Below, piece by piece: positions 1 to 64,000 of a DNA stretch of 64,000 nucleotides. Location: contig NZ_JACBZS010000001.1 of assembly GCF_013408305.1 (NCBI RefSeq), forward strand, positions 744,001 through 808,000, in the 5' to 3' direction. Positions within the stretch are counted from its first letter, which is position 1. The number at the start of each line of letters is the position of its first letter. The position numbers were made by a program, and so were the translations under genes. Source of the stretch: Naumannella cuiyingiana. GTDB lineage: Bacteria > Actinomycetota > Actinomycetes > Propionibacteriales > Propionibacteriaceae. Under the pieces are notes generated by a model that worked only from the letters and a program-made list of their open reading frames with translations, had not been told where the DNA came from and did not search any database.

Positions 1-801
1 GACGCGCTGCTCGCCGAGTGGAGCGCCGAGACCCAGCGCAATGTGATCAACACGACGATCGCCGCGCACACCGCGGTCGGGGCGCCGTGCACGTGGGTGC
101 TCGCCAATCACGACAACCAGCGGGTCGCGACCCGCTACGGCAAGACCCGCACCGGGGCGGCCTTCGCCGCCGACGGCTCGATGCTCGGCGAGACGGCGCG
201 GCCCAACATGATCACCAATGACGACGCCACCGACCTCGAACTCGGTCGTCGCCGCTCGCGTGCGGCCGCGCTGCTGGAGCTCGCCCTGCCGGGCGGCGCC
301 TACATCTACCAGGGCGACGAGCTGGGCCTGCCCGAGGTGGAGGACCTGCCGACGGAGGCGCTGCAGGACCCGGTGTGGGAGCGCTCGGGGCACATCCAGC
401 GCGGCCGGGACGGGTGCCGGGTGCCGCTGCCGTGGTCGGGCGCCGAGCCGCCCTTCGGCTTCGGGCCGGGCGACGCCCAGCCGTGGCTGCCGCAACCGGC
501 GGACTGGCAGCGATTCTCCGTCGAGACCGAGGACACCGATCCGGCGAGCGAGCTGAACCTGTATCGGGCGGCCCTGGCCGAGCGGCGGCGCAATCCGGCG
601 CTCGGCGACGGCACCCTGATCTGGGACGAGGGGGTGCCGGACGATGTGTTGTCGTTCACCCGCGAGCCCGGCTTTCGGTGCGTGGTGAACTTCGGCGCGC
701 AGGCGTACCCCCTCCCGGACGGCGCCCGCGTGCTGGTGCACTCCGGCGATGCCGGCAGCGGCGTCGTCGGCACCGACGAGGCGGTCTGGCTGGCGGTCTG
801 A
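1..801 (+). CDS. GH13 alpha-glucosidase, C-terminal part (cut by window edge)
   Basis: The reading frame is open from base 1, so the N-terminus lies outside the window. The visible 266 residues carry the GH13 signature NHDNQR (about bases 107-124), whose Asp is the transition-state-stabilising residue of the family. The stretch YIYQGDELGLPEVEDLP follows, typical of maltases and oligo-1,6-glucosidases. The end (LSFTREPGFRCVVNFG) looks like the small all-beta C-terminal domain. It probably hydrolyses terminal alpha-glucosides such as maltose or isomaltose in the cytoplasm. Exact linkage specificity cannot be read because the nucleophile region is missing. Trehalose synthase or sucrose hydrolase are less likely alternatives. 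Confidence 0.9.
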   Translation, partial: DALLAEWSAETQRNVINTTIAAHTAVGAPCTWVLANHDNQRVATRYGKTRTGAAFAADGSMLGETARPNMITNDDATDLELGRRRSRAAALLELALPGGAYIYQGDELGLPEVEDLPTEALQDPVWERSGHIQRGRDGCRVPLPWSGAEPPFGFGPGDAQPWLPQPADWQRFSVETEDTDPASELNLYRAALAERRRNPALGDGTLIWDEGVPDDVLSFTREPGFRCVVNFGAQAYPLPDGARVLVHSGDAGSGVVGTDEAVWLAV

Positions 802-826
802 GTCGCCCGCCCCGGACCGGCAACAG

Positions 827-1678
827 CTAGACGCGGGCGCGGAAGTCGTCGCCGATCGATACGCTCCGGCCGTCGCGATCGGTCGCGACGCAGACGGTCG
901 AGCAGGTCGCGTGCACGGTGTCGGTGCGCGGGTCGGTGATCGTCGCGTCCAGCCGCATCGAGGTACGCCCGAGGTGGGTGACCTCCGTCGACAGGCGGTA
1001 GGGCTCGAGCCGGTGGTTGAGCTGCTCCAGGTAGCGCACGTCCTGCCGGGCGACCACCCAGTACGGCCCGGCCGAAGCCGAGTCCCGCGCGCGGTCCAGG
1101 AGCCACAGCCGGCCCTCCTGGAAGTAGTCGAAGTAGCGGACGTTGTTCACGTGGCCGTAGGAGTCGAGGTCGCCCCAGCGCACGCGCAGATCGCCGCGGA
1201 CCGCCAGCCCGCTGCGGGTGGCCGGCGCGAGCGGGCGCATCGGCTCGGCGGCGTCGTCGCGTACCGACTCGAAGAAGGCCCGCTCATCGGGACTGAGCCG
1301 GCGCACCCGCTGGGCGGACAGGTCGAACGGGCAGAGCACCGACCGCGCGGAACAGACCAGTGTTTCCACCCCGGACCGGTCGCGGTCGAACAGCTCGTAG
1401 CCGACGGTGAACCGTGCGGCACCGATCTTCTCGGTCCACATCGACACCCGCAACGGGGTACGCGTGGAGGTCATCGGGCGCAGGTAGGCGACCTGGTGGG
1501 CGGCGACCAGCACGCCGCCGCCGAGCAGTTCGCGGACCGGCCCGGTGCCGTCCGGCCCGCTCAGCAGCAGCCCGACGCGCGCCTCCTGCAGGAAATCGAC
1601 ATAGGCGCCGTTGTTGACGTGGCGGAGCGCGTCGAGATCCGACCAGCGCAACTCGACGCCGGTTTCGAAGCGAGTCAA
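827..1678 (-). CDS. acyl-CoA thioesterase, two fused hotdog domains
   Basis: 283 residues containing two copies of the 4HBT-type hotdog fold. The first begins with WSDLDALRHVNNGAYVDFLQ and the second, from about residue 160, with WGDLDSYGHVNNVRYFDYFQ. The D-x-x-x-HVNN pattern carries the usual catalytic Asp. Such tandem proteins hydrolyse acyl-CoA thioesters. The start codon lies 2 bp downstream of the stop of the acyl-CoA ligase, so the two are almost certainly one transcript. Activating and deactivating fatty acids from one operon would adjust the acyl-CoA pool. Chain-length preference cannot be inferred. Confidence 0.88.
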   Translation of the reverse strand: MTRFETGVELRWSDLDALRHVNNGAYVDFLQEARVGLLLSGPDGTGPVRELLGGGVLVAAHQVAYLRPMTSTRTPLRVSMWTEKIGAARFTVGYELFDRDRSGVETLVCSARSVLCPFDLSAQRVRRLSPDERAFFESVRDDAAEPMRPLAPATRSGLAVRGDLRVRWGDLDSYGHVNNVRYFDYFQEGRLWLLDRARDSASAGPYWVVARQDVRYLEQLNHRLEPYRLSTEVTHLGRTSMRLDATITDPRTDTVHATCSTVCVATDRDGRSVSIGDDFRARV

Positions 1679-1680
1679 GA

Positions 1681-3519
1681 TCAGTCCTCGTAGAGATCGT
1701 CCAACTGCGGCTGGTACTTGCGCACCACGGCGCCGCGCCGGATCTTCATGCTCGGCGTCACCTCACCGGAATCGACCGACAGCTCGGAGTCGAGGATCAC
1801 GAACCGCTTCACGGTCTCCCAGCGTTCGAGCCGCTCGTTCGCGCGGTCGACGTAGCCGGAGATCAGCTCGCGCACCTTCGGGTGCCGGGCCAGCTCCGAC
1901 GGGCTCTGCCCGCCCAGGTCGTTGTCCGCGGCCCACTGGGTGATCGCCTCGGGATCGAGGGCGATCAAGGCGGTGACGTACTTGCGCCCCTCGCCGTAGA
2001 CGACCACCTGGGAGGCATAGGGGCAGTTGGCGACCAGGATCCCCTCGACCTTCTGCGGCGCCACATACTTGCCGCCGGAGGTCTTGATCAGATCCTTCTT
2101 GCGGTCGGTGATCCGCAGGTACCCGTCGGCGTCCAGTTCGCCGATGTCGCCGGTGTGGAACCAGCCGTCGACGAAGGATTCCGCGTTCGCCTCCGCGCGG
2201 TTGTGATAGCCGCCGGAGACGCCCGGGCCACGCAGCAACACCTCCCCGTCGTCGGCGATCTGCACCTCGGTGCCGGGCACCGGGCGACCGACCGTGCCCA
2301 GGCGGGGCGCGCGCGGGTCGTCGACGAAGGTGACCGCGGAGGTCTCGGTCAGGCCGTAGCCCTCGATCACGAGCAGGCCTGCGGCGTAGAACCAGTTCTG
2401 CACCTGCGTGGACAGCTTGGCCGAGCCGGACACCATGAAGCGCATCCGCCCGCCCATCCGCTCCTTCAGCTTCGAGAAGACCAGCCGGTCGGCGAGCCAG
2501 TACTGGGCGGCCAGCCCGCGCGGCAGCGGCCGCCCCGCCAGGCGATAGGGAATCGTGCGCTGCCCGACCGAGAAGGCCCAGCGCGCGATCAGCCCCTTCA
2601 CCCCGCCCTGGGTGCCCATCATCACGCGGGCCCGGACCTTCTCGAAGATCCGCGGGGCGCCGGCCATCCAGGTCGGGCGGACCTCCCCGAGGCCGTCGAC
2701 GATCTTCTCGATCCGGCCGTCGACCGCGGTGACGAAACCGATCTGCAGTTGCAGCGCGAGCAGCGCCTTGCCGAACACGTGGGACAGCGGCAGCCAGAGG
2801 AACTGCACATCGGAGGGGTGCAGCAGCGCGAACAGTTGCACCGCGCGGCCCTCGTAGGCCCAGGCGTCATGGTTCAGCACGACGCCCTTGGGCCGGCCGG
2901 TGGTGCCGGAGGTGTAGATCAAGGTGGCGACCGTGTCGGGGCCGGTGCGCGCGATCGCCTCGTCCACGGCGCCCGGATTCTCCTGCAGGAGGGTACGCCC
3001 GAGCTCGCGCAGGTCCTGCCAGGAGTGCACCTTCTCGTCGGGATCGTCGCCGTCGATCATGATCACGGCACGCAGCCGGTCGTAGAGCTCCGCGTCCCGG
3101 CGTACCTTTTCCAACTGTTCGGCGTCCTCGACGACAGCGATGCTCACGCCCGCATCGTTCATGATGAAGGCGACATCGTCGTGCTGGGTCGTCGGGTAGA
3201 CCGTGGTCACCGCGCCGCCGGCGCACATCGCGGCCAGGTCGGCGAGGATCCACTCGATCCGGGTGGTCGCGGCGATCGACACCCGCGCCTCGGGCTCGAG
3301 GCCGAGCGCGAGCAGGCCGGCGGCGAGCTCGAAGACCTGGTCCTTGGTCTGGTTCCAGCTCAGCGAGGTCCATCGTTCGGCCGCGTCGCGATGACGGAAG
3401 GCCTCCCGATTGCCGGACCGCTCGACCTGGTCGAGAAGCATCTGCCCGACCGAGCTGCTCCGGTCCCGAAGTTGGGCCTCACGCCCCGGGCCGTCCGCCC
3501 GCGCCGGCGCATCCGTCAT
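1681..3519 (-). CDS. long-chain fatty-acid--CoA ligase (FadD15-like)
   Basis: 612-residue ANL-superfamily enzyme that adenylates a fatty acid and transfers it to CoA. It shows the P-loop LIYTSGTTGRPKGVV near residue 205, the A5 motif GYGLTETS, and the A7/A8 region TGDIGELDADGYLRITDRKK followed by KTSGGKYVAP containing the conserved lysines. Length and motifs match the FadD15/AMP-forming long-chain group. It is first in a two-gene minus-strand operon with the thioesterase. The end (MKIRRGAVVRKYQPQLDDLYED) is typical of complete family members. Confidence 0.93.
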   Translation of the reverse strand: MTDAPARADGPGREAQLRDRSSSVGQMLLDQVERSGNREAFRHRDAAERWTSLSWNQTKDQVFELAAGLLALGLEPEARVSIAATTRIEWILADLAAMCAGGAVTTVYPTTQHDDVAFIMNDAGVSIAVVEDAEQLEKVRRDAELYDRLRAVIMIDGDDPDEKVHSWQDLRELGRTLLQENPGAVDEAIARTGPDTVATLIYTSGTTGRPKGVVLNHDAWAYEGRAVQLFALLHPSDVQFLWLPLSHVFGKALLALQLQIGFVTAVDGRIEKIVDGLGEVRPTWMAGAPRIFEKVRARVMMGTQGGVKGLIARWAFSVGQRTIPYRLAGRPLPRGLAAQYWLADRLVFSKLKERMGGRMRFMVSGSAKLSTQVQNWFYAAGLLVIEGYGLTETSAVTFVDDPRAPRLGTVGRPVPGTEVQIADDGEVLLRGPGVSGGYHNRAEANAESFVDGWFHTGDIGELDADGYLRITDRKKDLIKTSGGKYVAPQKVEGILVANCPYASQVVVYGEGRKYVTALIALDPEAITQWAADNDLGGQSPSELARHPKVRELISGYVDRANERLERWETVKRFVILDSELSVDSGEVTPSMKIRRGAVVRKYQPQLDDLYED

Positions 3520-3612
3520 TGGTCCTCCTCGTCGTGGTGGCGCGATCCTACCGGGCCGTAGCCTGCGCGCACAGACGAAGCCGGGACCGCTGACGGAAGC
3601 GCCGGCACTCGG

Positions 3613-4161
3613 TCAGTTCTTGGTCGCCTCGATGGTCAGGGTGATGTCGAGCTTGTCGCCCAGCAGCACCTTGCCGCCGTCCAGCGGCACGTTGAAGTCG
3701 ACACCGAAGTCCTTGCGGTTGATCTGGGTCTTCGCCTCGGCACCGAGCCGGGTCACGCCGTAGGCGTCGACGTCCACCCCGAGGTACTCCGCGGCCAGGT
3801 CGACCGACCGGGTGGTGCCGTTGATCGTCAGATCACCGGTGATCGTGTAGTCACCGTCGCCGTTGTCGGTGATCGCGGTGGAGGCGAAGGTCATCTCCGG
3901 GTTCTTCTCGACGTCGAAGATGTCGGTGCTGCGCAGGTGCCCGTCGCGCTGCTCGTTGTTGGTGTTCACCGAGGACATGTCGATCCGGACCTGCACCGAG
4001 GCCTGCGTCAGGTCGTCGGACGGGGTCTCGATCGTTCCCTGGAAGGCGGTGAAGGTGCCGCGCACCTTGCTCATCAGGTGCCGGACGGTGAAGGCGACCT
4101 CGGAGTGGCTCGCGTCGATCTGCCAGGAGCCGGTGAGCTGCTCGGTCGTGGACTGGGTCAT
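3613..4161 (-). CDS. YceI family protein
   Basis: 182 residues. YceI proteins are lipocalin-like barrels that bind polyprenoid or other amphiphilic ligands. The family opening GSWQIDASHSEVAFTVRHL is intact, followed by VRGTFTAFQGTI and FDVEKNPEMTF. The frame is open further upstream, but ATG at 4161 has the SD GAGGAG, begins right before the family domain and leaves the promoter free. There is no signal peptide, so it is probably cytoplasmic, as in many actinobacteria. It is divergent from a MarR regulator with a shared operator, so it is probably the MarR target. Confidence 0.9.
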   Translation of the reverse strand: MTQSTTEQLTGSWQIDASHSEVAFTVRHLMSKVRGTFTAFQGTIETPSDDLTQASVQVRIDMSSVNTNNEQRDGHLRSTDIFDVEKNPEMTFASTAITDNGDGDYTITGDLTINGTTRSVDLAAEYLGVDVDAYGVTRLGAEAKTQINRKDFGVDFNVPLDGGKVLLGDKLDITLTIEATKN

Positions 4162-4205
4162 GGGGGTGCTCCTCGTGCTGGGTGCGTTGACTGTGGTCGA
4201 CAACA

Positions 4206-4257
4206 TAGTTGCATTTTCAACTACGTTCAGGGTAGGGGTATTGAGTTGAATCGTCAA
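4206..4257 (-). promoter_or_regulatory. yceI promoter with MarR-type inverted repeat
   Basis: On the minus strand TTGACG (4252-4257) and TACCCT (4229-4234) are 17 bp apart, a good sigma-70-type promoter for yceI. At the expected transcription start is the inverted repeat TAGTTG-N6-CAACTA (4206-4223), the size of a MarR dimer site. MarR binding here would block yceI initiation. The plus-strand marR gene has TAGGAT at 4267-4272, 7 nt before its ATG. The link to this regulator is inferred from position. Confidence 0.6.
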
Positions 4258-4279
4258 TTTCCCGGATAGGATGGTACGC

Positions 4280-4810
4280 ATGTCCGCCCGCACCGCCCAC
4301 CCGCCGCAGACCACCGGCGCCGCCACGCAGACCGATCGGGTCTCGGCTCGCTGGCTCTCGACGGAGCAGCAGCACGTCTGGCGTACCTATCTGCTCGGGG
4401 TGGCCCGGATCGCAGAATATCTCGACGCCGACCTGCGCCGACACGGCCTCGACCTCGGCGAGTACGAGATCCTGGTCTGCCTGGAGGAGGCGCCCCATCG
4501 GCGGCTGCGGATGTCCGAGTTGGCCGACCGGGTGCACCAGTCGCGCTCGCGGCTCACCCACACCGTTGCCCGGATGGAGAAGTCCAACCTGGTCGAGCGC
4601 GACACCTGCCCGGACGACCGGCGCGGCGTCTGGGCGCACCTCACGCCGAAGGGATTCGAGTTGCTGGCCGGCGCGGCGCCGGGCCATGTCGAGGCGGTCC
4701 GCAAGATCTTCGTCGAGGCGGTCGACCCGGCAGACTTCGAGGCCCTGGGGCGCGCCTTCGGCGCCGTACTTGAGGTCGGTGACCCCGACCAGCGAGAATC
4801 CGCCCGGTGA
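4280..4810 (+). CDS. MarR family transcriptional regulator
   Basis: 176 residues with a winged helix typical of MarR: DLGEYEILVCLEEAPHRRLR, then RMSELADRVHQSRSRLTHTV as recognition region, and ERDTCPDDRRGVWAHLTPKG as the wing. An in-frame ATG lies 9 nt upstream at 4271, but it overlaps the TAGGAT box; ATG 4280 fits a leaderless transcript. The gene overlaps the next one (GTGAGC at 4807), so regulator and FAD/Fe-S oxidoreductase may be cotranscribed. It is divergent from yceI. The ligand is unknown; phenolic compounds or oxidants are common for the family. Confidence 0.9.
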   Translation: MSARTAHPPQTTGAATQTDRVSARWLSTEQQHVWRTYLLGVARIAEYLDADLRRHGLDLGEYEILVCLEEAPHRRLRMSELADRVHQSRSRLTHTVARMEKSNLVERDTCPDDRRGVWAHLTPKGFELLAGAAPGHVEAVRKIFVEAVDPADFEALGRAFGAVLEVGDPDQRESAR

Positions 4811-7653
4811 GCACTCCCGCGCTGATCGACGCTCCCCGGGCCGCGCCCGCGCCCGACTGGGCCGGGTTCGCCCGCGCGGTCGGCCACGCCGGACTGCGCG
4901 ATGTCGTCGACACCACCGATCTCGCCCGCGCGCTCTACTCCTCCGACGCCTCCCTCTACCGGGTCACCCCGGGAGCCGTCGCCCGCCCCCGCGAGCGGGA
5001 ACAGTTGCGGGCCCTGCTCGGGGCGGCGCGCGAGCACGGCGTACCCGTGACATCGCGCGGGGCCGGCACCTCCTGCGCGGGCAATGCCGTCGGGCCCGGA
5101 CTGGTGATCGATTTCCGCGCCGGGCTGAACCGGATCCTCGCGCTCGACCCGCAGGCACGCACCGCCACCGTCGAGCCGGGGGTGGTGCAGGCCGAGCTGC
5201 AGGCCGCGGCGCGGCCCTACGGGCTGCGGTTCGGCCCGGACCCGTCGACGCACACCCGCTGCACCATCGGCGGCATGATCGGCAACAACGCCTGCGGCCC
5301 GCGCGCGCTCGGCTACGGCAAGACCGCGAGCAATGTCTTGGGGCTGGAGTTGATCACCGGCACCGGCGAGACACTACGGGTTGGCCACCCCGGCACGGCC
5401 GATTCGGGTACGCCGGATGCGACCGCGCTGACCCGGCTGGGCGAGCTGACCCGGGCCGGCCTGGCCACCATCCGCACCAACTTCGGTCAGTTCGACCGCC
5501 AGGTCTCGGGCTACAGCCTGGAGCACCTGTTGCCGGAGAACGGATTCGCGGTCGAACGGTTCCTCGCCGGGACCGAGGGCACCCTCGGGGTGTGGACCGA
5601 GGCGACGGTCAATCTGGTCGCCGACGCCCCGTATTCGATCATGGTCGCGCTGGGATACCCGTCGATGCCACAGGCCGCCGACGACATCCCGGCGATCCTG
5701 GCACACCGGCCGACGGCCGCCGAGGGTCTGGACCGCCGGATCGTCGATGTGGTGCGGCGCCATCTGGGCGATGCCGCCGTTCCGCCGCTGCCCGACGGTG
5801 ACGGTTGGCTCTTCGTCGAGCTGGTCGACGACGACGCCGACCGGCTGCGCGAGCGGGCCGGCGCGCTGTTCGAGGCGGCAGACGCGGTCGACGGGCGGAT
5901 CGTCACCGATGCCGCGCAGGCACGGGCGCTGTGGAAGATCCGCGAGGACGGCGCCGGGCTGGCGCAGGTCTCGCTCGGCGCGCCGGCCTATCCCGGCTGG
6001 GAGGATGCGGCGGTACGCCCGGAGCACCTCGGGGCGTACCTGCGCGACTTCGACGCCCTGCTCACCGAGCACGAACTGCAGGGCCTGCCCTACGGCCACT
6101 TCGGCGACGGCTGCGTGCACTGTCGGATCGACTTTCCCCTGACCAGCCCGGGCGGCACGGACCGGTTCCGCGCGTTCATGTTCGACGCGGCGCGGCTGGC
6201 GGCGCGCTACGGCGGCTCGATGTCGGGCGAGCACGGCGACGGACGGGCGCGCTCGGAGCTGTTGCCGATCATGTACGACGAAGCTTCGCTGCGGCTGATG
6301 CGCGAGGTGAAGTCGATCTTCGATCCGGACAATCTGATGAATCCCGGAGTATTGGTCGAGCCGGCGCCGCTGGATGCCGATGTGCGTGCGGCCCAGTTCG
6401 TCGGAAAGCCGCTGCAGCTCGCCGATCCGGAGTTCGCGGCGGCGGTGCATCGCTGCACGGGCGTCGGCAAGTGCGTCGCCGATCTGACCCCGGGCGGCGG
6501 CGTCATGTGTCCGTCCTACCAGGCGACCGGCGCGGAAAAGGACTCCACCCGCGGTCGGGCGCGGGTGCTGCAGGAGATGATCAACGGCTCGGTGATCGGC
6601 GACGGCTGGCGCTCGCCCGAGGTGCACGAGGCCCTCGACCTGTGCCTGTCCTGCAAGGGCTGTCGGCGCGACTGCCCCACCGGAACGGACATGGCGAGCT
6701 ACAAGGCGACGGTGCTGGACCGCGCCTACGCCGGGCGGCTGCGGCCGCGGTCGCACTATGCCCTCGGCTGGCTGCCGCGCTGGGCGCGCATGATCACCGC
6801 GGTGCCGGGTCTGGCGGCGTTGATCAACACCGTCGGCCGGCTGCCCGGGCCGAGCGCGCTGCTGAAGTGGGGCGCGGGGGTCGACCGCCGCCGCCCGCTG
6901 CCCCAGTTCGCGAGCCGCTCGGCGCGCCGCCGGGCCAGAAAGCTCGCGCCGGCGTCGGGGCGCGAGGTGATCATCTGGGTCGACTCCTTCAGCGACACCT
7001 TCGCCGGCGTCGAGGTGGAGCCGGTGCTGCGGGTGCTGGAGAGCGCCGGGTACGCCCCGCGGGTGCTGGAGCGTACCGCCTGCTGCGGGCTGACCTGGAT
7101 CAGCACCGGACAGCTCGACGGCGCCCGCGCGCAGTTGCGGCGCTCGCTCGACGTGCTGCATCCCCTGGTCAGCCAGGGCATCCCGGTGATCGGGCTGGAG
7201 CCGTCCTGCCTGGCGGTGTGGCGCTCCGATGCCCCGGAGCTGTTGCCGGACGATCCGCGGGTGCCCGACGTCGCCGCCGGGGTGCTCACGCTGGCCGAGC
7301 TGCTGCAGCGTACCGACGGCTGGACGCCGCCGGACCTCAGCGGGCAGACGATCATCGCCCAGCCGCACTGCCATGCCGCGTCGGTCACCGGCTACGGCCC
7401 GGACCTGGCGTTGATCAAGCGGACGGGGGCAGAGGTCCGCACCCTCGGCGGCTGCTGCGGCCTGGCCGGCAACTTCGGCGTCGAGCGCGGCCACTACGAG
7501 GTCTCGGTCAAGGTCGCCGAGCACGACCTGCTGCCGGCGCTGGCCGATGCCCCGGACGCGATCTTCCTCGCCGACGGCTTCTCCTGCCGGCTGCAGGCCG
7601 ACCAGCTCGCCGGGCGGCAAGCGGTCACGTTGGCCGACCTGCTGGCCCGCTGA
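4807..7653 (+). CDS. FAD-linked oxidase / Fe-S fusion, D-lactate or 2-hydroxyacid dehydrogenase type
   Basis: 948 residues fusing three modules. The N-terminal PCMH FAD domain carries SRGAGTSCAGNAVGPG and GGMIGNNACGPRALGYGK. A GlcD-like cap domain contains HFGDGCVHCRIDFPL and SGEHGDGRARSELLP. A ferredoxin-like part has CTGVGKC, MCPSYQATG and CLSCKGCRRDCPTG, and two CCG modules end the protein (CCGLTWISTGQ; GGCCGLAGNFG). This is the layout of large membrane-associated D-lactate/2-hydroxyacid:quinone oxidoreductases. The GTG start overlaps the MarR gene. The substrate cannot be determined; D-lactate is the best guess, glycolate or D-2-hydroxyglutarate are possible. Confidence 0.85.
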   Translation: MSTPALIDAPRAAPAPDWAGFARAVGHAGLRDVVDTTDLARALYSSDASLYRVTPGAVARPREREQLRALLGAAREHGVPVTSRGAGTSCAGNAVGPGLVIDFRAGLNRILALDPQARTATVEPGVVQAELQAAARPYGLRFGPDPSTHTRCTIGGMIGNNACGPRALGYGKTASNVLGLELITGTGETLRVGHPGTADSGTPDATALTRLGELTRAGLATIRTNFGQFDRQVSGYSLEHLLPENGFAVERFLAGTEGTLGVWTEATVNLVADAPYSIMVALGYPSMPQAADDIPAILAHRPTAAEGLDRRIVDVVRRHLGDAAVPPLPDGDGWLFVELVDDDADRLRERAGALFEAADAVDGRIVTDAAQARALWKIREDGAGLAQVSLGAPAYPGWEDAAVRPEHLGAYLRDFDALLTEHELQGLPYGHFGDGCVHCRIDFPLTSPGGTDRFRAFMFDAARLAARYGGSMSGEHGDGRARSELLPIMYDEASLRLMREVKSIFDPDNLMNPGVLVEPAPLDADVRAAQFVGKPLQLADPEFAAAVHRCTGVGKCVADLTPGGGVMCPSYQATGAEKDSTRGRARVLQEMINGSVIGDGWRSPEVHEALDLCLSCKGCRRDCPTGTDMASYKATVLDRAYAGRLRPRSHYALGWLPRWARMITAVPGLAALINTVGRLPGPSALLKWGAGVDRRRPLPQFASRSARRRARKLAPASGREVIIWVDSFSDTFAGVEVEPVLRVLESAGYAPRVLERTACCGLTWISTGQLDGARAQLRRSLDVLHPLVSQGIPVIGLEPSCLAVWRSDAPELLPDDPRVPDVAAGVLTLAELLQRTDGWTPPDLSGQTIIAQPHCHAASVTGYGPDLALIKRTGAEVRTLGGCCGLAGNFGVERGHYEVSVKVAEHDLLPALADAPDAIFLADGFSCRLQADQLAGRQAVTLADLLAR

Positions 7654-7665
7654 GCGGGCCGCGGC

Positions 7666-9348
<1,683 letters not shown>

Positions 9349-9441
9349 GTCGCTGAGTTCAACCTCGTTGCTTCGCGGGTACGCCGACGCGCGGCCGGCC
9401 GGGACCGTGCCAGTATGCCAGCCGGCTCTCCGACCCGCCGA

Positions 9442-9807
9442 TCAGTGGATCAGCTCGCGCCAGTTCGCCGGCACCTTGCCCTCGGGGCCGGGCACCGGCT
9501 GGTCGGCCGGGTGGGAGGTCGGCGGCGCGAGCTCCGGCCCGGCGTACATCTGCTGGTCGTCGAAGTTGTAGTACCAGTCCTCGCCCGGCTCGAAACTGGT
9601 GAGGAACGGATGCCCCGTCGCGGCGTTGTGGGCGGTCGCGTGCTGGCTCGGCGAGGTGTCGCAGCAGCCGATGTGGCCGCACTGGGCGCAACGGCGCAGG
9701 TGCACCCACCAGCCGGCACCCTCACCGGCCAGGCACTCGGCACAGCCGGTGCCCGACGGCGGCACGCTCGGATCGATCCCGGGAATCTTCTCGTTCGGCT
9801 CGGTCAT
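9442..9807 (-). CDS. small UBP-type zinc finger protein
   Basis: 121 residues. Cysteines and histidines are arranged as in the ZnF-UBP fold: CAECLAGEGAGWWVHLRRC, CAQCGHIGCCDTSPSQHATAH and GHPFLTSFEPGEDWYYN. Bacterial homologues are short stand-alone proteins of unknown function, often beside redox genes; eukaryotic versions bind the ubiquitin C-terminus, which does not apply here. The frame continues far upstream as a shadow of the opposite gene; ATG 9807 begins right before the domain. It is divergent from the GMC oxidoreductase. Confidence 0.85.
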   Translation of the reverse strand: MTEPNEKIPGIDPSVPPSGTGCAECLAGEGAGWWVHLRRCAQCGHIGCCDTSPSQHATAHNAATGHPFLTSFEPGEDWYYNFDDQQMYAGPELAPPTSHPADQPVPGPEGKVPANWRELIH

Positions 9808-9870
9808 GACACTCTCCCCTGTCGATCGGTGTGCTGCCCAGCTTCGCACGAGGGCGCCTAGGGTGGGGCG

Positions 9871-11718
9871 ATGGAAGAGTTCGACTTCGTGATCGTCGGC
9901 TCGGGCGCCGGCGGCGGTCCCCTGGCAGCCAACCTGGCCCTGGCCGGGCACAGCGTGCTCGTGTTGGAGGCCGGTGACGATCACGACTGCGCCTACTACG
10001 ACCTGCCGATCTTCCACGCCCAGGCGAGCGAGGATCCGCACCTGCGGTGGGACTACTTCGTGCGGCACTACCCCGACCGGGAGCGCTCCGAGCGCGATCC
10101 CAAGTTCACCGCCGAGCGCGACGGGGTGCTCTACCCGCGCGGCGCGACGATCGGCGGCAGCACCGCGGTCTCGGCCATGATCAATCTCTACCCGCACAAT
10201 GCCGACTGGCAACGCATCGCCGATCTCACCGGGGATCGGAGCTGGTCGCCGGAGCGGATGCGTGAGCTCTACACCGAACGGATCGAGCGTTGGCGCGATC
10301 CGACCCGCGATTTCGCCACGCGGCCCGAGCACGAGCCCGACCCCGCCCGGCACGGCTATGCGGGCTGGCTCGGCGTGACTCGGGCGAACCCGGCGGTCGG
10401 CAACCGCGAACCGATGTTCATCGACGTGATCAACACGATGGACGAGGCGGCGCGCGAGGAGCTGCCGGCCCCGCCGGAGGGGATGGACTGGCCGCTGGAC
10501 CCGAACGACTGGCGGGTGGTCGACGCGCACGGGGAGGGCATGGCATTCATCCCGGTCGCGGTGTCCCACGGCGCGCGCAATGGCGCCCGGGAGCGGCTGC
10601 TGGAGGCAGCGCAGCGGGCCGGGGACAAGCTGACCATCCGCTCGCACAGTCTCGCGACCAGGATCGACATCGTCGACGGCCGCGCGGTCGGCGTGGAGTA
10701 TCTGCGCGGGGCGCACCTGTATCGCGCCGATCCCGCCGCCGGGAACGATCGGGAAGGTACGCCGACCCGGCACACCGTCGCGGCCCGCAACGAGGTGATC
10801 GTCTGCGCCGGCGCCTTCAACACCCCGCAGTTGTTGAAGCTGTCGGGCGTCGGGCCGCTGGACGAGCTGGCCGAGCACGGCATCGCGGTGGTGGCCGACC
10901 TGCCGGGCGTGGGGGCGAATCTGCAGGACCGCTACGAGGTCAGCGTGGTGTCGCGGCTCACCCGCGACTATCCGGTGTTCGACGGGTCGGACCTCGACGC
11001 ACCGGGCCCCGGGCAGGAGCCGGACCGGCTCTTCGCGGAGTGGCGCGATCACCGGGACGGGCCGTTCACGACGAACGGGTCGCTCGCGGCGTACCTGAAG
11101 CGCTCGAGCGTGGCCGGGAAGGATCCGGACCTGATCGTCTTCTCGCTGCCGGTGCAGTTCCGCGGCTACTACCCGGGCTATTCGGTGGACTTCCGGGCCC
11201 GGCACGACGCCGTCACCTTCGTCATCCTGAAGGGACACACCGACAACCGGGCCGGGACGGTACGCCTGCGCTCGGCCGACCCGCTCGATACCCCCATGAT
11301 CGACTTCCGCTATTTCGACACCGGCGACGGGGATTGGCGGGCGGATCTGACGGCGGTCGCCGAGGGCGTGGACTTCGCCCGGCGGCTGCGGGACCGGCTC
11401 GGCGACCTGGTTGCCGAGGAGCTGGTGCCGGGCGCCGAGGTGGCCGGCCGGGATGCCGTGGAGGATTTCGTCCGGGACCAGGCGTGGGGTCATCACGCCT
11501 CGTGCAGCGCCCCGATCGGCGCCGCCGACGACCCGATGGCGGTGCTGGACGGCGACTTCCGGGTGCGCGGGGTGCAGGGCTTGCGGGTGGTCGACGCGTC
11601 GGTCTTCCCCCGGATCCCGGGGTTGTTCATCGCCTCGGCCGTCTATCTGGTCGCGGAGAAGGCCTCGGAGGTGCTGCTGGCGCAGTACCCGCCTCAGCCG
11701 AAGGCCAGCAGCAGGTAG
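9871..11718 (+). CDS. GMC family oxidoreductase
   Basis: 615 residues. The N-terminal Rossmann FAD motif is VIVGSGAGGGPLAANLALAG, followed by LVLEAGDD. GMC signature elements are GATIGGSTAVSAMINLYP and AGAFNTPQLLKLSGVGP. The C-terminal active site is WGHHASCSAPIG, with the catalytic His-His, and VVDASVFPRIPGLFIASAVYLVAEKA closes the FAD fold. It oxidises an alcohol; choline, glucose and cholesterol-like substrates are all possible. A TAGGGT box lies 6 nt before the ATG, indicating a leaderless mRNA. Its 3' end overlaps the convergent serine hydrolase gene by 25 bp. Confidence 0.9.
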   Translation: MEEFDFVIVGSGAGGGPLAANLALAGHSVLVLEAGDDHDCAYYDLPIFHAQASEDPHLRWDYFVRHYPDRERSERDPKFTAERDGVLYPRGATIGGSTAVSAMINLYPHNADWQRIADLTGDRSWSPERMRELYTERIERWRDPTRDFATRPEHEPDPARHGYAGWLGVTRANPAVGNREPMFIDVINTMDEAAREELPAPPEGMDWPLDPNDWRVVDAHGEGMAFIPVAVSHGARNGARERLLEAAQRAGDKLTIRSHSLATRIDIVDGRAVGVEYLRGAHLYRADPAAGNDREGTPTRHTVAARNEVIVCAGAFNTPQLLKLSGVGPLDELAEHGIAVVADLPGVGANLQDRYEVSVVSRLTRDYPVFDGSDLDAPGPGQEPDRLFAEWRDHRDGPFTTNGSLAAYLKRSSVAGKDPDLIVFSLPVQFRGYYPGYSVDFRARHDAVTFVILKGHTDNRAGTVRLRSADPLDTPMIDFRYFDTGDGDWRADLTAVAEGVDFARRLRDRLGDLVAEELVPGAEVAGRDAVEDFVRDQAWGHHASCSAPIGAADDPMAVLDGDFRVRGVQGLRVVDASVFPRIPGLFIASAVYLVAEKASEVLLAQYPPQPKASSR

Positions 11719-13274
11719 CCGAGCGCGGCGAGCCCGATCAGCAGCGACGGGACGCCGAACCACGCGCCGCGGTCGATCCAGCGGCCTGCCGCGGCGCGCC
11801 GCGCGGTGGCGACGACTGCCGCGAGCGTCACGCCCGCGATCACGCCCCACGCGATGCCGGGCACGAACTGCCAGGGACCGGTGAGGGCGACCAGCGTGAG
11901 GCCGGCCGCCGCCCAGGCGGAGACGTCGACCGCGGCGAGGCGGGTCGGCGGGCGGCGGCGCAGCAGCCCGAGGAACAGCGGCGTGAGGAAGATCAGCCCG
12001 ATCGCGACCGGAACCAGCCCGCCGATGGTGAACCGCGGCCCGTTCGACGGTTCGGTGCTGCCGGTGACCAGCCGGATCCCCATCAGGTCGATGGTGGCGT
12101 CCTGGTCGGGGGCCGCGCCGTGGTCGGAGAACACGATGGCGGCGACCCCGCGCTGCCGGTCGAGCGCGAGCATCGTCCTGGTGCCGGCGGTCGCCCCGTT
12201 GTGCCAGACCACGGCTGCGCCGTTGACCTCGGCGAGCTGCCAGGCCAGCCCGGCCTCCTCACCGATCGGCCCGTCGACCGGGTCCATCGCGGCGGCGCCG
12301 GGCGCGGTGCCGTCGAGCAGTGCCCGGGCGTAGCGGGTGAGATCGGCGAGCGTGGTCCGCGTGGACGTCCCGGCGGGCGCGAACGCCTCGCCCCACCACG
12401 GCCCGACGCCCCAGCCCGGCGCCGTGTGCGGGCGGGCCGCGGGGGCGGCCGGCTCGTCGAGGGCGAGGGACGTGGCGGTCATCCCGAGCGGGTCGAGCAG
12501 CCGCTGGCGAAGCAGCGTCGGGTAGTCGCTGCCGGCGGCTCGGGCCACGGTGTGCCCGAGCAGGGACATGCCGAGATTGGAGTAGGCCCGCTGGCCGCGT
12601 CCCGACAGCGGCACATCGCGCAACCAGTTGATCATGGTCGCGGTGTCCACGCCACGGTAGGGATTGCCGCCGAGCATCGGCAGACCGTCGGGGGCGTAGA
12701 AATCAGGGCGCGTGACGAGCTGCGGCGGCAGGGACGGCAGCCCGGAGGTGTGGGTGGCGAGTTCGAGGGGCGTGAGGGAGCCGGCGGGCGTGCCGACCAG
12801 CTCGGGCATCCAGCGTTCGACCGGCGCGTCGAGCTCGATCTCGCCGCGCTCGACCGCATCGGCCAGCAGGTTGCCGGTGAAGGTCTTGGTGACCGACCCG
12901 AGCTCGAAGCTCGTGTCGGGCCCGGGCAGGAAGCCGTCGCCGATCGCGGCCGTGCTCACCCGACCGTTCGCGATCCGGGCGATCGCCAGGCTGCCCAGCC
13001 CCCGCCCGTCGCCGGCGACGGTGCGGGCATCGGCGGCGAGCCGGAGATCCCCCGAGTCCCGGGGGCCGAGGACCGGGCGAGGGATGATCGCCACGGCGGC
13101 CAGCACGCCGACCACCAGGCAGGCCACGAGAACCGCGAGCGCGCGCCCGCGACGCGGCCTTCCGGAACCTGGCCTTCCGGGATCTGGCCTGCCGGGACCC
13201 GGCCTGCCGGGACCTGGCCTGGCGGGGCCTGGCCTGCCGGGACCCGATGTGCGGCGACGTGACGGACTCATCAT
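11694..13274 (-). CDS. membrane-anchored serine hydrolase, class C beta-lactamase family
   Basis: 526 residues. A Gly/Pro/Arg repeat of about 40 residues precedes one membrane segment (ALAVLVACLVVGVLAAVAII). The extracytoplasmic domain has SVTK as the SxxK nucleophile motif (FELGSVTKTFTGN), AYSNLG as the YxN motif and WHNGATAG in place of KTG. Several hydrophobic helices make up the last 120 residues. The fold covers peptidases, esterases and D-aminopeptidases; HNG instead of KTG argues against a true beta-lactamase. The gene starts 1 bp after the ArsR-like gene, so the two are coupled. Confidence 0.85.
   Translation of the reverse strand: MMSPSRRRTSGPGRPGPARPGPGRPGPGRPDPGRPGSGRPRRGRALAVLVACLVVGVLAAVAIIPRPVLGPRDSGDLRLAADARTVAGDGRGLGSLAIARIANGRVSTAAIGDGFLPGPDTSFELGSVTKTFTGNLLADAVERGEIELDAPVERWMPELVGTPAGSLTPLELATHTSGLPSLPPQLVTRPDFYAPDGLPMLGGNPYRGVDTATMINWLRDVPLSGRGQRAYSNLGMSLLGHTVARAAGSDYPTLLRQRLLDPLGMTATSLALDEPAAPAARPHTAPGWGVGPWWGEAFAPAGTSTRTTLADLTRYARALLDGTAPGAAAMDPVDGPIGEEAGLAWQLAEVNGAAVVWHNGATAGTRTMLALDRQRGVAAIVFSDHGAAPDQDATIDLMGIRLVTGSTEPSNGPRFTIGGLVPVAIGLIFLTPLFLGLLRRRPPTRLAAVDVSAWAAAGLTLVALTGPWQFVPGIAWGVIAGVTLAAVVATARRAAAGRWIDRGAWFGVPSLLIGLAALGYLLLAFG
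13158..13253 (-). repeat. 15-bp coding tandem repeat in serine hydrolase N-terminus
   Basis: About six imperfect copies of a 15-bp unit (core CTGGCCTGCCGGGAC on the plus strand) encode the pentapeptide RPGPG/RPDPG/RPGSG before the transmembrane helix. The copies differ at only a few positions, so slippage can change the linker length. The cytoplasmic stretch is basic and rich in proline and glycine. Confidence 0.75.
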
Positions 13275-13275
13275 T

Positions 13276-13809
13276 TCACTCCACCCCCGCGAGAACGGCG
13301 ATCAACAACGGCACGATCCGGGTGACCGGCACCTCGTAGTGGCCGCGGGAAAGTGACTGCAGCCAGCCGGCCGCGACCAGGGTGCGCAGGTGGTGGTGCA
13401 ACTGCCCGCTCGTGCCGAGGCCGTCGATCGCGCCGAGCTCGGCGGTGCTGCGCGCTCCCGCCAGCACGGCATGCAAGATCCGGAGGCGGACCGGGTTGCC
13501 GAGCGCGTCCAGGCGGCCCGCGGCCACCCGCCAGTCGGCGCCCAACACCTGCTCGGCCGGGCGTACCCACTGCCAACGCACCGGATCGCCATCGCCCACC
13601 CGGAGGCTCCCCGCGAACCCGAGCGCCCCGCCGGCCAACCCGAGGGCGTCCAGTCCATCGACCATCCAGTGCTCGGTCGTCTCGGCCCCCCGCTCGTCGG
13701 GGGGCACGGACGTGCCGTCGGCCGGGGACGCGGAGGCGGCCCGTTCGGCGGCCTCGCGCAGCTCGGCCACTGCCTTCTCGAGCGCCGCCACCCGGTCCTC
13801 CAATTCCAT
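13276..13809 (-). CDS. ArsR-like winged-helix regulator
   Basis: 177 residues. The N-terminus (MELEDRVAALEKAVAELREAAERA) is a short coiled coil. The central-to-C-terminal region is an ArsR-type winged helix: LDALGNPVRLRILHAVLAG, then STAELGAIDGLGTSGQLHHHLRTLVAAGWL, then SRGHYEVP as wing. No metal-binding cysteines are present, so it is not a classical metal sensor. It is coupled to the serine hydrolase downstream and probably controls that operon through the inverted repeat over its own start codon. The inducer is unknown. Confidence 0.82.
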   Translation of the reverse strand: MELEDRVAALEKAVAELREAAERAASASPADGTSVPPDERGAETTEHWMVDGLDALGLAGGALGFAGSLRVGDGDPVRWQWVRPAEQVLGADWRVAAGRLDALGNPVRLRILHAVLAGARSTAELGAIDGLGTSGQLHHHLRTLVAAGWLQSLSRGHYEVPVTRIVPLLIAVLAGVE

Positions 13810-13833
13810 AACATCGATAATACGTGTTTATGG
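13806..13833 (-). promoter_or_regulatory. inverted repeat over -10 box and start codon of arsR-like gene
   Basis: CCATAA (13806-13811) and TTATGG (13828-13833) form a dyad that includes the ATG of the regulator (13807-13809). On the minus strand TATTAT (13817-13822) is a strong -10 box ending 7 nt before the ATG, so the mRNA is probably leaderless. A repressor bound here would cover promoter and start together. Confidence 0.55.
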
Positions 13834-13852
13834 AGTTTCGGCAAGGCCCGGC

Positions 13853-14320
13853 TCAGGCGGCGATCTCTCCGGTGTCCGGATCGATCCGCTCACCCTCCTC
13901 CGTGCGCAGCGCCGGATCGGTCGCGGCGGTCGCCTCCTCGTTCGCGATCTCTGCCGGCCTCGGCTCGACCCGCACCTTCCGGAAGTTGGCCGTGCCGTGG
14001 TTCAGGTCGTGACCGACCACATCGGCGTTGAGGACCAGGCGCTCGCGGTCCTCGCCCTCCTTGGTCTGCCACTGCTCGGTCCGCAGCCGGCCCTCGACGA
14101 CCACGGGCTCGCCCTTGCCGAGCGAACCGCCGACATTCCACGCCAGCCGCCCGAAGCACTTCACGGTCAGCCAGGTGGTCGGCAGGTCGGACCACTCGCC
14201 ATCGCGCCGGCTGCGCGGGGTGCTCCCCAGCCGGAACGACGCGACCCGAATCCCGCCGGTCGTGTCCTTCACCTCGATCGGCCCGCCGACGCGGCCGGTC
14301 AGGGTCACTCGTGCCTCCAT
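13853..14320 (-). CDS. ssb: single-stranded DNA-binding protein
   Basis: 155 residues beginning MEARVTLTGRVGGPIEVKDT, an OB fold of the SSB family with the conserved FRLGST, DLPTTWLTVKCFGRLAWNVGGSLGKGEPVVVEGRLRTEQW and ERLVLNADVVGHDL segments. The C-terminus is acidic (EEGERIDPDTGEIAA) but lacks the DDDIPF-like tip of the main replicative SSB, so this may be the second, SsbB-like paralogue common in actinobacteria. The longer frame upstream is rejected because family homology begins at ATG 14320. The GTPase genes lie upstream on the same strand. Confidence 0.88.
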   Translation of the reverse strand: MEARVTLTGRVGGPIEVKDTTGGIRVASFRLGSTPRSRRDGEWSDLPTTWLTVKCFGRLAWNVGGSLGKGEPVVVEGRLRTEQWQTKEGEDRERLVLNADVVGHDLNHGTANFRKVRVEPRPAEIANEEATAATDPALRTEEGERIDPDTGEIAA

Positions 14321-14411
14321 GTCTCGCTCCTCCTCGCCACCGGCCCGGACACCCGGGCTCATCGAGACAGTTGGGCGGTGCGGCGCGCGTTTTGTCGGAC
14401 GTGCGCCGATC

Positions 14412-14448
14412 TGTGGACAACTCGGTGCGGTCGGCGGCCTGTGGACAA
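14412..14448. promoter_or_regulatory. two DnaA boxes upstream of ssb
   Basis: TGTGGACAA occurs at 14412-14420 and again at 14440-14448 in the same orientation, 28 bp apart. Both are exact copies of the actinobacterial DnaA box TTGTCCACA on the opposite strand. They lie between the GTPase stop and the ssb start in a non-coding gap. DnaA-ATP could regulate ssb, or the site could titrate DnaA. No dnaA, dnaN or AT-rich unwinding region is nearby, so this is not an origin. Confidence 0.6.
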
Positions 14449-14481
14449 CGGATACGTTCCGGCGGGAACGAGCGACGTCCC

Positions 14482-16101
14482 TCAGGACGCGGCCTGCGCG
14501 GCGGCGTCGCGCGCGATGGCGTACCGCTCGAGTTCGGCATTGACCGGGTCGACGATGTCGGTACGCGCGACCGCCCCGACCGAGCGCCGCAGCGCCTGAC
14601 CGGCCGCGGCGCGGCGCCGCCGGGCACCGACCTCCACGCCGATCCGGGACAGGCCCGCCAGGACGAGCCCGGCCAACACCCCGCCGACGGCCAGCACGGT
14701 CGGCGCCGGGAAACCCCACCAGGTCACCGGCGGCAGCGGCGGCAACTGCAGATAGAGCAGCACGAAACCGATCCCGAGCCAGCCCAGCCCGGCCAGCACG
14801 GCCGCCACCAGCAGCCACTGCAGTACCCGCAGGATCCGCCACCAGACCGGGACCCGATCGACGCCGAGATCGGTCGTCGCCACCGCGCGGTCGAGATCGT
14901 CGGCCAACCGGTCCTCGCTTCGGCGCGCGGCGGCGCGCACGGAATCGCGCCACGGCCGCGCGAGCCCCTCGGTGGCCTCGCCGACCAGCGCCCGGATCGC
15001 GCTGTCGACCCGCGCCCGCTCCACCCCCGCGGTCGCCGGCAACGAACTGCGCGACACCTCCGCGGGCGCGATCTCCTTCGACCGCCGCCGGCCGACGCCC
15101 AGCCCGAGCCGCAGCCGCTTCAGCGGATCGGGCCGGAAGCGTCCCAGCCAGGCGAGCGCGGGCCAGCCGGTCGCGAGCGCGCCGCGATGCCGCCACGCGC
15201 CGGCCACGGCCTCGGTCACGGCGGGTACGCCGGCGGCCGCCGCGAGCTGACGCTCCAGCTCGCGCACCGGGCCCCGGCCCAGCTTCGGCGCCGGCGCCGC
15301 GCCGCCCTGCTCCAGCAGCTCCCGGGCCGCCTCGGCGACATCGGCGCTCAACCGGCTGGCGACCAGACGCTTCTCCGCGACCCGGCGGGCCAGCCGCTCG
15401 CGGAGCCGATCCACGCCCTCGCCGGTGGTCGCGCTGACCGCGAACACCTCGACCCCGGACAGGCCCTCCCGGGCCAGCAACCGGCGTAGATCATCGACCA
15501 TCGCCTTCCGCTCGCGATCCTCCAGCCGGTCGACCTGATTCAGGACGATGATCATCTGCTCGGCCTGCCGGGCCAGCGGGACCAGATAGTCGCGGTGCAG
15601 GGCAGCGTCGGCGTACTTCTGCGGGTCGACCACCCAGACCAGCGCGTCGACCAGTTCGACGAGCCGGTCGACCTCGGCGCGGTGGGCGCGCTCGGTCGAG
15701 TCGTGATCGGGCAGGTCCAACAGCACAAGATCATCGAGCCCGGCCCCGCCGCGCTGGCCGAGCGCGTGCCGCTGGCGTACCGACAGCCAGTCCAACAGCT
15801 CCTCGGCAGAGTCCTCGCCGAAGGTGACCGCCATCGCCTCCGAGGTGGTCGGGCGGCGCACCCCGGGCACGGCCAACTCGGCGCCGGCGAGCGCATTGAA
15901 CAGCGAGGACTTGCCCGAGCCCGTGGCCCCGGCCAGCGCCACGACGGTGGCATCGCCGGAGATCCGCTGTCGCTGACCGACCCGGGCGAGCAGCGCGCGC
16001 GACCGCGCCAGCAGCTCCTCGTCGAGCCGCCCCGAGCTCTCCTCCACGGCGGCGGTCAGCGCCTTCACCCGATCCGCCAGGCCGACCCGCCTGCGGCTCA
16101 T
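14482..16101 (-). CDS. YfjP/dynamin-like GTPase with C-terminal membrane hairpin
   Basis: 539 residues. G1 is GATGSGKSS near residue 55, the G3 region is LLDLPDHDS, and G4 is NQVD. Two hydrophobic segments about 160 residues before the end (VLQWLLVAAVLAGLGWLGIG; VLAVGGVLAGLVLAGLS) form a membrane hairpin. ATG 16101 overlaps the stop of the upstream GTPase gene (ATGA) and has SD GAGGAG, so the two are translationally coupled. Two GTPases encoded back to back resemble bacterial dynamin pairs acting as heteromers on the membrane, but the role of this pair is not established from the sequence. Confidence 0.85.
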   Translation of the reverse strand: MSRRRVGLADRVKALTAAVEESSGRLDEELLARSRALLARVGQRQRISGDATVVALAGATGSGKSSLFNALAGAELAVPGVRRPTTSEAMAVTFGEDSAEELLDWLSVRQRHALGQRGGAGLDDLVLLDLPDHDSTERAHRAEVDRLVELVDALVWVVDPQKYADAALHRDYLVPLARQAEQMIIVLNQVDRLEDRERKAMVDDLRRLLAREGLSGVEVFAVSATTGEGVDRLRERLARRVAEKRLVASRLSADVAEAARELLEQGGAAPAPKLGRGPVRELERQLAAAAGVPAVTEAVAGAWRHRGALATGWPALAWLGRFRPDPLKRLRLGLGVGRRRSKEIAPAEVSRSSLPATAGVERARVDSAIRALVGEATEGLARPWRDSVRAAARRSEDRLADDLDRAVATTDLGVDRVPVWWRILRVLQWLLVAAVLAGLGWLGIGFVLLYLQLPPLPPVTWWGFPAPTVLAVGGVLAGLVLAGLSRIGVEVGARRRRAAAGQALRRSVGAVARTDIVDPVNAELERYAIARDAAAQAAS

Positions 16102-18005
16102 CGCCACTCCTCGCGGGCCTGGCCCTCACGCTCGATGGGCCCGCCGCGTTCGATGGGCTCGCGCTCGATCGGATCTGGCACCAGCTCGGCCTCGACGACC
16201 TCGCCGGGCGGCAACCCGGGGAACCACGGATCGGCGACGGGCTCACCGGTGGTCAGCTCGCCGACCGTGCCGCCGGCCGCGACCGCGGCGGGAGCAGAGT
16301 CATGGCCGCCGACGCTGGCCCCGACGGCGGCCACGGCCTCCCGGATCGCCGCCGCCTGCTCCGGGCGTACCCCCTGCTGGTCGAGCACCGCGTGGAACCT
16401 GCCCAGCTCGGTCGCCAGCAGCGCCTCGGTCCGGGCGTCAAGATCATCCTTGGCCTTCTTGGCCAGCCGGCGTACCGCATCGTCGCCGAAGACCGCCTCC
16501 AGCACCCGCTGCGCGAGCACCGCGGTACCACCGGCGACGCCGATCTCCGCGCCGACCAGGCCGCCGGTCTGGGAGAAGACGATGATCATCAACGCGACGC
16601 CGACGCCGTTCACGCCGAGCGCGAGGAAGCGAGCGCGGGAGCGCCGGCCCATCCCCTCGTCGGCGACCAGATCGAGTACGCCGCCCTGCCACTCGCGGAT
16701 CATCCGGCCGACGGCCTCCCCGTAGTCGCGCGAGGCGCGGGCAAGATCGTCGCGGGTCGAGGCGAGCACGGCGCGGCCGCCGGGGTGGGCGGCCCAGGCC
16801 GATTCGGTACGCTCGGCCGCCGCCTCGCCCTCGGCGCGGACCAGCGCCTCCAGGCCGGATTCCACCGCGAGCTTCACATTGTCGGCCTCCGGCGGCTGGC
16901 CGCGGAAGAAGGCGCCGACCCGGTCGCGCAGCCAACCCACCCGTTGCTCCAGTGCGCGGAAGAACTCTCCCGTTCCGACGAAGTCGTGCCAGCGCTGCAG
17001 CACCTCCCCGCGCAGCAGCGTCCCGTCCGCGGACTGCACCGCGACGCTGCGCGCGGCCTCGGCGAAATGGGCGTCGGCCTCGGCCCGCAACTGCGCGATC
17101 ACGTCGGCCTGCTCGTCGATCGCGTCCGCGACCGCGGGTGCTCGCCGAAGCTGGGCGCCGATCGCGCCGGCCAGGGTCTGCTCGACCAGCCGCTGCCGGG
17201 ACGCGTGATCGGCGGCGAGCCCGGCCAGCCAGTCGCGGATCGGCGAGACCGCCGAGTCGGGCAACAGGCCGTCGGCGCCGACCCTGGTCTCCGGCACGGC
17301 GAACAGCGGCGAATCGGCCAGCCCGCGCTCGGTCATCATCTGCCCCAGGTGTGGGGGCACCTCGGCCATCGCGGCGGGCGGCACCCGGTCGACCACGACG
17401 GCGACGGCGGCGCTGCGGTCGGCCGCGGCCAGCAGGAAGTCCCAGGGGACCGCATCGGCGTACCGGGCGGCCGAGGTGACGAACAGCCACAGGTCCGCCG
17501 CGGCGAGCAACTGCCCGGCGAGCACGCGATTCTCCTCGACCACCGAATCGATGTCGGGGGCGTCGAGGATCGCCAGGCCGGGCGGGATGCTGGGCTCGGC
17601 GACGAGTTGGAGCGAGTGGGTGTCGGCGGTGGCCCCGGCCGAGCGGGCGAGGCCGGGCAGGATGCGGTCACCGGTGAACGCGTCGGCATCGGCGGGGTTG
17701 TGCACCAGGACGGGCGCCCGGGTGGTGGGCCGGATCACGCCGGGCCGGGTGACCTCGCGCCCGACCAACGAATTGACCAGGGTCGACTTGCCGGCGCCGG
17801 TCGAGCCACCGACCACCGCGAGCAGCGGCCCGTCGAGGCGGGCCAGCCGCGGCAGCACGTAATCGTCGAGCTGGCCGGCAAGCTCGGCGGCGCTACGCCG
17901 GGCGGACGCGGCATCGGGCAGCGGCAGGGGCAGGTACGCCGTGGCCAGCGCGTCGCGCAACGCGACCAGCGGCGCGGCCACCGGTGGTTCGGTGCTGCTC
18001 GTCAT
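16098..18005 (-). CDS. dynamin-family GTPase with membrane segments
   Basis: 635 residues. G1 is VVGGSTGAGKSTLVNSLVG near residue 65, G2 includes RPTTRAP, G3 is LAILDAPDIDS and G4 is VVDRVPP. A helical stalk region follows, then hydrophobic segments (FLALGVNGVGVALMIIVFSQ; LVGAEIGVAGGTAVLAQRVL) about 175 residues before the end. ATG 18005 fits the family start; an upstream frame extension would run into the PrsW-like gene. It is coupled to the second GTPase by an ATGA overlap. Likely a membrane-remodelling or membrane-guarding GTPase. Confidence 0.85.
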   Translation of the reverse strand: MTSSTEPPVAAPLVALRDALATAYLPLPLPDAASARRSAAELAGQLDDYVLPRLARLDGPLLAVVGGSTGAGKSTLVNSLVGREVTRPGVIRPTTRAPVLVHNPADADAFTGDRILPGLARSAGATADTHSLQLVAEPSIPPGLAILDAPDIDSVVEENRVLAGQLLAAADLWLFVTSAARYADAVPWDFLLAAADRSAAVAVVVDRVPPAAMAEVPPHLGQMMTERGLADSPLFAVPETRVGADGLLPDSAVSPIRDWLAGLAADHASRQRLVEQTLAGAIGAQLRRAPAVADAIDEQADVIAQLRAEADAHFAEAARSVAVQSADGTLLRGEVLQRWHDFVGTGEFFRALEQRVGWLRDRVGAFFRGQPPEADNVKLAVESGLEALVRAEGEAAAERTESAWAAHPGGRAVLASTRDDLARASRDYGEAVGRMIREWQGGVLDLVADEGMGRRSRARFLALGVNGVGVALMIIVFSQTGGLVGAEIGVAGGTAVLAQRVLEAVFGDDAVRRLAKKAKDDLDARTEALLATELGRFHAVLDQQGVRPEQAAAIREAVAAVGASVGGHDSAPAAVAAGGTVGELTTGEPVADPWFPGLPPGEVVEAELVPDPIEREPIERGGPIEREGQAREEWR

Positions 18006-18057
18006 GACGCCTCCTCGCCCATCTCGCGGGCGCGGGCCCATGCCGACGCCTCGCCGA

Positions 18058-19413
18058 TCAGCGCGGCGGGCCCCACCGGGGGTCGCTCGCCGCGTACTGC
18101 CCATGCGTGCCGGGCGATCCTAGCGGCGGTACGCCCGGCCGGTGGCGGCGCCACGGCAGCGCCGGCCGGGGCGTGCGCGTGTACGGCTCGACGACGGCGA
18201 CCGGTCGCAGCGCCGCGATGGTGGTCAGGAGTTCGCGTTCGCGCTCGCGCCCGACCTCGTCGATCAGTCCGCGGGTCATCGCGTCGCGCAGGTAGGCCAG
18301 CTCGGTCATCGCCCGCTGCATCCGCCAGGTGGCGATGGGCCGGCCGGCCAGCAGCCCGTGCCACAGGGCCTTGCCGCGGCGGAGCAGACGCGACATCACC
18401 TCGGGATCGCCGGGCTGCAACTGTCCCGTGCGGGCATAGTCGGTGAGCCGGGCCCGGATCAGCCGCGACTCGCGCAGGATCTGCCGGATCGCGAAGATCA
18501 GCATCGTGATCACCAGGCCCCAGTAGCCGAAGATGTAGATCAGCATCTGCGGCAGGCCCTCGGCCTGTTGTTGGCTGGCAACCGAGTTGAAGATCATGTG
18601 CAGCAGCGCGGCCACCACGAATCCGGTCAGCGGGGCCAGGATGCGGACCAGCCGGGACCGGGCGGCGAGCCCGATGGCGAGGCCGATGCCGATCATCATG
18701 GTGAACAGCGGGTGCCCGAAGGCGAGCGCGACACCACGCAGGAAGGCGAGCTGCTGCACCGCCTCGTCGGGGGTGACCGCGCCGTAGGTCTGGGCGGCGG
18801 CGCGGTAGATCCGGCCGTAGTAGAGCAGGTTCTCGGTGAACGCGAAGCCGACGCCCGCGAGTGCGCCGAGCACCAGGCCGTTCAGCCGGTTGACCCACAG
18901 GTAGCGGGCGACGATCGCCAGGATGAACAGCACCGAGCCCTTGGTGGACTCCTCGACGAACGGCGCGACGAAGACCGCCGCGCGTATCGCCGTCTGTGGG
19001 TCGCCGTCGCCGATGATGCTGAGCTGGCTGGCCGCCCAGGTGTTGATCTTCAGGGAGGCGAAGGTGGCGACGCCCCCGCCCCAGAGCAGCGCGACCAGCC
19101 CGGCGAGCGGGCGCGGGCGCCAGCGGCCCGCGGCGACGAAGAGCAGGATCAGCACCAGCGCCGTGGGCAGGGCGTACCACGCCGCGATCCGCCACGCCTC
19201 CGTGCCGATCCCGATCCGGGTGCCGCCGGGCACCGGACGATCGGGGACGACTTCTTGGACCAACAGGCCGAAGCCGACCAGGGAGACGGCGATCAGGCCG
19301 AGGTGAACCCAGGTGAGGTGGCTCGTCAGAAATCGGCGCTGCGGCGTCATCCCTTCGGTACGCCGCGGCAGCCCGGAGCGCCGGCGTACCTCCGGCGGGG
19401 CGAGCTGGGTCAT
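18058..19413 (-). CDS. PrsW family intramembrane metalloprotease
   Basis: 451 residues with about eight transmembrane helices. The family motif EESTKG (in FVAPFVEESTKGSVLFILAI) carries the glutamates, and the HPLFTMMIGIGLAIG segment supplies a conserved His. A soluble basic tail of about 130 residues follows. PrsW-type proteases cleave membrane-bound anti-sigma factors or process membrane proteins. ATG 19413 is preceded by TACGCT and 7 nt, a leaderless start. The substrate is unknown; no anti-sigma factor is encoded in this window. Confidence 0.86.
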   Translation of the reverse strand: MTQLAPPEVRRRSGLPRRTEGMTPQRRFLTSHLTWVHLGLIAVSLVGFGLLVQEVVPDRPVPGGTRIGIGTEAWRIAAWYALPTALVLILLFVAAGRWRPRPLAGLVALLWGGGVATFASLKINTWAASQLSIIGDGDPQTAIRAAVFVAPFVEESTKGSVLFILAIVARYLWVNRLNGLVLGALAGVGFAFTENLLYYGRIYRAAAQTYGAVTPDEAVQQLAFLRGVALAFGHPLFTMMIGIGLAIGLAARSRLVRILAPLTGFVVAALLHMIFNSVASQQQAEGLPQMLIYIFGYWGLVITMLIFAIRQILRESRLIRARLTDYARTGQLQPGDPEVMSRLLRRGKALWHGLLAGRPIATWRMQRAMTELAYLRDAMTRGLIDEVGRERERELLTTIAALRPVAVVEPYTRTPRPALPWRRHRPGVPPLGSPGTHGQYAASDPRWGPPR

Positions 19414-19444
19414 GGCGGCCAGCGTACCCGCGGGCGGGTACGGC

Positions 19445-19939
19445 TCAGTCGACGCGAACGGTACGCCCGCCGGCCAGCCCGACGAGTTGGTCGTAGCTGA
19501 TCGGGAACAGCGTGTGCGGTGTGCCGCCGGCCGCCCAGATCTCGGGGTGTTCGGCGAGCGTCTCGTCGACCCAGGTCCGCACGGGTGCCGGGTGGCCGAC
19601 CGGCGCGACGCCGCCGATGGCCTGGCCGGTCGCGGCGCGAACCTGGTCGGGGGTGGCGCGGCCGAGGCTGCGTACTCCGATCCGCTCGGCGGTGGCCGCG
19701 ACATCCACGCGGTGTGCGCCGGAGACCAGCAAGAGCACGGGCTCGGTGCTGTCGTCGTCGAGCGTTGCGGTGAAGATCAACGAGTTGGCGATCGCCCCGA
19801 CGGGTACGCCGACCGCGGCGGCGGCCTCGGGCGCGGTCCGGGCGGACTCGGCGATGGCGCGGATCCGGCCCGGTACGCCCGCGCGCTCCAGCGCCTCGGC
19901 GACGATGCGGCTGCGCGGAGGTAGGTCGGTGGTGCTCAT
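19445..19939 (-). CDS. YbaK/ProX-like aminoacyl-tRNA deacylase
   Basis: 164 residues of the YbaK/EbsC family, which hydrolyse mischarged tRNAs such as Cys- or Ala-tRNAPro. Recognisable parts are GAIANSLIFTATLDD (catalytic Lys replaced by Asn-Ser at this spot, as in EbsC-like members), LLLVSGAHRVD, IGGVAPVGHP and the terminal TPHTLFPISYDQLVGL. The ATG lies 6 nt after TACGCT, a leaderless start. The specific mischarged substrate is not readable. Confidence 0.85.
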   Translation of the reverse strand: MSTTDLPPRSRIVAEALERAGVPGRIRAIAESARTAPEAAAAVGVPVGAIANSLIFTATLDDDSTEPVLLLVSGAHRVDVAATAERIGVRSLGRATPDQVRAATGQAIGGVAPVGHPAPVRTWVDETLAEHPEIWAAGGTPHTLFPISYDQLVGLAGGRTVRVD

Positions 19940-20006
19940 GATGGCAGCGTATTCCGCGCCTCGCCGGCTCGCCCGGCCGGTCCCGGCCACTAGAATCACC
20001 CGCCGG

Positions 20007-20080
20007 GCCCCCGTAGCTCAGCTGGATAGAGCAGGTGACTTCTAATCTCCAGGCCGCAGGTTCGAGTCCTGCCGGGGGCG
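20007..20080 (+). tRNA. tRNA-Arg (anticodon TCT)
   Basis: Acceptor GCCCCCG (20007-20013) pairs with CGGGGGC (20073-20079). The anticodon arm reads GTGACTTCTAATCTCC-like with TCT at the anticodon position, and the T arm contains GGTTCGAGTCC. CCA is not encoded. It decodes AGA, a rare codon in this GC-rich genome. Confidence 0.93.
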
Positions 20081-20084
20081 CACG

Positions 20085-20795
20085 TCAGAGCGCGACGGAT
20101 GCGGGCTGCAGCGCGCTGCGCAGGCTCGCGGCGCGATTGGAGATGATCGCCGCAACCCCGCTGTCGGCGAGCCTTCGGGCGCGGCCGATGTCGTCGACGG
20201 TCCAGCAACTGACCTCCACGCCGGCGCGCCGCGCCAGGCGTACCCACTGGTCGTTGACCAACCGGTGGAACGGATTGACCCGATGCGGCCTGAGCTTCGC
20301 CAGCAGCGCGGCACCGGGGAATCCGGGCCGATGCCAGGTGAGCCACAGCTCGGCACCCGGGTCGAGCCTGCGCACGGTACGCAAACCGCCCAGGTCCCCG
20401 CACCAGGCGACGGGCGCCCCGGACGCGTGCGCGACCTCCCACGCGGCCGGTGCGGTGCGCCGATCCGGCAGATCGATCAGCAGGCGTGCCCCGTCGGCGG
20501 CGGCCAGCGCCTCGGCGAGGGTGGGAATCCCGACCGCGTCCCGGCGGCCGACCGCCCGCAGCGCGCGAAGCTGGGCGAGGCTCTGCCGACCGACCGGCGC
20601 GCCACGGCCCCACAACCGCTCGGTGGTCGCATCGTGCAGCAGCACCGGCGTCCCCTCCGCGCTCAGCCGGACATCCACCTCGACGACCCGGGCGCCGTCG
20701 GCGATGGCCCGGCGGATCGACGCGACCGTGTTCTCGGGCTCGCCGACGGGGTCGCCCCGATGCGCCACGATCTCGATCACGGGCGGTCGCGTCAT
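20085..20795 (-). CDS. glycerophosphodiester phosphodiesterase
   Basis: 236 residues, TIM-barrel GDPD family. The signature is at the N-terminus: VAHRGDPVGEPENTVASIRR with catalytic His/Arg and Glu, EVDVRLSAEGTPVLLHDATTER with the metal-binding Glu-Asp and second His, and VSCWTVDD near the C-terminus. It hydrolyses glycerophosphodiesters to an alcohol and glycerol-3-phosphate. ATG 20795 has the SD AGAGGTG; an upstream frame extension lacks homology. There is no signal peptide, so the enzyme is cytoplasmic. Its stop lies 4 bp from the convergent tRNA-Arg. Confidence 0.9.
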   Translation of the reverse strand: MTRPPVIEIVAHRGDPVGEPENTVASIRRAIADGARVVEVDVRLSAEGTPVLLHDATTERLWGRGAPVGRQSLAQLRALRAVGRRDAVGIPTLAEALAAADGARLLIDLPDRRTAPAAWEVAHASGAPVAWCGDLGGLRTVRRLDPGAELWLTWHRPGFPGAALLAKLRPHRVNPFHRLVNDQWVRLARRAGVEVSCWTVDDIGRARRLADSGVAAIISNRAASLRSALQPASVAL

Positions 20796-20976
20796 GATCA
20801 CCTCTTCGGCGTCGGCGACCCGGAGACGGATCCGGGCTGTCGTGGCCGATCGTGTTCGACCGATCGCCTGCCGCGCTACATCGGTCGGGCCCGGGTGCCG
20901 AAGGTTCACCTGATTGTCCCGGAGTGGTCAGCCGCTGGTTGCCCGGCCGGGCGGCAACCGTGGAGATCGCGTTCGG

Positions 20977-22389
20977 TCAGGTGTCGGTGTCGGCGTCGTA
21001 GGCCTTCATCGGGTCCGAGCCCGAGGTCAGCCGCGACACCAGATAGAGCACCACGCCGATGCCGAGCAGCCCGGCGGCCCAGACCAGGGACTCGGGGTCG
21101 TCGGCGACCACATAGCCGAGCAGCGCCAGGTTGCCGAGGATGCCCAGCACGAGCAGCGCCGTGGGGGCGCGATAGGTGTCGGTGTGGGTGTCGCTGCCGC
21201 GCAGCTTGAACGCCGCGACGATCACCAGGCCGTAGATCACCAGGGTGAAGACCACGGTCACCGTCGCCAGCCGATCGACCAGGTCGAGTTCGGGGTTCAC
21301 CGCCATCACCAACTGGCCGATGACCAGCAACGAGCCGACGACCAGCCCGGAGAAGACCAGGCCGACCCACGGGCTGCGTCGGCTGGCGTGCAGTCGGGCG
21401 AAGATGCGCGGCACCACACCCTCGCGACCCATCCCGAACAGGATCCGCGCCTCGGTGACCACGGCCACCAGGGTCGTATTGGTGATCGCCACCATCGCGA
21501 TGATCGCGAATGCGATCACCAAGATCCCGACGGGCGCCGGCAGAATGCCGGCGCGGACGACCTCCAGCAGCGCCGCCGGGGAGTCCCCGAGAACATCGGT
21601 GGGCACGACCAGCGCGGCGGTGACGGCGACGAGCACGTAGATCACCCCGGCCGTGAGCAGGCCGCCGATCAGCGCCCGCGGGAAGTTGACCCGCGGGTTC
21701 ACCGTCTCCTCGGCGACATTGGCGGCGTTCTCGAAGCCCGTCATCGCGAAGAAGGCCAGCGCGATGCCCGCGAGCAGCGCGAAGATCGGGTTGCCCTCGG
21801 CGTTGAAATCGGTCAGCACGCCGAACTGCGCATTGCCTCCGGCCACGTGGATGATGCCGATCAGCAAGATGATCGCCAGCCCGATGATCTCGACGAAGGT
21901 CATGATCATGTTGGCCACCACCGATTCGGTGATCCCGATGAAGTTGATCACGCACAGCGCGAGGATGAACAACAGGGCGACCAACAACCCGGGCGGGAGC
22001 GCCCAGACCTGACCGAAGTAGCGGGCGAAGCCGGTGGCCAGCGAGCCGGCGGCGGCGAAGCTCGCGGAGAGCATGCAGATCGTGATCAGGAAGGTCAGCA
22101 CCGGACGCCGGAACGCCTTGTGCACGAAGAGTGCCGCCCCCGCGGCCCGCGGATACCTCGTCACCAGTTCGGCGTACGCCATCCCCGTGATCGTCGCGAT
22201 GGCGACCCCGGCCGCGAACGCCAGCCAGAATGCCCCGCCGACCGCCGCGGCGACCGAACCGATCAGCACGTAGATCCCGGACCCGAGGACATCGCCGAGC
22301 ACGTAGAAGTACAGCAACGGTCCCGAGATGCAACGTTTGAGCGCCCCGGTCGGCGGCTCGGCGGTCTCGGTCCGGCTGGCATCGGTCAT
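20977..22389 (-). CDS. APC family amino acid permease
   Basis: 470 residues with about 12 transmembrane helices. The start CISGPLLYFYVLGDVLGSGIYVLIGSVAAAVGG holds the GSGI unwound TM1 motif that binds the substrate amino group in APC transporters. AFFAMTGFENAANVAEETVNPRVNFP is the TM6 motif, also typical. Homology suggests uptake or exchange of a neutral amino acid or a polyamine; the substrate is undetermined. SD GGGAGGA precedes ATG 22389. The gene stands alone. Confidence 0.9.
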   Translation of the reverse strand: MTDASRTETAEPPTGALKRCISGPLLYFYVLGDVLGSGIYVLIGSVAAAVGGAFWLAFAAGVAIATITGMAYAELVTRYPRAAGAALFVHKAFRRPVLTFLITICMLSASFAAAGSLATGFARYFGQVWALPPGLLVALLFILALCVINFIGITESVVANMIMTFVEIIGLAIILLIGIIHVAGGNAQFGVLTDFNAEGNPIFALLAGIALAFFAMTGFENAANVAEETVNPRVNFPRALIGGLLTAGVIYVLVAVTAALVVPTDVLGDSPAALLEVVRAGILPAPVGILVIAFAIIAMVAITNTTLVAVVTEARILFGMGREGVVPRIFARLHASRRSPWVGLVFSGLVVGSLLVIGQLVMAVNPELDLVDRLATVTVVFTLVIYGLVIVAAFKLRGSDTHTDTYRAPTALLVLGILGNLALLGYVVADDPESLVWAAGLLGIGVVLYLVSRLTSGSDPMKAYDADTDT

Positions 22390-22528
22390 GGCGGGGCGAT
22401 CCTCCCGGTTGCTGATGGCCCGGGGTGGACCGTCGCTGCTGGCCCGGTGCGGCCTCGCGGCCGGCCCCGACGAATATCGACTCGCGACTTTATCGTCTCG
22501 GACCGGCCGGGTCGGGGCCCGTCCTCGT

Positions 22529-23005
22529 TCAGCCGTTCGCGGCGGCCTCCAGATCCGCGATCACCAGCTTCTTCATCTGCATCATCGCGTTCATGGCGCG
22601 CGCGGCCCGGGCGGGATCGGGATCGCCGAAGAGCTCGTTCAGGCTGCTCGGCGCGACCTGCCAGCTCAGGCCGTACTTGTCCTTGCACCAGCCGCACGGG
22701 CCCTCCTCGCCGCCGTCGGCGGTGAGCTTGTCCCAGTAGTAGTCGATCTCGGCCTGGTCGGCGCAGTCGATCTCGAGCGAGACGGCCTCGGAGAACGGGA
22801 AGTCCTGGCCGCCGCCATTGATCGCGGACAAGCGATTTCCGGCGAGCTCGAACACGACATACATCAACTCGCCCGCGTTGTCGCCCGCCTCCTCGCCGTA
22901 GCGCAACTGCTCGCGCACCGAGCTGTCGGGGAAGATCGAGAAGTAGTAGTCGAGGACATCGTCCAGTTTGGTGTTGAACCACAGACACGGGGTGATGGCG
23001 GGCAT
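22529..23005 (-). CDS. VOC superfamily (PhnB-like) protein
   Basis: 158 residues starting MPAITPCLWFNTKLDDVLDYYFSIFPDS, the standard opening of the 3-demethylubiquinone-9 methyltransferase-like VOC domain, with LSAINGGGQDFPFSEAVSLEIDC and GGEEGPCGWCKDKYGLSWQVAPSSL. These proteins adopt the glyoxalase/bleomycin-resistance fold. Many are annotated by similarity only and their substrates are unknown. SD CAGGAG precedes ATG 23005. Confidence 0.88.
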   Translation of the reverse strand: MPAITPCLWFNTKLDDVLDYYFSIFPDSSVREQLRYGEEAGDNAGELMYVVFELAGNRLSAINGGGQDFPFSEAVSLEIDCADQAEIDYYWDKLTADGGEEGPCGWCKDKYGLSWQVAPSSLNELFGDPDPARAARAMNAMMQMKKLVIADLEAAANG

Positions 23006-23048
23006 TTCGGGCTCCTGGATCGGCTTGCCGGATTCGGTACGCCCCACG

Positions 23049-24221
23049 CTAGGCGGGAGGGCCCGTCGGCGCTTCTCCGATCTTGCGGGCGCGACCGGCC
23101 AGGGCGATCGCGGCGACCACCAGGGCCGCGAGCGCCGCCCCGGCGGAGATCGCCGAGCGCTGGATGGCGGGATCGAGGCCCGGCACGGCCAGCCCGCCGA
23201 GCGTCGCGCCGGCGGCGATGCCGATCTGGAAGGCAAGCACGTACCAACTCGACGCCTGCCGCTCCCAGCCCGGCGCGTCGCGGGTGACGAACGCCTGGAA
23301 GGCGACGGTCAATCCGGCATAGGCCGCCGACCAGGCGATCCCGCCGATCACGAACAGCGGCAGCGGGCCGAAGGTGAGCCCGAAACCGATCGTCAGGACC
23401 ACCAGCGCGAGCAGGGTGCTGCGCAGCGGCGCCCGGTCGTTGACCCGGCCGATCAGCAGGTTCCCGACGATCCCGGCCACGCCGAGGCCCAGCAACAGCG
23501 GCGCCACCCAGCCGGCGGCCAGCCCGCGGCGCAGTGCGGTGTCGGCAACATAGCTGAACGACGCCAGGTGCGCGGTCGCCACCGCGATGACCAGGCCGCA
23601 CCACAGCGCCACCCGGCGCACGGACCCCCGCCTGGCGACCCGTTGCCGCGCGTGCGGCGTACCCACCCCGCTCGGCAGCAGGTACGCCAGGGCGCCCGCG
23701 CACAACGCGGCCAGCACCGCCAGCCCGGCCGCGGCCGCCCGCCACGACGCGAGCTGACTGACCAGCGCCACCATCGGCGCGCCGGCCACTCCCCCGATCG
23801 AGCTGCCGAGGAAGACGATCGCCGTGGCCCGCCCGGGCGTCCGGGGCAGGATCGCCGCCGCGACCACGGGCGCGCCCGCCCACAGCGCGCCGTGCCCGAG
23901 CGCCGCGGCGCCTCGCGCCCACTGGATCACGGCGAGCCCGGGGGCCGTCGCCACAACGAGCTGGCTGACGGCCAGCACCGCCAGCGCGGCGGGCAGCAGT
24001 CGCCGCGCCGCGACCCGCCGGGTCAGCCAGGCGACGGGCGGGATGGCGAGCGCCGCGACGATCGCATAGGTCGAGACGAGCGCGCCGATCTCGCCGGGCG
24101 GCACCCCGAACTCCGCCTGCATCGCCAGCAGCGCGCCCGCGGTGAAGACCTCGGCCGTCAGGTAGGCGAACAGCGCCACCGACAGCGCGCCCAGCGCGAG
24201 ACCGCGGGCGAGCCTGCTCAC
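23049..24221 (-). CDS. MFS transporter (AraJ/EmrD-like drug or sugar efflux type)
   Basis: 390 residues with 12 predicted transmembrane helices. The loop between helices 2 and 3 reads PPVAWLTRRVAARRLLP, a degenerate MFS motif A, and NLLIGRVNDRAPLRST holds the repeat in the second half. The start is GTG 24221, overlapping the stop of the hydrolase gene as GTGA, so the two are coupled. With the hydrolase it is under a MerR-type promoter, suggesting export of a compound sensed by the MerR protein. Confidence 0.86.
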   Translation of the reverse strand: MSRLARGLALGALSVALFAYLTAEVFTAGALLAMQAEFGVPPGEIGALVSTYAIVAALAIPPVAWLTRRVAARRLLPAALAVLAVSQLVVATAPGLAVIQWARGAAALGHGALWAGAPVVAAAILPRTPGRATAIVFLGSSIGGVAGAPMVALVSQLASWRAAAAGLAVLAALCAGALAYLLPSGVGTPHARQRVARRGSVRRVALWCGLVIAVATAHLASFSYVADTALRRGLAAGWVAPLLLGLGVAGIVGNLLIGRVNDRAPLRSTLLALVVLTIGFGLTFGPLPLFVIGGIAWSAAYAGLTVAFQAFVTRDAPGWERQASSWYVLAFQIGIAAGATLGGLAVPGLDPAIQRSAISAGAALAALVVAAIALAGRARKIGEAPTGPPA

Positions 24222-24838
24222 GCGGCGGGCGTACCCGCGAGCGCGTCGAGCGCGGCGGGCAGCCGGTCGATGCCCTCGTCGGCGAGGAAGTGCCCCGCCC
24301 CCGGCACGACCCGCACCGGCGCGCCCAGACCGGCGGCGAACGCGTCGCTGGCGGCGGCCGGCACGATCGGGTCGGCATCCGAGCGCAGCACGACCGCTCG
24401 GCCGATCGCCGCTCGCGCCGCGGCGAGATCCAGGCCGTCGAGGAATGCGGGCAAGCCGTCGACCAGGAACGCATCCAGGCCCGGGTCGCCGATCGGGAGC
24501 AGCGGCTCGGCGAACGGCGCGACCGCGACGAAGGTGCCCGGCCCCGACCCCGGTGCCAGCCGCTGGAGGGCGCGGACGGCGGTGAGGCAGCCGAGGCTGT
24601 GCGCGATGACCGCGGTGCGGCGGGTCGGCGTACCGATCGCGGCGGCGACGACCGGCAGCCAGTCGGCGAACCGGGGCGCGTCGGATGCGGGCAGCACGAC
24701 CCGTTCGGCACCGCGCACCGCGCCGGCCAGCCAGCCGAACCAGTGGTCGTCGATGCCGGCGCCGAAACCGTGCACGATGATCACCCGCTCCCAAGTGTTG
24801 TCGGGCACAACGTTCGCGGGCCTGGCGTTCTCGGACAT
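24218..24838 (-). CDS. RBBP9/YdeN-like alpha/beta hydrolase
   Basis: 206 residues. The opening VIIVHGFGAGIDDHWFGWLAGAV, the nucleophile elbow AHSLGC with Ser, the DADPIV acid region and the closing GAGHFLADEGID with the catalytic His match the RBBP9/YdeN serine hydrolase family. Substrates are poorly known. It is first in the operon with the MFS transporter. The TAGCGT box ends 7 nt before ATG 24838, so the transcript probably begins at or next to the start codon. Confidence 0.88.
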   Translation of the reverse strand: MSENARPANVVPDNTWERVIIVHGFGAGIDDHWFGWLAGAVRGAERVVLPASDAPRFADWLPVVAAAIGTPTRRTAVIAHSLGCLTAVRALQRLAPGSGPGTFVAVAPFAEPLLPIGDPGLDAFLVDGLPAFLDGLDLAAARAAIGRAVVLRSDADPIVPAAASDAFAAGLGAPVRVVPGAGHFLADEGIDRLPAALDALAGTPAA

Positions 24839-24845
24839 GAGGGGG

Positions 24846-24877
24846 ACGCTAGGGGTTACCGCTAGCGTGAAGGTCAA
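24846..24877 (-). promoter_or_regulatory. MerR-type operator-promoter of hydrolase-MFS operon
   Basis: On the minus strand TTGACC (24872-24877) and TAGCGT (24846-24851) are separated by 20 bp, the overlong spacing that MerR activators correct by twisting DNA. Inside lies a near-perfect 23-bp dyad with arms ACGCTAG and CTAGCGT (24846-24868). The divergent merR gene begins 31 bp beyond the dyad. Confidence 0.7.
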
Positions 24878-24898
24878 GCACGACACCTGGAGGGCACC

Positions 24899-25270
24899 AT
24901 GCAGATCGGCGAACTTTCCGCCCGCACGGGGGTGAGCCCGCGCGCGCTGCGGCACTACGAGGAGCAGGGGCTGCTGAACCCGCACCGGACCAGCGGCGGC
25001 TACCGCGACTACGCCGAGCAGGACGCCGGCACCGTCGAGCGGATCCGGGTGATGCTGGCCGCGGGCCTCGGCACGGCGACCATCCGGCGCTATCTGGATT
25101 GCCTCGCCGCCGGCGAGGACGGCCTGCAGGTGCAGCTCTGCCCGGATCTGCGGCGCGAGCTGGCGAAGGTCGAGCAACGCCTGGACCGTGAGGACGAGCG
25201 GGTACGCCGTACGCGCGCGGCCCTGTGCGAGCTCAGCGACGAGGCAATCGGCGCGACGGTCAGCGGGTGA
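24899..25270 (+). CDS. MerR family transcriptional regulator
   Basis: 123 residues. MQIGELSARTGVSPRALRHYEEQGLLNPHRTSGGYRDY is the canonical MerR DNA-binding domain with the helix-turn-helix and the HYEEQGLL wing. The short coiled-coil dimerisation helix (RRELAKVEQRLDREDERVRRTRAAL) follows, and no ligand-binding domain is added. One Cys (QLCPDL) is near the coil. It probably activates the divergent hydrolase-MFS operon and represses itself. It overlaps the 3' end of the GH3 gene by 11 bp. Confidence 0.92.
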   Translation: MQIGELSARTGVSPRALRHYEEQGLLNPHRTSGGYRDYAEQDAGTVERIRVMLAAGLGTATIRRYLDCLAAGEDGLQVQLCPDLRRELAKVEQRLDREDERVRRTRAALCELSDEAIGATVSG

Positions 25271-27755
25271 TCGTCAGGGCGACCGGGGTGTCGGCGACCG
25301 ACGTGCCGAGCCGCAGCTCGTAGTCGCCCGGCTCCACCGCCCACCCGTCGCCCGCCCAGTGCCGGAACGCGCGATCGGTCAGCGGGATGGTCGCGGTCAC
25401 GGTCTGCCCAGGACCGGCCTCCACCCGCGCGAATCCCACCAGCCAGGCCGTGGCCCGGCGTACCTGTGAATCCGACCGAGACAGGTAGGCCTGGACCACC
25501 TGGCTGCCCTCTCGCTCGCCGGTGTTGGTGATCTGCACGCTGACCTCGCCGTCGCCGAGGGTCGCCTCGCCGAACTGCCAGGTGGTGTAGCCCAGCCCGT
25601 GGCCGAACGGGACGGCGGGCTCGACCCCGTCGCGCAGATACGCCCGGTAGCCGATGTCGAGGCCCTCGGTGTAGGCGAGCTTGCCGTCGGTGCCGATGTT
25701 GTCGGGAATGATCACCGTGCCCGGCGCTCCCCAGGTCGTCGGCGCCCGGCCGCCGGGCTCGACCGCCCCGGACAGCACGTCGGCCAGCGCGTGCCCCATC
25801 TCCTGCCCCCCGAACCAGCCGAGCAGGGTCGCGGGCACGCGGTCCAGCCACGGCATCAGCACCGGGGCGCCGGAGTTCACCACGACGACGGTCCGGGGAT
25901 TGGCGGCGAGTACCGCATCGACCAGCTCGGCCTGCCGCCCGGGCAGGTCGAGGCTGGTCCGGTCGAAGCCTTCGGACTCGACCTCCTCGGTGGTCCCGAC
26001 GATGACGACCGCGACATCGCTGTCGGCGGCCAGCTCGGCCGCACGGGCGATCTCGGTGTCGTCGTCGGCGAGCACCGGGGCGCAGTTGAGCCAGGAGATG
26101 ATCACCCGATCGTCGCCGCCGAAGGCCGTCTCGGAGCGCGCCGGCACGAAGTCCACGACGACCTCGGCCGGGCCGTCGGGCAGCTCGGTCTCGGCGTCCA
26201 CCTGGGGCGGCGCCATCGTCAACAGGACGGGGTCGGCGCCGGCAGGCAGGTGGGCCTCCCCGTCGAGCACGGGCGTACCGTCCACCGTCAGCGTGGTGTG
26301 ACCGTCCCCGGAGGTGCCGATCCGGTAGCGGCCGGCGCGCGGGACGCTGAGCCGGGTCTGCAGCCGGATCCGGCCGATCTCGGCGGCCGGGATGGCCGCC
26401 GGGCTCTCCCGGCTCCACAGGAACCGGCCGCTGCGCGAGGTGGCGGTGTCGACCTCGTTGCCGGCGGTGTCGTAGATCCGGGCCAGCACGCCCGGGCCGG
26501 AACCGTCGGGCAGCTCGCACCACTCGGCCTCGGCCCGGGTGAGCCGGGTGGTGGCGGTGACGCCGGGCGCCGTACGGACCTCGAAGCCGGCCTCGGTCAG
26601 CGCCTCGGGCGGGTGGCTCACCGATTCCGGATAGACGGTCGCGGATCCGCCGCCGAGGTTGCGGATCCGCTCGGCGTTCGGGCCGACCAGCGCGACCGAG
26701 GCACCGCGCGGCAGCGGCAGGACGCCGTCGTTGCGGACGAGCACCATTCCCGCCGAGGACGCGGTACGCAGCAGCTCGCGCGCGTCGGCATCGTCGAAGT
26801 CGTCCGGTCGGGCCGGAGCCGGCAGGTCGGCCAGGGCGCCGACGCGGGCGCCCAGGCGCAGGATGGCCCGCACCTTGGCATCGATCGCGGCCTCGGGCAC
26901 CTCGCCGGCCTCGACGGCCGCGACGAGCTGATCACCGCTCCACGGGGTGTTCGGGCCGGGCATCGCGAGGTCGAGCGCGGCTCGCCCGGCGCCCACGGTG
27001 TCGCGGGCGGCGAACCAGTCCGACATCACGGCGCCGTCCCAACCCCACTCCCCCTTCAGCACGTCGGCGAGCAGCGGGTTCTCGGTGGCGGTCGGTCCGT
27101 TCACGGCGTTGTAGGCCGCCATCACCGACCACGCGCCACCCCCGCCCCGACCCGGGTCGCCGGTGATCATCTCGAATGGCAGCAGGTACAGCTCGCGCAG
27201 CGTCTGATCATCGACCACGATGTCGACCGTGAACCGATCATGTTCTTGATCATTGGCGACGAAGTGCTTGACACATGCGCTGACGCCGCCGCCCTGCACG
27301 CCGCGAACATAGGCGGTACCGATCTCGCCGGTGAGCAGCGGATCCTCGGAGAAGCACTCGAAGTGCCGGCCGCCGACGGGGGTGCGGTGCAGGTTCACGG
27401 TCGGGGCGAGCAGCACGTCGACGTCCTTGCGCCGCGCCTCGGCGGCAAGCAGCGCGCCGATCCGCTCCACCAGAGCGATGTCCCAGGTGGCGGCGAGCGC
27501 TGTCGGCGAGGGGGTGTTCGCCGACGGATCGGCATCGTCGGACCTGGTGCCGCGGACGCCGACCGGGCCGTCGGAGGTCGTGATGCCGGCGAACCCCGCC
27601 GCGGGTTCGGCGGGCACCGTCCAGGTGGTGTCGCCGCTGAGCAGGGCGACCTTCTGGCGCAGATCGAGCGCCGCCACGGCGCGATCGATGCGTTCCGCCA
27701 GCTCGGCCGGCGGGACTGACGCGGGGATGTCTGCGGTGCTTCCGGGTTCAGTCAT
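25260..27755 (-). CDS. GH3 beta-glucosidase with PA14 insertion
   Basis: 831 residues. The (beta/alpha)8 domain begins with VALLSGDTTWTVP and includes GGRHFECFSEDPLLTG, CVKHFVANDQEHDR and the nucleophile motif VMSDWFAARDT. The second GH3 domain contains VALVGPNAERIRNLGGGSATV. A PA14-like insert (GRYRIGTSGDGHTTLTVDGTPVLDG) lies in the middle, and a fibronectin-III-like domain ends the protein. There is no signal peptide, so it should act on imported beta-glucosides. The frame extends beyond ATG 27755 on the antisense of the next gene, but homology and the TAGGGT box 7 nt upstream mark this start. Confidence 0.93.
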   Translation of the reverse strand: MTEPGSTADIPASVPPAELAERIDRAVAALDLRQKVALLSGDTTWTVPAEPAAGFAGITTSDGPVGVRGTRSDDADPSANTPSPTALAATWDIALVERIGALLAAEARRKDVDVLLAPTVNLHRTPVGGRHFECFSEDPLLTGEIGTAYVRGVQGGGVSACVKHFVANDQEHDRFTVDIVVDDQTLRELYLLPFEMITGDPGRGGGGAWSVMAAYNAVNGPTATENPLLADVLKGEWGWDGAVMSDWFAARDTVGAGRAALDLAMPGPNTPWSGDQLVAAVEAGEVPEAAIDAKVRAILRLGARVGALADLPAPARPDDFDDADARELLRTASSAGMVLVRNDGVLPLPRGASVALVGPNAERIRNLGGGSATVYPESVSHPPEALTEAGFEVRTAPGVTATTRLTRAEAEWCELPDGSGPGVLARIYDTAGNEVDTATSRSGRFLWSRESPAAIPAAEIGRIRLQTRLSVPRAGRYRIGTSGDGHTTLTVDGTPVLDGEAHLPAGADPVLLTMAPPQVDAETELPDGPAEVVVDFVPARSETAFGGDDRVIISWLNCAPVLADDDTEIARAAELAADSDVAVVIVGTTEEVESEGFDRTSLDLPGRQAELVDAVLAANPRTVVVVNSGAPVLMPWLDRVPATLLGWFGGQEMGHALADVLSGAVEPGGRAPTTWGAPGTVIIPDNIGTDGKLAYTEGLDIGYRAYLRDGVEPAVPFGHGLGYTTWQFGEATLGDGEVSVQITNTGEREGSQVVQAYLSRSDSQVRRATAWLVGFARVEAGPGQTVTATIPLTDRAFRHWAGDGWAVEPGDYELRLGTSVADTPVALTITR

Positions 27756-27806
27756 GCGCCACACCCTAGGGCCCGCACCGCCGGCTGTCCCGGATAGGTT
27801 CGACGG

Positions 27807-29033
27807 GTGCGCGAACGCGGATCGGTCAGCCTGGTGCGGCTCGCGGTTTCTGCCTATGCGCCGACGCTGATCGCGACGACGGGGCTCGGCGCGATCTATC
27901 CCCTCGTCGCGCTGTCGGCGCGGGCGCTGGGCGCCGATGTGGGCACCGCCGCGCTGGTCGTGGCGCTGCTCGGGGTGGGTCAGTTGCTCGGCGACCTGCC
28001 CGCGGGCCAGCTCGCCGCCCGGTTCGGCGAGAAGCGGGCGCTGGTCGGGGCGTCCCTGCTGGATGCGGTCGCCTTCCTGGTCGCCTGGCAGGCGCGGAGC
28101 GTCGTCGTGCTGGGTGCCGCGGTGCTGGTCGCCGGGATGTCGGCGGCGGTCTTCGGGCTGGCGCGTCAGGCGTACCTGACCGACGCGATTCCCGCCCACC
28201 AGCGGGCGCGGGCGATGTCGACGCTCGGCGGGGTGTACCGGATCGGGATGTTCGTCGGTCCGCTGGCCGGCGCCGCGGTCGTGGCCACCTGGGGGCTGTC
28301 CGCGGCGTACCTGTTCGCGTCCGTGACGGCGCTGGGCGCCGCCGCTCTGAACCTCAGCCTGCCGAACCTGCCCGGCCGCGGCCGGCGGGCGAGCCCGGAG
28401 TCAGCGGTGTCCTTCCGGTCCGTCCTGATCGCCCATCGCGGCCTGTTCGGTACGCTCGGCATCGGCATCATGTTGATCATGATGGCGCGGGCCGCCCGGC
28501 TGACTCTGGTGCCGCTGTGGGCGGAGTCCCTCGGCATCGACGCGGCGACCACGAGCGTGATCTTCGGCATCGCCGCGGCCGCGGACATGGTGCTGTTCTA
28601 TCCGGGCGGGATGATCATGGACCGCTTCGGACGGTTCTGGGTCGGCGTACCGGCTCTGGTGGTGATCGGCGCCGGCCTGCTGGCGCTGGTGCTCGCCCGC
28701 GATCCGGTCAGCCTCGGCGTCGTCGCGGTGGTGATCGGGCTCGGTAACGGGATCTCGGCGGGGGTGGTGCTGACCCTGGGCGCCGATCATGCTCCCGTCG
28801 CCGGGCGACCGAAGTTCCTGGCGCTGTGGCGGCTCGCCGCCGATCTCGGCAATGCGGTCGGACCCGGGTTGATCGCCGCGGTGGTGACAGTCGCGGCGCT
28901 GCCGGCAGCGGTCGTGCTGATGGGCGTGTTGTCGCTGGCCGGCGCGGGTTGGCTGGCCCGCTGGCTGCCGCCCGGGTTGCGCGGCGGTCCATCCCCGGAA
29001 GGGTCGTCGGGTGCACGCCGCCGCGACCCGTAG
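27807..29033 (+). CDS. MFS transporter
   Basis: 408 residues, 12 transmembrane helices. Motif A appears as GDLPAGQLAARFGEKRALV between helices 2 and 3 and again as PGGMIMDRFGRFWVG in the second half, which identifies a proton-coupled MFS pump. The GTG start at 27807 follows TAGGTT by 6 nt, a leaderless arrangement. The substrate is unknown; the neighbouring GH3 gene is divergent, so a sugar is possible, but multidrug efflux is equally so. Confidence 0.88.
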   Translation: MRERGSVSLVRLAVSAYAPTLIATTGLGAIYPLVALSARALGADVGTAALVVALLGVGQLLGDLPAGQLAARFGEKRALVGASLLDAVAFLVAWQARSVVVLGAAVLVAGMSAAVFGLARQAYLTDAIPAHQRARAMSTLGGVYRIGMFVGPLAGAAVVATWGLSAAYLFASVTALGAAALNLSLPNLPGRGRRASPESAVSFRSVLIAHRGLFGTLGIGIMLIMMARAARLTLVPLWAESLGIDAATTSVIFGIAAAADMVLFYPGGMIMDRFGRFWVGVPALVVIGAGLLALVLARDPVSLGVVAVVIGLGNGISAGVVLTLGADHAPVAGRPKFLALWRLAADLGNAVGPGLIAAVVTVAALPAAVVLMGVLSLAGAGWLARWLPPGLRGGPSPEGSSGARRRDP

Positions 29034-29044
29034 AGTGGGCCGTC

Positions 29045-29662
29045 GTGAGTGCGAAGCCGCAGAATGCCCTGGTCTGGATCGACTGCGAGATGACGGGACT
29101 CGACCTGCAGACCGACACATTGATCGAAGTGGCCGCGCTCGTCACCGACGGTGATCTGAACGTCCTCGGCGAGGGTGTCACCGTCGTGATCACGCCGCCC
29201 GATGAGGCACTGGAGCAGATGAACGACTTCGTCCGGGAGATGCACGCGAAGTCCGGATTGTTGGATCGGCTGGCCGGCGGCCTGGAGCTGGCGGAGGCCG
29301 AGCGCCGGGTGCTGGAGTACGTGCGCGAGTGGGTGCCGGAGGCGCGCAAGGCACCGCTGGCCGGCAACACGATCGGCACCGACCGAGCCTTCCTGGCCCG
29401 GGACATGGCCGAGCTGGAGGGACACGTGCACTACCGCAACGTCGACGTGTCGTCGATCAAGGAACTGGCCCGGCGCTGGTACCCCAAGGCGTACTACCAG
29501 GCGCCCGCCAAGAGCGGGAACCATCGGGCGCTCGCCGACATCACCGAGTCGATCAACGAGCTGCGCTACTACCGCGACGCGGTGTTCGTCCCGGCGCCCG
29601 GCCCCGACTCCGCCGCCGCCCGCGACATCGCGCGCCGGGTCGGCGAGGCGGCGCGCGGCTGA
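29045..29662 (+). CDS. orn: oligoribonuclease
   Basis: 205 residues. WIDCEMTGLDLQTDTLIEVA is the Exo I motif (Asp, Glu), LAGNTIGTDRAFLARDM the Exo II motif, and the NHRALADITESI stretch the Exo III motif of DEDDh 3'-5' exonucleases. Orn degrades di- to pentanucleotides, the final step of RNA turnover, and clears pGpG from c-di-GMP. The GTG start lies 11 bp after the upstream MFS gene. The C-terminal tail is a little longer than in E. coli, as in other actinobacteria. Confidence 0.96.
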   Translation: MSAKPQNALVWIDCEMTGLDLQTDTLIEVAALVTDGDLNVLGEGVTVVITPPDEALEQMNDFVREMHAKSGLLDRLAGGLELAEAERRVLEYVREWVPEARKAPLAGNTIGTDRAFLARDMAELEGHVHYRNVDVSSIKELARRWYPKAYYQAPAKSGNHRALADITESINELRYYRDAVFVPAPGPDSAAARDIARRVGEAARG

Positions 29663-29743
29663 AGACCGGGCGTACCGGCCGAAGATTTCGCACAGCCCGG
29701 GCAGGTTCGCTAGAATCGACCGGTCCCGCCCACGGGCGGACAT

Positions 29744-29820
29744 GGTGGGTGTAGCTCAGTTGGTAGAGCACCGCGTTGTGGTCGCGGTGGTCGCGGGTTC
29801 AAGTCCCGTCATCCACCCCA
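29744..29820 (+). tRNA. tRNA-His (anticodon GTG)
   Basis: Acceptor GTGGGTG (29744-29750) pairs with CATCCAC (29810-29816). The anticodon loop TTGTGGT gives GTG. The discriminator is C and CCA is encoded (29818-29820). The base before position 1 is G (29743), the G-1 that HisRS requires. Confidence 0.95.
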
Positions 29821-29826
29821 GCAACT

Positions 29827-29860
29827 TTGCCCCCGACTCACGGGTCGGGGGCAAGGTTTT
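29827..29860 (+). terminator. intrinsic terminator after tRNA-His
   Basis: TTGCCCCCGAC (29827-29837) and GTCGGGGGCAA (29844-29854) form a perfect 11-bp stem with a 6-nt loop, followed by GGTTTT. This is the clearest classical terminator in the window. Confidence 0.9.
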
Positions 29861-30019
29861 CTCTGAAGGGCGCACCTGCATCGCGGGTGTCTCGGCGGCG
29901 CTGAGTGTCCAACGTGACCGGATGACGGAAAGCCAAGCCGCGCCCGCCTGGCCGGGTGTGGAGGTCCGCGTTTCATTCGCCGTGCTGTACTACGCACCGG
30001 ATCGGGAGCAGGAGGCAGC

Positions 30020-30811
30020 GTGGTAGCGGAGTTCCGTCGCAGCGCGGCGCTGCCCCAGGTCGAGGCGCGCCGGTCGCGCCAGGAGAGGGACTGTTACCGG
30101 CCGCACGCCCACGACGACTTCTCCCTCGGCGTGATCGAGGCCGGCTCCTCGGTGGTCACCGGCTCGCCCGATGGCCCGCTCCGACTCGCCGCCGGCGACG
30201 TGATCACCATTCCCGCCGGTCGGGTGCACGCGTGCAATCCCGACACCGGCCCGTGGCGCTACCAGATGATCCACGTTGATCAGGAGTGGGCGGCCTCGCT
30301 CGCGCCGCCCACCGCCACCGGCGACCTGCTCGCCGCGATCCGGGTGGTACGCCGACCCGAAGTCACCGCGCTGGCCCGCGGACTGGCCGAGGCGATCTTC
30401 GCCGGGGCGGACCGGGAGGCGACCGAGGCGCGCGCGGCCGCGCTGTTCGCCGAACTCGCCACCGCGACTCCTGCGCATCTCGTGGCCGGCGAGCCCGACG
30501 CCGAGCTGCTCGGGCGGCTGGCGCCGGTCCTGCGCCGACTCCGCTCCGACCGGGCGAACCCGGCGCTCGGCGCGCTCGCCGACTCGATCGGCATGACCCC
30601 GTACCAGCTCATCCGCGCGGTGCGGCGCGCCACCGGCCTCACCCCGCTGGCCTGGCGGCAGAACGCGCGCATCCTGCAGGCCCGCCGGATGCTCCGCGCC
30701 GGCCGGCCCATCGCCGAGACCGCCCACGAGCTGGGTTTCGTCGACCAGAGCCACTTCCACCGGGTGTTCCGGGCGCACGTCGCCACCTCGCCCGGGGCGT
30801 ACCGGGGCTGA
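30020..30811 (+). CDS. AraC family transcriptional regulator
   Basis: 263 residues. The N-terminal half is a cupin ligand domain (RPHAHDDFSLGVIEAG; ITIPAGRVHACNPDTG). The C-terminal half has two helix-turn-helix motifs: PALGALADSIGMTPYQLIRAVRRATGLTP and GRPIAETAHELGFVDQSHFHRVFRAHVATSPGAYR. The GTG start has SD AGGAGG 4 nt away. LysE-type exporters are commonly controlled by such regulators, and one lies 73 bp downstream, so this is the probable target. Confidence 0.9.
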   Translation: MVAEFRRSAALPQVEARRSRQERDCYRPHAHDDFSLGVIEAGSSVVTGSPDGPLRLAAGDVITIPAGRVHACNPDTGPWRYQMIHVDQEWAASLAPPTATGDLLAAIRVVRRPEVTALARGLAEAIFAGADREATEARAAALFAELATATPAHLVAGEPDAELLGRLAPVLRRLRSDRANPALGALADSIGMTPYQLIRAVRRATGLTPLAWRQNARILQARRMLRAGRPIAETAHELGFVDQSHFHRVFRAHVATSPGAYRG

Positions 30812-30884
30812 CCGCAAGAACGTACAAGACCCCTCGCCGACCGATCGCCGATGCTCTCGGGGTTGATCGTCCTCGAGGGGAGAC

Positions 30885-31517
30885 ATGGAGCAGTTCGTCG
30901 GCGTCGCCATCGCGCACTTCCTGGCCCTGCTGATCCCCGGCGTCGACTTCTTCCTGATCGCGCGCACGGCGATGACCGGCGGCTGGCGCAACGCGACCGG
31001 CGCCTGCCTCGGCATCGCCGCCGCGAACGCGATGATCATCGCGGCCGCGTTCTCCGGAGTTTCGCTGATCTCCCATCCGGTCGTGCTGGACGCCATCCAA
31101 CTGGCCGGCGCGGGATTCCTGATCTTCGTCGGCGTCGCGTTCCTCAGGTCCGGGGCACGGATCGATCCCGATCAGGTGCGGGGCGCCGAGCGCACCACCT
31201 GGCTGCGGAACTTCGGCCTCGGGATCGCCTCCGGGCTGCTGAACCCGAAGAACGCGCTGTTCTACCTGAGCCTTGCGGCGGTGGTCGGCGCCGCCGCACC
31301 GCTGACGCTGGTCGGCTACGGCGCCTGGATGGTTGGCATCCTCCTGGCCTGGGACATCTTCGTGGCCGTCCTCCTCGGCTCCCGGCGGGCGCTGGCCGGG
31401 ATGGACCGGGTACTGCCCTGGCTCACCCGCCTCGCCGGCGGCTTCCTGGTGTTGTTCGGCGCCACCATGATCATCACGCTCGCGGTGCGGGTGCTGGGGC
31501 CGGGCGCGGGGAGCTGA
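30885..31517 (+). CDS. LysE family amino acid exporter
   Basis: 210 residues, six predicted transmembrane helices. The opening FVGVAIAHFLALLIPGVDFFLIARTAMTGG is the RhtB/LysE signature with the conserved Pro-Gly, and WLRNFGLGIASGLLNPKNALFYLS is the second family motif. These proteins export basic or neutral amino acids such as Lys, homoserine or threonine. SD GGGGAG precedes the ATG. It is likely co-regulated with the AraC gene upstream. Confidence 0.9.
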   Translation: MEQFVGVAIAHFLALLIPGVDFFLIARTAMTGGWRNATGACLGIAAANAMIIAAAFSGVSLISHPVVLDAIQLAGAGFLIFVGVAFLRSGARIDPDQVRGAERTTWLRNFGLGIASGLLNPKNALFYLSLAAVVGAAAPLTLVGYGAWMVGILLAWDIFVAVLLGSRRALAGMDRVLPWLTRLAGGFLVLFGATMIITLAVRVLGPGAGS

Positions 31518-31560
31518 GCGGCGCCATCGACCGGCTGATCACCGGCACGAAGCCTGCCCG

Positions 31561-32340
31561 TCAGTCGCGCAGCCGGGCCAGGAACTGCTGGGTACGCTCC
31601 TGCTGCGGCGCGCCGAGCACGTCCTCCGGGGTGCCCTGTTCGTGGATCTCGCCGCCGTGCAGGAAGCACACCCGGTCGGCGATCTGCCGCGCGAAGGTCA
31701 TCTCGTGGGTGTTCACGATCATGGTCATGCCGTCGCGGCACAGCTCGCCGAGCAGATCCAGCACGTCGCCGACGAGCTCCGGATCCAGGGCCGAGGTGAC
31801 CTCGTCGAGCAGCATCAGTGCCGGGTTGTTGACCAGCGCACGGGCGATCGCGACGCGCTGCTGCTGGCCGCCGGACAGGTCGTCGGGCCGCGCATGCGCC
31901 TTGTCGGGCAGGCCGACCCGCTCCAGCATCTCCATCGCCCGCGCCCGCGCCTGCGCCGGGGCGACCTTGTGCACGCGGATCGGCGCGAGGGTGATGTTGT
32001 CGATCACCGACTGGTGCGGGAACAGGTTGTAGGCCTGGAAGACGATGCCGATCTTGGCGCGTACCCGGTCCACGGCCACGCGCGGATCGGTGATCTCGGC
32101 GCCGTCGAGGGTGATCACCCCGTCGTCGACGGTCTCCAGCAGGTTGACGCAGCGCAACAGCGTCGACTTGCCCGATCCGCTGGCCCCGATCAGAACGACG
32201 CACTCCCCCGCCGCGACGTCGAGGTCGATCGAGCGAAGGACGACGTTGGTATGGCCGTGGGTCGTGAACGACTTGCGTACGCCGCGCAGCGACAGCAGCG
32301 GGCCGGGCGCCGACGCGCCCGCGTCCTCTCTGCCGATCAT
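31561..32340 (-). CDS. polar amino acid ABC transporter, ATP-binding protein
   Basis: 259 residues. Walker A is GASGSGKSTLLRCVNLLE, the Q-loop GIVFQAYNLFPHQSV, the signature LSGGQQQRVAIARAL, Walker B LMLLDEVTSALDPELV, and the H-loop VNTHEM. NLFPH and RCVNLLE are typical of the GlnQ/HisP group. It is the third gene of a complete operon; its ATG overlaps the permease stop (ATGA). In family systems two ATPases and two permease chains form the importer. Confidence 0.95.
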   Translation of the reverse strand: MIGREDAGASAPGPLLSLRGVRKSFTTHGHTNVVLRSIDLDVAAGECVVLIGASGSGKSTLLRCVNLLETVDDGVITLDGAEITDPRVAVDRVRAKIGIVFQAYNLFPHQSVIDNITLAPIRVHKVAPAQARARAMEMLERVGLPDKAHARPDDLSGGQQQRVAIARALVNNPALMLLDEVTSALDPELVGDVLDLLGELCRDGMTMIVNTHEMTFARQIADRVCFLHGGEIHEQGTPEDVLGAPQQERTQQFLARLRD

Positions 32341-33221
32341 GGAACCCCCGCCGTGGTGTGCAGGCCCTGCCGCTTCGCGACCCAGTCGGTCAGCCGGGCC
32401 AACGGCACCGTCAGGCAGATGAACAAGGCGCCGGCGACGACATAGGGGGTGAAGTTGAAGTCGGTGGCGGTGGCGATCTGGGCGGCGCGGATGGCGTCGA
32501 TCACGCCGAGCACGGCGATCAGGCCGGAGTCCTTCTGCAACGACACGAGGTCGTTCATCAGCGGCGGCAGCACCCGGCGTACCGCCTGGGGCAACACGAC
32601 GAACCGCAGCGTCTGGACGTGACTGAGCCCGAGCGAGCGCGCCGCCGCGAGCTGCGAGGGATGGATGGACTCGATGCCGGCGCGGAACACCTCGGCCACA
32701 TACGACGAGTAGGTCAGCACCAGCGCCGCGCCGCCCCAGAACAGCACGCTGGTCGGCAGTCCCTGCAGGCGCAGGGCCGGTGCGCCGAAGCCCAGCAGGA
32801 AGATCACCAACAGCAGCGGCAGTCCCCGGAACAGGTCGACGTAGATCGTCGCCAGCAGGCGGAACGGGAACGCGACCGGGCCGCGCAGGGTACGCAGGAT
32901 CGCCAGCAGGAGGCCGATCACGCCGATCAGGACCGCGCACACCAGCATCACCCGGATGTTCAGCCACAACCCGGCGAGCACGTCCGGGAATGCCTCGACC
33001 GCCTTGACCGGGTCGAAGAAGGTCTGCTGCACCCGCGGCCAGCCCGGCGAGCCGACCACGCCGGCCACCAGCAGCCCGACCACGACCGCGGTCGACGCCA
33101 GGGCGATCACGGTCGAGCGTCGCGCGCGGCGCCGGCGGTACGCCTCCCGCTGCAATTGCCGCTGCGATGGCGTCCACTCGTCCGCCGCCGCCAACTGATC
33201 CCCGGCGCGGTCGGTGATCAT
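32337..33221 (-). CDS. polar amino acid ABC transporter, permease
   Basis: 294 residues. After a charged N-terminal segment, a first membrane helix precedes the HisM/GlnP permease core GLWLNIRVMLVCAVLIGVIG. VDLFRGLPLLLVIFLLGFG and LTYSSYVAEVFRAGIESIHPSQLAAARSLGLSHVQTLRFVVLPQAVR contain the EAA loop that contacts the ATPase. A single permease gene implies a homodimer. Both junctions in the operon are ATGA overlaps, so subunits are coupled. Confidence 0.94.
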   Translation of the reverse strand: MITDRAGDQLAAADEWTPSQRQLQREAYRRRRARRSTVIALASTAVVVGLLVAGVVGSPGWPRVQQTFFDPVKAVEAFPDVLAGLWLNIRVMLVCAVLIGVIGLLLAILRTLRGPVAFPFRLLATIYVDLFRGLPLLLVIFLLGFGAPALRLQGLPTSVLFWGGAALVLTYSSYVAEVFRAGIESIHPSQLAAARSLGLSHVQTLRFVVLPQAVRRVLPPLMNDLVSLQKDSGLIAVLGVIDAIRAAQIATATDFNFTPYVVAGALFICLTVPLARLTDWVAKRQGLHTTAGVP

Positions 33222-34108
33222 GTCAGCTCGGGCGCGCCCTGGGTGGCGAGCCACTGCTGCTCCAGCTTGTCCAGCGTGCCGTCCGCGCGCAGCGCGTCGA
33301 CCGCCTGCGTGACGCAGCCGGTCAGCGTGGATCCCTTGTCCAGCACGGCCCCGAACTGCTCGCCCTCGCCGCCGGCAGCGGGCAACTGTCCGACGATCAC
33401 GCCGTCGTCGAGCTGGGCGGCGGTCATGTAGAACGCGGTGGGCACGTCCACCACGATGCCGTCGACCTGCTTGTTCTTCAGCGCCTGCACGGCCAGATCG
33501 TTGGTGTCGTAGACCGCGACCTGCTGCGTCGGTCTGATCTGCTCGGTCGCCGCGGTGTAGGAGGTGGTGCCCACCTGCGCGCCGAGCTTGGCGCCGGCGA
33601 GATCGCTGATCTTGGTCTTGCCGTCGATCGGGCTGCCCTGGTAGGTGATCACGGCCTGCTGGACGTCGTAGTAGCCGGACGAGAAGTCGACCGCCTGCTT
33701 CCGCTCGTCGCTGATCGACACCTGGTTGAGATCGAAGTCGAACGCCTTCGGCCCCGGCGCGATCACCGAGTTGAACGGGACCACCTCCCACCTGACCTCG
33801 TCGTTGCCGAAGCCGAGCTGGTTCGCGATCGCGTACCCGACCGCCGACTCGTAGCCCTTGCCGTTGCTCGGGTCGTCGTCGACGAACCAGGGCGCATACG
33901 CCGGCTTGTCGGTTCCGATCGTCAACACCCCGTCGGCCTTCAGCGCCCCGGCCGAGGCCAGCGCCTCCTTGGTACAGGTGGTGGGCTCCGGTGCGCCGGC
34001 GGCCGGTCCCGACTCGTCGACGGGGGCCGCGCAACCGGCGAGCAGGATCGCCCCGGCGAGCAGGGCAAACCCGGCAGGACTGGACGTGCGAGCGATGTGG
34101 CGTTTCAT
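33218..34108 (-). CDS. amino acid ABC transporter, substrate-binding lipoprotein
   Basis: 296 residues with a lipoprotein signal peptide: MKRHIARTSSP, a hydrophobic core, and the lipobox LLAGC (Cys about 26). The mature part has the family-3 binding-protein features LTIGTDKPAYAPWFVDDDPSNGKGYESAVGYAIANQLG and GAKLGAQVGTTSYTAAT. It captures an amino acid outside the membrane and delivers it to the permease. A disulfide is possible between the TTCTKEAL and LTGCVTQ cysteines. First gene of the operon. The specific amino acid cannot be told. Confidence 0.94.
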   Translation of the reverse strand: MKRHIARTSSPAGFALLAGAILLAGCAAPVDESGPAAGAPEPTTCTKEALASAGALKADGVLTIGTDKPAYAPWFVDDDPSNGKGYESAVGYAIANQLGFGNDEVRWEVVPFNSVIAPGPKAFDFDLNQVSISDERKQAVDFSSGYYDVQQAVITYQGSPIDGKTKISDLAGAKLGAQVGTTSYTAATEQIRPTQQVAVYDTNDLAVQALKNKQVDGIVVDVPTAFYMTAAQLDDGVIVGQLPAAGGEGEQFGAVLDKGSTLTGCVTQAVDALRADGTLDKLEQQWLATQGAPELT

Positions 34109-34252
34109 GCGACCCTCCGAGAGCACGACGGGTCGGACCCCGCCTCGATGACCCCGGAATGATAGGGCGCGTGCGGATGCGTGAGCGCTGGTGCCCGCAT
34201 CGCAGATGGCGCTTCGGCGTACCCCGAAGTGAACGGGCCGCAGGATGGCCGG

Positions 34253-34855
34253 ATGCGCGCACACCGCACGATCACGCCTTCGGTTCTCTACTTCGGTACG
34301 CCGGTCGCGGTGGTCTCGTCGTCGAATGCCGACGGGTCGACCAACCTTGCGCCGATCTCGTCGTTCTGGGCGCTGGGGAATCTGCTGGTGATCGGCCTCG
34401 GCGCGACCGGCCACACCGCCGCGAACCTGCGCCAGCGCCCCCAGCTCGTGCTGAACCTGCCCGAGGAGCACCAGTGGGAGCCGATCGAGCGACTGGGTCG
34501 GCTGACCGGCGCGCACCCGGTGCCGGCGGACAAGCCGGCCGACACCCGGCACGCGGCCGACAAGTTCGCGGCCGCCGGATGGTCGCCGCTGGCCGCCACC
34601 ACGGTCGCGCCGGCGCGAGTCGCCGAGTTGGCGGTGCACCTCGAGGCCCGCGTCACCGCGCTGCACGAGGAAACCGGCGGGCTGGCCGTCGCCCACGCCC
34701 GGTGCAGCGCCGTGCACGTCGACGCTCCGCTCACCGTCGCGGGCACCTCGCATGTCGATCCGCTGGCCTGGCGCCCGCTGATCTACAGCTTCCGCCACTA
34801 TTTCGCGCTCGGTCGGCGCCGCGGGATCGCCGGCCGCGCCGAGACGCAACATTGA
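34253..34855 (+). CDS. flavin reductase-like FMN-binding protein
   Basis: 200 residues. LYFGTPVAVVSSSNADGSTNLAPISSFWALGNLLVIGL is the typical opening of flavin-reductase-like (FMN-binding split barrel) proteins, and HTAANLRQRPQLVLNLPEEHQW continues it. The frame is open upstream to 34181, but ATG 34253 starts directly before the domain and follows CAGGAT by 6 nt, matching a leaderless start. The physiological substrate is unknown. Confidence 0.85.
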   Translation: MRAHRTITPSVLYFGTPVAVVSSSNADGSTNLAPISSFWALGNLLVIGLGATGHTAANLRQRPQLVLNLPEEHQWEPIERLGRLTGAHPVPADKPADTRHAADKFAAAGWSPLAATTVAPARVAELAVHLEARVTALHEETGGLAVAHARCSAVHVDAPLTVAGTSHVDPLAWRPLIYSFRHYFALGRRRGIAGRAETQH

Positions 34856-35024
34856 CGCGCTGCCGCGCACCATGCTGACTCTCGGCGACATCGGTCCGCC
34901 GCCACACGGCGCCACGACGCGGTGGGCGCCGCGGCGAGCGTTCGCGAGCGTCAGCAAGGTGCGGAATGCGGCAACTAGCGTGGAAGGTGATGCCGGCCGG
35001 TGGCGCGGGATCGCCCCGGCGGGC

Positions 35025-35786
35025 TCAGTCGCGGTAGAGCGCGGTCCGGCATCCGGTCTCGCCCGGTTCGAGCTGGATCCGGTCGAAGCCGGGCCGGACG
35101 ATCTCGCCGTCGGCGCGGCGTACCACCAGGACGCAGTCGCGCTCGCCGGCGACCCCGGCGGTGGCGATCAGCTCCTTGCCGCGTACCTCGGTGGTCGTCG
35201 TGACATATCCCTCGTCGAAGGCCGCGCGTATCCGGGCCTCGAGGGTGTCCGGGTCGGCATCGGCCAGCGCCGCGCCGAGCCGGTCGGCCGCGTCGTCGGG
35301 CAGTCGCTCGATCGGCTTCGGCGCGGGTGTCACGGCGGCGGCGTCAGGCGCGCAGTCGAGCGGGCGGTATTCGGTGTAGCGATTGAACTCGACCACGAGC
35401 TGATAGCAGCGCACCGCATGTCCGGGCGGTTCGGTGCCGCCGAATCCGGCGTTGTTCGTCTCGGGCAGATCGACCGTGATCCGGACGTCGATGGTCGCCG
35501 GCTGGCCGATCTGGCGTACCTCCCCGGCCCAGCCGAGGGTCTCGACGGCGATGGTCGGGCCGTTGCTGTCGGAGCGGCTCGGGGCGAACTCGGCGGCGAC
35601 CTGTTCGGCGTCGCGAGGGTTCTCCCGATAGCCGAGGTCCTTGGCGATCCAGTCGATCTGCTCGTCGGCGATCCGGGCCGCTCGTTCGTCGCTCGGGCTC
35701 GCCGGCGCCGCGACACCTCCGCCGCAGCCGACGAGCGCCGCGAGCATGATCAGTACCGCCGCGGCTCCGCCCGCACGGATGATCAC
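35025..35786 (-). CDS. putative lipoprotein of unknown function
   Basis: 253 residues that I do not recognise. The N-terminus has a hydrophobic stretch (AAAVLIMLAALVGCGGG) with lipobox LVGC, so it is probably a surface lipoprotein. Three further cysteines (HAVRCYQLVV, PLDCAPDA, RDCVLVV) and a fourth near the end (TGCRTAL) suggest disulfides. The GTG start at 35786 follows TATGCT by 6 nt. It is convergent with the flavin reductase and divergent from the aldo/keto reductase. Confidence 0.7.
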   Translation of the reverse strand: MIIRAGGAAAVLIMLAALVGCGGGVAAPASPSDERAARIADEQIDWIAKDLGYRENPRDAEQVAAEFAPSRSDSNGPTIAVETLGWAGEVRQIGQPATIDVRITVDLPETNNAGFGGTEPPGHAVRCYQLVVEFNRYTEYRPLDCAPDAAAVTPAPKPIERLPDDAADRLGAALADADPDTLEARIRAAFDEGYVTTTTEVRGKELIATAGVAGERDCVLVVRRADGEIVRPGFDRIQLEPGETGCRTALYRD

Positions 35787-35831
35787 CGGGGCAGCATAGC
35801 CAGCCCGGGACGGCCGGGTTAGTTTGGGCAG

Positions 35832-36731
35832 ATGAAGACGCGCACCCTCGGACCGTTCACCGTCTCGGCCATCGGGCTCGGCGCCATGCCGATGTCGATG
35901 GGCCGCAACACCCAGCCGAGCGAGGAGCAGGCGATCACCACGGTGCACGCCGCGCTGGACGCCGGCATCACGTTCGTCGACACGGCCGACATCTACGCCC
36001 CGAGCTGGGACACGATGGGCCACAACGAGGCGATCGTGGCGAATGCGCTCGGCTCCTGGTCGGGCGATGCCGGCTCGATCGTCGTCGGCACCAAGGGCGG
36101 CATCACCCGCGGCGAGGGCGAGAGTTGGGGCCGCGACGGCTCCGAGGCGTACCTGCGGGCGGCGCTGGAGAAGTCGTTGCGGATCCTCGGCCGGGACAAG
36201 ATCGATCTCTACCAGTGGCATCGGCCGGACCGGAACATCCGCTACGCCGAGGGCGTCGAGGCGCTGGCGAAGTTCCGCGACGAGGGCTTGATCACCGCCA
36301 TCGGCATCTCGAACGCCAATGTCGAGGAGATCGCGGTCGCCGTGGACGTGTTGGGTGAGGGCAACCTGGCGAGCGTGCAGAACCAGTTCTCGCCGCGGTA
36401 CCGGTCCTCGGCGGACGAGCTGGAGTACTGCGCCGAGCGCGGGATCGCCTTCCTGCCGTGGAGCCCGCTGGGCGGGACCGGGGCGGATTCGAAGACGCTG
36501 GGCGAGAACTACCCCGCCATCGCGGAGGTCGCGCAGGCGCGCGGGGTCAGCCCGCAGCAGGTGACGCTGGCGTGGGAGCTGGCGCAGGCCCCGGTGGTGA
36601 TCCCGATCCCGGGCGCGAGCCGCCCGGAGTCGATCACCGATTCGGTACGCGCCGCCGACCTCGATCTGAGCGCCGACGAGCTGACGTTGCTCAATGACAG
36701 TTGGGGCCCGCAGACGCCCTACGCCGACTGA
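35832..36731 (+). CDS. aldo/keto reductase
   Basis: 299 residues, TIM-barrel AKR. TLGPFTVSAIGLGAMPMSMG opens the protein. TFVDTADIYAPSWDTMGHNE contains the catalytic Asp and Tyr, VVGTKGGITR the catalytic Lys, and DLYQWHRPD the His. PIPGASRPESITDSV binds the NADPH phosphate. It reduces aldehydes or ketones with NADPH; the physiological substrate is unknown. TAGTTT lies 6 nt before the ATG, a leaderless start. Confidence 0.93.
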   Translation: MKTRTLGPFTVSAIGLGAMPMSMGRNTQPSEEQAITTVHAALDAGITFVDTADIYAPSWDTMGHNEAIVANALGSWSGDAGSIVVGTKGGITRGEGESWGRDGSEAYLRAALEKSLRILGRDKIDLYQWHRPDRNIRYAEGVEALAKFRDEGLITAIGISNANVEEIAVAVDVLGEGNLASVQNQFSPRYRSSADELEYCAERGIAFLPWSPLGGTGADSKTLGENYPAIAEVAQARGVSPQQVTLAWELAQAPVVIPIPGASRPESITDSVRAADLDLSADELTLLNDSWGPQTPYAD

Positions 36732-36899
36732 GCGAGCAGTGGAACGGGCCCGGAGTCGCGCCCGCGATCCGGGCGCTCCGGGCGCGAACCCCCGCACCGC
36801 ACCCGGCCCTGATCATTCCCGGGCCCGAACCACTGCCTGATCAATTAGGCCAAATATTTCTGGCGTCTGTCAAGGACGCCGGCTGAGAGCGTTGTCCGC

Positions 36900-37181
36900 G
36901 TGCAATCCCCCGCACCAACCGACTGGGAGTCCTATGCCCGCGAACTGGGGCTCGAGCTGCAACGCCGCCGCTCCGTCGCGGGGCTGAGCCAGGAGAAGCT
37001 GGCCAGCCGGGCCGGCATGACGCGTACCCACTATCAGCAGCTCGAACGCGGCGCGTGGAAGCCGGGCCAGCCGGCCAACCCGTCGCTGCGAGTGCTGGTC
37101 GGGCTGGCCCAAGCGCTCGGGGTCGAGGTCGGCGACCTGTTGCCCAGCGTCAGCCGCGTCGATCTGAGCTGGTTCGAGTAG
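36900..37181 (+). CDS. XRE family helix-turn-helix regulator
   Basis: 93 residues. An HTH_3 domain fills the protein: LGLELQRRRSVAGLSQEKLASRAGMTRTHYQQLERGAWKPGQPANPSLRVLVGLAQALGVEVGDLLP. The start is GTG 36900 without a good SD. The region upstream (36847-36870) is unusually AT-rich for this genome and contains CCAAATATTTCTGG, a possible autoregulatory site. It is a solitary small regulator upstream of the CRISPR-Cas locus; a functional link to it is not supported. Confidence 0.85.
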   Translation: MQSPAPTDWESYARELGLELQRRRSVAGLSQEKLASRAGMTRTHYQQLERGAWKPGQPANPSLRVLVGLAQALGVEVGDLLPSVSRVDLSWFE

Positions 37182-37249
37182 CGGCGGCCCCAACGCGAAC
37201 GGCCGGCGCCCGATGGGGTGCCGGCCGGTCTGCTGCGATCTGCGATCGG

Positions 37250-37322
<73 letters not shown>

Positions 37323-37429
37323 GCGGTGCAGAACTCTAGCAGCGCGGGCGCGGAGTTGAGAAATCGAGCGAGGTCTTGTCGGGCGATTCGCCTCCTGCCA
37401 GACTCACGTCACCGCGCCGGGGAGAGAAC

Positions 37430-39760
37430 GTGATAGACGACGTGCCTGTTCGGGCAGTTGCCCAGTGTCCACTTGTTGCGCACACGCCGCGCGTCGACGA
37501 CCCTGCGCAAGGTTGGCACACCTTACGCGAGCATCTGATCACCGTCGGAGACCTCGCCGGCAAGTTCGGCTCCGCCTTCGACGGCGAGTCCATCTGCAGA
37601 TTCGTGGGTTTGATCCATGACGCAGGCAAGGCCACCGCTGACGTGCAGGCGGCGTTTCGGCAGTGCCTCCGCACGGGTGCCGCACGGCTCGGCACGCCGC
37701 ACAAGCTCGAGGGCGCAGCCCTGGCATACCTGCTGGTCGAAGCGGGCAACCCGCTTGCGGGACGGGTTGCGTGCCTGGCCGCCTACGGGCACCACAACCA
37801 GATCCCTGCGTGGGATCCGAGCAGCGGATGGCCCCTCTCGGTGGTGTTCGACGCGATGCGGAAGGATCCGGGGAGGCTCAACGAGTTGATCGGCTTGCTC
37901 GACGGCGAGTTGGGGTTGTCGTTGCGCGACGTCGCCGCCAACGTGCGACTGCCAGCTCGGGTGAGCACCGGGCGCGCCACGGATGTCGAGCTGTTTGCAC
38001 GCATGTGCCACTCGGCGTTGTGCGATGCCGACTATCTGGACACGGCTCGACACTTTGCCGGGGCTCAGGCGCCACGCGAGCACGCGCGCCGCGGGATGAT
38101 CCGACTGCGAGACGCATTCGTGGCGTCCTATGCAGCTCGATTCGGTGATGCGTCGGACACGCGGATCAACGCGGTACGCGCCGAGCTGTACGAGAAGTGC
38201 CGCACCATCGGCGCGGCCTCCCCGCTGCCCCATGGGGTCTACCGCCTCCCAGCGCAGACAGGAAGTGGGAAGACAATGGCAGCGGCGGCGTTCGCGCTGG
38301 AACACGCCGTCAGCACCAGCAAGCGCCGCGTGATCGTCGCGGTTCCCTACACATCCATCACCACCCAGAATGCAGCGGCCTACCGGGATCGTTTCGACGA
38401 GCTCGGCCGTGACGTCGTGCTCGAACACCACTCGAACATCGTCGAGGCTGGGGGCCCATCCGCGGCCAGCGGCAGCGACGACAACGACGAGGATGCAGTC
38501 CGCGAGGTGGCATGGCGCAAGCTCAGTGCGGAGAACTGGGACGCCGAGTTCATCGTGACTACGACAGTCCAACTATTCGACTCACTGCTCGACAACCGGC
38601 CATCGCGGACCAGGCGCCTGCATCGAATCGCCGACTCGGTGATCGTGCTGGACGAGGTCCAGTCGATCCCACTTGAGCTGGTACCGACCGTGCTGGGGAT
38701 CCTGCGGGAACTTGTCGAAGGGTATGGCGTCACGGTCCTGCTCGCCTCCGCAACACAGCCCGCCTTCTGGGCCCTAGACATGTGGAAGGACCTCGAGGTC
38801 ACGGACATCGCCGACCCTGCCGACGTCCCCGAGCCGACCCAGCGGGCCCGGTTCTTGATCAACTCGCCACAGTCGTGGGACTCGGTCGCGGCAGACATCG
38901 CGAGTCATGATCGGGCCTTGGCCATCGTCAACACCACACGCGACGCGCAATCCCTGCACGCGATGATCGAAGACAGCACCGACACCCCCACCCTCCACCT
39001 GTCGACGCGCATGTGCGGACAGCATCGGCTGGACGTCCTTGCCGAGGTGGGGCGCGCAATCAGTGCTGGAGAGCATTTGATCCTGGTCTCCACCCAGATC
39101 ATCGAAGCCGGCGTCGACCTCGACTTTCCGGTCGTCTTCCGTGCATTCGCACCCGCGGAGTCGTTGATCCAGAGCGCAGGGCGCTGCAATCGCGAGGGTC
39201 GCCTCGGCGCACGCGGTGGCACGGTGCATGTCGTCTCGCCCATCGACGGCGGCCTGCCGCCCGGCAGTTATGCGACCGCGACCACCAAGACTCGCTACCT
39301 GATGGAGGATTTCCCGGAGCTCGGAGGGTTCGGCGAGGAATTCGATCTGAGCAACCCCGAGTTCCTGACCGAGTACTACCTCGACCTCTACCACTCACTC
39401 CTCCCTGGCGGCGACAGTGCCCGGTCGCAGCGGATCCAGGAATCGCGCGGGAAGCACGACTTCCCACAGACCGCGCACGAGTTCTCCATGATCGACAGCG
39501 ACACGATCGGCGTGGTTGTCGATGCCTACGGCGACACCGCTGAGTTGCTGCGCCTCCTCGACGCGGCCGACGAGCACCCCGAGTTGCTCCGATCGCCTAC
39601 CAACCGGCGGTTGGTCAACCGGTTCACGGTGCAGGTACGCCCGCACCACACCATCGGACAAATCGTCGAACGACGGAGCGGCGTCCAGCAGTGGGTGGGC
39701 GACTACCACCCCGCCCGCGGGGTCACCTTCGACGCCGCGAGCGAAGCGAGCATCTGGTGA
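37430..39760 (+). CDS. cas3: CRISPR-associated helicase/nuclease Cas3, type I-C
   Basis: 776 residues. The N-terminal HD nuclease shows GLIHDAGKATADVQ (the HD dyad), GHH (AYGHHNQIP) and CHSALCDADYLDT. The SF2 helicase has Walker A QTGSGKTMAAAAFALEHA, the DEAH-box equivalent VLDEVQSIP, motif III ASATQPAF and motif VI QSAGRCNREGR. Cas3 is recruited by Cascade to an R-loop and degrades the target. The start is GTG 37430 with SD GGGGAG; an upstream TTG is less likely. All catalytic motifs are present, so the protein looks active. A gap of 196 bp separates it from the cas5 operon. Confidence 0.95.
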   Translation: MIDDVPVRAVAQCPLVAHTPRVDDPAQGWHTLREHLITVGDLAGKFGSAFDGESICRFVGLIHDAGKATADVQAAFRQCLRTGAARLGTPHKLEGAALAYLLVEAGNPLAGRVACLAAYGHHNQIPAWDPSSGWPLSVVFDAMRKDPGRLNELIGLLDGELGLSLRDVAANVRLPARVSTGRATDVELFARMCHSALCDADYLDTARHFAGAQAPREHARRGMIRLRDAFVASYAARFGDASDTRINAVRAELYEKCRTIGAASPLPHGVYRLPAQTGSGKTMAAAAFALEHAVSTSKRRVIVAVPYTSITTQNAAAYRDRFDELGRDVVLEHHSNIVEAGGPSAASGSDDNDEDAVREVAWRKLSAENWDAEFIVTTTVQLFDSLLDNRPSRTRRLHRIADSVIVLDEVQSIPLELVPTVLGILRELVEGYGVTVLLASATQPAFWALDMWKDLEVTDIADPADVPEPTQRARFLINSPQSWDSVAADIASHDRALAIVNTTRDAQSLHAMIEDSTDTPTLHLSTRMCGQHRLDVLAEVGRAISAGEHLILVSTQIIEAGVDLDFPVVFRAFAPAESLIQSAGRCNREGRLGARGGTVHVVSPIDGGLPPGSYATATTKTRYLMEDFPELGGFGEEFDLSNPEFLTEYYLDLYHSLLPGGDSARSQRIQESRGKHDFPQTAHEFSMIDSDTIGVVVDAYGDTAELLRLLDAADEHPELLRSPTNRRLVNRFTVQVRPHHTIGQIVERRSGVQQWVGDYHPARGVTFDAASEASIW

Positions 39761-39766
39761 GCCGCG

Positions 39767-39864
39767 TACGCTGGGCCGCTGCGCCCGATCGGGCGGGATT
39801 CTCAACATGCTGCCTTGAAGTGACGAACTTCAGGGGCTCCGCCGGCACACACCTGCGGAGCCCC
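39767..39864 (+). ncRNA. crRNA-like RNA: pseudo-repeat, pseudo-spacer and terminator hairpin (candidate cas-regulating RNA)
   Basis: A single CRISPR-like unit sits between cas3 and cas5. Its 11-nt end GGATTCTCAAC (39796-39806) is identical to the 3' handle of every regular array repeat. It is preceded by CGCCCGATCGGGCG (39782-39795), a hairpin in place of the array stem. The array stem has CTCCC/GGGAG where this one has CGCCC/GGGCG, so one T-A pair became a G-C pair. A pseudo-spacer of about 26 nt follows (39807-39832), then the hairpin 39833-39864. TACGCT (39767-39772) is placed like the -10 boxes of this genome and predicts an RNA start near 39779. I infer a short RNA processed by Cas5c and loaded into Cascade. 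Confidence 0.7.
39833..39864 (+). terminator. terminator-like hairpin ending the crRNA-like RNA
   Basis: GGGGCTCCGC (39833-39842) pairs perfectly with GCGGAGCCCC (39855-39864) around a 12-nt loop. No U-tract follows, as is common for GC-rich actinobacterial terminators. It would separate the crRNA-like RNA (and cas3 transcription) from the cas5 promoter. Confidence 0.65.
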
Positions 39865-39883
39865 TCGCTGATCATTACCGCCC

Positions 39884-39954
39884 TTGACAACGCCATCTGC
39901 GGCTGCCATCGTCAATCCAGACAGGGCGACGTGCTTCACTTCAAGGAGCATGAA
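39884..39954 (+). promoter_or_regulatory. cas5c promoter and candidate target of the crRNA-like RNA
   Basis: TTGACA (39884-39889) and CATCGT (39907-39912) at 17-bp spacing form a plausible promoter; the start point would be near 39919. The SD AAGGAG is at 39943-39948. On the minus strand, starting at 39951, the sequence ATGCTCCTTGAAGTGA repeats the pseudo-spacer with one nucleotide fewer. It is immediately preceded by TTC (complement of 39952-39954), the usual type I-C PAM. In RNA the SD would also lie in the loop of ACUUCA/UGAAGU (39938-39956). Cascade binding would therefore block the promoter-proximal region of cas5-cas8-cas7. Confidence 0.65.
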
Positions 39955-39956
39955 GT

Positions 39957-40631
39957 ATGTTCTACGACTGGATGACTATACGGCCTCCGCGATCGTTCAC
40001 ACACTCCGCGCTGGCCCTCCAGGTCGACGGGGAGGCCGCGGTCTTCACGCGACCGGAGTTCTCCTCTGAGCGAGTCTCGTATCCGGTGATCACTCCGACG
40101 GCCGCGGAGGGGCTCTTCCGCAGCGTGTTCTGGAAGCCGGAGATCAAGTGGGTGATCGACAAGGTTGAGGTCCTGAACCCGGTGAAGTGGGGAACACTGC
40201 GACGCAACGAGAGCGAGACGGCGATCACCCGCGAGATGATCACTCGCGGCCATCTCGACGTGAACACGGTCACCCAGCAGCGGATGACGACGATGCTCAA
40301 GGACGTCTCCTATCGCATCCACGCCCATGTCTGGGTGCACCCCGACGCCAGGGAGCAGAACCCGGCCAAGTGGCGCGACCAGTTCCACCGCCGGATGCGA
40401 CGTGGGCAAACGTTCAGCACACCGTTCTTGGGATGTCGCGAGTTCCACGCAGATGTCTACGAGCCCGACGCGACATCGCCAATCGACTGGACGGAGGACC
40501 TCGGGATCATGCTGCACTCGATCACCACCGAATCCCGCACGCGCAAGGAGACCTACTCCTGGTTTCCCGCGTCCGTGGAGTCCGGCGTGATGACGGTTCC
40601 GCGACACGGCATCCAACTCGGCGGGGCATGA
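39957..40631 (+). CDS. cas5c: type I-C Cas5 (Cas5c/Cas5d), crRNA endonuclease
   Basis: 224 residues. In type I-C, Cas5 replaces Cas6: it cuts the repeat at the stem base and stays on the 5' handle. The family parts SERVSYPVITPTAAEGLFRSVFWKPEIKW and QQRMTTMLKDVSYRIHAHV are clear, and REFHADV and WFPASVESGVMTVP continue it. The start ATG has a good SD (AAGGAG) 8 nt upstream; that SD is the target of the pseudo-spacer match. Its stop overlaps the cas8c ATG (ATGA). Confidence 0.93.
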   Translation: MFYDWMTIRPPRSFTHSALALQVDGEAAVFTRPEFSSERVSYPVITPTAAEGLFRSVFWKPEIKWVIDKVEVLNPVKWGTLRRNESETAITREMITRGHLDVNTVTQQRMTTMLKDVSYRIHAHVWVHPDAREQNPAKWRDQFHRRMRRGQTFSTPFLGCREFHADVYEPDATSPIDWTEDLGIMLHSITTESRTRKETYSWFPASVESGVMTVPRHGIQLGGA

Positions 40632-42505
40632 TGTTGCTTCAGGCGTTGACCGCGGCGGCCGGCGAACGTGCGCCGATCGGGTATGCCAAGAAGCCCATTG
40701 GCTTCCTCCTGCAGGTCAATCCCAGACACCCTGCGGCGCAGTTGACGTCACTGTACGAACAGAATCCCGCGGGAGATGGCAAGCGTCCGGTCGCGCCAAG
40801 TCGGTGGGTGCCCAACCTGACGCGGGCAAACAACCCTCCGCCCCTGTTTGCCTGCGACAACGCCGCCTTTGTGCTCGGACTGCCGAAGGTCGCGAAAGAG
40901 CCTGCCGCGCAGCCAAAGGAGGACGCGACGGCGCGGGCGAAGAACGAGGCTTTCGTCGAGCTGCTCGGTGAGTACTGCGCTGCCACGTCAGACCGCGACG
41001 CGGATCAGATCATCGCGTGGTACCGCGAAGGGAAGCCGGGATTGGACACCGCCATCGCAGCCTTGCCCGAGTCTCTGCGAAAGCGCCTCAACGTCGATCT
41101 GATCGCGGTAGCCGTCCAACGACGTCCGCCGCTGTACGCCAAACCGGAGGGGCAGGCCTTCTGGGAATCCCGGGTCATGGGCAGTGAGGACGCCGCAACG
41201 GGCGTCTGCCTCGTCTGCGGAAGGACCAGGCCGCTGGTCAGCACTCTTCCTCAGTCGATCGCCGGCGGACTGGTGCCGGCCACGAAGACCGCGAACGTCG
41301 CCCTGCTCAGCGGAAACTTTCCGGCAGCCCAGCGCGGGGCTACCGGCAAGGGGCTCCGGTCCGCGCCGATCTGCGCGGAATGCGGCCTGGCCGTCATCGA
41401 TGCGTTCAATCGCCTCGCCGGATCTGATGATCATCGGTGGGGCCGCCCTGACGAGGATCGGGCAACGATCTGGTGGCTCCGCGGTGGAGATCGCGGCGAT
41501 GAGGAGCTCACCCAGCAACTCGAGGAGCCGGAGCCGCAATGGGTGCAGCAATTCCTCAGCACGCTCGACAAGCCGTCAAGCCTTACCGGTAGGGACATCC
41601 GTGCGGACCGGTTCTATGCGCTGACATTCTCCGGAAACGTCGCACGCCTGGTGATACGGGGTTGGATCGATCTCCCGCTGATCGAGATGCGCGCGAACGT
41701 CGCCGCGTGGTTCCGTGACGTCGCGGTCGAGTACGGCGATCAGTCGCCGTACTCATCCCTCGGTGCCGTGGCGAGCAGCCTTGGCACCATGGTGCGTCGC
41801 GACGGACGCTGGACGGCGCCCGCCCCTGAGGGCGCTCGCGAAGCCTTGCTGCGCGTGGCCGTTGCCGGCGCCCGCGTACCCACCAACTATCTCCTCACCG
41901 CAATCGGCCGTGCCAAAGCCGAGGTGACGCATCTGACCAGTGCCGACCGCTTGACCGTGCACATCGCGCGGCGCCGAATGCACGCCCGCGTCGGACTCTT
42001 CAAGCTCATCCTCAACCGCACTTACCTCCAGGAGGACCAGTTGTCGACCGAACTCGACCCCGACCGTAAGGACAAGTCGTACCTGAGTGGACGACTGTTC
42101 GCTGTCCGCGAGGCGCTGCAACGACGCGCGGTCCGAGGCGTGACCTCCACCATCACCAATCGCTACTTCGAGCGCGCGGTCTCCAACCCCGCGACCACCG
42201 AAAAGACCTTGGCAACCCTCGCGCACCAGCACCTCGCCGCGTTGCGCCGCACAGAGTCCGGCCGTGGAGCGGCCGTCTCCATCGGGCGCCTCCTCACCGA
42301 GCTTGAGTCGACCATGGGCGATGCACCGTCGCGGCAGACCGCCGAGCAGGAGGCCGCCTGGATCTGCGGCTACTTCCAGCAACGCCAGCACGACTTCGCC
42401 AAAGCGGCCGAGTACCGAGCTGCGAAGCTCGCCGGGCAGTCTCCGCCCGACCACGATCCGAACTCAACGGCCGACGCTGCCAATCCGGAAGGAACAGACG
42501 AATGA
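40628..42505 (+). CDS. cas8c: type I-C large subunit Cas8c (Csd1)
   Basis: 625 residues. The opening MMLLQALTAAAGERAPIGYAKKPIGFLLQV is typical of Csd1. A four-cysteine zinc site is visible: CLVCGRTRP and CAECGLAVIDAFNRL. The middle HRWGRPDEDRATIWWL and the C-terminal LFKLILNRTYLQ-KSYLSGRLFAVREALQ continue the family. Cas8c recognises the PAM and recruits Cas3. An internal SD and in-frame TTG at 42030-42043 probably start a separate small subunit. It is linked to cas5 and cas7 by ATGA overlaps. Confidence 0.93.
   Translation: MMLLQALTAAAGERAPIGYAKKPIGFLLQVNPRHPAAQLTSLYEQNPAGDGKRPVAPSRWVPNLTRANNPPPLFACDNAAFVLGLPKVAKEPAAQPKEDATARAKNEAFVELLGEYCAATSDRDADQIIAWYREGKPGLDTAIAALPESLRKRLNVDLIAVAVQRRPPLYAKPEGQAFWESRVMGSEDAATGVCLVCGRTRPLVSTLPQSIAGGLVPATKTANVALLSGNFPAAQRGATGKGLRSAPICAECGLAVIDAFNRLAGSDDHRWGRPDEDRATIWWLRGGDRGDEELTQQLEEPEPQWVQQFLSTLDKPSSLTGRDIRADRFYALTFSGNVARLVIRGWIDLPLIEMRANVAAWFRDVAVEYGDQSPYSSLGAVASSLGTMVRRDGRWTAPAPEGAREALLRVAVAGARVPTNYLLTAIGRAKAEVTHLTSADRLTVHIARRRMHARVGLFKLILNRTYLQEDQLSTELDPDRKDKSYLSGRLFAVREALQRRAVRGVTSTITNRYFERAVSNPATTEKTLATLAHQHLAALRRTESGRGAAVSIGRLLTELESTMGDAPSRQTAEQEAAWICGYFQQRQHDFAKAAEYRAAKLAGQSPPDHDPNSTADAANPEGTDE
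42041..42505 (+). CDS. cas11c: internal-start small subunit Cas11c, nested in cas8c
   Basis: Within cas8c, AGGAGG (42030-42035) lies 5 nt before TTG 42041, which is in the cas8c frame. Translation from it gives a 154-residue helical protein starting at STELDPDRKDKSYLSGRLFA and ending with cas8c. Independent translation of Cas11 from the 3' part of cas8 is established for type I-C systems, and this is the position expected. Cas11c forms the belly filament of Cascade. The start is inferred from SD quality and position. Confidence 0.7.
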   Translation: MSTELDPDRKDKSYLSGRLFAVREALQRRAVRGVTSTITNRYFERAVSNPATTEKTLATLAHQHLAALRRTESGRGAAVSIGRLLTELESTMGDAPSRQTAEQEAAWICGYFQQRQHDFAKAAEYRAAKLAGQSPPDHDPNSTADAANPEGTDE

Positions 42506-43374
42506 GCACCCACACCAACCCCGCGGTCAAACACGATGCGTTGTTCGTGTTCGAAGCCACGGACTCGAATCCGAACGGCGACCCCGACAATGGCGGGCGG
42601 CCGCGTGTCGATCTGGACACCGGTCAGGGCGTCGTCTCGGATGTCAGCCTCAAGCGCAAGGTGCGCGACTCCGTGCTCTATCGCATCGAGCACGGGCTCG
42701 CCTCGGAGCGCAACGGAATCTTCATCCGTCGCGGATTGTCCCTCAACGAGCAGTTGGAAAAGGCGTACCAAGCGCTTGACCAGAAGCCGGCGGACAAGCC
42801 GAATGCTGAGCATGTCGCCAAGGGCGAGCAGTACATGCGGGAGAACTTCTACGACGTTCGGATGTTCGGTGCCGTGATGTCGACAGGCAAGGCGCAGGCG
42901 GGCAAGGTCACCGGCCCTGTGACGATCGGCATCGCGCGCTCAGTCGATCCGGTGATGCCCATGGAGATGGGGATCACCAGGACCGCCTCCACACGCGAGG
43001 AAGCCAAGGACAACGCGTCCCAGATGGGCAACAAGTCGGTCGTTCCGTACGGCTTGTACGTCACGCGGGTGCACTATCAGCCGACAAAGGGCAACGCAGT
43101 GTCCGCCGATGATCTTCAACTCCTCTGGGACTCACTGGCGACGATGTTCGAGAACACCCGGAGCGCTGCACGCCCGGACGTCGCTGCGCGCCAACTCCTG
43201 ATCTTCAGCCATGACAATCCACTCGGCAACGCGCCAGCCCGCGTCTTGTTCGACACCGTCGCGATCACCAGGACGTCCGAGCGGCCGACCCCGCAGTCGT
43301 ACGCCGATTACAAGATCGAGCTCCCTGCGACAGGCGAGCTGCCCTCGGGCGTGACTTTCACCAGTGTGATCTGA
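42502..43374 (+). CDS. cas7c: type I-C backbone subunit Cas7c (Csd2)
   Basis: 290 residues. DALFVFEATDSNPNGDPDNGGRPRVDLDTGQGVVSDVSLKRKVRDSV is the Csd2 signature. NFYDVRMFGAVMSTGKAQAGKVTGPVTIGIARSVDPV and SQMGNKSVVPYGLYVTRVHYQP are also characteristic. Cas7 polymerises along the crRNA and contacts each 6-nt segment. The start overlaps cas8c by ATGA, so Cas5, Cas8/Cas11 and Cas7 are produced from one transcript. Confidence 0.95.
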   Translation: MSTHTNPAVKHDALFVFEATDSNPNGDPDNGGRPRVDLDTGQGVVSDVSLKRKVRDSVLYRIEHGLASERNGIFIRRGLSLNEQLEKAYQALDQKPADKPNAEHVAKGEQYMRENFYDVRMFGAVMSTGKAQAGKVTGPVTIGIARSVDPVMPMEMGITRTASTREEAKDNASQMGNKSVVPYGLYVTRVHYQPTKGNAVSADDLQLLWDSLATMFENTRSAARPDVAARQLLIFSHDNPLGNAPARVLFDTVAITRTSERPTPQSYADYKIELPATGELPSGVTFTSVI

Positions 43375-43391
43375 TACCCGACTGATGACTC

Positions 43392-43967
43392 ATGCAGATC
43401 CCGGACGATTGGCTCCGTCTCTCGCTGTTGCAGCACTACGCCTACTGCCCAACGCAGGCATCGCTCATCCTCGACGGCACCTGGCTGGACAATCACCTCA
43501 CCGTCGAGGGCGACACAGCACACGAGCGGGTGGACCAACCTGGATTTGATCAGCGTCGCGGCGTGCGCGTGCATCATCGGGTGCAGTTGCACTCGGATGC
43601 GCTTCGGATCCACGGCATTGCAGATGCCATCGAAGAGGATGTGGACGGAAGGTTGATGCCAGTCGAACACAAGCGGGGACGAGGCGCCGGAGATCTGTGG
43701 CCCACAACGGTCCAGGTGGTTGCCCAAGCGCTGTGTTTGGCGGAGATGATCGGACAACCTGTTCCCGAGGCCGCGATCTTCGTGGTCCGCGAGAGACGGC
43801 GGGAGTACGTCGACGTTGCGACACATTCCGGCCGGGTGATCGAACTCGTCACTGAGGCGCGCCGGCGGCTTCGCGTTGGAGCTATCCCCGGGGTGTACGA
43901 GCGGCTGAGGTGCAAGTCGTGCAGCCTGCAGAACTCCTGCCAGCCCCGCGGGGTTCAGTGGCGATGA
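43392..43967 (+). CDS. cas4: Cas4, Fe-S nuclease for spacer acquisition
   Basis: 191 residues. One N-terminal Cys (YCPTQ, Cys 19) and three at the C-terminus (CKSCSLQNSC) ligate the iron-sulfur cluster. RecB-like nuclease residues appear in THERVDQ, HGIADAIEED, PVEHKRG and QALCLAEM. Cas4 trims prespacers and sets PAM orientation for Cas1-Cas2. It starts 17 bp after cas7 and overlaps cas1 (ATGA). Confidence 0.94.
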   Translation: MQIPDDWLRLSLLQHYAYCPTQASLILDGTWLDNHLTVEGDTAHERVDQPGFDQRRGVRVHHRVQLHSDALRIHGIADAIEEDVDGRLMPVEHKRGRGAGDLWPTTVQVVAQALCLAEMIGQPVPEAAIFVVRERRREYVDVATHSGRVIELVTEARRRLRVGAIPGVYERLRCKSCSLQNSCQPRGVQWR

Positions 43968-44980
43968 GCACGTACCTGTTGCGTACGCTCGTCGTACAAA
44001 CGCCTGGTACCCGGCTCGTCCTCGAGGGCGACGCGGTCAAGGCGCTGATGCCGAATGGCGAAGCGCGGCGGCTGCCTCTGACCGCCATCGATGCCATCGT
44101 CGTGCTGTCGGGCATCGATGTGTCGACCCCTCTACTCACCCGATGCGCGACGGACGGGCGAGGGCTCACCTTTCTGAGCAAGTTCGGGAAGGCCCGAGCA
44201 TCCGTCCTCGGCCCGCAAGACGGGCGAGGGCTCCTCCGCGAGTCGCAATACCGCCGACACTTTGACCCCGAGGCCCGATCGGCGCTGGCCGGCGTCATCG
44301 TCGCGGGGAAGATCCATCAGATGGCGTGGGGGCTTCGTCAGTGGGCACGCGACGCCCCGGCTACAGCAGCCGCTGAGCTTCGTCATCACGCTACGGGCAT
44401 CGAAAGCATGGTGCCTCCCTCGGGATCCGAGCATCGGGAACAGCTGTTGGGCATCGAAGGCGCCGCGACGCACCGGTACTTCTCCGCAATGCGCGCTGTC
44501 CTGAGCGAGACGACGTTCAACACCCGTACTCGCCGTCCGCCACGAGATCCAGTAAACGCGACCCTGTCGTTCCTGTACGGCATGATCACCATTGCGACTC
44601 AAGGAGCCATCCTGGCTGCCGGTTTGGATCCATTCTGCGGGTACCTACATGGAGACCGCAGCGATCAGCCATCACTCGTCCTGGATCTCGCCGAAGAGTT
44701 TCGTCCAGGCGCAGACCGCTTCGCCGTCAGCTTGTTCAATCGTCGGCAGTTGAGACGAAAACATTTCACCGACGAGCTCGGCGGCGCCGTTGCGCTCAAC
44801 GACGCGGGTCGCCAGATCGTTCTCGACGCTTGGCACCGACATCGACAAGCAGACGTCAAGATCAGGAGGGCCGCGGAGCCCCTTCCGCGCGCGGCGCTTC
44901 CGATCGTCCAAGCCAACGCACTCGCGAAGGCGTTACGCGAGAACGGCCAGTATTCGCCTCATCAGCTCGTGGTGACGTAG
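43964..44980 (+). CDS. cas1: Cas1 integrase, type I-C
   Basis: 338 residues. The N-terminal beta domain is NTYLLRT-like (MSTYLLRTLVVQTPGTRLVLEGDAVKA). The catalytic metal ligands can be placed: Glu in LLGIEGAATHRYFSAM, His in GYLHGDRSDQPSLV and Asp in LVLDLAEEFRPG. With Cas2 it inserts new spacers at the leader end. ATG 43964 overlaps the cas4 stop; a longer upstream frame is a shadow inside cas4. cas2 follows with no gap. Confidence 0.95.
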   Translation: MSTYLLRTLVVQTPGTRLVLEGDAVKALMPNGEARRLPLTAIDAIVVLSGIDVSTPLLTRCATDGRGLTFLSKFGKARASVLGPQDGRGLLRESQYRRHFDPEARSALAGVIVAGKIHQMAWGLRQWARDAPATAAAELRHHATGIESMVPPSGSEHREQLLGIEGAATHRYFSAMRAVLSETTFNTRTRRPPRDPVNATLSFLYGMITIATQGAILAAGLDPFCGYLHGDRSDQPSLVLDLAEEFRPGADRFAVSLFNRRQLRRKHFTDELGGAVALNDAGRQIVLDAWHRHRQADVKIRRAAEPLPRAALPIVQANALAKALRENGQYSPHQLVVT

Positions 44981-45271
44981 ATGAACTACTTGGTGGCATA
45001 CGACGTGAACACGACGACACCAGAAGGAGAGAAACGACTCCGCCGCGTGGCTCGAATCTGCGAAGGCTTTGGTCAGCGCGTGCAGTACTCGGTCTTCGAA
45101 GTTACGTGCTCGCCGACCCTGTTCGCACAGTTGCTCGCGAAACTCCAAGACACAGTCGATCCTGAACTGGACAGCCTGCGCATCTACCCAATCCGCTCTG
45201 ACTTCAAGCGCGACGTGGTGAGGATGGGGCGATGCCGCGAGTTGCCGACCGACCGCTCGTGGACCATCTAG
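44981..45271 (+). CDS. cas2: Cas2
   Basis: 96 residues, ferredoxin-like fold. MNYLVAYDVNTTTPEGEKRLRRVARICEGFGQRVQYSVFEVTCS contains the conserved Asp at the end of strand 1 and the usual QYSVFE motif. RIYPIRSDFKRDVVRMG ends the domain. It bridges the Cas1 dimers in the integrase. It begins immediately after the cas1 stop codon and is the last cas gene before the leader and array. Confidence 0.95.
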   Translation: MNYLVAYDVNTTTPEGEKRLRRVARICEGFGQRVQYSVFEVTCSPTLFAQLLAKLQDTVDPELDSLRIYPIRSDFKRDVVRMGRCRELPTDRSWTI

Positions 45272-45409
45272 ACTTGGTCACGCTGGGGAAGGATCGGCGA
45301 TGTCGTCAGCCCCGGCGCCACCCCACACGTCGACGGACGAACCTGAAGAGAAGCTTGGCGCAATCCCTGTGGTTCCCCAGCCTCTTAGTGATGTGGCTTG
45401 TCACGGGGG
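45272..45409 (+). promoter_or_regulatory. CRISPR leader
   Basis: 138 bp separate cas2 from the first perfect repeat. No convincing gene lies here. The orientation follows from repeat quality: repeats next to this side are identical while those at the far end carry indels and substitutions. New spacers should therefore enter here and the array promoter should lie here; I cannot pick a -10/-35 pair with confidence. Confidence 0.7.
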
Positions 45410-47711
45410 GTGCTCCCGGGCCCCGCGCTCGGGAGGGATTCTCAACGGCGGCGGGATCGCCGCGGTCGGCGGGAAGTTGTTCGTGCTCCCGGGCCCCGCG
45501 CTCGGGAGGGATTCTCAACATGCGGCACTGCGACTACTGGTGGCTTGTCTACGTGCTCCCGGGCCCCGCGCTCGGGAGGGATTCTCAACATCGCTGACAA
45601 CTGGATCGCACTCGTCGCGCCTCAGGTGCTCCCGGGCCCCGCGCTCGGGAGGGATTCTCAACTTAATACGGTTGATTGCGGCTGGAATAGCTTTAGACGT
45701 GCTCCCGGGCCCCGCGCTCGGGAGGGATTCTCAACACCATCCCCCAGGACCAGTGGGACCCCGTTTCCGGCGGTGCTCCCGGGCCCCGCGCTCGGGAGGG
45801 ATTCTCAACGGTCCCGGCAGTCTCCCCAAGGGCCTATAGCTCAGGTGCTCCCGGGCCCCGCGCTCGGGAGGGATTCTCAACACCATCCCCCAGGACCAGT
45901 GGGACCCCGTTTCCGGCGGTGCTCCCGGGCCCCGCGCTCGGGAGGGATTCTCAACGGTGGACCAGTTCACCGCGATTTCAAGGGCCGCAAGACGTGCTCC
46001 CGGGCCCCGCGCTCGGGAGGGATTCTCAACGGAGGCATCGCCCGCGGAGAGGGTCGGCGATGCCTGTGCTCCCGGGCCCCGCGCTCGGGAGGGATTCTCA
46101 ACGAGTCCCGGCAGTCTCCCCAAGGGCCTATAGCTCAGGTGCTCCCGGGCCCCGCGCTCGGGAGGGATTCTCAACATCGCTGAGGCGTAGGCGCCGCTGG
46201 TAGGGCGCGATCGTGCTCCCGGGCCCCGCGCTCGGGAGGGATTCTCAACTTGCCAGGGCAGCGGTTGTGCGCGTGCTGGCGCGGGGGTGCTCCCGGGCCC
46301 CGCGCTCGGGAGGGATTCTCAACTTCGGACGCAGTAGAATCAGCCCAACCCTCAGACCGTGCTCCCGGGCCCCGCGCTCGGGAGGGATTCTCAACATCCC
46401 CGTGCAGTCGGTCGGCACCGTGGATGCCGAGGGTGCTCCCGGGCCCCGCGCTCGGGAGGGATTCTCAACTGAACGCGCGGATTGCCGCCCCGTTGTGTCG
46501 AGTCAGGTGCTCCCGGGCCCCGCGCTCGGGAGGGATTCTCAACTCACCGAAGCGAAGCATCGAGAAAGGAAACTGAGGCGTGCTCCCGGGCCCCGCGCTC
46601 GGGAGGGATTCTCAACTCGATGCGCGTGATGGAACCGAGTCCGGGAAGGTCGCGTGCTCCCGGGCCCCGCGCTCGGGAGGGATTCTCAACACCGCATGGG
46701 TCTCCCCGTCGGTGTCGGCCACGGTCGTGCTCCCGGGCCCCGCGCTCGGGAGGGATTCTCAACCGATGTGACTAATGTCGAGGTGATCTTCGACCCGTGT
46801 GCTCCCGGGCCCCGCGCTCGGGAGGGATTCTCAACGCGAACCAGCAGAAGATCGCGGCCGCGCAGGTTGAGGTGCTCCCGGGCCCCGCGCTCGGGAGGGA
46901 TTCTCAACGAGGACGGGATGCGCAAGTACGGCGACGACCTCTACAGTGCTCCCGGGCCCCGCGCTCGGGAGGGATTCTCAACACCGTGACGGCCGCCCGC
47001 ACCACGGGGGCGGCGATGTGCTCCCGGGCCCCGCGCTCGGGAGGGATTCTCAACACGCCCCGCCGGCGCCTCGGCGTCGCCATCCAGTCCGACGTGCTCC
47101 CGGGCCCCGCGCTCGGGAGGGATTCTAACGGCCAGCCTTTCCGCGGCCTGACCGATGCTGATAGCGGTGCTCCCGGGCCCCGCGCTCGGGAGGGATTCTC
47201 AACGCGGCAAAGGCTCCCGGCCCCCGAGGGGCATACGTGCTCCCGGGCCCCGCGCTCGGGAGGGATTCTCAACGCGGCAAAGGCTCCCGGCCCCCGAGGG
47301 GCATACGTGCTCCCGGGCCCCGCGCTCGGGAGGGATTCTCAACATCGCGAGCACGTCTGACACATCGCGGCGGTGCTGGGTGCTCCCGGGCCCCGCGCTC
47401 GGGAGGGATTCTCAACTGGTTGCCGGAGGCGGCGCTGGACCGGCTGGACGCGCGGTGCTCCCGGGCCCCGCGCTCGGGAGGGATCTCAACAGGCACCATG
47501 GTCGAGGCTGCACTGATCGAGCGGTTCGTGCTCCCGGGCCCCGCGCTCGGGAGGATTCTCAACATCGACCAGATCATCAACGGCGAACTCGGCCAGCGCG
47601 GTGCTCCCGGGCCCCGCGCTCGGGGAGGGATTCTCAACGTGTTCTTCGCCCCCGACGTGTGGGCCGGCTTCCTCGTGCTCCCGGACCCCGCGTTCGCGAG
47701 GGATTCACCAC
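45410..47711 (+). CRISPR. CRISPR array, 32 repeats and 31 spacers
   Basis: The repeat is 37 bp, beginning GTGCTCCCGGGCCCCGCGCT and ending CGGGAGGGATTCTCAAC. It folds as CTCCCGGGC / GCTCGGGAG with a CCCGC loop, and the 11-nt GGATTCTCAAC is the expected 5' handle. Spacers are 33-39 bp. Repeats 1-23 and 25-28 are identical. Repeats 24, 29 and 30 lack one base, 31 has one extra, and 32 (47675-47711) is degenerate. Spacers 5 and 7 are identical, 25 and 26 are identical, and 6 and 10 share 34 bases. The repeats are longer than usual for type I-C and do not end in ATTGAAAC. Confidence 0.98.
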
Positions 47712-47763
47712 GCCGGAAGTCCTAGCGCTCCAATCAGCAAGCAATGCCGTCGGCCAGCGCCGA

Positions 47764-48360
47764 TCACCCGTCGAGCCTCCCGGTCAGGTAGCGCTGGATG
47801 GCCGGCGAGACGGCGGCGACCACGGTCTCGACGGGTACGCCGGCCAGCGGCCCGACGCGCAGCACGTGGCGGGCCAGGGCCACACCGATCAGCTGCGACC
47901 CGGCGAGGGCGGCCCGCAGCTCGGGATGATCGTCGCGAATCCGGCCGACCAGGCGCCCGAGAACCACCCGCTCGACAAACTCGCGGAGCAACGCCCCGGC
48001 AGCCTCGTTGGTGGCGGCCGACCGCAGCAGCGCCACGGCCGCCGGCCCGCTGGCCGGGTCCTCCCAGATCGACAGATAGAACCGCGTCACGGCCTCCCCC
48101 AGCCGTGCCTTCGGGACATCGACCGCATCGTCCAGCCCGGCCGGGTCGACCGGCAGCTCCAACGCCGCCGCGAACAGCCCGTCCTTGCCGCCGAAGTAGT
48201 GCACCAGCAGCGCCGCATCCACCCCTGCGGCGCGGGCGACGCCGCGCAGCGACGTCCGCTCGTAGCCGCGCTCGGCGAACAGCTCGCGCGCGCGCTCGAT
48301 GATCAGTGCCCGGGTGCCGGGGCTGCCGGGCCGCCGCCCGCGGGCCGTGGTGCCACTCAC
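47764..48360 (-). CDS. TetR family transcriptional regulator
   Basis: 198 residues. The helix-turn-helix is ALIIERARELFAERGYERTSLRGVARAAGVDAALLVHYFGGKDGLFAAAL, as in TetR. The remaining residues form the ligand and dimerisation domain, with no family-specific motif. GTG 48360 was chosen because TATGCT lies 6 nt before it; an upstream TTG gives a longer but less likely form. It is divergent from the flavin monooxygenase, which it probably represses. Confidence 0.9.
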   Translation of the reverse strand: MSGTTARGRRPGSPGTRALIIERARELFAERGYERTSLRGVARAAGVDAALLVHYFGGKDGLFAAALELPVDPAGLDDAVDVPKARLGEAVTRFYLSIWEDPASGPAAVALLRSAATNEAAGALLREFVERVVLGRLVGRIRDDHPELRAALAGSQLIGVALARHVLRVGPLAGVPVETVVAAVSPAIQRYLTGRLDG

Positions 48361-48382
48361 GCGCCCAGCATAATTCCTCAAC

Positions 48383-48414
48383 TGTTGATTTCAACACTCG
48401 TTGAGTTCTATGGT
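48383..48414. promoter_or_regulatory. nested palindromes between tetR and monooxygenase
   Basis: TGTTGA-TT-TCAACA (48383-48396) is a perfect palindrome, and CTCAAC (48378-48383) with GTTGAG (48400-48405) forms a wider imperfect dyad around it. TATGGT (48409-48414) is the -10 box of the monooxygenase gene, 6 nt before its ATG. This is a likely TetR operator. Confidence 0.65.
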
Positions 48415-48420
48415 CGATCC

Positions 48421-49920
48421 ATGACGACCCGCGACACCGAGGTGATCATCGCCGGGGCCGGCCCGACCGGGCTGATGCTGGCCAACTGGCTGCAGCGCCT
48501 CGGCGTACCCCACCTGCTGCTCGACCCCAAGACCGGCCCGACCCGCGAATCCCGCGCGCTCGCGCTGCAGGCACGCAGCCTGGAGATCTATGACCAGCTC
48601 GGCATGATCGACGCGGTACGCGATGCCGCCGCACCGGCATTCCGGGTCTCCCCCGGCTGGCGCGACCGGCCGGCGCCGAGCGCCGTGCCCCTCGCCCGCC
48701 TCGGCGCCGGCCTCACCCCCTACCCCGGCCTCGCCGAGCTGGAACAGTCGGAGAACGAGCGGCTCCTCGTCGAACACCTCGAGCGCGCCGGCGGCACCGT
48801 CGGCTGGGGCCACGAGATCACCGAGCACCGCGAGACCCCGGACGGCGTGCGCGTCCGGTTCAGCACCCCGGACGGGCCGGGTGAGGCGACCGGGCGCTGG
48901 CTGGTCGGCGCCGACGGGGCGTCCTCGCCGACCCGGGAGCGGGCCGGCATCGCGTTCACCGGCACCACCCAACCGGGCAGCTTCTGGGTCGCCGATGCCC
49001 GCGACGTGACCGGCCTGCCCGCCGACGCGGTCAGCCTGCGGTTCGCCGAGCACGGCTTCCTGATCACCTTCCCCATGCGCGGGCGCGATCACCATCGCCT
49101 GATCGGGATGGACCGCGCCGACGAGCCGTCCGAGACCACCGTCCGCCGCGATGTCGCCGAGCGATTCGGCGTCACCTGGGGCGAGTCCGCCTGGTTCGCC
49201 CACTACCGGGTCCATCACCGCGTCGCCGACGCCTTCCGCGCCGGCCGAGTCCTGCTTGCCGGCGACGCCGCGCACGTACATTCACCGGTCGGCGGACAGG
49301 GCATGAACACCGGCCTGCAGGACGCCCACAACCTCGCCTACAAACTCGCCGCGGTCGCCGCCGGCGCGGCCGGCGAGAAGGCGCTCGATCGCTACCAGGC
49401 TGAGCGCCGCCCGGTCGCCCGCCGCCTGGTCGGCGGCGTCGACCGGGTCTTCGATGCGGTCGTCGACCCCTCCCCGGCCATGGTGGCGGCGCGACGAATC
49501 CTGGTGCCGCTGTGGGCGCCGCTGCTGGGCGGCGTGCTGCCCCGGCTGCCGATCGCCCGACGACTGGTCGGCTACCTCGGGCAGTTCCGCATCCACTACT
49601 GGATGACCGACGCGGCCCGCGCCACCGGGCGACGGCATCCGGTGGTCGGGCGCCGGCTGCCATGGACGGGCCAGAACTTCGACGTGCTGCGGGACGCGAG
49701 CTGGCAGGTGCACGCCTACGGTGCGACCGCACCCACCCTTGCCGGCCTACCGGCAGTGATCAGGGCCGCCCACCGCTTCGGCGAGCGGCGCGATCTCCAC
49801 CTCGACCCCGCGCTGCTCCATCTGGTACGCCCGGACGGCTTCGTCGCCGCGACGGCCGCGCCGGCCGATGCGCCGGCCGAGTTCGCCCGGGTGCTCGCCG
49901 AGCAGGGCTATCGCGGATGA
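48421..49920 (+). CDS. FAD-dependent aromatic-ring monooxygenase (PHBH family)
   Basis: 499 residues. GAGPTGLMLANWLQRLGVPHLLLD is the FAD-binding GxGxxG motif, VGADGASSPTRERAGI the DG motif binding FAD and NADPH, and VLLAGDAAHVHSPVGGQGMNTGLQDAHNLAYKLA the GD motif. A thioredoxin-like C-terminal domain is suggested by the last 120 residues. The family hydroxylates phenols and antibiotics; rifampicin or phenolic substrates are typical. Control by the divergent TetR suggests induction by a small aromatic molecule. Confidence 0.9.
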   Translation: MTTRDTEVIIAGAGPTGLMLANWLQRLGVPHLLLDPKTGPTRESRALALQARSLEIYDQLGMIDAVRDAAAPAFRVSPGWRDRPAPSAVPLARLGAGLTPYPGLAELEQSENERLLVEHLERAGGTVGWGHEITEHRETPDGVRVRFSTPDGPGEATGRWLVGADGASSPTRERAGIAFTGTTQPGSFWVADARDVTGLPADAVSLRFAEHGFLITFPMRGRDHHRLIGMDRADEPSETTVRRDVAERFGVTWGESAWFAHYRVHHRVADAFRAGRVLLAGDAAHVHSPVGGQGMNTGLQDAHNLAYKLAAVAAGAAGEKALDRYQAERRPVARRLVGGVDRVFDAVVDPSPAMVAARRILVPLWAPLLGGVLPRLPIARRLVGYLGQFRIHYWMTDAARATGRRHPVVGRRLPWTGQNFDVLRDASWQVHAYGATAPTLAGLPAVIRAAHRFGERRDLHLDPALLHLVRPDGFVAATAAPADAPAEFARVLAEQGYRG

Positions 49921-49921
49921 C

Positions 49922-50554
49922 TCAGTAGAGCTTCTCCGCGTACGACGGCCCGTAGTAGCGCTGCAGCTCGGACAGGTCGTCGTCGGGCCGCTCCATCGCC
50001 TTGGCGATCACCGCGCGCTCGGGGACGGCGTCCGGGCGCCAGGTCGCCGGCCGCCACAGCTTCGAGCGCAGGAACGCCTTCGAGCAGTGGTGGAAGACCT
50101 CGTCGATCTCGACCACCAGCGCCATGATCGGCCGCCTGCCGCGCACCGCCATCTCGTCCAGGAACGGGGCATCGGCGATCAGCCGGGCCCGCCCGTTGAC
50201 CCGCAGCGTGTCGCCGCGACCGGCGATGACGAAGATCAGCCCGACGTGCGGGTTGCGCAGAATGTTGCGGTAGCCGTCCACCCGTCGGTTGCCGGGCCGC
50301 TCGGCCAGCGCGATCGTCCGGTCGTCCAGCACGTACACCAGGTCGCCCGCCGGGTCGCCCTTGGGCGAGGCATCGCAGTTGCCCTCGGCATCGGCGGTGG
50401 CGACCACACAGAACGCGCTGGCGGCGAGCCAGTCGCGGTCGAGCGCCGTCAGCGCCGGGCGTACCTTCTCCCGCACGCGCGCAACCGGCTCGCCGACCAG
50501 CGCGGTCAACGCGGCGTCGTCGGTGATCTCCGTCCACTCCCCCGGCACGCTCAT
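49922..50554 (-). CDS. FMN-binding pyridoxamine 5'-phosphate oxidase-like protein
   Basis: 210 residues with the split-barrel flavin fold: WLAASAFCVVATADAEGNCDASPKGDPAG and DRTIALAERPGNRRVDGYRNILRNPHVGLIFVIAG. FHHCSKAFLRSKLW and the C-terminal DLSELQRYYGPSYAEKLY fit the MSMEG_1061-like subgroup. The reaction is unknown; many members bind FMN, F420 or heme. It is convergent with the monooxygenase gene, with 1 bp between stop codons. Confidence 0.88.
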   Translation of the reverse strand: MSVPGEWTEITDDAALTALVGEPVARVREKVRPALTALDRDWLAASAFCVVATADAEGNCDASPKGDPAGDLVYVLDDRTIALAERPGNRRVDGYRNILRNPHVGLIFVIAGRGDTLRVNGRARLIADAPFLDEMAVRGRRPIMALVVEIDEVFHHCSKAFLRSKLWRPATWRPDAVPERAVIAKAMERPDDDLSELQRYYGPSYAEKLY

Positions 50555-50573
50555 CCCGAGTGAGCGTACCGGG

Positions 50574-51506
50574 CTACTTCACGCCGCCCGAGGTGAGCCC
50601 GGCGACGATCCGGCGCTGGAAGATCAGCACGCCGATCAGCAGCGGCACCGTCACGATGACACCGGCCGCCATGATCGTGCCGTACGGGGTGTCGAATCCG
50701 CTGACGCCGGTGAACTTCGAGATCGCCACCGCGGCGGTCTGCATGTCCGCGCTGCGTCCGAAGGTCAGCGCGATCATGAACTCGTTCCAGACCGCGATGA
50801 AGGTGATGATCGCCGTGGTGAAGATGCCCGGGGCGGCCAGCGGCAGGATCAGCAGCCGGAATGCCTGGGCAGGCGTGGCGCCGTCGACCATCCCCGCCTG
50901 TTCCAGCTCGCGCGGCATCTGCCGGAAGAAGGCCGTCAGGTTCCACACGCACAGCGGCAGCGCGAAAGACAGGCTGGGCAGGATCAGCGCCTGGTAGGTG
51001 TCGATCCAATAGATCGGCAGCCACGGGTAGGAGCCGGAGAACATCTTCAGCAGCGGGATCAGCAAGGTGATGCCGGGGAACATGGCGCAGGCGATGATCA
51101 CGCCGAGCACCACGCCCTTCAGCGGGAAGCGCAGTCGCGCCAGCGCATAGGAGCCGAGGATGCCGAAGATCAGCGTCAGCAGCGTGGTGGCCAGGCTCAC
51201 GATCAGCGAGTTCAGCAGAGCCTGACCGAACCGGTTGTTGCCGGCGAAGACGCCGGCAAAGTTCGCCAGGGACGGCGGATTGGGCAAGAAGTCCGTGCTC
51301 CGGCCCATCGTCGGCAGCCGCAGCGACGACACCACCATCCAGTAGAACGGCGCCACACAATAGATCAGGATCGCCGCCATGCCGAGGATGCCGAGGATCT
51401 GGAAGGCGCGGCTGCGCGCCGACTTCTTCGGCTTCTTGAGTTCCGCGAACTCCTCGGCGCTGGTCCGCCGCTGCTGCTCCGACCCGGTGTCGACGGTGGT
51501 GCTCAT
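50574..51506 (-). CDS. sugar ABC transporter permease, MalG type
   Basis: 310 residues with six transmembrane helices. The EAA loop is in ELEQAGMVDGATPAQAFRLLILPLAAPGIFTTAIITFIAVWNEF, matching the MalG half of CUT1 importers. It partners the MalF-type permease just upstream (ATGA overlap) and the binding proteins further upstream. No ATPase gene is in the cluster, so it probably uses a shared MsiK-like ATPase encoded elsewhere. The sugar is undetermined. Confidence 0.93.
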   Translation of the reverse strand: MSTTVDTGSEQQRRTSAEEFAELKKPKKSARSRAFQILGILGMAAILIYCVAPFYWMVVSSLRLPTMGRSTDFLPNPPSLANFAGVFAGNNRFGQALLNSLIVSLATTLLTLIFGILGSYALARLRFPLKGVVLGVIIACAMFPGITLLIPLLKMFSGSYPWLPIYWIDTYQALILPSLSFALPLCVWNLTAFFRQMPRELEQAGMVDGATPAQAFRLLILPLAAPGIFTTAIITFIAVWNEFMIALTFGRSADMQTAAVAISKFTGVSGFDTPYGTIMAAGVIVTVPLLIGVLIFQRRIVAGLTSGGVK

Positions 51507-52669
51507 GGCATGTCTCCCGACGTGATCGTTGCCCCGGTCGACCGGGTGCTCCCATTGCGGGCGCCCGTGCGCTTCTGCTGCCGGTGCCGCTTCTTCTGCT
51601 CCTTGATGGCATTCAGTTCCTCGTCACCGACGACATCGGCGCCGAGCACCCGGACGAACACGAAGGCGATCAGCATGATGTAGAGGAACAACACGATCGA
51701 GTACGCCGCCGCCGGCCCGTATCTGGTGGCATTGCTCTCGATGTAGGCGAACATGGACATCGTCTCGACCGAGTACTTGCCGGAGCCGATCATGCCCCAG
51801 GGCAGATCGAACATCCGCAGCGTGTCGAGGGCGCGGAACAGCACGGCGACCACCAGTGCCGGCTTGACCATCGGCAAGGTGATCCGCACGAAGGTCTGCC
51901 AGGGGCTGGCGCCGTCCACCTTGGCCGCCTCGTAGACCTCGGCGGGGATGGTCTGCAGGCCCGCCAGGGTGAGCAGCCCGATGAACGGTGCCGTCTTCCA
52001 GACATCGGCGATGATCACCGCCAGGAAGGACTGCGGGCCGTCGGCGAGCCAGAGGATCTGCTGACCGAGGATCTTGTTGGCGACGCCGTCGGAGTCGAAG
52101 ATCAGCTTCCACATCAGCGCCGAGACGATGGTCGGGATCGCCCACGGCACCAAGATGCCGGCGCGGATCAGACCGGTGCCGCGGATCGCCCGCGCCATGA
52201 TCAGCGCCATCGCCACGCCGAGCACGGTCTCGATCAGCACACAGATCACCGTGAACAGCGTCGTGTTGATCAGCGCATTCGTGAACCGGTCGTGGGTGCC
52301 CCACTGGGTGGTGACCAGTTGCGCGGTGTTGGAGAACACGTCGGTGTAGTTGCCCAGGCCGACGAACTGGTCACCCCCGACCACCTTGCCGGTCCGGGGA
52401 TCGACCGCGTCCAACTGGCGGAACACCGACTCCCGCATCGACAACAGGATGGGGATGCCGACGATGAACAAGATGACCAGCATCGTCGGTGACAGCAACA
52501 GCCCGGCCAGCCGGCCCTGGCCGTCGGACAGCGCATTGCGCCGCGTCTTGTGCGGCGGCCGCTTGGCCGCCGCGGATCGATCGACCGCGGCGCGGGCCGC
52601 GGGCTCCTCGTCCGCAACGGAACTGGCTGATCCGCTCGCGGCTCGGGACGGGACTTGCTCATCGGCCAT
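51503..52669 (-). CDS. sugar ABC transporter permease, MalF type
   Basis: 388 residues. A charged cytoplasmic N-terminus of about 55 residues and a tail of about 40 residues flank six transmembrane helices. The EAA loop is in VYEAAKVDGASPWQTFVRITLPMVKPALVVAVLFRALD. IRGTGLIRAGILVPWAIPTIVSALMWKLIFD is characteristic of the CUT1 family. It is the first permease gene after the binding protein gene and the hairpin at 52689-52716. Confidence 0.93.
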   Translation of the reverse strand: MADEQVPSRAASGSASSVADEEPAARAAVDRSAAAKRPPHKTRRNALSDGQGRLAGLLLSPTMLVILFIVGIPILLSMRESVFRQLDAVDPRTGKVVGGDQFVGLGNYTDVFSNTAQLVTTQWGTHDRFTNALINTTLFTVICVLIETVLGVAMALIMARAIRGTGLIRAGILVPWAIPTIVSALMWKLIFDSDGVANKILGQQILWLADGPQSFLAVIIADVWKTAPFIGLLTLAGLQTIPAEVYEAAKVDGASPWQTFVRITLPMVKPALVVAVLFRALDTLRMFDLPWGMIGSGKYSVETMSMFAYIESNATRYGPAAAYSIVLFLYIMLIAFVFVRVLGADVVGDEELNAIKEQKKRHRQQKRTGARNGSTRSTGATITSGDMP

Positions 52670-52688
52670 GGCCGTGCCTCCTTGCCAG

Positions 52689-52716
52689 GCGGGGAGGCCC
52701 GATCAGGCCTCCCCGC
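52689..52716 (-). terminator. attenuator hairpin between binding protein and permease genes
   Basis: GCGGGGAGGCC (52689-52699) pairs perfectly with GGCCTCCCCGC (52706-52716) around a 6-nt loop. It lies between the stop of the binding protein gene and the first permease start. In sugar ABC operons such stems let binding protein mRNA outnumber permease mRNA. Confidence 0.75.
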
Positions 52717-52722
52717 ACGGAA

Positions 52723-54081
52723 TCACCTCTGGATCAACTGCTCCAGCCGCGGCTGCAGTTGATTCATCGCATCGGCGGCCGTGGAGTCGCCCTGCATGAC
52801 CGGATAGGTCGCATCCTGGATCGCCAGCGTGACATCGCCGTACTGGACGACCTTCGGCCGGGGCTTGGCGCTCTCGATCGAGGCCTTCAGCGTCGGCATG
52901 TACGGGTACTTCTTGTTCAGCTCGGGATCGTCGTAGAGCGCGGTCAGCGTCGGCGCCAGCGAGGTTGCCAGCGTGTTCGCCTTCTGCGTCTCCGCGCTCG
53001 TCATGTACTTGATGAAGTCGAGCGCGGTGCCCTTGTTCTCGGCGAACGACGAGATCGCGAAGTTGTGCCCGCCCAACGAGGACACGCCCGGGCCGTCCTT
53101 GCCGGGCAGCGGCGCGACCTCGAACTTCCCGTTCACCTTCGACGAGCCGTCGGACTTGCTCATCAGTGCGAAGGCGTACGGCCAGTTGCGGTGGAAGATC
53201 AACTTGCCGTCCTGGAAGGCCTGCCGGCCCTGCTCCTCCTGCCAGGTGATCGCCTCCTTCGGGATGGTCCCGTCGGCGAACGACTCGCCCAGGAAGTTCA
53301 GGCCCTCGACCGACTGCGGGCTGTTCGCGGTGGGTACGCCCTGGGCGTCCACCAGCGCGCCGCCGGCGGAGTCGACCGCCTCGGCGACATTCACCGTCAG
53401 ACCCTCGTACTTCTGGTACTGGCCGGCGAAGCAACCCATGTCCTTGGCATCCGATACCTTCGACTTGACCGCTGCGCAGGCATCCTTCATCTCCTGCCAG
53501 GTGGTCGGCGGCTGGGCCACGCCGGCCTCCTTCAGCAGATCCGAGCGGTAGTACAACAACCCGCCGTCACCGGTGCCGGGAATGCCGTAGAGCTGATCGA
53601 AATAGGTCGCGCCGTCGACCGTGGGCTGCAGGAAGCTCGCCATGTCGAACTGGTCGGCCGGCAGCGGATCCACATAGCTGTTCGCCGCGAACTCCGCCGT
53701 CCACACCACGTCCAGGCTGAGCACCGTGTACTCGGGGCTGCGCGTCTGGGCGTTCTGGATCATCTGGGCCCGCTGCTGGTCGGCGTTGTCGGGCAACTCG
53801 ACCAACTCGACCTTCTCGTCGGGGTTGTCCTTGTTCCACGCGTCGATCTGGTTCTGCAGGTTGCCCGAGGTGTCCTTGCCCTGGACGTACTTGATCGGGC
53901 CCCGCTGGGTGAAGTCGGGCCCGGCGGCGGTCTCGGTGTCCCCACCCGGCTGATCGCCCGGCGGCGGCGTGCCGCCACAGGCGGCCGCCGTCAGTGCCAG
54001 CGCCGACACGATCGCCACACCTGCCGCCGCGCGCACCGCGCGGCCGGCGGGTCGGCGTACTGCTGTTCGGTTCGTCCCCAT
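52723..54081 (-). CDS. sugar ABC transporter, substrate-binding lipoprotein (copy 1)
   Basis: 452 residues. The signal peptide carries lipobox ALTAAACGG with Cys about 35. The mature domain is a family-1 binding protein: PIKYVQGKDTSGNLQNQIDAWNKDNPDEKVELVELPDNAD and SPEYTVLSLDVVWTAEFAANSYVDPLP. It is followed by GTGDGGLLYYRSDLLKEAG and ITWQEEQGRQAFQDGKLIFHRNWPYAFALM. It is clearly paralogous to the gene at 54759-56093 and is first in the operon with the two permeases. The likely ligand is an oligosaccharide such as maltose or trehalose. Confidence 0.93.
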   Translation of the reverse strand: MGTNRTAVRRPAGRAVRAAAGVAIVSALALTAAACGGTPPPGDQPGGDTETAAGPDFTQRGPIKYVQGKDTSGNLQNQIDAWNKDNPDEKVELVELPDNADQQRAQMIQNAQTRSPEYTVLSLDVVWTAEFAANSYVDPLPADQFDMASFLQPTVDGATYFDQLYGIPGTGDGGLLYYRSDLLKEAGVAQPPTTWQEMKDACAAVKSKVSDAKDMGCFAGQYQKYEGLTVNVAEAVDSAGGALVDAQGVPTANSPQSVEGLNFLGESFADGTIPKEAITWQEEQGRQAFQDGKLIFHRNWPYAFALMSKSDGSSKVNGKFEVAPLPGKDGPGVSSLGGHNFAISSFAENKGTALDFIKYMTSAETQKANTLATSLAPTLTALYDDPELNKKYPYMPTLKASIESAKPRPKVVQYGDVTLAIQDATYPVMQGDSTAADAMNQLQPRLEQLIQR

Positions 54082-54381
54082 CGTCGATCCTTATGTCGTG
54101 TACGTCCGGCTGGTCTGGACCGTGCCGGATGTTCAGTTTGTGCAGTGGCCAGAACTTAACGCCGTCGGGCCTCGAAGGGCACTCCGCGTCGCGTGCTGTG
54201 CCCCAAATCGTTACCCAGCATCGCGACCGGCGACAGAGCGTTGCGCAACGGCCGCCCGGCTCGCCCGAGGACACGTCCTTCCAGCCCGGGTTGCCACTCG
54301 TTCAGCGCAGCCGCGGCATTGCCCGGCATCGCCGGTCGCACCAGCGTGTTCGACTTCTGCGTCCGCTCCCGCGGGACGGGG
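54082..54381. other. 300-bp gap without a supported gene
   Basis: This is the region upstream of the copy 1 binding protein. It should hold its promoter, but no clear -35/-10 pair stands out. A 61-codon reading frame on the minus strand (54156-54341) has no recognisable domain or SD and I do not call it. Several short GC-rich inverted repeats are present but none is convincing. Confidence 0.5.
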
Positions 54382-54702
54382 TCAGTTGCGGCGGGCCGCT
54401 TTCACGATGCCGCGCAGCACGAGGGCGAACACCACCGTGCCGACGACCGCGCCGCCGATCAGGGCGACGCGATCCCAGCGCAACCCGTAGTTGTCCACGA
54501 ATTCCTGTTTGGCCTTGTTGAACTCGGTCGTGGCGAAGGTCTTGGCCTCGCTGAAGGCCCGCTCCTTCACGCGTCCCGGCTGTACCTGATCGACCAGATC
54601 CTCGACGTCGGCACTCAGTCGCGCCTCGGTGGCCGCGATGTCGGACTCGATCTCGGACACGCTGCGCGGGTCCGGGGCCTTGCGCTGCTTCGGGTCGGAC
54701 AC
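54382..54702 (-). CDS. DUF3618 domain membrane protein
   Basis: 106 residues. SVSEIESDIAATEARLSADVEDLVDQVQPGRVKERAFSEAKTFA is the DUF3618 helix pair, and VALIGGAVVGTVVFALVLRGIV is a single transmembrane helix near the C-terminus. It is an actinobacterial protein of unknown function, possibly structural at the membrane. It lies between the two binding protein genes, probably as its own unit. Confidence 0.88.
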   Translation of the reverse strand: MSDPKQRKAPDPRSVSEIESDIAATEARLSADVEDLVDQVQPGRVKERAFSEAKTFATTEFNKAKQEFVDNYGLRWDRVALIGGAVVGTVVFALVLRGIVKAARRN

Positions 54703-54720
54703 GAATCCCTCCTGGCTGGG

Positions 54721-54751
54721 CTCGCTCGGGCCCGGGTCGGGCCCGAGCGAG
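54721..54751 (-). terminator. terminator of the copy 2 binding protein gene
   Basis: CTCGCTCGGGCCC (54721-54733) and GGGCCCGAGCGAG (54739-54751) form a perfect 13-bp stem with the 5-nt loop GGGTC. It sits 7 bp past the binding protein stop codon on the minus strand and before the DUF3618 gene. Confidence 0.8.
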
Positions 54752-54758
54752 TCGTACT

Positions 54759-56093
54759 CTAGCCGGTGAGCTCGCTCAGCCGGGTCTGCAGTTGGTCTGC
54801 CGCCGCGTCCGGTTGTGACGTGCCCTGCTCGACCGGGTAGACGGCGTCCTGGATGGCGAGCGTGACGTCGCCGTAGCGCACCACCTGGGGCCGCTGCTTG
54901 GCCGACTTCAGCGACTCCAGCAGGACCGGGTAGTAGCCATAGGTCTTGTTCAGTTCGGCGTCGTCGTACAGGCTGGTCAGGATCGGAGCCTGGCTGGTCT
55001 GCAGGGCCATCTCCTTCTGCTGCTCCGGCTGCGTCATGTACTTGACGAACTCGAGGGCGGTGCCCTTGTTCTTGGCGAAGGCCGAGATGGCGAGGTTGCG
55101 GCCGCCCAGCGTCGAGGTGCCGGGACCGTTCAGGCCCGGCAGCGGAGCGATGTCGAACTTGCCGTTCACCTTCGACGAGCCGTCACCCTTGTTGGCCAGC
55201 GCATAGGCGTAGGGCCAGTTGCGCATGAAGATCAACTTGCCGTCCTGGAAGGCCGTGCGGCTCTCCTCCTCCTTCCAGGTCAGCGCCTCCTTCGGGATGG
55301 TGCCGTCGGCGAACCAGTCCGCCAGCCACTGGAACGCCTGCTTGGCCTCGGGCGTGTTCACCGCGGGCTTGCCCTGCTCGTCGGTCATCGAACCACCGGA
55401 GCTGTTCACCGCCTCGGAGATGTTCACGGTCAGCCCCTCGTACTTCTGGTGCTGGCCGGAGTAGCAGTCGATGTCCTTGGCCTCGGCGACCTTGGACTTG
55501 ACCGTCTCGCAGGCCTGCTTCATCTCCGCGTACGTCGTCGGCACCTTGGTCACGCCGGCCGCGTCCAGCAGGTCCTTGCGGTAGTACAGCAGCGCGCCAT
55601 TGGCAGTCAGCGGTACGGCGTACAACTGGTCGAAGTAGGTCGAGGTCTGCACGCCACCCTGGACGAAATCGGTCAGGTCGAGTTGATCACTCGGCAGCGG
55701 ATCCACCCAACTGTTCGCCGCGAACTCGGCGGTCCAGACCACGTCCAGGCCGAGCACCGTGTAGTCCGGGTTGCGCGTCTGCGCGTTCTGCACGAACTGC
55801 GCCCGCTGGGAATCGGCGTCCTCCGGCAACTCGACCAGGGTGACCTCCTGATCGGGATTCGCCTCGTTCCACTTGTCGATCTGCTTCTGCAGGAAGCCGC
55901 TGGTGTCCTTGCCCTGCACGTAGGTGATGGGACCGCGTTCGTTGTAGGCGGCCTGGTCGGCCGTCGGGCCCGGGGCGGTGCCGCCGCCCGGATCGGCCGG
56001 GGCACCACAGGCGGCGGCCAGCAGGGCCAGACCACCGATGGCGCCGGCGAGCATCACCCGCGCTCGCGGGCGGGAGCGAAGGACAGTGGACAT
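54759..56093 (-). CDS. sugar ABC transporter, substrate-binding lipoprotein (copy 2)
   Basis: 444 residues, lipobox LLAAACGAP. Long stretches match copy 1 (52723-54081): PITYVQGKDTSGFLQKQIDKWNEANPDQEVTLVELPEDAD, VLGLDVVWTAEFAANSWVDPLP and ALTWKEEESRTAFQDGKLIFMRNWPYAYAL. ATG 56093 has SD AGAGAGG 8 nt upstream; GTG 56102 is an alternative. It has its own terminator and no permease directly downstream, so it probably shares the permeases of copy 1. Two binding proteins may widen the sugar range. Confidence 0.92.
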   Translation of the reverse strand: MSTVLRSRPRARVMLAGAIGGLALLAAACGAPADPGGGTAPGPTADQAAYNERGPITYVQGKDTSGFLQKQIDKWNEANPDQEVTLVELPEDADSQRAQFVQNAQTRNPDYTVLGLDVVWTAEFAANSWVDPLPSDQLDLTDFVQGGVQTSTYFDQLYAVPLTANGALLYYRKDLLDAAGVTKVPTTYAEMKQACETVKSKVAEAKDIDCYSGQHQKYEGLTVNISEAVNSSGGSMTDEQGKPAVNTPEAKQAFQWLADWFADGTIPKEALTWKEEESRTAFQDGKLIFMRNWPYAYALANKGDGSSKVNGKFDIAPLPGLNGPGTSTLGGRNLAISAFAKNKGTALEFVKYMTQPEQQKEMALQTSQAPILTSLYDDAELNKTYGYYPVLLESLKSAKQRPQVVRYGDVTLAIQDAVYPVEQGTSQPDAAADQLQTRLSELTG

Positions 56094-56260
56094 CGTCGTC
56101 ACCTCTCTTGCGGGTCAGATGCCGCTATCCGTCGAGCCGCGGCAATGGCCGATTGTAGGACTGTCGACAACGAGTGGGAAATGTCTTGCGGTGGATGGTT
56201 ACCGAACAGACACAAAGCACTTCGATCGGCGCTGTCGGGCTCCCCCGCTACCCTGCCGTC

Positions 56261-56740
56261 ATGTCCACCAGACTCGAGGCCGGTTCGCCCGCGCCGCCCT
56301 TCACCCTGCCCGCCGCATCCGGCTCCGAGATCTCGCTCGCCGATCAGCGCGGCCGGCGCGTGGTCGTCTACTTCTACCCCGCCGCGATGACCCCCGGCTG
56401 CACGACCCAGGCGATCGACTTCACCGCGGCCGGGCCGCGCTTCGACGAGGCCGGCGTCGTGGTGCTCGGGATCTCCCCGGACCCGTTGGACAAGCTGCGG
56501 CAGTTCCGCGACGCCGAGCAGATCAGCTTCGAGCTGTTGTCCGATCCCGACCGGACGGTGCTGGAGGCCTACGGCGCCTACGGCACGAAGAAGCTCTACG
56601 GCAAGGAGATCGAGGGCGTGATCCGCTCGACCTTCGTGATCGACGTCGACGACGACGGCGCCGGGACGATCGACCTCGCCCAGTACAACGTGAAGGCGAC
56701 CGGTCACGTCGACCGGCTGCGGACCCAGCTCGACATCTGA
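56261..56740 (+). CDS. bcp: peroxiredoxin, Bcp/PrxQ family (one-cysteine form)
   Basis: 159 residues. YPAAMTPGCTTQAIDF holds the peroxidatic Cys; the normal resolving Cys four residues on (CTxxxC) is Ile, and no other Cys exists, so the protein is a 1-Cys peroxiredoxin. It reduces peroxides with an external thiol. Length and RSTFVIDVDDDG support Bcp. TACCCT lies 6 nt before the ATG, so it is leaderless. It stands before tRNA-Leu. Confidence 0.92.
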   Translation: MSTRLEAGSPAPPFTLPAASGSEISLADQRGRRVVVYFYPAAMTPGCTTQAIDFTAAGPRFDEAGVVVLGISPDPLDKLRQFRDAEQISFELLSDPDRTVLEAYGAYGTKKLYGKEIEGVIRSTFVIDVDDDGAGTIDLAQYNVKATGHVDRLRTQLDI

Positions 56741-56771
56741 GGCCGCGCCGACCGCGTAGCCTGTCTGCTGC

Positions 56772-56848
56772 GCGGCCGTAGCCCAATTGGCAGAGGCACA
56801 GGTTTTAGGTACCTGCCAGTGTGAGTTCGAGTCTCACCGGCCGCACCA
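56772..56848 (+). tRNA. tRNA-Leu (anticodon TAG) without a long variable arm
   Basis: Acceptor GCGGCCG (56772-56778) pairs with CGGCCGC (56838-56844), the anticodon stem is CAGGT/ACCTG, and the loop TTTAGGT gives TAG. The variable region is only 5 nt (56816-56820), whereas bacterial tRNA-Leu normally has a long class II arm. The T arm (GTGAG TTCGAGT CTCAC) is intact and CCA is encoded. Discriminator A fits Leu. Specificity is inferred from the anticodon. Confidence 0.85.
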
Positions 56849-56869
56849 CAACGGCCCGCGCGGATCCGC

Positions 56870-57352
56870 TCAGCCGGCGCGGTCCAACCGCTCCCAGGTG
56901 ACGAAGGAGTAGCCGTCGCGATTCTCGCGCGCGGACTCGTACCAGGTGTCGGTGTCGATCACCGGGAAGGTCACATCGCCCTCGGCCTCGGCGTCGACCA
57001 GCGTCACCTCGAGCCGGGTCAGCCGGTCGGCGAAGAGCCGGTAGATCTCGCCACCACCAGCGACGAAGATCGGCCCGCCGGCCGATCGGGCGGCCGCCAG
57101 CGCGGCGTCGGCGTCATGGGCGACGGTGACCTGGCCATGGCGCCACTCCGGGTCGCGGGTGAGCACGACGGTGGTCCGCCCCGGTAGCACCCGCCCGATC
57201 GCCTCGAAGGTACGCCGGCCCATGATCAACACGCCGCCGGTGGTCAGTCGCTTGAATCGTTGTTGATCTTCGGCGATGTGCCAGGGCTGGTCCGCGCCGT
57301 CGCCGATCACGCCCCCGTGACCCATGATCACGATCGCGGTCAGCTCGCTCAC
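56870..57352 (-). CDS. folA: dihydrofolate reductase
   Basis: 160 residues. [66 protein letters not shown] and [28 protein letters not shown] cover the substrate site, with the catalytic acid near GADQPWHI, and the NADPH site. It regenerates tetrahydrofolate consumed by ThyA, encoded just upstream. The start is GTG 57352, overlapping the thyA stop (GTGA). Confidence 0.95.
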
Positions 57353-58143
57353 ACGGCCACCGGCGCCTTGATCGGCGGATGCGGGTCGTAGTTCTCGACC
57401 GCGATGTGCTCGAAGGAGAAGGCGTCGATGTCGCGTACCGCCGGATCCAGGCGCAATGTCGGCAGCGGGCGCGGCTCGCGCGCGAGCTGCGTGCGTACCT
57501 GATCAAGATGGTTGAGGTAGAGGTGGGTGTCGCCGGTGGTGTGCACGAAATCGCCCACCCCGAGCCCGCAGACCTGCGCGACCATGTGAGTCAGCAGGGC
57601 GTAGCTGGCGATGTTGAACGGTACGCCGAGGAAGACGTCGGCCGATCGCTGGTAGAGCTGGCAGGACAGCTTGCCATCGGCGACATAGAACTGGAACATC
57701 GTGTGGCACGGCGGCAGCGCCATCTCGTCCAGCTCGGCGACATTCCACGCGTTGACCAGGTGCCGACGCGAATCGGGATTGGACCGGATGTTGTCGATCA
57801 CCGTGCGGATCTGGTCGACGTGGCGGCCGTCGGGGGTGGGCCAGGAGCGCCACTGGTAGCCGTAGACCGGGCCGAGCTCGCCCGCCTCGTCGGCCCACTC
57901 GTCCCAGATCGTCACGCCGTGCTCGCGCAACCAGGCGACATTGGTGTCGCCGCGCAGGAACCACAACAGCTCGCCGACCACCGAGCGCAGGTGGACCTTC
58001 TTGGTGGTGACCAGCGGGAAACCGGCATTCAGGTCGAAGCGCATCTGGTGGCCGAACAGGCTCAGGGTGCCGGTGCCGGTGCGGTCGTCCTTGCGTACCC
58101 CCTGGTTCAGCACCTTGTCCAACAGCTCCAGGTATTGCTGCAT
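57349..58143 (-). CDS. thyA: thymidylate synthase
   Basis: 264 residues. The catalytic Cys lies in [71 protein letters not shown] and [13 protein letters not shown] are all classical ThyA motifs. It methylates dUMP to dTMP with 5,10-methylene-THF. It is coupled to rdgB upstream (TGATG) and folA downstream. Confidence 0.97.
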
Positions 58144-58772
58144 CAGTTCTCCCGCGGGTCCGTCTTCCCGAGCTCCTCGACCACCAGCGGCGCCATCAGC
58201 GCCAGCGCCCGGGCCCGGTGGCTGATCGCGTCCTTCTCCTCCGGCGCCATCTCGGCCAGGGTCATCCTATGTCCGGCCGCGCGGAAGATCGGGTCGTAGC
58301 CGAACCCGTGTCGCCCGGCAGGGGCGAGGGTGAGCGTGCCGGGCAGCTCGCCGATCGCGACATCCTCGCGCAGCTCACCGGCGGGGCTGGGCCGGACGTA
58401 GGCCAGCGCGCAGACGAAGTGGGCGCCGCGGTCCGGCTCGGGCACATCGTCGAGCTGGCGCAACAGCAGCGCCAGGTTGTCGGCATCGGTGGCCTCCGGA
58501 CCCGACCAGCGGGCGCTGCGGACGCCGGGCATGCCGTTCAGCACGTCCACCGCCAGCCCGGAATCGTCGGCGAGCGACGGCAGCCCGGTCGAGCGTGCCG
58601 CCGCGCGGGCCTTGATCAGCGCATTGTGCTCGAAGGTGCCGCCGGTCTCCGCGGGCGGCTGCTCGGCAGAGACATCCCCGAGCCCGACCACCTCGATGCC
58701 GCGGCCGGCGAACAGCCGCGACAGCTCGGCCAGCTTCTTGGCGTTGTGGCTGGCCAACAGCAGCCTGGTCAC
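58143..58772 (-). CDS. rdgB: non-canonical purine NTP pyrophosphatase (RdgB/HAM1)
   Basis: 209 residues. [16 protein letters not shown] is the RdgB opening; [35 protein letters not shown] and [35 protein letters not shown] carry the family residues. It removes ITP, dITP and XTP from the pool. GTG 58772 overlaps the rph stop (GTGA). Confidence 0.96.
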
Positions 58773-59512
58773 CGCGCGGCCGGTTCGGTGTCCAGGGCGG
58801 CGCGCTGCAGGGTGGTCAGCTCGGCGCAGCCGGCGACGCCGAGGTCGAGCAGCGTGTTCAGCAGGTCACGGTCGAAGGGCTCGGCCTCCGCGGTGCCCTG
58901 GACCTCGACGAAACGCCCGGAGCCCGTCATCACGACGTTCAGGTCGACGTCGGCGCCCGAGTCCTCGGTGTAGGCGAGGTCGAGCATCGGCGTACCACCG
59001 ACGACGCCGACGGAGATCGCAGCGACCGAGTCGGTCAGCGGCTCACCGGCCAGGGCATTGCGGCCGCGAAGCCACTCCACGGCATCGGCGAGGGCGACAT
59101 AGGCGCCGGTGATCGCGGCGGTACGCGTACCCCCGTCGGCCTGCAGCACGTCGCAGTCGAGCACGATGGTGTTCTCACCCAGCGCGGCATAGTCGACGAC
59201 CGCTCGCAGGCTGCGCCCGATCAGGCGGCTGATCTCGTGCGTGCGCCCGCCGATCTTGCCCTTCACCGACTCGCGGGAGGAGCGGTCGTGGGTGGCCCGG
59301 GGCAGCATCGCGTACTCCGCGGTCACCCAGCCCAGGCCGCTTCCCTTGCGCCAGCGGGGTACGCCCTCGGTGACGCTGGCGGCGACCAGCACCCGCGTCG
59401 CGCCGAACTCGACCAACACCGAACCCTCGGCATGGTCGAGCCAGTTGCGGGTGATCCGCACCTCGCGAAGTTGATCAAGGGCACGACCGTCGACACGAGG
59501 CTGGGAACTCAT
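58769..59512 (-). CDS. rph: ribonuclease PH
   Basis: 247 residues. [89 protein letters not shown] and [21 protein letters not shown] are all family hallmarks. RPH is a phosphorolytic exonuclease that trims the 3' ends of tRNAs. ATG 59512 is in family position; TAGGGT 7 nt before it may be a leaderless promoter. Upstream lies a structured RNA region. Confidence 0.96.
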
Positions 59513-59533
59513 GGGCCAGACCCTACCGGGCAT

Positions 59534-59774
59534 GGACAGACCCGCAGGCTGCCTCGCGAAGGAGGCGTGCCGGATGGACTCTTCCGGCGCCTGCGGGTCC
59601 GGGTAGCTCGCTGGGATTCGCTGCTACCAACAGCTGCGCCGGTCACCCGGCGCGGTCCTGGCGATGCCGCTGGTCAGCGGCGAGCCACCTCACGTGTCCA
59701 CAAGTCATTCATTACTCGGACCACCTCCTCTCTCGCGTGCTGTCCACCGTATGTCGCGCGAGCGGGACGTTCAA
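59534..59774 (-). ncRNA. structured RNA upstream of rph, with own promoter and three-way junction
   Basis: On the minus strand, TTGAAC (59769-59774) and TACGGT (59746-59751) at 17 bp form a good promoter. Downstream are SD AGGAGG (59724-59729), a 12-codon ORF, and five stems. The ORF stop lies in hairpin 59666-59681 (GCCGCTG/CAGCGGC). Next come 59636-59653 (GCGCCGG/CCGGCGC), 59602-59628 (GGTAGC/GCTACC) and the three-way junction 59539-59599. The junction has a 10-bp basal stem (GACCCGCAGG/CCTGCGGGTC) and two arms (GCCTC/GAGGC; GCCGGA/TCCGGC). It may be an attenuating leader for rph-rdgB-thyA-folA or an independent small RNA. I know no matching family. Confidence 0.6.
59674..59712 (-). CDS. 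12-codon leader-like ORF
   Basis: MNDLWTREVARR, followed by TGA, with a near-perfect SD (AGGAGG, 11 nt before the ATG) and a promoter about 35 bp further upstream. Its stop codon lies inside a stable hairpin, as in ribosome-controlled attenuators. The peptide shows no amino acid enrichment that would name an inducer. Confidence 0.5.
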   Translation of the reverse strand: MNDLWTREVARR

Positions 59775-59797
59775 CGAGATTTCGCAGGTGGCCCCGA

Positions 59798-60619
59798 TCA
59801 GGAGAACTGCTCGACGTCGGTGACGAATCCACCCATCAGGCGTCGGCCGACGCCCGCGAACTGCTCGGGGTTGCCCGTGGTCAGGAAGCGATGGTTGCGC
59901 GCGCGGGGCCGATCGTGGACCAGCGCGCGGCGGGTCAGGGTCGCATAGGTCTCCTTCGCGCCCTCCTCGGCGCTGGAGATCAGCGTGACGTTCTCGCCGA
60001 GGACATAGGAGATCACGCCGGTCAGCAGCGGGAAGTGCGTCGAGCCGAGGATCAGCGTGTCGATCTGCGCGGCCCGCAGCGGCGCCAGGTAGTCCTCGGC
60101 GCAGGCCAGCAGCTCCGGGCCGCCGGTGATCCCGGCCTCGACGAACTCGACGAACTTGGGGCAGGCGCGGTTGATCACCTCGACCTGCGGCACGGCAGCG
60201 AAGGTGTCGGCATAGGCGCCCGAGGTGGCCGTGGCCTCGGTGCTGATCACCCCGACCAGCCCGGACCGGGTGGCGGCGGCGGCCCGGCGTACCGCCGGAA
60301 CGATCACCTCGACCACCGGCACCGCATAGCGCTCGCGGGCGTCGCGGAGCATGGCCGCGGAGGCGGTGTTGCAGGCGATCACCAACGCCTTGACGCCCAA
60401 CGACACCAGGTGATCCAGGCACTCGAGGGCGTTCTCGCGTACCTGCCCGATGGTCTGTACGCCGTAGGGGGCGCGGGCGGTGTCGCCCAGATAGATGATG
60501 TCCTCGTTGGGCAACTGGTCGACCACAGCGCGCGCCACGGTCAGCCCGCCGAAACCGGAGTCGAAGATCCCGATCGGCGCCTCGGTGTCGACCACTGCCC
60601 GTTCCTCGCTGCCGCTCAC
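59798..60619 (-). CDS. murI: glutamate racemase MurI, with second catalytic Cys replaced by Ser
   Basis: 273 residues. [15 protein letters not shown] is the first signature, and ACNTASA contains the first catalytic Cys. The second signature, normally GCTHYPLL, is GSTHFPLL here (codon TCG), so the second catalytic base is Ser. MurI makes D-glutamate for peptidoglycan. Fold and length are otherwise normal. The GTG start overlaps the DUF2017 stop (GTGA). Confidence 0.92.
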
Positions 60620-61182
60620 AGGCTCCCCACCAACGTCTCCTGGGCGAAGCCCAGCCATTCGAAGACCGAATACAGGTACGCCCGGGCGTCGTCCTCGGGC
60701 AGCGCCGCCAGCTCCTCCACGCCCTCGGCGTCGCTCACCCCCAGCCGTGCGGCGAGGCTCAGCCGCAGCGCGGTCAGCACCTTCAGCCAGGAATCGACAT
60801 CGGCCTCCGCGACCGCGACCGGCCGCGACCCGGACCCGCTGGCCGCCAGGTCGTCCAGCACCTGCCGGGCGTGGGCCACGAGTTGGTCGCGCAGATCGGC
60901 CTGGGTGTAGCGCCGATAGTCCGACGCGGCCTGCGGGTCGTGCGGATACGGATTCGGGAACAGCCGCTGGATGACGGGATCACCGGACTGCTCCGGCTCG
61001 TCGGGCTCGGCCGACAGCTCGGCGGACAACCGCTCCAGCGGATCGGCCGATTCGGCGGCCGGCTCGCCCAGCGCGTCGGTGGTCAGCTCGACCAACTGGC
61101 CGATCAGCGAGGCGAGCATCGCCACCTCCGCCTCCGACATCCGCGCGGTGAGCACCGAGCCCTTGCGGGTGAACCTTCTCAT
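60616..61182 (-). CDS. DUF2017 domain-containing protein
   Basis: 188 residues, mostly helical. The N-terminus [33 protein letters not shown] and [40 protein letters not shown] fit the actinobacterial DUF2017 family, which sits next to clpS in many genomes. The function is unknown. ATG 61182 is preferred over longer options that would enter clpS. It is coupled to murI by GTGA. Confidence 0.9.
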
Positions 61183-61234
61183 CGTCTCCTTCTCGCCGTC
61201 CGTGCCGTCGCCCGGACCGTCCGGGCATGCCCGG

Positions 61235-61558
61235 TCAGTCGGCCTTGTCCAGCGTCGCCCACAGCCCGAAGCCGTGCATGGCATTGCAGTCGCGCTCCAT
61301 CTCCTCCCGGCCCCCGGAGGAGACCACTGCCTTGCCTTCGGAGTGCACCTGCATCATCAGTTGCTGCGCCTTCTCCCGGGAGTAGTGGAAGTAGGTGACG
61401 AAGACGTGCGTGACATACGACATCAGGTTGACCGGATCGTCCCAGACGATCGTCACCCACGGGGCCGCGTCGAGTCCGCCCTCGGCGGGACGCTCGGCGA
61501 TGGCGGCGCCACCGGCCGGGGTCACCTCCGGCGAGGAACACGAGATGGTGGCGGGCAT
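61235..61558 (-). CDS. clpS: ATP-dependent Clp protease adaptor ClpS
   Basis: 107 residues. [70 protein letters not shown] is the ClpS core; DDPVN and the HSEGKA loop are typical. ClpS delivers N-end rule substrates to ClpAP or ClpCP. The N-terminal extension of about 30 residues is unconserved. A second possible start is ATG 61567. It is divergent from pncB. Confidence 0.93.
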
Positions 61559-61623
61559 GGGGTTCATTGTGGCAAAGCCGGGCCGCCACCTGAAATGCCG
61601 ACGGGCCGCGTTACCCTGCGACC

Positions 61624-63030
61624 GTGACCGAGCCACGCGCCGCTGCGGCGCCGGATCCCGCGCCCCGGGCCAGTTGGGGGCCGAGCGACGTTCCCACCAC
61701 CGCCCTGCTGACCGACCAGTACGAGTTGACCATGCTGCGCGCCGCGCTGCAGGCCGGCACCGCGCAGCGGCACAGCGTCTTCGAGCTGTTCGGGCGCACC
61801 CTGCCGGAGGGCCGCCGCTACGGCGTGGTCGCCGGCGTGGGTCGAGCGCTGCGGGCGCTGCGGCACTTCCGGTTCGATGACGAGTCGCTGGCGTTCCTGC
61901 GCGACCGCGAGGTCGTCGACGATGTGACCGCCGACTGGCTGGCCGACTACCGCTTTTCCGGCAACATCTGGGGCTATCCCGAGGGCGAGATCTACTTCCC
62001 GGGATCGCCGCTGCTGGTGGTCGAGGGCAGCTTCGCCGAGGCGGTGCTGCTGGAGACGGTGTTCTTGTCGATCTACAACCACGACTCGGCGATCGCATCG
62101 GCGGCGTCGCGGATGACGGCGATGGCGAACGGCCGGCCGTGCATCGAGATGGGTTCGCGGCGTACCCAGGAGCTGGCCGCGGTCGCGGCGGCCCGCGCCG
62201 CCTACATCGCGGGTTTCGAGACCACCTCCAATCTGGAGGCCGGGCGCCGCTACGGCGTACCCACGGCCGGCACGGCGGCGCACTCGTTCACCCTGCTGTT
62301 CGACTCCGAACGCGAGGCGTTCCGCGCCCAGCTCGACGCACTCGGCACCGGCACGACCCTGCTGGTCGACACCTACGACGTCGCCGAGGCGGTACGCACC
62401 GGCATCGAGCTCGCGGGCGGCGAGCTCGGCGCCATCCGGCTGGACTCGGGCGACCTGGCCGAGGCGGCCCGCCGGGTACGCCGACAGCTCGACGAACTCG
62501 GCGCCACCAAGACCAAGATCATCGTCACTTCCGATCTCGACGAGTGGAACATCGCCGCCCTGTCCGGGGCGCCGGTCGACGGCTACGGAGTCGGCACGGC
62601 CCTGGTCACCGGATCGGGCCACCCGACGTCGGGATTCGTCTACAAGCTGGTCGCGCGCGCCGTCGACGCCGACCCCGCCTCTCCCCTCGTCCCGGTGGCC
62701 AAGAAGTCCACCAACAAGACCTCGATCGGGGGGCGCAAGTACGCCCTGCGCCGCCTGGACGAGCGCGGCGTGGCCGAGGCGGAGGTCATCGGCATCGGCG
62801 AGCCCGCGCGTGGTGATCACAACGACCGCCCGCTGCTGGTGCCGCTGGTTCGCGAGGGCGAGATCGTCGGCGACGAACCCCTGACCGCGGCGCGGGAGCG
62901 GCATGTCCGCGCGCGGGCCGAGCTGCCGTTGGATGCGCGCAAGATGTCGCGCGGCGGCCCGGTGATCGAGACCATCTACGTCGAACCCGACGGTGATCAA
63001 CTTCTGAGCCCCTATCGGAGCCGACGATGA
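61624..63030 (+). CDS. pncB: nicotinate phosphoribosyltransferase
   Basis: 468 residues. [91 protein letters not shown] and [23 protein letters not shown] are family motifs, the EMGSRR segment including the phosphorylated His position region. It converts nicotinate to NaMN using PRPP and ATP. GTG 61624 follows TACCCT by 6 nt (leaderless). It overlaps pncA by ATGA. Confidence 0.95.
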
Positions 63031-63635
63031 CCCATGCCGACATCAACGCCGCCGCGCCGACCACTTCCGGTCGGGCCCTGATCGTCGTCGACGTGCAGCG
63101 CGACTTCTGCGAGGGCGGCGCGCTCGGGGTGTCCGGCGGCCACGCGGTCGCCGAGTCCGTCTCCCGGCTGCTGGCGGACCAGCACGGCTACGCCACCGTC
63201 GTCGCCACCCGTGATCATCACATCGACCCCGGTGATCATTTCTCCACCGAACCCGACTTCGTCGACTCCTGGCCGCCGCACTGTGTGGCGGGTACGCCCG
63301 GGGTGGAGTTCGATGATCAACTCACCTTTCGCGACTTCGCCGCGATCTTCGACAAGGGCGAGTACAGCGCCGCCTACTCCGGCTTCGAGGGCACCGAACC
63401 CGGCGGGGCGAGGCTGGCCGACTGGCTGCGGGCGCAGGGGATCGGCGAGGTCGAGATCTGCGGCATCGCGACCGACCACTGCGTCCGCGCGACGGCGCTG
63501 GATGCCGCCCGCGAGGGGTTCGCGACGACCGTGCTGCTGGATCTGACCGCCGCGGTCGCCGCCGATCGGGTCCAGCAGGTCAGTGACGAGCTGGCCGGTG
63601 CCGGCGTCTCGCTACGGGGAGTCGTCGCGGGCTGA
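63027..63635 (+). CDS. pncA: nicotinamidase (isochorismatase family)
   Basis: 202 residues. LIVVDVQRDFCEGGALGVSGG holds the catalytic Asp, TRDHHIDPGDHFS the metal-binding residues, FDKGEYSAAYSGFEG the Lys, and CGIATDHCVRATALDAAREGF the nucleophile Cys. It hydrolyses nicotinamide to nicotinate, the PncB substrate. The two genes form a compact NAD salvage operon. Its 3' end overlaps malQ on the opposite strand by 24 bp. Confidence 0.95.
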   Translation: MTHADINAAAPTTSGRALIVVDVQRDFCEGGALGVSGGHAVAESVSRLLADQHGYATVVATRDHHIDPGDHFSTEPDFVDSWPPHCVAGTPGVEFDDQLTFRDFAAIFDKGEYSAAYSGFEGTEPGGARLADWLRAQGIGEVEICGIATDHCVRATALDAAREGFATTVLLDLTAAVAADRVQQVSDELAGAGVSLRGVVAG

Positions 63636-64000
63636 CGCGGCGCCGGCTGACGCGTCGCGGGCCGACGCGGCGCGCATCACCTCGGCCAGAGCGTTGGCCC
63701 TCGGCGAGGCGATCAGCTCCTCCAGCAGCACCGTGCGCCCGTCGGCGTCGGCGAGCGGCAGCCGCCAGTTCGGGTACTCGTCGCTGGTGCCCGGTTGGTT
63801 CTGTGCCCGACGATCGCCGGCCAGGTCCGAGACGGACACCCCCAGCAAACGTGCGGGGGTGAGCCCGAGGAAGGCGTGCAGGCCCTCGATCATCGCGTCC
63901 GGGCCGGCGCCCGGCGCCAGCAGGCCGTGCCGCGCCAGCATCTCCCGCCAGCGCGCGATGTCGGCGGCCAGGGCAGCCTCCTCGTCGGCGACCGGAATGG
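63612..64000 (-). CDS. malQ: 4-alpha-glucanotransferase, C-terminal part (cut by window edge)
   Basis: The frame is open to the right edge, so only the C-terminal part (about 128 residues) is visible. GLTPARLLGVSVSDLAGDRRAQNQPGTSDEYPNWRLPLADADGRTVLLEEL matches the end of amylomaltase, where PGTSDEYPNWR is diagnostic. MalQ transfers glucan chains between maltodextrins. The tail is a repetitive Ala/Ser/Arg/Asp stretch (RAASARDASAGAASARDDSP). Confidence 0.9.
   Translation of the reverse strand, partial: IPVADEEAALAADIARWREMLARHGLLAPGAGPDAMIEGLHAFLGLTPARLLGVSVSDLAGDRRAQNQPGTSDEYPNWRLPLADADGRTVLLEELIASPRANALAEVMRAASARDASAGAASARDDSP

Follow-up and report, generated by a model that had tools for sequence, protein, structure and literature searches.

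What does a single crRNA-like unit do in the gap between cas3 and cas5c of a type I-C CRISPR locus? We addressed this question in the chromosome of Naumannella cuiyingiana, in a 64,000-nt stretch of DNA that we refer to as the window. The genes cas3, cas5c, cas8c, cas7, cas4, cas1, and cas2, each recognized by NCBIfam models, make up a complete type I-C locus in the window and are followed by the array (Table 1). A tRNA-Lys gene stands directly before cas3 (37248–37322, minus strand); because it adjoins cas3 and the cas5 match is absent from the one other genome of the genus that was searched, the locus may be an island at a tRNA. Within the array region (45410–47744), we noted duplicated spacers (45699 with 45845; 47167 with 47237, 100% copies) and repeats that degenerate toward the end (47094, about 47450, and 47675).

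Table 1 Features of the type I-C locus around the crRNA-like unit, in window positions
Feature	Position	Strand	Remark
cas3	37376–39760	+	ORF as listed; TIGR01587 (Cas3 core) and TIGR01596 (Cas3'' HD), both above cut-off
−10-like TACGCT of the guide-RNA gene	39767–39772	+	by eye
Repeat-like hairpin CGCCC-GATC-GGGCG	39782–39795	+	
crRNA-type 5′ handle GGATTCTCAAC	39796–39806	+	identical to array
Guide (pseudo-spacer), 26 nt up to end hairpin	39807–39832	+	first 17 nt = match to cas5 leader
Terminator-like hairpin without T run	39833–39864	+	0 of 100 shuffles as good
Possible cas5 promoter: TTGACA (39884–39889), 17 nt, CATCGT (39907–39912)	39884–39912	+	by eye; absent from consensus scan
Protospacer-like target, minus strand = ATGCTCCTTGAAGTGA	39936–39951	−	16 paired positions, guide base 6 unpaired
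PAM TTC of the target	39952–39954	−	
Shine-Dalgarno-like AAGGAG of cas5, within the target	39943–39948	+	by eye
cas5c, first gene past the target	39957–40631	+	TIGR01876 above cut-off
Type I-C array, 37-nt repeat (handle donor)	45410–47638	+	degenerate repeats toward end; further near-repeat at 47675

The sequence-only reading had described the unit as an array-identical handle behind a covarying stem, with a −10 box upstream, a short pseudo-spacer, and a terminal 10-bp hairpin serving as its terminator. The handle, the stem, and the pseudo-spacer were all found as described. The handle agrees with that of the array in 11 of 11 nt, and together with its preceding G (GGGATTCTCAAC) it occurs 29 times in the genome, once in the unit and 28 times inside the array; with at most one mismatch, it has 30 matches in the window, against a shuffle mean of 0.12. 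The stem of the unit (CGCCC at 39782–39786, GGGCG at 39791–39795) differs from the CTCCC/GGGAG of the array on both sides, a compensatory change, and comprises five pairs around a loop of four, while the array stem has nine pairs. What the unit and the array repeat have in common is confined to the last 12 nt and the outer stem; the 5′ part of the repeat is missing from the unit. In fold predictions, the repeat stem had pair probabilities of 0.98 when the first 60 nt were folded alone; with all 94 nt of the RNA they were 0.40 to 0.50, since a competing structure is then favored by 0.6 kcal/mol.

The −10 box and the terminator held up in part. TACGCT is present upstream but is weak, has no good −35 by eye, and lies in a region (39650–40000) where the promoter scan found none. 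The end hairpin (39833–39842 with 39855–39864) is indeed a perfect 10 bp, or 14 bp with one mismatch, starts 25 to 26 nt after the handle, and beats 100 of 100 shuffles, but it has no T run and is not listed by the terminator scan. An Rfam scan of 37000–49000 gave no CRISPR-like or regulatory match at the unit.

The guide, which reads ATGCTGCCTTGAAGTGA from 39807, matches the cas5 leader. On the minus strand before cas5, TTC is followed by 16 consecutive bases that are all matched by the guide, with guide base 6 left partnerless, and the matching stops after guide position 17. TTC is given as the PAM of another type I-C system in PMC8406640. The target covers the AAGGAG ahead of the cas5 ATG, and a possible cas5 promoter, recognized by eye, lies just upstream. 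When base 6 was allowed to stay unpaired, the match scored 20.5, equaled by 0 of 3000 shuffles; among 25 distinct array spacers, the highest score was 13.0. A second test, which covered a wider region and accepted an indel at any point, had 0 of 400 shuffles as good. The ungapped guide match in the window was nonsignificant (84 of 2000 shuffles as good). There was no other ungapped target across the whole window, and a whole-genome ungapped search with TTCATGCTNCCTTGNAGTG at up to three mismatches returned only the guide itself and one three-mismatch site on contig C2, which is not a convincing target. Because the bulge at base 6 was allowed after the match had been seen, comparison with other genomes matters.

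We collected 70 cas5 loci, which are partly redundant (L024 and L044 seem to share one contig, as do L025 and L043). Used alone as a query, the cas5 of the window gave six pattern matches and no relative; alignment A1 as a query gave 22 loci, and a family search around G736 and G415 added no further locus. The end of cas3 could be placed in 46 of the 70 loci, 29 with a cas3–cas5 gap of at most 67 nt and 17 with a gap of at least 196 nt; our rule did not place it in the remaining 24. A survey of such gaps had been proposed as a check on the unit: a handle-bearing unit was present in 14 of the 17 long gaps, but not in those of L036, L090, and L093. Two loci with an unplaced cas3 end (L055 and L072) also bear units, and two short-gap loci (L028 and L058) carry the unit upstream of cas3 instead. 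With L046 left out as nearly identical to L047, there were 17 nonduplicate units from four phyla: Actinomycetota (Gordonia, Streptomyces), Chloroflexota (Dehalococcoidia), a Nitrospirae metagenome-assembled genome (MAG), and a Paenibacillaceae. A target-free scan of the 70 cas5-upstream regions matched in eight, six of them handle-bearing units, compared with 1 of 237 control windows; the matches in L074 and L079 are probably due to chance.

Ten plasmid I-C loci (from Nitratidesulfovibrio, Brevibacillus, Zymomonas, Parabacteroides, Thermus, Deinococcus, Azospirillum, Treponema, Allomeiothermus, and Leptolinea) gave no unit with a target by the patterns used. The matches on the Thermus plasmid were its array rather than a unit, and those on the Parabacteroides and Leptolinea plasmids look like chance. 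A match upstream of cas3 in L090 was likewise rejected as array; the shuffle test there had picked another array spacer (1142 of 2000).

We scored every guide against its own neighborhood and, as a control, against the neighborhoods of the 16 other units. Own pairs reached a score of at least 18 in 14 of the 17 units (13 without the bulge option), whereas none of the 272 cross-genome pairs did, their maximum being 16.0. In shuffle tests of 16 units, L046 included, 0 of 2000 shuffles were as good in nine and 1 to 5 of 2000 in four, with 84 for the window, 132 for L035, and 209 for L091; the tests of L028 and L058 gave 0 and 2 of 2000. The scans that first picked out L028, L058, and L072 had a target among their conditions, so these three units do not count independently in favor of targets; with them set aside, 11 of 14 units score at least 18 with the bulge option. 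L035 and L091 have no convincing target, L049 is weaker (own-pair score of 16.5), and the target of L055 overlaps its own unit and is to be read with care. The unit, its target and PAM, and the matching of guide to target in other genomes are features that can be read in the DNA letters themselves.

The pairing is not uniform along the guide. Our count covers the 14 units whose target needs no gap, which leaves out the window, L035, and L091. Guide positions 1 to 5 were matched in 14, 14, 12, 14, and 14 units, positions 7 to 11 in 13, 13, 13, 12, and 13, and positions 13 to 17 in 8, 9, 10, 11, and 7. At position 6, one of the 14 units had a match, and at position 12 none had; matches at these two positions had carried no penalty in the choice of targets. 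This is one match in 28, below the 7 expected by chance at 25% (binomial probability about 0.003, calculated by hand), as if pairing were avoided at these positions. In Class 1 complexes, every sixth guide base is flipped out, according to a passage of PMC11127173. The mismatches follow the flip-out geometry of a type I crRNA, as expected for a guide held by Cascade and unlike simple RNA pairing or antisense.

The units vary in layout. A strong hairpin, equaled by at most 1 of 100 shuffles, stands 24 to 44 nt after the handle in 10 of the 17 units (the window, L042, L040, L048, L049, L061, L072, L091, L028, and L058); it is farther from the handle in L034 (77 nt) and L037 (67 nt), and in L035, L038, L041, L047, and L055 the best hairpin was equaled by 7 to 45 of 100 shuffles. 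The layout of the window recurs in a Gordonia MAG (L042), with the hairpin 25 nt after the handle and a minus-strand target just before cas5, and with guide and target letters unrelated to those of the window. In L072 and L034, the unit is on the opposite strand and the target lies in the cas5 leader or promoter region. In L037, L038, L040, and L041, the target precedes the handle by 116 to 121 nt and is on the same strand, which probably places it at the promoter of the unit itself. The Paenibacillaceae locus (L058) is a textbook case placed upstream of cas3, with the unit, a T-tailed terminator, a sequence resembling a promoter, and a target that directly precedes the start of cas3.

Three Streptomyces loci showed a different neighbor. 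In L047 (on the minus strand, before the target) and in L048 and L049 (between unit and cas5), the target adjoins the start of a small hydrophobic ORF, for example MLLSITHPDSAPVTIAVVIVIVLLVRSGLFRLRFRLG in L049. This suggests membrane peptides that are repressed through CRISPR in the manner of CreTA/CrePA; the arrangement resembles the guarding of a peptide more than the control of cas genes. On a Streptomyces californicus plasmid (L091), an IS5 transposase gene interrupts cas8c, and the unit lacks a convincing target; it is possible that regulation was lost here after loss of the effector.

Standalone repeats and mini-arrays with spacers that partly match cas promoters have reportedly been surveyed in type I and V-A loci (Shmakov et al. 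2023, NAR). The sequence-only reading knew of no such element for this I-C system. CreR (Liu et al. 2023, Cell Host Microbe) is listed for I-B, I-E, and V-A in the portion of a review cited here (PMC13131331), and among the literature matches listed we recognized none as describing CreR in type I-C, but the Liu and Shmakov surveys lay outside that search and may cover I-C. The unit resembles CreR, as portrayed in parts of PMC13131331 and in section 3.2 of PMC12737573, in being a crRNA-like RNA at a cas locus whose PAM-side guide is partly complementary to a cas leader or promoter, with no toxin gene seen. Its repeat-derived handle matches its own array, its guide pairs with its own cas control region on the PAM side over 16 positions if one guide base is left unpaired, and its match, ending after position 17, would be too short for interference, to judge from I-B results in part of PMC10989794. 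It differs from CreR as described there in its type (I-C), its single repeat, the hairpin as its 3′ end, and the one-base bulge at guide position 6. The CreA of Haloarcula hispanica CreTA is also built from one repeat-like sequence, a guide, and a terminator, and partly matches a promoter beside TTC; unlike the window unit, it represses a toxin RNA gene, belongs to type I-B, and has a T-rich terminator (from passages of PMC8501985 and PMC10989794). These comparisons suggest that the unit adds a further member, from type I-C, to the known CreR kind, and that the window copy is unusual in its one-base bulge.

We conclude that the unit is probably a CreR, that is, a crRNA-like RNA by which Cascade represses the cas5 operon. 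A likeness to CreA/CreR-type RNAs had been put forward from the layout of the unit, and it gained support from the PAM-flanked target in the cas5 leader and from other I-C loci in which different guides match their own neighborhoods. CreR, which controls cas genes, fits the window better than CreA, which represses a toxin, because the target lies at cas5 and no small hydrophobic ORF (judged by a hydrophobic stretch) was found in the cas3–cas5 gap. In the mechanism we infer, the unit would be transcribed into a short crRNA-like RNA, which the type I-C Cascade would carry after trimming, with the handle and small stem replacing the array repeat. Trimming would be the work of Cas5c, which in type I-C cuts at the stem so that the handle stays on the RNA (PMC11127173 and PMC10651486), and the 3′ end would be set by the hairpin, which stands where a second repeat would be. 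The 26-nt guide would then bring Cascade to the target beside TTC, where leader and ribosome-binding site of cas5 would be covered, with tolerance of the missing base at position 6, and transcription of cas5-cas8c-cas7-cas4-cas1-cas2 would be blocked. With pairing that ends after about 17 positions, binding by Cascade would not lead Cas3 to destroy the chromosome. An 11-bp seed match is enough for CreA, and in an I-B system 24-nt spacers repress without interference or priming while 28 to 30 nt still prime (both from parts of PMC10989794); by analogy, binding without cleavage is plausible in I-C for the window guide of 26 nt with about 17 paired. Repression would lift when array crRNAs are abundant or when an anti-CRISPR removes Cascade, as in the CreR model of PMC12737573 (section 3.2, the part cited here).

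We were concerned that the bulge, found in the window alone among the 17 units, could instead mark a formerly working CreR with a later one-base insertion or deletion in its target or guide, so that autorepression is now weak or gone. Decay does occur, as L091 with its split cas8c and lack of a good target illustrates. Yet the window keeps the 11 paired positions past the bulge, the handle, the stem, and the end hairpin intact, and the absent base corresponds to a position that is mismatched in 13 of the 14 other units; we regard decay as somewhat unlikely, though the most serious of the alternatives. A plain antisense RNA, in which the guide would pair with the cas5 mRNA leader and cover the Shine-Dalgarno sequence with no part for Cascade, would explain why the matched stretch includes AAGGAG, and 16 pairs with one bulge are better tolerated by ordinary RNA–RNA pairing than perhaps by Cascade. 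However, an array-identical handle and a repeat-like stem would be pointless in such an RNA, positions 6 and 12 are mismatched in 27 of 28 cases in other units, and TTC or TTT precedes the targets of those units (this was a condition of the search). Moreover, the same-strand targets of L037, L038, L040, and L041, about 120 nt upstream, leave their guides antisense to nothing downstream. We rejected the antisense explanation for the window as improbable.

Two further origins were considered: the unit might serve as antitoxin RNA in an addiction module resembling CreTA/CrePA, or it might be an RNA anti-CRISPR (Racr) that came with a mobile element. The Streptomyces targets just before a small hydrophobic ORF rather than cas5 (L047, L048, and L049) lend the first some color, and Racrs likewise are solitary repeat units with I-C examples, as the portion of PMC10651486 cited here indicates. 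In the window, however, the target abuts cas5 and the gap showed no small ORF with a hydrophobic stretch, a criterion that would pass over toxins of other kinds, and Racrs are described in that source as decoys of phages and plasmids that need no guide–target match, whereas the window unit has such a match and sits between chromosomal cas genes. That cas locus itself adjoins a tRNA gene. We judged these origins very unlikely and rejected a toxin–antitoxin role for the window. A functionless orphan or decayed CRISPR repeat would account for the limited resemblance to the array repeat but is hardly credible and was rejected, given that the compensated stem, the end hairpin, and the PAM-flanked match recur in the same combination elsewhere with different letters.

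Returning to CreR as our preferred reading, we tentatively propose, with more doubt than conviction, that I-C Cascade uses guide positions 1 to 5 and 7 to 11 to recognize natural regulatory sites. The window would be the extreme case, with DNA that has no base opposite the flipped-out guide base 6, a one-base deletion being tolerated precisely where the complex does not read; the result would be an autorepressor that is weak by design and readily relieved. Guides of this kind may have arisen independently in the I-C loci of several phyla, directed in some cases at cas genes and in others, in Streptomyces, at small membrane peptides.

The same arrangement occurs in other bacteria with different yet matching guide and target, and in the window it probably serves to restrain expression of the immune system. 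RNA-guided self-control of CRISPR systems would thereby extend to type I-C, where Cas5c trims its own guides. The 14 natural guide–target pairs make the unread positions visible as mismatches at 6 and 12, and the bulged pair of the window raises the testable question of whether Cascade can bind where the target has no base opposite a flipped-out one. Should guides of this kind prove common, the level of I-C immunity in these bacteria would be set by the number of array crRNAs competing for Cascade, and anti-CRISPRs would trigger the production of more Cas protein.
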